The translations under genes were made by a program, and so were the position numbers. A stretch of 13,064 nucleotides of DNA. It comes from Candidatus Gracilibacteria bacterium CG2_30_37_12. Its GTDB lineage: Bacteria; Patescibacteriota; Gracilibacteria; BD1-5; UBA2023. The DNA lies in contig MNYO01000108.1 of assembly GCA_001873165.1 (NCBI GenBank), forward strand, positions 1-13,064, given 5' to 3'. Positions 1 through 13,064 of this stretch are shown here, in pieces; position 1 is the first letter of the stretch, and each line of letters begins with the position of its first letter. Under the pieces are notes generated by a model. That model was not told where the DNA came from. It searched no databases and saw nothing but the letters and a program-made list of their open reading frames with translations.

Positions 1-143
1 TACATTTCTTTACAGACTCCTTCGATGACTTGTTGTATCTTAGCTTGAAGTACTTTGGTAAGTACTTTTCTTCGATATTTAGTAATCCATACTATGTGGT
101 ACCTACAGTCGTAGGTGACATGGGAAGCTTTTCTATATTTCAT
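1..143 (-). CDS. tnpA: IS200/IS605 transposase TnpA, N-terminal 47 residues (partial)
   Basis: This is the start of a Y1 (HUH) transposase, the single-strand nuclease that cuts and rejoins the ends of IS200/IS605 elements. The visible 47 residues begin MKYRKASHVTYDC and carry the family signature 'YHIVWITKYRRKVL' (residues 15-28), which forms the first strand and the basic stretch of the fold. The HUH pair and the catalytic tyrosine would lie further on, beyond the left edge. The ATG at 141-143 is the natural start because family members begin 8-14 residues before the 'YH.VW.TKYR' motif. No TGA codon occurs in this part. The same DNA is also read in another frame by the tail of the interrupted upstream gene (92-505). 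Whether the transposase is intact cannot be seen here. Confidence 0.85.
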   Translation of the reverse strand, partial: MKYRKASHVTYDCRYHIVWITKYRRKVLTKVLQAKIQQVIEGVCKEM

Positions 144-235
144 ATTGATTTTCTACTGTAAGAAGATATACTACTTGACAGTATAGTTACAATCGGACTA
201 AAGTCACGGGGTTTTGAACCCACTACATTGAAATC
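1..235 (-). mobile_element. IS200/IS605-family insertion sequence, left end (cut by window edge)
   Basis: The element is recognised from the start of its transposase gene (1-143, minus strand) and from subterminal structure upstream of it. A hairpin GGGTT-TTG-AACCC lies at 209-221, and a palindrome GACTAAAGTC at 196-205. Small imperfect hairpins near the ends are the recognition sites of this family, which moves as single-stranded DNA and leaves no terminal inverted repeats or target duplication. The outer boundary near 225-240 is an estimate, placed where the interrupted gene loses its protein-like character. The rest of the element lies left of the window. Confidence 0.7.
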
Positions 236-505
236 AAACAATCCACTATTTTCTCCTTCATGTACATAGGTATTTTCATCTGAATTCCACGGAAGTTTAT
301 TAAAATCTTGTACTTTATTTCAATTCTCCTCAGCAAGAATATTACTCGGCTTCATAAAAGTGTCATTGATCACGATGCTCGCGTATAATAATTCTCACAA
401 TTTCTCTGTCAATACGTCCGTGAAAAGATCATCCAATCCATGGGGAGCAACCACTACAAATCGAGATGATCCTTTTTTCTTTCTTCCATAGAGTGTTTGT
501 TGCAT
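92..505 (-). pseudogene. N-formylglutamate amidohydrolase-like gene, 3' part replaced by the IS200/IS605 left end
   Basis: Read with TGA as Gly, this frame gives 137 residues (TGA at codons 37, 62 and 122) and ends at a TAG inside tnpA. The first ~92 residues look like a real protein: 'VVVAPHGLDDLFTD' (17-30), 'LLYASIVIND' (39-48) and 'DFNKLP' (67-72). The order 'PHG..D..TD', 'L.AS.VIN', 'D.N' resembles metal-dependent N-formylglutamate amidohydrolases, in which the first His would bind zinc. That match is from memory of the family and is weak. After residue ~92 the frame runs into the insertion sequence, so the tail is IS-derived and the C-terminal half of the enzyme is missing. The start lies 19 nt after the argS stop, so the gene was probably the second gene of an argS transcript. 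An intact short protein ending in IS sequence is less likely. Confidence 0.5.
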
Positions 506-524
506 AAAATAGGGAAAATAATTA

Positions 525-2255
525 TTACATTTTCTCTGGCATTTCTATCGCCAAAAGTTCAAATCCTTTTTTCAGTGTCTCACTGATTTTCATAATCAAA
601 CTCAATCGGAAGTTTCGGAGATTAGCATCTTGTTCCTCAAGAATCTTCGGAGTATGTACATAGAATGCATTGAACTCACTCGCAAGTTCATAGCAATACG
701 TTGCGAGAATATGAGGTTTGTATTTATTCGCAGTATCTAAGATTGCCTTATTAAAAAATGAAAGACGACGAAGACAGGCTCGGTCGTATTCAGAAAGCTC
801 GAGTTTATCTGCCTGAAATGAGGTGATTTTTCCCGATTTTTCGATAATATTTTTTGCACGAACGTACGAGTATTGAATATACGGACCACTATTCCCTTCG
901 AAAGAAAGAGCTTTGTCCCAATCAAAAACCACATCTTTTTCGCGGTCTTGTGCGAGATAAGAATACTTAATAGCTCCGATAGAAATAGCCTCTATGTCTG
1001 CGTTGGAAAGTGATTGTCCTTTTTCTACGAGAATATTTTTAGTTCGAGCAAAACCTTCTTCTATCAAATCTTGCAAACGAATAATAATACCCTTTCTTGT
1101 CGACATAGCACCTTCTTTAAGTCGTATATATCCATTAGTTATATTATACAATTCTGTGTGCTCTAAAAGCTCTGGCCAAGCTTGTCTCGCGACAGAAAAA
1201 CATTGTCTAAAATGAAGTTGTTGTCGAACATCAGAACAAATAAGAATCTTTGTTGGATTCCAACCATTCGTCATACGATATTTTGTAGCTGCAAGATCCG
1301 ACGCTAGATATCCATGTGTCCCATCACGTTTGGCAAGCATACAAGAAGGTATTTTACTTTCTTCGGGAAATATTACTCCGACAGAACCATCCTCATTTTT
1401 CGTAGCTATTTCTTTTTCTATAAGTTCCGCCACGACTGATTTCATACTATATTGCAGATCTGGATGATTTCCGAGCTTCGGAAGTGGAAGTCCTTCATAG
1501 AAACTTTCACCTATTGCGTAATCTGGTTTTGCTCCAATCAAACCTATAATCTCATTAGAACGATTAACAGAATAAGAAGTAAACTCCTTCCAAAGTTCCA
1601 TATTTTCAATATCCGACTCAGAAAGTTTCTTAAATTCGTTTCTACAAAGTTCTTCTACCAGAGGATCGGCTTCCGCATCGGCTGTTATTTTAATATACAC
1701 TTCTAAAAGATGTTCGATCGCATCTTCTTTCAGTTTTTCTTGATCTCCATACTTTTTATATCCAGCAATGAGTTTTCCAAATAATCCACCCCAATCACCC
1801 AAATGATTATCTCCAATAACATTATAACCCTGATATCGATAAAGATTTACTATCGCTTGTCCGATAGACGGAGTACAAAGATGTCCAATATGAAAAGGTT
1901 TTCCGATATTAAGTCCAATATAATCCACGACAACTGTTTTATTATTTGTAGGTTTATTCTCAGTTGAGAGAGAACTGAATATATCCACCCAGGCTTCATT
2001 CGTCAGAAAGAAATTCACATATCCGCCCATAATCGACACTTCTTTGAAGTATTCAGAATGCTTTTTGAGACCTTCGGCAACTTTTTCAGCAATCACTGAA
2101 GGAGCAAGTTTCATCACTTTTGCATACGGAAATATATTGAAAGCGAAGTCTCCGAGCTCTTTTTTTGGTGGCGTATCTAGTGTAATATTTGGTTCGGAAA
2201 TCTTAGGAAATGCTCCAACCACTATATCTAGTAGTAAATCTTCGACAATCGACAT
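525..2255 (-). CDS. argS: Arginyl-tRNA synthetase (class I)
   Basis: ArgS joins arginine to tRNA-Arg with ATP in the cytoplasm. The 576-residue length is normal. An N-terminal Add-1 domain (about 1-90), which contacts the tRNA D-loop, is followed by the Rossmann catalytic domain with the HIGH signature 'FHIGH' (121-125) in 'GLNIGKPFHIGH'. The KMSKS equivalent is 'MSTRKG' (384-389), the usual form in ArgRS. 'EGNSGPYIQYSYVRA' (453-467) leads into the all-helical DALR anticodon-binding domain (to 576). The frame contains no TGA codon, unlike many neighbours, so it reads the same under either code. The ATG at 2253-2255 follows 'AATATTTAACAT', with no Shine-Dalgarno sequence. A good promoter lies about 35-60 nt upstream. 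The start of the IS-interrupted gene is 19 nt downstream, suggesting one transcript. Confidence 0.97.
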   Translation of the reverse strand: MSIVEDLLLDIVVGAFPKISEPNITLDTPPKKELGDFAFNIFPYAKVMKLAPSVIAEKVAEGLKKHSEYFKEVSIMGGYVNFFLTNEAWVDIFSSLSTENKPTNNKTVVVDYIGLNIGKPFHIGHLCTPSIGQAIVNLYRYQGYNVIGDNHLGDWGGLFGKLIAGYKKYGDQEKLKEDAIEHLLEVYIKITADAEADPLVEELCRNEFKKLSESDIENMELWKEFTSYSVNRSNEIIGLIGAKPDYAIGESFYEGLPLPKLGNHPDLQYSMKSVVAELIEKEIATKNEDGSVGVIFPEESKIPSCMLAKRDGTHGYLASDLAATKYRMTNGWNPTKILICSDVRQQLHFRQCFSVARQAWPELLEHTELYNITNGYIRLKEGAMSTRKGIIIRLQDLIEEGFARTKNILVEKGQSLSNADIEAISIGAIKYSYLAQDREKDVVFDWDKALSFEGNSGPYIQYSYVRAKNIIEKSGKITSFQADKLELSEYDRACLRRLSFFNKAILDTANKYKPHILATYCYELASEFNAFYVHTPKILEEQDANLRNFRLSLIMKISETLKKGFELLAIEMPEKM

Positions 2256-2288
2256 ATGTTAAATATTTTTTAGGTGTAAATACGGGTC

Positions 2289-2318
2289 ATAATATATGGA
2301 TTTCCTCTATTTAATCAA
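2289..2318 (-). promoter_or_regulatory. Predicted sigma70-type promoter of argS
   Basis: On the minus strand, TTGATT (2318-2313) and TATTAT (2294-2289) are separated by 18 nt. The predicted transcript start near 2282 gives a leader of about 26 nt before the argS ATG. A similar leader length is predicted for the promoter at 7771. Predicted by inspection only. Confidence 0.5.
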
Positions 2319-2447
2319 GTTAAAATAGAATTATTTATTTGTTCATCGATGTCTGAAACTTGTGTAAAACCGAAAAATCCAGAAAAAATAAAAAAGATTT
2401 TTCCTAAAAAATAAATCCCTACTTTAAGGCAAAAGACTCTATAAAGT

Positions 2448-2735
2448 TTATATTAAACAATAATCTCTAAAAATAGCAATATCTCTTCTTTCGCAATATA
2501 TTTCATTTTCGGATATGATAGTTAGGTATTCAGGACAGAGGAACAAATACTTCCCTTCTGAACGTTCATTAACAAATCTTACTCTCCTAGAACGGCCTTT
2601 GACTTAATCACTCAAGGTGCCTCCAATAAAAACTTTTTCAAATAAAAATACAAACGCTTCGAATGCTTTACGCTCAGAGGCTTGCAAAAACTTTGGGAAG
2701 AGGAATATATAATCGTGATCCGAAATAATTTCGTG
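2448..2735 (-). pseudogene. Possible degraded coding sequence with an internal TAA
   Basis: One minus-strand frame stays open for about 95 codons, broken only by a TAA at 2604-2606 and closed by a TAA at 2448-2450. Its two halves read like protein: 'FPKFLQASERKAFEAFVFLF' before the stop, and 'RVRFVNERSEGKYLFLCPEY' after it. There is no ATG in the first half, and a TAG lies just upstream (2736-2738). TAA and TAG remain stops in code 25, so this cannot be one intact gene. It could be a decayed gene whose start is lost. AT-rich DNA also gives open frames by chance. I do not recognise a family. Confidence 0.25.
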
Positions 2736-2756
2736 CTATGATTATATTCCTCTTCC
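2696..2756. repeat. Long imperfect hairpin (inverted repeat)
   Basis: Outer arms GGAAGAGGAATATATAATC (2696-2714) and GATTATATTCCTCTTCC (2740-2756) match apart from a two-base insertion. Inside them CGAAAT-A-ATTTCG (2721-2733) is a perfect six-base inverted repeat. There is no T-run after either arm, so it does not look like an intrinsic terminator. It could be the tip of a small non-autonomous element or part of an RNA. Its spacing from the structured stretch at 2777-2982 is only 20 nt. Confidence 0.6.
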
Positions 2757-2776
2757 TTTATACCAATAAAAAACAA

Positions 2777-2982
2777 AGAGGAAAGGCGAAAATGCCTCTA
2801 TAATAAATCTCCCCAAGGAGGGTAAGTCGAATTTACACAAAAACTGTAAATTTGAAGTTGCGTGATACGTGACACAACCTTCTACTATGACTCTTTCCGT
2901 ATTGAAGTGTTTATACCTTCAGGAATGGACTCATAGAGGATTCAGACATCTTAAAAAGTCCGCTACTAAGCTGGGCTTTTTT
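2777..2982 (+). ncRNA. Candidate structured non-coding RNA ending in a terminator
   Basis: No reading frame of note crosses this stretch, but it has a run of local helices. AGAGG/CCTCT lies at 2777-2799. A four-base stem CTCC-CCAA-GGAG lies at 2809-2820. A ten-pair stem TCGAATTTAC/GTAAATTTGA lies at 2827-2855 (one G-T pair, nine-base loop). The run ends in a hairpin followed by T residues (2953-2982). I looked for signatures of tmRNA, RNase P RNA, 6S and SRP RNA on both strands and saw none. A TATAAT at 2799-2804 lies inside the first helix, so the true 5' end is unclear. The stretch may simply be the untranslated DNA between DUF2892 and argS. Confidence 0.22.
2953..2982. terminator. Intrinsic terminator, probably bidirectional
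   Basis: AAAAAGTCC pairs with GGGCTTTTT (one T-G pair) and continues through GCT/AGC around the loop ACTA, with one bulged T. Six T follow on the plus strand. On the minus strand the stem itself ends in five T. It lies 26 nt past the stop of the DUF2892 gene (minus) and would also end any plus-strand RNA from 2777. Confidence 0.65.
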
Positions 2983-3007
2983 ACTGTCTTTTTTTTGGAG
3001 AAACATT

Positions 3008-3880
3008 TTACCCTCTTTTCAGATACACTTTTACAAAACTACTCTTGAGTTCTGCAGCTTTTTCTGGGAGTTTTTCTGATTGTCCTTGTTCTGCGAGAGT
3101 TTTGATATCCTCAAGATTTTTCCGAATCGCCTGAATCTCAGCATCGTTCGCTTCTGCTGCGATGGCATTGAGTTTATCATTTGCCTCTGGATAGGTATTG
3201 ATGACTCCTACAGGATCTTTGGTATCGGCTGCTTCTATGACTTTTTCCATAACATCATGGAAATCCACGAGAGTTATCGCAAGCATGGAAAAATTATTTC
3301 TCTTCAAAATATCCTGAAAAATAGGACGAACTTTCTCGAGATTCAGATGTGATTCTTTCAAGTCTCCGGTATATATTTTATCTTTTAAATCCGTAATAAT
3401 GCTCGCAACTTTTGTTATATCATTATTCCATTGTTTATCTCCATACAACGCATATGGGTGATACGAAGTATACTTTTTCAAGAATACAGCATACTCTTTT
3501 GAGAGCGCATCGTAGTTTGCGATAGATTCTGGACGCATCTCTTTTCCAGTATTAAAAAGCGTTTGTTTATAATAATTATTCATCCGATTATAATCCTCGA
3601 GGAAAATCTTCTTGGTAAAAAAAGCGCTATAATAACTTCCAACTCCTCCGATGAGTACAAAAAGAATGATAAAAATAAGCCAGTATGTCTTCGAAATCTT
3701 TATAACTTTCTTATCAGTACGAATTTTTAATACAGTATACAATGGACAAAAACCAACTATTCCCGTCACCAAAAGTATGAGACTGAGAACAAAAAACACT
3801 ATTTGGAGAGTAGAACCCAGCCAAAAGAATCCGATGATAAAGAGAATTTCTGAAAGAGAAATACGTCCGAATCGATCCAT
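3008..3880 (-). CDS. DUF2892 (YgaP-type) membrane-anchored protein with a helical C-terminal domain
   Basis: The N-terminus (about 1-50) is a two-helix DUF2892 membrane hairpin, recognised by its length, hydrophobic profile and the hallmark 'GFCPLYTVLKI' (43-53). A third hydrophobic segment follows at about 67-86. The remaining ~200 residues are charged and probably mostly helical, with several Lys/Glu-rich heptad-like stretches near the end (230-290), and most likely lie outside the membrane. Function is unknown. DUF2892 alone usually occurs as a small protein, so this C-terminal extension is the distinctive part. The start at 3880 is just preceded by GAAGGGTGA, the closest thing to a Shine-Dalgarno in the window, though spaced tightly. 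If TGA is Gly, an upstream ATG at 3907 would add nine residues (MKNLINEGG) in frame. A terminator lies between this gene and pheS, so it is probably transcribed on its own. Confidence 0.8.
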   Translation of the reverse strand: MDRFGRISLSEILFIIGFFWLGSTLQIVFFVLSLILLVTGIVGFCPLYTVLKIRTDKKVIKISKTYWLIFIILFVLIGGVGSYYSAFFTKKIFLEDYNRMNNYYKQTLFNTGKEMRPESIANYDALSKEYAVFLKKYTSYHPYALYGDKQWNNDITKVASIITDLKDKIYTGDLKESHLNLEKVRPIFQDILKRNNFSMLAITLVDFHDVMEKVIEAADTKDPVGVINTYPEANDKLNAIAAEANDAEIQAIRKNLEDIKTLAEQGQSEKLPEKAAELKSSFVKVYLKRG

Positions 3881-3920
3881 TCACCCTTCATTTATAAGAT
3901 TTTTCATATACAGAAATAGT

Positions 3921-3958
3921 AAAAAATAAATTACCTAACGTATGGTAGGTAATTTATT
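3921..3958 (-). terminator. Strong intrinsic terminator after pheS
   Basis: A perfect 13-base inverted repeat, AATAAATTACCTA (3925-3937) and TAGGTAATTTATT (3946-3958), encloses an eight-base loop. It is followed in the minus direction by TTTT (3924-3921). It begins 29 nt after the pheS stop and separates pheS from the DUF2892 gene. Confidence 0.8.
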
Positions 3959-3987
3959 CCGAATTGTGCATATGTCAAATCTTTCTT

Positions 3988-5010
3988 TTAAAACTGCTTC
4001 AAAAATGCAATATTTGGATTCTGAAAATAACGCATATCTGGAATTGCATAATCGATCATAACCAAACGATTGAGTCCGAATCCGAAGGCAAATCCGGTAT
4101 ATTCTTCTGGGTCGATTCCTCCTTCTCGCAGAACATTCGGATGAATAAGACCTGCTCCCATAAATTCTATCCAACCAGAACGCTTACATATCTTGCATCC
4201 TGTTCCAGAACAGAATGGGCAAGAGAAATCCACTTCCACTCCCGGCTCCACGAATGGGAAATATCCAGGACGCATTCGGATGAAAACCTCTCGTCCGAAG
4301 ATATCAGAGAGCATCGTTCTGAGTGTATACTTGAGGTTCGCAAGAGTAATGTTTTTATCAATCACTATTCCCTCTACTTGGTAGAAAGTATTCTCGTGCG
4401 TCGCATCGATATCCTCGTTTCGGAACACACGTCCAGAGATAATCGCCTTAATCGGCGCTCCTTTGGATTTCATGATGATATTCTGCATACTCGAAGTTTG
4501 CGTCGCGAGAACATTTCCTGTTCCCTCGAGCCAGAAGGTATCCTGCATATCGCGTGCTGGGTGGGTTTTTGGGATATTGAGGGAATCGAAATTCCAATAT
4601 TCGGTGGTGACTTCGTTCGACTCGTAACAATCGAATCCCATACGTTTAAAAGAGTCTTCGACTTTCATAAGCGTCCGAGTAATCGGATGAAGGTGATTTC
4701 CGGTATCTTCTGAAACTGGGGTCGTCACATCCTCGAATTCGTTCGCGAGTTGGTCGGCGATAAGTTTGTTCTTAATGACCACGAGTTGTACTTCAAAAGC
4801 CGCAGTGATGCGAATCTTGCATTCATTGATGGCTTTACCGACGGTTTTTTTATCTTCGTCGGAGAGGTCTTTTACTCATTTGAGGAGTTCGGTCAAAGAC
4901 CCGTTTTTTCCGAGAATAGCATTTCGGAGTTCGATAAGAGCCACTTCGGAAGTGAGAGCAGAGATTTGAATAAGGGAAGCTTGTTCAAGGGATTGGAGAG
5001 TGTGGAGCAT
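3988..5010 (-). CDS. pheS: Phenylalanyl-tRNA synthetase alpha subunit (class II)
   Basis: PheS carries the active site of the (alpha-beta)2 enzyme that charges tRNA-Phe. With TGA read as Gly at codon 45 the protein has 340 residues, a normal bacterial length. Residues 1-90 form the coiled-coil arm. 'ELLKGVKDLSDEDKK' places the recoded Gly where other PheS have 'LLKGLKDL..EER'. Motif 2 is 'GRVFRNEDIDATHENTFY' (193-210), followed by 'HFx/RPGYFPFVEP'-type sequence (247-256). The 'CPFC..GCKICKRSGW' stretch (264-279) and motif 3 'GFGLNRLVMIDY' (310-321) are complete. With the standard code the gene would wrongly begin at the internal ATG at 4782 and lose the arm. The start at 5010 has no Shine-Dalgarno (TTTTCCTCT). 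It lies 27 nt after the stop of the membrane protein gene, and a terminator follows. pheT, the usual partner, is absent from this window. Confidence 0.96.
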
Positions 5011-5037
5011 AGAGGAAAATTAGTTTTTTTAAATATC

Positions 5038-5499
5038 TTATTTTTTAGTTATTTCGGTATTTATGATATCTTCACAGGTTATATCTACTTTCTTAAAAAG
5101 ATACATATAGCAAGTGCTCGCCAATGTAAGCGGTAAGGCTAGTAATATTAGTATTTTTCATACTCTGACATCCGAATGGGAAAGTCCCATAAAAAAAATT
5201 CATAATAATATCACACAAAGTATTATCGATACTATAAAGAAAAACCAGAGAAACAACTTTTTTCCACGAAGAAGAATTAAAGTTAATACAAGTGATAACG
5301 ATCAGTAAATAACCAATCAACCTCCAACCAAAGCACTTACTCAGAAAGATACATACAGTATTCAGTGTTTTATAGAAAATATAATTATACTTGGTAAGTT
5401 ACTATGCAATAACCATGCAATCAAACAAAGTAATATTCCAAGCACAAGTGCTCATAAATATCCTAGTAGTTTCTTTTTAGTATTTTCATGAACATCCAT
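5038..5499 (-). CDS. Polytopic membrane protein with seven UGA-encoded glycines, function unknown
   Basis: In code 25 this is one uninterrupted frame of 153 residues from ATG at 5499 to TAA at 5038-5040. In the standard code it has seven stops (codons 16, 46, 53, 61, 66, 100 and 114). All seven fall in or next to hydrophobic segments, as expected for helix-packing glycines, for example 'SALVGGGLVIYGS' (55-67). Hydrophobic segments at about 11-31, 47-77, 82-104 and 114-135 suggest four or five membrane helices. The N-terminus MDVHENTKKK and the tail KKVDITCEDIINTEITKK are polar. I recognise no family. It sits 22 nt after the Bro-N gene and 27 nt before pheS on the same strand, so it is probably co-transcribed with pheS. 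A TATAAT lies about five bases before the ATG (5505-5510), without a clear -35. Confidence 0.8.
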
Positions 5500-5521
5500 A
5501 CTGTATTATATAGTTTATCAA

Positions 5522-6358
5522 TTAAAGTTTACTTAAAAGCTTCTTTCTCTCCGGCGAGAGACAATTCGATTTCGAGACAACTTTTTGCTTCGTCTTCGTT
5601 TCCAGTTCTTTTCTAGCATTTCCTGCGACTGTTCCTCATTCTTTGCTCGCTTTCTGTACTTCGCGGAAACCTTTGGAGTCTTTCTGTTTCATAATCTCGG
5701 TTGTCGAGGCTTCTCCAAGCATAGTGAATATGATTTCCAAGTCCGTCATATGATCTCGGAGATTGTCTTTTTTCTTGGTGAGTCCTTTGTAATCGAGATA
5801 TTCACTCGGTGTCATCCCAAATGTCGCACGAGATATCTCTGCTGTGAGGATTCCGTATTCTTTCTTCTCTACTCCTCGTTCATCCCATTCATCCGTCATA
5901 CCTTTACGAACCGCGATTCCTCGCACTCGTTTATCGATCCAATCCTTAGTATATCACTTCTGTTCGTAGAGCGATCGCATACGTTCCATTGCAAGCTCTG
6001 GGTCGTCTATTTCTTGGATTCGCTCGTACCCAACCTGAGCCAGCCATCGTTTGAACGGTTCTGCTTTTGGAGAAGAAATAGATTGAATAATGCGAAGAAG
6101 TGTTTCAGTATCGGCACAATCTGTGAGACGCATCTTCCTGTCTTCTGCCATCATTTTGAACTGTCCGATTTTTTCGGACACTTCAGTATAGCCTTCTATA
6201 ATAATCTTTTTCTTTATATCCGACCAATACTTTCGTGGTTCTCGCCCAGTAACATCGAGCACAGATATAATATCAACGATGGAAAAATACCATTTTTCAT
6301 CGTGCCAAATACGACGGATTTCTTTTTGCTCGAAGAGTGCGAGAGAGGAGTGAGACAT
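5522..6358 (-). CDS. Bro-N domain protein (phage antirepressor / DinD-like)
   Basis: With TGA as Gly the frame gives 278 residues. The N-terminal ~100 residues are a Bro-N domain ('EIRRIWHDEKWYFSIVDII', 'REPRKYWSDIKKK'), a DNA-binding module of phage antirepressors and baculovirus BRO proteins. The rest follows the conserved C-terminal part often seen with it in bacteria: 'VRGIAVRKGMTDEWDERG', 'EISRATFGMTPSEY', 'LRDHMTDLEIIFTMLGEAS'. Near the end 'KEGGTVAGNARKELE' reproduces the usual 'KEGG..AGNARKELE', and its first Gly is a TGA (5636-5638). The other TGA lies in 'EQKGYTKDWI'. The start at 6358 (MSHSSLAL) is preferred to the ATG at 6400 because the latter reads through a structured intergenic repeat. 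Its role in the host is unknown; DNA binding or control of a resident prophage gene is an inference from the domain. Confidence 0.85.
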
Positions 6359-6380
6359 AGAAAAAATATTTAAAAATGGA

Positions 6381-6432
6381 AGATCTTCCCCGAAGGGCAA
6401 TCCTTTAGGACTGAATCGAGTTCAGGATGACG
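6381..6432. repeat. Structured intergenic repeat between dnaN and the Bro-N gene
   Basis: The stretch holds CTTC-CCC-GAAG (6385-6395), TCCT pairing with AGGA (6401-6404 with 6424-6427) around CTGAA-TCGAG-TTCAG (6411-6425), and ends in GATGACG. Read on the minus strand it begins CGTCATCCTGAACTCGATTC, a type of sequence common as a dispersed intergenic palindrome in bacterial genomes. Only one copy is seen here, so repetition in this genome is not shown. The remaining ~95 nt up to the dnaN stop contains three GACTTT copies at 6496, 6505 and 6512, and no gene. Confidence 0.5.
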
Positions 6433-6526
6433 ATTATTTTAATTGGATTACCACTCCTATTTGCGGGATTATAATGACAAATCTCTTACTTTACGGACTT
6501 TATAGACTTTCGACTTTCTGACTCGA

Positions 6527-7645
6527 TTATATCTTCAACGGCATAATAATATGTCGGTATGTACTCTTCCCATCAGTTTCTGGAACTCCCTTAATCATAA
6601 TCGGTGAAAGTGGCGTTTCGAAATCAATACTAACATAATCTTCTTTGATAACTCCGAGAACTTCGAGCATATAGACGGAATTGAGTCCGATTTGCGCATC
6701 TTCTCATTCGACGGAAGCAATCACACGGATGGTTCCTGCTCCGATTTCGGTATCTCCCGTGGAAATCTCGAGTCCAGATTCGGACCGAAAAGCGATACGA
6801 GTATTGTAGTTATTTTCACGACTAATCAGATTTGCTCGTTTGAGAGCGATTATCAAATAATTTCGCATCACTACTCACTTTGTGGTGTACCCCTTTGGGA
6901 AGAAATTTGTATAGTCGGGAAAATGTCCATTCAGCAATCGAGAAAAAACTTTGATAGTTCCAAATACTACGAGAAATTGATTCTCAGAAAGGAAAAGTTC
7001 TACAGGAACATTCTCAGGAAGAATCCTCGAAAGTTCCATAGCTGTTTTGGAAGGGATGATAATCGCCGTAGAATCATTCGATTGCACCGAATTTATGAGA
7101 ATATATTCCGAGAGTCGGAAACTATCAGTGGAGGCAAATACGGCATTTTTGTCTTGAAGCGCGAGATAAATACCCGCAAGAGTGGGACGAATATTTCCTT
7201 CGGCGGTAGAAAAAAGGGTTCGATCGATCGCTTTTTTCAAATCTCCAGAATTGATTCGGAATGGTTGTTCTGCTTTAAATACTGGGATGAGTGGAAATTT
7301 TGATGCCTCGATTCCTTTTACTTTCGTTTCGGAAGATGGGGTGGTGAATTGGAGTGAACCTCCAGAAAGAAGTTCGATAGTCACTTTATCGTCTTGTACG
7401 AGAGAGATAAAAGAAGCAAGAAACTTAGCAGAAACCGTGAAATTCCCTTCAAGTTCTATATCTACTCATGTATCGATGATGTACTCCATTGCCATCTCCA
7501 AATTATTAGCAGTCAATACCACTTTCTTATACTGAGCAGAAATGAGAATATTTTCAAGTATCGGCGTCATATTAGAAACCGTACTTGCATGACTCACAAC
7601 ATCAATCGCCTCTTTGAGGACTTTTGTATCAACGGTAAAACGCAT
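6527..7645 (-). CDS. dnaN: DNA polymerase III sliding clamp (beta subunit)
   Basis: DnaN dimerises into a ring that tethers the replicative polymerase to DNA. The protein has 372 residues, the normal size, only when TGA is read as Gly at codons 60, 257 and 314. Standard-code reading gives three fragments. It starts MRFTVDTKVLKEAIDVVS and has the three repeated clamp domains: 'PILENILISA' and 'NNLEMAMEY' in domain 1, 'EGNIRPTLAGIYLAL' and 'ASTDSFRLSEY' in domain 2, and 'NGHFPDYTNFFP' at the start of domain 3. It ends 'YRHIIMPLKI', matching the clamp's typical 'MPM.L' C-terminus near the partner-binding pocket. The start at 7645 has no Shine-Dalgarno (TTCTTCTCTCC). dnaA and recF are not adjacent. 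A hairpin lies 60-80 nt upstream in its leader, and the divergent gene begins 187 nt away. Confidence 0.97.
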
Positions 7646-7705
7646 GGAGAGAAGAATAAGATAGAGAAATATTTTTTTCTAATAACTTGTCTACAGAGTA
7701 CAAAA

Positions 7706-7725
7706 AACTTGAGAAAAATCAAGTT
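7706..7725 (-). terminator. Terminator-like hairpin in the dnaN upstream region
   Basis: A perfect seven-base inverted repeat AACTTGA/TCAAGTT with a six-base loop is followed, in the minus direction, by TTTT before a G (TCAAGTTTTTTG). No minus-strand gene lies upstream that it could terminate, because the next gene is divergent. If dnaN is transcribed from further out, it sits in the dnaN leader and could act as an attenuator. Otherwise it simply separates the two promoters. Confidence 0.35.
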
Positions 7726-7770
7726 GAAATAAATAGTTCTCGGTATGATTTATAAAATTGGTTCGATTTT

Positions 7771-7799
7771 TTGACAGGATGAAGAATTTATACTATATT
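7771..7799 (+). promoter_or_regulatory. Near-consensus sigma70-type promoter for the gene at 7832
   Basis: A perfect TTGACA (7771-7776), a 17-nt spacer and TATATT (7794-7799) make this the strongest promoter match in the window. The predicted start near 7806 gives a leader of about 26 nt before the ATG at 7832. Confidence 0.75.
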
Positions 7800-7831
7800 A
7801 GAAATACATATTTCAAACAAGCAATAACCTT

Positions 7832-9073
7832 ATGGCTCTTAATCTCAATGCTCTCAAAAATATCCCTGTAGTAGGGGCATCCACTTCTCCAAAAACAGGA
7901 AATATTCCTCTTCCTACCATTCAATGAGATAATAAAATCTCCCTGTCCGCAGACGGTAATAATACCATACCTGAGATGGAAAAAGTGACAGAAAAAATTC
8001 CTTCTACCGGTCCGAAGATTTCTCTTATGAAATTGAAACAGAATTCTCAAGGAGAAACTTCTACTATGCAACCCGTACAAGAACCTATAGTGGAAAATAT
8101 AGAACAAGAAATATCTCTTGCTGAAATTGCCGAGCAAGCAGAAAAAAAGCAAAATATTTCTCCTGTTAATGCCATAGAGACTCCTCTACAAACAGAAGTA
8201 GAATGAATAAAGATATCTGATGTTCTATCTCTAGAAATAGAATGAAAAGAAGAAGCTTATTCTATTTTTTCTAATGTGGAAACTGAAGCTATTCCATCGG
8301 AAGAAGAAATCATTCTTGAACAAACACCTTCTAAAGAATTTTTCCCAAATTTTCATATCTCTAATGAACTAGGTCTTGATAACGATCTCCTCAATCTTAA
8401 TCTTGATAGCAATGAAATCATTAAAGATCATTGAGACATTTCTATTTCCATCGAAAAATCTTCTCAGGTAAAAGCGATTGATGTAACTGCTATCAATCCT
8501 GAAATACAAGAAATAATAGAAACTACAGTTCCTGTTCTTGATACAAAAGATTTAGAAATAATAGAAATTGAGGCGACAGATATTCTTGAACCCTCTGTTC
8601 AAGAATCTTCTATGGAAGTCATTTCTGAAACCATTACATCGGAAAAGATTCCAGAAGATATTCTTATTACACCAGAGTATGTCGCAGAAGTAAAAACGGA
8701 ACTCAGTGAGCAACGTCGAGCAGGATTTCGATTTTTTGTACAGAAAAACACAAAAATCATGGCAGGAGTCAGTTTTTTGATTATTGCCATTGGAGTATTT
8801 TTCTCTAGTTCACTATTTTCGACCGATATTCAAAAATCTAGAAAAAGCAATATTCAGGAAGTGATAAAAAACACTCCAGTTCCTCCAGTTGTAACAGAGA
8901 ATACGACATCTGGAGCAATCTCAGAACCAGTCATATCAACTGATGTATTTCCTCTTGAAAGTACCAACTATGAAGCAGGGCGTGACTATACTATTATCAA
9001 AAATACCAAGAAAAATATACCAAGAAATAGTGTTGTTGAGTCAGTTCCTAACGCAGAAGTACCAACTCCATAA
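7832..9073 (+). CDS. Acidic single-pass membrane protein, function unknown
   Basis: In code 25 this is one 413-residue frame (TGA at codons 32, 125, 138 and 201); in the standard code only pieces remain. Residues 1-300 are very rich in Glu, Ile, Ser and Thr with few aromatic residues, suggesting a long disordered acidic region with short repeated phrases such as 'EIIE', 'EIEA' and 'ISLAEIAEQAEKKQ'. 'LSEQRRAGFRFFVQKNTK' (basic, about 291-308) precedes one hydrophobic segment 'IMAGVSFLIIAIGVFF' (about 309-324). The last ~85 residues are polar, with a Pro-rich linker 'NTPVPPVVTENT'. Positive-inside logic puts the long N-terminal part in the cytoplasm and the short tail outside. I recognise no family. 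It has its own near-consensus promoter and a candidate terminator at 9132-9166, so it looks monocistronic. The start follows AATAACCTT, again with no Shine-Dalgarno. Confidence 0.8.
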
Positions 9074-9079
9074 AAAGAT

Positions 9080-9107
9080 TTGATAAAATAAAAAATACGC
9101 ATATACT
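9080..9107 (+). promoter_or_regulatory. Possible promoter in the 9073-9206 gap (nusA leader)
   Basis: TTGATA (9080-9085), a 16-nt spacer and TATACT (9102-9107) would start RNA near 9114, upstream of the terminator hairpin at 9132. If used, the hairpin would lie inside the nusA leader. Confidence 0.4.
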
Positions 9108-9131
9108 CCCTCTTATATTTGGGAACTCGAG

Positions 9132-9166
9132 AAAAGAATTTGGATTTCCCTCCAAATTCTTTTTTT
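9132..9166 (+). terminator. Intrinsic terminator between the membrane protein gene and nusA
   Basis: A perfect 13-base inverted repeat, AAAAGAATTTGGA (9132-9144) and TCCAAATTCTTTT (9151-9163), has the loop TTTCCC and runs on into further T (to 9166). It ends the gene stopping at 9073. It may also act as an attenuator for nusA, whose ATG is 40 nt further on. Confidence 0.85.
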
Positions 9167-9205
9167 ATACCAAACTATTCATTTATTCTCCTAATATTAT
9201 CACTT

Positions 9206-10267
9206 ATGATAGATATACGAAAAATAGAATCTGCTATTAATCAAATTGCTGCGGAAAAGAAAATCCCACGAGAACGACTCGTAGAAATTATAGAATCTGC
9301 CATTAAAACTGCCTACCGAAAAGATTTCGGAAATAAAGACAGTGAAGTAAATGTCCACCTCGATTTTGATACAGGAGACATTGAAATCACGGTAGAAAAA
9401 ACTATCGTGGAAACAGTAGAAGATCCAGATACTCAGATGACTCTGGCTGATCTCGGAGATGATGCTGTGAATTTCGCAATCGGAGATACCATCGAAATCG
9501 ATGTCAGTGAAGAAGTTCTTGCAGACGCAGAAGGATTTGGACGTATCGCTTCTCAAGCAGCTCGCCAAGTAATTATCCAAAAAATTCAAGAAACAGAAAA
9601 AGAAAAAATCTTCAATCTCTTCAAAGGAAAAGAAGGAGAAATTATCAGTCTCAAAGTAGAACTCGTAGAGAAAAATCGTGTACTTCTTGATTACAATGGA
9701 AATCAGGTTGTCCTCCCAAAATCTGAACAAGTTTCCAAGGATAAATATACTCCAGGATCACGAATCTACCTTTCTGTTGCAAAACTCGAGGAAGATACAC
9801 TTGCTGGACCTCGTGTAACTCTTACTCGAAAAGATACCAATCTTGTTGTGAAACTTTTTGAGATGAATGCTCCAGAACTCGAAGATGGAACCATTGAGAT
9901 TGTCAGCATCGCTCGTACTCCTGGCTTCAAGACGAAAATAATTGTTGCTTCTGAATACAACGAAGTAGACCCAGCAGGATGTCTCATCGGACCAAAAGGA
10001 GCCAGAGTTCGTGCAGTTATTGACGAGATTGCTGGAGAAAAAGTTGATATCATTAACTATACAGAAAACCGAGAAGAGCTCGTACGAAAATCGCTTGTTC
10101 CAGGAGTAGTAGAAAAAGTTACTATCGATGAAGAAAATAAAATCATCCGATGTATCGTTGCTGAGGAAGAAAAAGCAAAGGTTCTCGGAAAAGGAGGAAC
10201 CAATATCAATCTTACATCGGAACTTCTCGGATATAAGATCATCTTGGATACAAAGGAAGAGAAGTAA
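9206..10267 (+). CDS. nusA: Transcription termination/antitermination factor NusA
   Basis: NusA binds RNA polymerase and nascent RNA and modulates pausing, intrinsic termination and antitermination. The 353-residue protein has the standard layout without the proteobacterial C-terminal repeats. The polymerase-binding N-terminal domain (1-~135) carries 'KIPRERLVEIIESAIKTAYRK' and 'GRIASQAARQVIIQKI' (112-127). An S1 domain follows (~140-205, 'GKEGEIISLKVELVEKNRVL'). KH1 has 'CLIGPKGARVRAVIDEI' (259-275) and KH2 has 'VLGKGGTNINLTSELLG' (326-342). The ATG at 9206 fits the family N-terminus; the longer upstream frame runs through the terminator hairpin and is not used. There is no TGA codon. The zinc-ribbon gene follows after 52 nt and rplI after that. 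The usual rimP-nusA-infB order is not seen here. Confidence 0.97.
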   Translation: MIDIRKIESAINQIAAEKKIPRERLVEIIESAIKTAYRKDFGNKDSEVNVHLDFDTGDIEITVEKTIVETVEDPDTQMTLADLGDDAVNFAIGDTIEIDVSEEVLADAEGFGRIASQAARQVIIQKIQETEKEKIFNLFKGKEGEIISLKVELVEKNRVLLDYNGNQVVLPKSEQVSKDKYTPGSRIYLSVAKLEEDTLAGPRVTLTRKDTNLVVKLFEMNAPELEDGTIEIVSIARTPGFKTKIIVASEYNEVDPAGCLIGPKGARVRAVIDEIAGEKVDIINYTENREELVRKSLVPGVVEKVTIDEENKIIRCIVAEEEKAKVLGKGGTNINLTSELLGYKIILDTKEEK

Positions 10268-10319
10268 AATATATTATCATAAGAAAATTCTTACTTTCTA
10301 TTTTCTCATATCTCATCAT

Positions 10320-10565
10320 ATGACAGGGCTACTAACGGAATATTCAGGAGGAAACGAAATTTTTGAAATATATCAAAATATGCCCAATATCGATTCCAAA
10401 AAAGGACAACGTTTCTTGCGAACCCTATCAGATGATCTTGCTTGAAAAGTTTTGGAATTGGTTTTAATGAATACTTGTACTGGATGCGAAAGGGCTCTCA
10501 CTCCTAATACTACTACTTGTGAACATTGTGGAAATATGCACGATCAAATTGATGAAGATTTGTAA
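10320..10565 (+). CDS. Small zinc-ribbon protein, function unknown
   Basis: The protein has 81 residues with TGA read as Gly at codon 42 ('DDLAGKVLEL'). Two CxxC pairs, 'CTGC' (53-56) and 'CEHC' (67-70), form a compact four-cysteine zinc ribbon near the C-terminus. The preceding ~50 residues are probably helical. It ends with the acidic tail DQIDEDL. A nucleic-acid or ribosome-associated role is possible from the fold and the position between nusA and rplI (22 nt before the rplI start), but nothing more specific can be said. The ATG at 10320 is the first after nusA in this frame. In the standard code the zinc-ribbon part is cut from its start. Confidence 0.75.
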
Positions 10566-10587
10566 TATATCTTAACACCTTTAACTT

Positions 10588-11052
10588 ATGGCAGCAAGCA
10601 CCGTATCAGTCCAACTTCTCGAACGTATCGCAAATGTGGGGAAAGAAGGAGAAATCATCGAAGTGAGTCACGTCTATGCGAGGAATTTTCTCATCGCGAA
10701 AAAGCTGGCGAGAATCGCTACTCCAGAACTCATCAAACGAGAAACAGAGAAAAAGAAAAAAGCTCAAGATAATAAAAGTCACCTTATGGAAGCACGTCAC
10801 GAGATTGCTGAGAAACTTCACAATATGACTCTGACTTTCGAACTTGCTGGAAGCAAAGACAAGATTTTCGGAGGACTCGGGGAACATGAAATTATCCTCG
10901 CTATCCAGAAAAAATACGATGTGGAATTAGAGAAAAAACATATCCTCCTTCCAGAAGGACACAAACTCAAACAGGTGGGAATTACCGATATCAAAATCCA
11001 TCTCGGAAGCGATGTGAACATTAAGATGCATATCGATATCAAAAGTAAATAA
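10588..11052 (+). CDS. rplI: 50S ribosomal protein L9
   Basis: L9 binds 23S rRNA with its N-terminal domain and reaches out from the L1 side of the large subunit through a long helix to a second globular domain. The 154 residues fit the family. 'VSVQLLERIANVGKEGEIIE' and 'VYARNFLIAKKLARIAT' (about 29-45) are the N-terminal domain signature. 'IKRETEKKKKAQDNK' begins the connecting helix. 'GSKDKIFGGLGEHEIILAI' and 'HILLPEGHKLKQVGITDIKI' make up the C-terminal domain. Compared with typical L9 it has a few extra residues (MAAST) at the N-terminus. There is no TGA codon. No Shine-Dalgarno precedes the ATG (CCTTTAACTT). Confidence 0.97.
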   Translation: MAASTVSVQLLERIANVGKEGEIIEVSHVYARNFLIAKKLARIATPELIKRETEKKKKAQDNKSHLMEARHEIAEKLHNMTLTFELAGSKDKIFGGLGEHEIILAIQKKYDVELEKKHILLPEGHKLKQVGITDIKIHLGSDVNIKMHIDIKSK

Positions 11053-11055
11053 GAT

Positions 11056-11222
11056 TGTCATTTCGAGCGAGTGATAACGACGGAAAAATCTACATAAGCT
11101 TTCTTTAAATTTCAGTATCTTGCCATTTGAGTTAATTAAATAAATCTTGCATCTGATATAATTCCTAGTACTTAAAATAGATAATGGGGCTAAGGTAGAT
11201 TTCTCACTCCGTTCGAAATGAC
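11056..11222. repeat. Inverted-repeat intergenic element between rplI and ruvX
   Basis: The 195-nt gap between the two genes is almost filled by an element with related ends in inverse orientation. TGTCATTTCGAGCGAGTGA and later GGAAAAATCTAC (11056-11092) mirror GTAGATTTCTCACTCC and GTTCGAAATGAC (11195-11222). The interior is AT-rich and non-coding. The end motif 'GTCATTTCGAGCG...AATCTAC' resembles dispersed intergenic repeats seen in many bacteria. It has no transposase, so it would be a MITE- or REP-like sequence if repeated. Only one copy is in the window. Confidence 0.6.
11154..11162 (+). promoter_or_regulatory. Possible extended -10 promoter for ruvX, inside the repeat element
   Basis: TGATATAAT gives TG-n-TATAAT, an extended -10 element, about 85 nt before the ruvX ATG. 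No clear TTGACA lies at the right distance. Transcription read-through from nusA-rplI is an alternative. Confidence 0.3.
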
Positions 11223-11247
11223 GTATTTTCTATCCCTCTTATATACT

Positions 11248-11643
11248 ATGTCCATCCTCGCCATCGATTACGGAACCAAGAAAATCGGACTCGCCATCGA
11301 GATAGAATGAATTGCTCTTCCTCTCTCGATTATTCCCACCAAGGAAGCATTTTCTCGACTTCCAAAGATTATTAAGGAGCGCCATATTGACACGATTCTC
11401 ATTGGGATTGCGAATCATATGGATGGAACAACTTCGGAACAAGCTATTCGAACTCGTGAATTTCAGAAAAAACTCCAAAATATTCTCCCAAAAGATATAC
11501 AATACATAGAATGGGATGAGCGATTGACGAGTTTCGAAGCGAAAAATGCCGTGGATCCTTTCGGAAAAGATCCGAGAAAATTCATCGATGATATAGCGGC
11601 CGGAATTCTATTACAGAGTTATTTAGATGCGACAAAATCGTAA
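11248..11643 (+). CDS. ruvX: RuvX/YqgF-family Holliday junction resolvase-like nuclease
   Basis: YqgF proteins have an RNase H-like fold and act on 16S rRNA precursor ends and/or Holliday junctions. The 131-residue length is normal once TGA is read as Gly at codon 21 ('IEIEGIALPLS', matching the small residue after strand 1 in the family). The acidic active site is visible: Asp7 in 'LAIDYGTKKIGLA', Asp90-Glu91 in 'WDERLTS', and Asp114/115 in 'FIDDIAAGILLQ'. The ATG at 11248 fits the family N-terminus. In the standard code the first strand with Asp7 would be cut off. The uppS frame overlaps the last 17 nt, indicating one transcript for ruvX-uppS-smpB. Confidence 0.93.
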
Positions 11644-12352
11644 AACGGAGATAATTTACTTTTTAATTTTTTCGCTCGTGCACCTCTGATTTATCATGGA
11701 CGGAAATCGTCGATGGGCAAAACAACATATGATTCAAACTCTTCTCGGTCACCAAGAATGACGAATCCGTCTCGAAGAAATGGTAGAACTTTGCTATAAT
11801 GAGAAAATAGAATACTGTAGTTTTTGGGCACTTGCCAAGAAAAATATAGAAAATAGAAGTACGGAAGAGCTCACATATCTCTATGATCTGCTCGTAAAAA
11901 GTATTCAGAGTCTCCTCCCAAAACTTCTCGAAAAAAGTATCAAATTTGAATGGGTGGGGAATTCAGATATACTTCCCCCTCATATTGTAAAAGTCCTCAA
12001 TGATGCCACAAAAGAAGCAGAGAACGGAACAAAAATGACTCTTATCCTGGCAATCGGATATGGCTGACAAGATGAGATTATCCGTGGAATGAAGAATTTC
12101 ATAAAGAATGGTGGTGATATAAATTCGCTCGATGAAACCACCTTTCTTCCATTTCTCGATACGGGACGATTTCCGCCACCAGACTTGATTGTACGAACGG
12201 GTGGCGATACGAGACATTCTGGATATTTCCTCTATACGAGTGAATATAGTGAATATTATTTCACCGATACTCTCTGGCCCGATTTCAAAGAAAGAGAATT
12301 CTACAAAGCCCTCGAAACCCTCAAATGAGCTCGGCGTATGTTTGGAAAATAA
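11627..12352 (+). CDS. uppS: Undecaprenyl diphosphate synthase (cis-prenyltransferase)
   Basis: UppS adds isopentenyl units in cis to farnesyl-PP to make the C55 lipid carrier for cell-wall synthesis, at the inner face of the membrane. The full protein appears only with TGA as Gly at codons 21, 45, 147 and 234. 'HLGFIMDGNRRWAK' carries the catalytic Asp of MDGN. 'GYGGQDEI' (144-151) matches the invariant 'YGG'. 'PPPDLIVRTGGDTRHSGYFL' and 'SEYYFTDTLWPDF' are the substrate and metal-binding C-terminal signatures. The family's metal-binding Glu in 'RT.GE.R' is Asp here. The ATG at 11627 gives 241 residues and overlaps ruvX by 17 nt, but the residues EIIYFLIFS it adds are unusually hydrophobic. 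A GTG at 11678, giving 224 residues and starting just before 'HLGF', is a good alternative. smpB begins 13 nt downstream. Confidence 0.92.
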
Positions 12353-12365
12353 TTTTTTATAATTT

Positions 12366-12824
12366 ATGGCATCACTTACTACTTCACTTCACGTCAATAA
12401 AAAAGCCTTGTTCGATTATGAAATCGTGCAAGGGTACGAAGCGTGAATAAAATTGACCGGACCAGAAGTGAAAAGTGTACGAGCAAAACAGTGTAATTTG
12501 AAAGGAAGTTATGTGAGTCTCGCTTCAGGACGACCTATTCTCAAAGGACTCCATATTTCCCCTTATGAACACTTGCCTCATAAACTCGGGATCGATCCAT
12601 CGGCGGACCGAGAAATATTTCTCCACAAGAAAACTATCGATTACCTTACAGGGAAACTCAAGGAAAAAGGTTTTTCGCTCATTCCTACAGAAGTATATTC
12701 CAAAGGAAATTTGATCAAGATATCGGTCGCACTTGCCCGAGGACGAAAAGTTTTTGAGAAAAAACAAGTATTGAAAGAGCGGGATGTAAATCGAGATATG
12801 GAACGAGAAATCGGAAGATACTAA
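12366..12824 (+). CDS. smpB: SsrA (tmRNA)-binding protein SmpB
   Basis: SmpB binds tmRNA and brings it to stalled ribosomes for trans-translation. The 152 residues match the family: 'NKKALFDYEIVQGYEAG' (11-27) with Gly27 encoded by TGA, where SmpB has the conserved '.EAG..L.G.EVKS.R'. This is followed by 'LTGPEVKSVRAKQCNLKGSY' (30-49), 'HLPHKLGIDP' and 'REIFLHKKTIDYLTGKLK', then 'GFSLIPTEVYSKGNLIKISV'. The basic tail 'ARGRKVFEKKQVLKERDVNR' reaches toward the decoding centre. With the standard code, the track of the protein would begin at residue 30 or be lost. No tmRNA gene was found in the window. The ATG at 12366 follows TTTATAATTT. Confidence 0.96.
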
Positions 12825-12886
12825 AAAAAGGGGTAAATAGAAAAAAATGTAGGCTGGATTTTTTATGTTCTCTTGATTGTAAAAGG

Positions 12887-12917
12887 AAAAATAGTACTAT
12901 CGTTGGTACTATTTTTT
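12887..12917 (+). terminator. Intrinsic terminator after smpB
   Basis: A perfect 11-base inverted repeat, AAAAATAGTAC (12887-12897) and GTACTATTTTT (12906-12916), with an eight-base loop runs into a final T. It begins 62 nt after the smpB stop and closes the plus-strand gene group before the transposase. Confidence 0.75.
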
Positions 12918-12931
12918 CATCCTGAATAATT

Positions 12932-13064
12932 ATGACAAAAAAAATGTCCGGAATGTAGGTCTTCTCGGATCAAAAAAGATGGGTGCAATAATGCCTGAAA
13001 ACCAAAAAATAGATGCAAAGAATGCGGGCGTTCATTTGTAAACAGAATGTATCGAAAACAAGAA
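12932..13064 (+). CDS. IS1-type transposase, zinc-finger N-terminus (partial; start out of frame across an A8 tract)
   Basis: From 12945 one frame reads 'CPECRSSRIKKDG', then 'AGKPKNRCKECGRSFVNRMY' to the window end. This is the InsA-type zinc finger (CPxC...G...C..C...F) of IS1-family transposases, with the conserved Gly encoded by TGA at 12996-12998. The only nearby ATG, at 12932, is followed by ACA and eight A (12937-12944) and is in a different frame, giving MTKKMSGM and a TAG. One A fewer would give MTKKCPECRSSR, an ideal start. A base-count error, polymerase slippage on the A-run, or a damaged copy could each explain this. The catalytic DDE part lies beyond the right edge. No terminal inverted repeat could be assigned. 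Confidence 0.6.

Follow-up and report, generated by a model that had tools for sequence, protein, structure and literature searches.

The window, i.e. the whole stretch of 13,064 nt that was analyzed, raises the question of how the codon UGA is read in this organism. Under the standard code, dnaN, pheS, uppS, and smpB would look broken, so that the choice of the code decides the annotation. With a probability of about 98%, the organism is a Gracilibacterium with genetic code 25, in which UGA is read as glycine. A preliminary description of the window had placed it with the SR1/Absconditabacteria and Gracilibacteria on the basis of the recoding, and 14 of 15 ArgS relatives are titled Candidatus Gracilibacteria.

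In-frame TGA codons and stop codon usage

The 14 accepted ORFs of the window contain 26 in-frame TGA codons, i.e. the preliminary description, which counted about 27, was right about the presence of TGA in intact genes. Internal TAA and TAG codons are absent from the coding frames of these ORFs (0 each); the two non-coding frames contain 51 and 89 TAA, 67 and 20 TAG, and 75 and 111 TGA, respectively. All 13 complete ORFs of the window end with TAA, and UAG also serves as a stop codon elsewhere in the genome, in agreement with the earlier proposal that TAA and TAG are the sole true stops.

On the minus strand, TGA codons are found in the genes for a YgaP-like transmembrane protein (3008..3907; TGA 3881; Pfam PF11127, 6.6e-14), PheS (3988..5010; TGA 4876; PF01409, 2e-86), a Bro-N domain protein (5522..6400; TGA 5954 and 5636; PF02498, 1.5e-10), and DnaN (6527..7645; TGA 7466, 6875, and 6704). 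A hypothetical membrane-like protein of 153 aa without a Pfam match (5038..5499, same strand) is encoded with seven TGA (5452, 5362, 5341, 5317, 5302, 5200, and 5158) versus six GGN codons. On the plus strand, TGA occurs in ruvX (11218..11643; TGA 11308; PF03652, 6.6e-29), uppS (11627..12352; TGA 11687, 11759, 12065, and 12326; PF01255, 1.5e-58), and smpB (12366..12824; TGA 12444; PF01668, 1.7e-44). It also occurs in a gene for a hypothetical protein without a Pfam match (7832..9073; TGA 7925, 8204, 8243, and 8432), in a small zinc-ribbon-like ORF with a putative start (10326..10565; TGA 10443; PF12773, 4.8e-4, below the cut-off), and in a transposase-like fragment, putatively InsA, that continues past the window edge (12939..13064; TGA 12996; no Pfam match).

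TGA is absent from argS (525..2255, minus strand), nusA (9206..10267, plus strand), and rplI (10588..11052, plus strand), which contain 37, 22, and 9 GGN codons, respectively. For the genome of the window, 76 TGA versus 576 GGN codons were counted, and UGA would be a minor glycine codon that is used unevenly among genes. The lack of TGA in these three genes would also fit ordinary genes under the standard code in which the TGA sites reflect sequencing errors or decay, or in which UGA is occasionally read through. However, this explanation is extremely improbable, given that 26 TGA are in frame and yet no internal TAA or TAG is found, that several TGA lie at conserved glycines of full-length essential-type genes, and that RF2 above the cut-off was not found in any of 20 genomes of the order (see below).

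Residues at the TGA sites

For ten of the TGA sites, alignments with PDB chains were made in which X stood in for the TGA; at most five chains were listed per site, some of which represent the same protein. Glycine is present in all five listed chains at UppS 11759, UppS 12065, and SmpB 12444, in four of five at DnaN 6704 (the fifth has Asp), and in two chains of one protein at RuvX 11308, where the third and last listed chain has Trp. Thus, glycine is found in all listed chains at three sites and in most of them at two more. The other five of the ten sites lack a glycine column in the listed chains and were counted against glycine, i.e. UppS 11687 (Ala in five of five), PheS 4876 (Thr in all four covering chains), DnaN 6875 (a Leu/Ile/Val column), UppS 12326 (Ser, Asn, Gly, Gly, and Gln), and DnaN 7466, where the alignment is gapped and no listed chain has Gly. 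The preliminary description had assigned TGA to invariant glycines at six named sites; among the four of these that are in the alignments, this applies to UppS 12065 and SmpB 12444, but not to UppS 11687 and PheS 4876.

A Mycoplasma-like reading of UGA as tryptophan (code 4) gains something from RuvX, with Trp in one of the three chains and a Pfam score of 102.3 bits with Trp versus 101.4 bits with Gly at the TGA. In contrast, UppS scores 198.4 bits with Gly versus 191.9 bits with Trp, and the RuvX chain is the only one with Trp among the listed chains of all ten sites, none of the other nine showing it, while three sites have Gly in five of five chains. TGG, which the preliminary description regarded as retained for Trp, is used 25 times in the window. 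Together with the glycine identity elements of the tRNA described below, this leaves the tryptophan reading hardly any probability.

The additional reassignment of CGG or CGA to tryptophan, as reported from Absconditabacteria and some Gracilibacteria, was also considered, since the accessible part of PMC8629427 reports CGG as a Trp codon in some Gracilibacteria. In the window, however, CGA is the most frequent Arg codon, with 58 uses, and the CGG codon 112 of PheS aligns with Arg in five of five PDB chains, the remaining CGG sites not being diagnostic. Moreover, the CCG tRNA of the sister genome G001 has the discriminator A and not G73, which was taken as the mark of Trp following the same part of PMC8629427. 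A second reassignment is, therefore, very unlikely.

Release factors and the UGA-reading tRNA

The draft genome to which the window belongs comprises 946 kb in 134 contigs and is 90.5% complete. It encodes RF1 (prfA, 443.5 bits versus a cut-off of 423), and prfA itself contains three TGA. No RF2 gene (prfB) above the cut-off was found in this draft, the best match being one of 257 bits (cut-off 370) at the prfA locus, so that the absence of prfB expected by the preliminary description was observed at this level of completeness. Likewise, RF2 above the cut-off was found in none of the 20 genomes of the order. RF2 has also been lost in code 4, and this trait in itself would suit the tryptophan reading as well.

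A tRNA-Gly with the anticodon UCA was not found in the incomplete draft of 946 kb and 134 contigs, and tRNAs for Ala, Asn, Asp, Ile, Lys, Pro, and Val were likewise not seen. Taken alone, the missing UCA tRNA is compatible with errors or readthrough at TGA. Within the order, however, the UCA tRNA was identified in 18 of 20 genomes, including one from the same genus; it carries glycine identity elements and is supported by paired changes. Two matches of a hand-made pattern in the draft itself were rejected, one lying within a tRNA-Trp and the other having no tRNA predicted by ARAGORN; this pattern could not have caught the real UCA tRNA because the loop of the latter is CTTCAAC. The NDK protein, the gene of which flanks the UCA tRNA in G001, gave no match in the draft in a search that had no positive control. 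ARAGORN labels the UGA-reading tRNA of the group “tRNA-SeC”, which is a trap for automatic annotation.

The preliminary reading of UGA as glycine is thus upheld by Gly at those TGA sites that are most conserved, by the lack of RF2 above the cut-off, and by the occurrence of the UCA tRNA in nearly all genomes of the order (18 of 20). In the organism of the window, UGA would be read by a dedicated tRNA with the anticodon UCA and glycine identity elements, as seen in the relatives, and with RF2 gone this tRNA would have no competitor.

A genome with a probable UGA-reading tRNA-Gly and RF2

Outside the window, G025, the single genome representing its order, is a distant relative of the organism of the window that seems to read UGA as glycine while still encoding RF2; its nearest RF2-bearing kin are the families f4 and f17. 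It contains a tRNA with the anticodon UCA and glycine identity elements, and TGA at conserved Gly positions within Pfam domains; Gly is found in every listed chain at 8 of 13 TGA sites. Its prfB is above the cut-off (1.1e-139), with the SPF and GGQ motifs intact, and lies on one contig with the TGA-bearing pilB. Hence, the alignment with Gly and the UCA tRNA agree with code 25, but RF2 is not absent. Blindness of this RF2 to UGA through Gln instead of His before TSF was rejected, as Gln or Glu is found at this position in all 50 RF2 genes read, out of 92 others above the cut-off in the class.

UGA accounts for 3.7% of the Gly codons in the stretches of G025 that were read and is limited to 28 of 127 ORFs of at least 200 aa. 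The TGA-bearing genes with a Pfam match are mostly related to pilus, surface, and transport, with that of a Ca2+-type ATPase among the TGA-bearing genes, and EF-G, RpoB, and RF2 contain no TGA. Two standard-code genomes, G049 and G029, served as controls for the TGA counts; their EF-G genes end with TAA and TAG, respectively. Simply counting the TGA codons of open frames separates G025 poorly from these controls: when only TGA at a distance of over 100 codons from either end are considered, 84 were found in 127 ORFs of G025, 14 in 46 ORFs of G049, and 16 in 43 ORFs of G029. What separates G025 from the controls is Pfam domains that span TGA.

EF-G plus RpoB, with G017 and G043 left out, rejects a grouping of G025 with the order of the window; with EF-G alone, joining the code 25 groups is not rejected (p-AU 0.106 to 0.158). 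The placement of family f13, possibly the Absconditabacteria (SR1), is based on EF-G alone because a search of five f13 genomes revealed no RpoB upstream of EF-G. UGA as a glycine codon probably arose once more in the class, in the RF2-bearing lineage of G025, where UGA would be a glycine codon and recognizable by RF2. G025 would then represent a surviving intermediate stage of codon capture, with the tRNA first and the loss of RF2 later, in keeping with the low share of UGA, its restriction to 28 of 127 ORFs, and its lack in EF-G, RpoB, and RF2. In a bolder form, competition with RF2 would make the TGA-bearing genes conditionally expressed.

The loss of RF2 has been proposed as an explanation of the UGA reassignment, as discussed in the accessible part of PMC6851277, and the order of events could be tested directly in a genome that combines RF2 with a tRNA-Gly for UGA. 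Our literature search found no published account of UGA as glycine alongside an intact RF2, and G025 is of more consequence than the window itself.

Comparison with known systems

UGA is a sense codon both in code 4 and in the window, but in the window it stands for Gly, and glycine identity elements are present in the corresponding tRNA of the order. UGA as glycine is shared with the Absconditabacteria. In family f13, none of 20 genomes has RF2 above the cut-off, and its member G085 uses far more TGA than the genome of the window (297 TGA versus 166 GGN). A contrast to the Absconditabacteria is that the window uses CGA frequently, as an ordinary codon.

Code 25 in Gracilibacteria is already published, and the accessible part of PMC4032931 includes proteomic proof of glycine at UGA in a BD1-5 bacterium. 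As far as the available parts of PMC4032931, PMC6851277, and PMC8629427 describe it, this group (BD1-5) has the same meaning of UGA, prfA retained, prfB absent, and TAA and TAG as stops. A UCA tRNA with glycine identity is also known in the group, but was not seen in the incomplete draft. Compared with this system, the window shows no difference in kind.

Reading of in-frame TGA codons in the window

The window corresponds to contig C102 in a draft genome of 946,456 bases in 134 contigs (90.5% complete). With translation table 25 it contains argS, a gene for a YgaP-like membrane protein, pheS, two hypothetical genes, a Bro-N gene, dnaN, nusA, a small zinc-ribbon-like ORF, rplI, ruvX, uppS, smpB, and a transposase-like fragment (12939-13064). 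An ATG close to this fragment, at 12932, is in another frame, with an A tract in between. The relatives of ArgS in named genomes are Candidatus Gracilibacteria in 14 of 15 cases, with a top identity of 81%.

The 14 ORFs together contain 26 in-frame TGA codons, which represent 12% of the glycine codons (26 of 221). All 13 complete ORFs end with TAA, and internal TAA or TAG codons are absent from the coding frames, while the other two frames of the same ORFs contain 51 and 89 TAA, 67 and 20 TAG, and 75 and 111 TGA codons. The TGA codons are unevenly distributed between the genes (permutation p 0.0003; 0.06 once a 153-aa ORF is removed). This ORF (5038-5499) encodes a membrane-like protein with 13 glycines, seven from TGA and six from GGN codons, a much larger TGA share than the 12% of the whole window. 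No TGA is present in argS, nusA, and rplI.

To identify the encoded residue, TGA was masked as X and the proteins were aligned to PDB chains, some of which represent the same protein. Gly is present in all five displayed chains at UppS 11759, UppS 12065, and SmpB 12444. The conclusion of the preliminary description, that UGA encodes glycine, holds. Of the six sites that it had proposed as diagnostic, four were aligned: UppS 12065 and SmpB 12444 have Gly, whereas two do not support the conclusion, as UppS 11687 aligns with Ala in 5/5 chains and PheS 4876 with Thr in all four covering chains. DnaN 6704 aligns with Gly in four of five chains, and RuvX 11308 with Gly in two of three (both of one protein) and with Trp in the third. 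At DnaN 6875 the chains have Leu, Ile, or Val, DnaN 7466 is not aligned with Gly in a gapped alignment, and UppS 12326 is a variable column. The Pfam scores with Gly versus Trp at TGA are 198.4 versus 191.9 bits for UppS and 101.4 versus 102.3 bits for RuvX.

CGG is predicted to encode Trp in some Gracilibacteria, according to PMC8629427. The CGG codon 112 of PheS aligns with an Arg that is conserved in 5/5 PDB chains, and CGA, with 58 uses, is the most frequent Arg codon of the window.

Release factors and the tRNA-Gly(UCA)

The draft genome contains prfA over the cut-off, and this gene itself has three TGA codons. The only match of the prfB model is the prfA locus, below the cut-off; the expected absence of RF2 is borne out in this 90.5% complete draft. 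We surveyed release factors and tRNAs across the class, in 145 genomes. In the 20 genomes of the window's order, prfB never exceeds the cut-off; it does so in 93 of the 125 other genomes. The remaining 32 comprise 20 genomes of family f13 and 12 scattered ones. One genome of family f7 (G141; a single contig, 98% complete) has no prfB over the cut-off, unlike the other sampled f7 genomes. All 51 RF2 genes of the class that were read (50 plus that of G025, a distant relative from another order) encode Gln or Glu immediately before TSF, where five displayed PDB chains have His.

A tRNA with the anticodon UCA was first found in a sister genome (G001). The tRNA model scores at least 96 bits in 18 of the 20 genomes of the order, all but G111 and the draft to which the window belongs. 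ARAGORN reports the anticodon tca in 18/18 of those genomes, yet names the gene tRNA-SeC. Among named relatives, 9 of 14 genomes have a full-length match, whereas the window's draft has none. The tRNA carries the acceptor pairs G1:C72, C2:G71, and G3:C70 as well as U73, which are glycine criteria in PMC8629427. A four-helix fold in which the anticodon stem has six pairs agrees with 99.7% of the pair cells of 13 distinct sequences, with two-sided changes in seven pairs (none in slid controls), and the first 52 bases are almost invariant (sequence pieces L092-L109 and L077-L083). The D loop reads AA NN GAG N GA, without the GG doublet that is usual in tRNAs.

The draft has just 22 tRNA matches; those for Ala, Asn, Asp, Ile, Lys, Pro, and Val are missing. 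The NDK protein, the gene of which flanks the UCA tRNA in the sister genome, was not found in the draft by a search run without a positive control. The missing UCA tRNA is most simply read as an assembly gap.

A distant relative with TGA at glycine sites and RF2

Ranking the tRNA model matches revealed G025 (family f14), one draft and the sole genome of its order in the set of 145. Its tRNA with the anticodon UCA is 77 nt long, shares the glycine identity elements of that of the window's order, and resembles the UCA tRNA of the f13 genome G085. The loci behind the observations on G025 as a whole (UCA tRNA, TGA at conserved Gly sites, and RF2) are L111 1501-1577, L133 6963-7994 and 10886-12130, and L222 12052-14751.

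In 251,697 bases of the ~1.5 Mb genome, 28 of 127 ORFs of at least 200 aa contain TGA (149 TGA versus 3,876 GGN). Of the 44 TGA-bearing ORFs of at least 100 aa, 28 were scanned with Pfam, and at least six have a match that spans TGA (two PilB-type ATPases, a PilC-type protein, a Ca2+-type P-ATPase, fn3, and Sde0182_C). As controls we used the nearest RF2-bearing genomes, G049 and G029, scanning 10 of 44 TGA-bearing ORFs of at least 200 aa, picked for internal TGA. None of the ten had a TGA-spanning match, and in all four with Pfam matches the TGA lies between domains. With TGA masked, 8 of 13 G025 sites align with Gly in all displayed chains, several of which represent the same protein: PilB 114, 196, and 371 (five chains), P-ATPase 127, 649, and 679 (three chains), and second PilB 363 and 525 (three chains). 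The remaining five align with Lys/Asp, Ala, Thr/Thr/Lys, Val/Val/Gly, and Gly in a lone covering chain.

The prfB gene of G025 (1.1e-139) encodes 343 aa with intact SPF and GGQ motifs. It is 2.9 kb from the TGA-bearing pilB on one 59.6-kb contig, the gene for EF-G shares a contig with that for the TGA-bearing P-ATPase, and the G+C content ranges from 0.341 to 0.385 over twelve stretches checked. A chimeric contig is an unlikely source of this combination. No clear case of TGA as a stop codon was found in G025 (9 TGA in the final 20 ORF codons versus 6.0 expected), and some use is compatible with this value; the two controls have 7 versus 3.2 and 8 versus 2.8 expected. Judged from its sequence, G025 combines a glycine-type UCA tRNA with TGA at conserved glycine sites, yet has retained RF2.

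Placement of G025

In the EF-G tree, the window's order and f13 form two fully supported clades, and G025 groups with the RF2-bearing families f4 (89/87) and f17 (93/88); with EF-G alone, alternative placements were not rejected (p-AU 0.106 to 0.158). A joint EF-G and RpoB tree of 28 rows was calculated with a quick method; G155 and six f13 rows were represented by EF-G only, and G017 and G043 were left out. Its support for G025 with f4 and f17 is 98%. The two groupings compared with the joined data, G025 with the window's order and G025 with that order plus f13, are rejected (p-AU 3e-5 and 2e-6, respectively). Because of these rejections, G025 seems to have gained UGA decoding as glycine separately, or to have received the tRNA by transfer, with RF2 retained. 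The fork of the RF2-bearing G016 (family f5) with the window's order and f13 is not resolved in the joint tree, and because of its position there the groups that lack RF2 may fall into more than one clade.

Comparison with known systems

Among the full-text literature matches listed, with subscription papers mostly outside the coverage, we recognised no report of RF2 retention together with UGA as glycine in one bacterial genome. According to PMC8629427, two species labelled Gracilibacteria have the opposite pattern, i.e. RF2 is present, the UCA tRNA is absent, and UGA is a stop codon. Presence of prfA and absence of prfB have been reported for Gracilibacteria (PMC6851277), and glycine decoding of UGA was predicted and later demonstrated with proteomic data from a BD1-5 bacterium (PMC4032931). 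The window is a further case of this published code.
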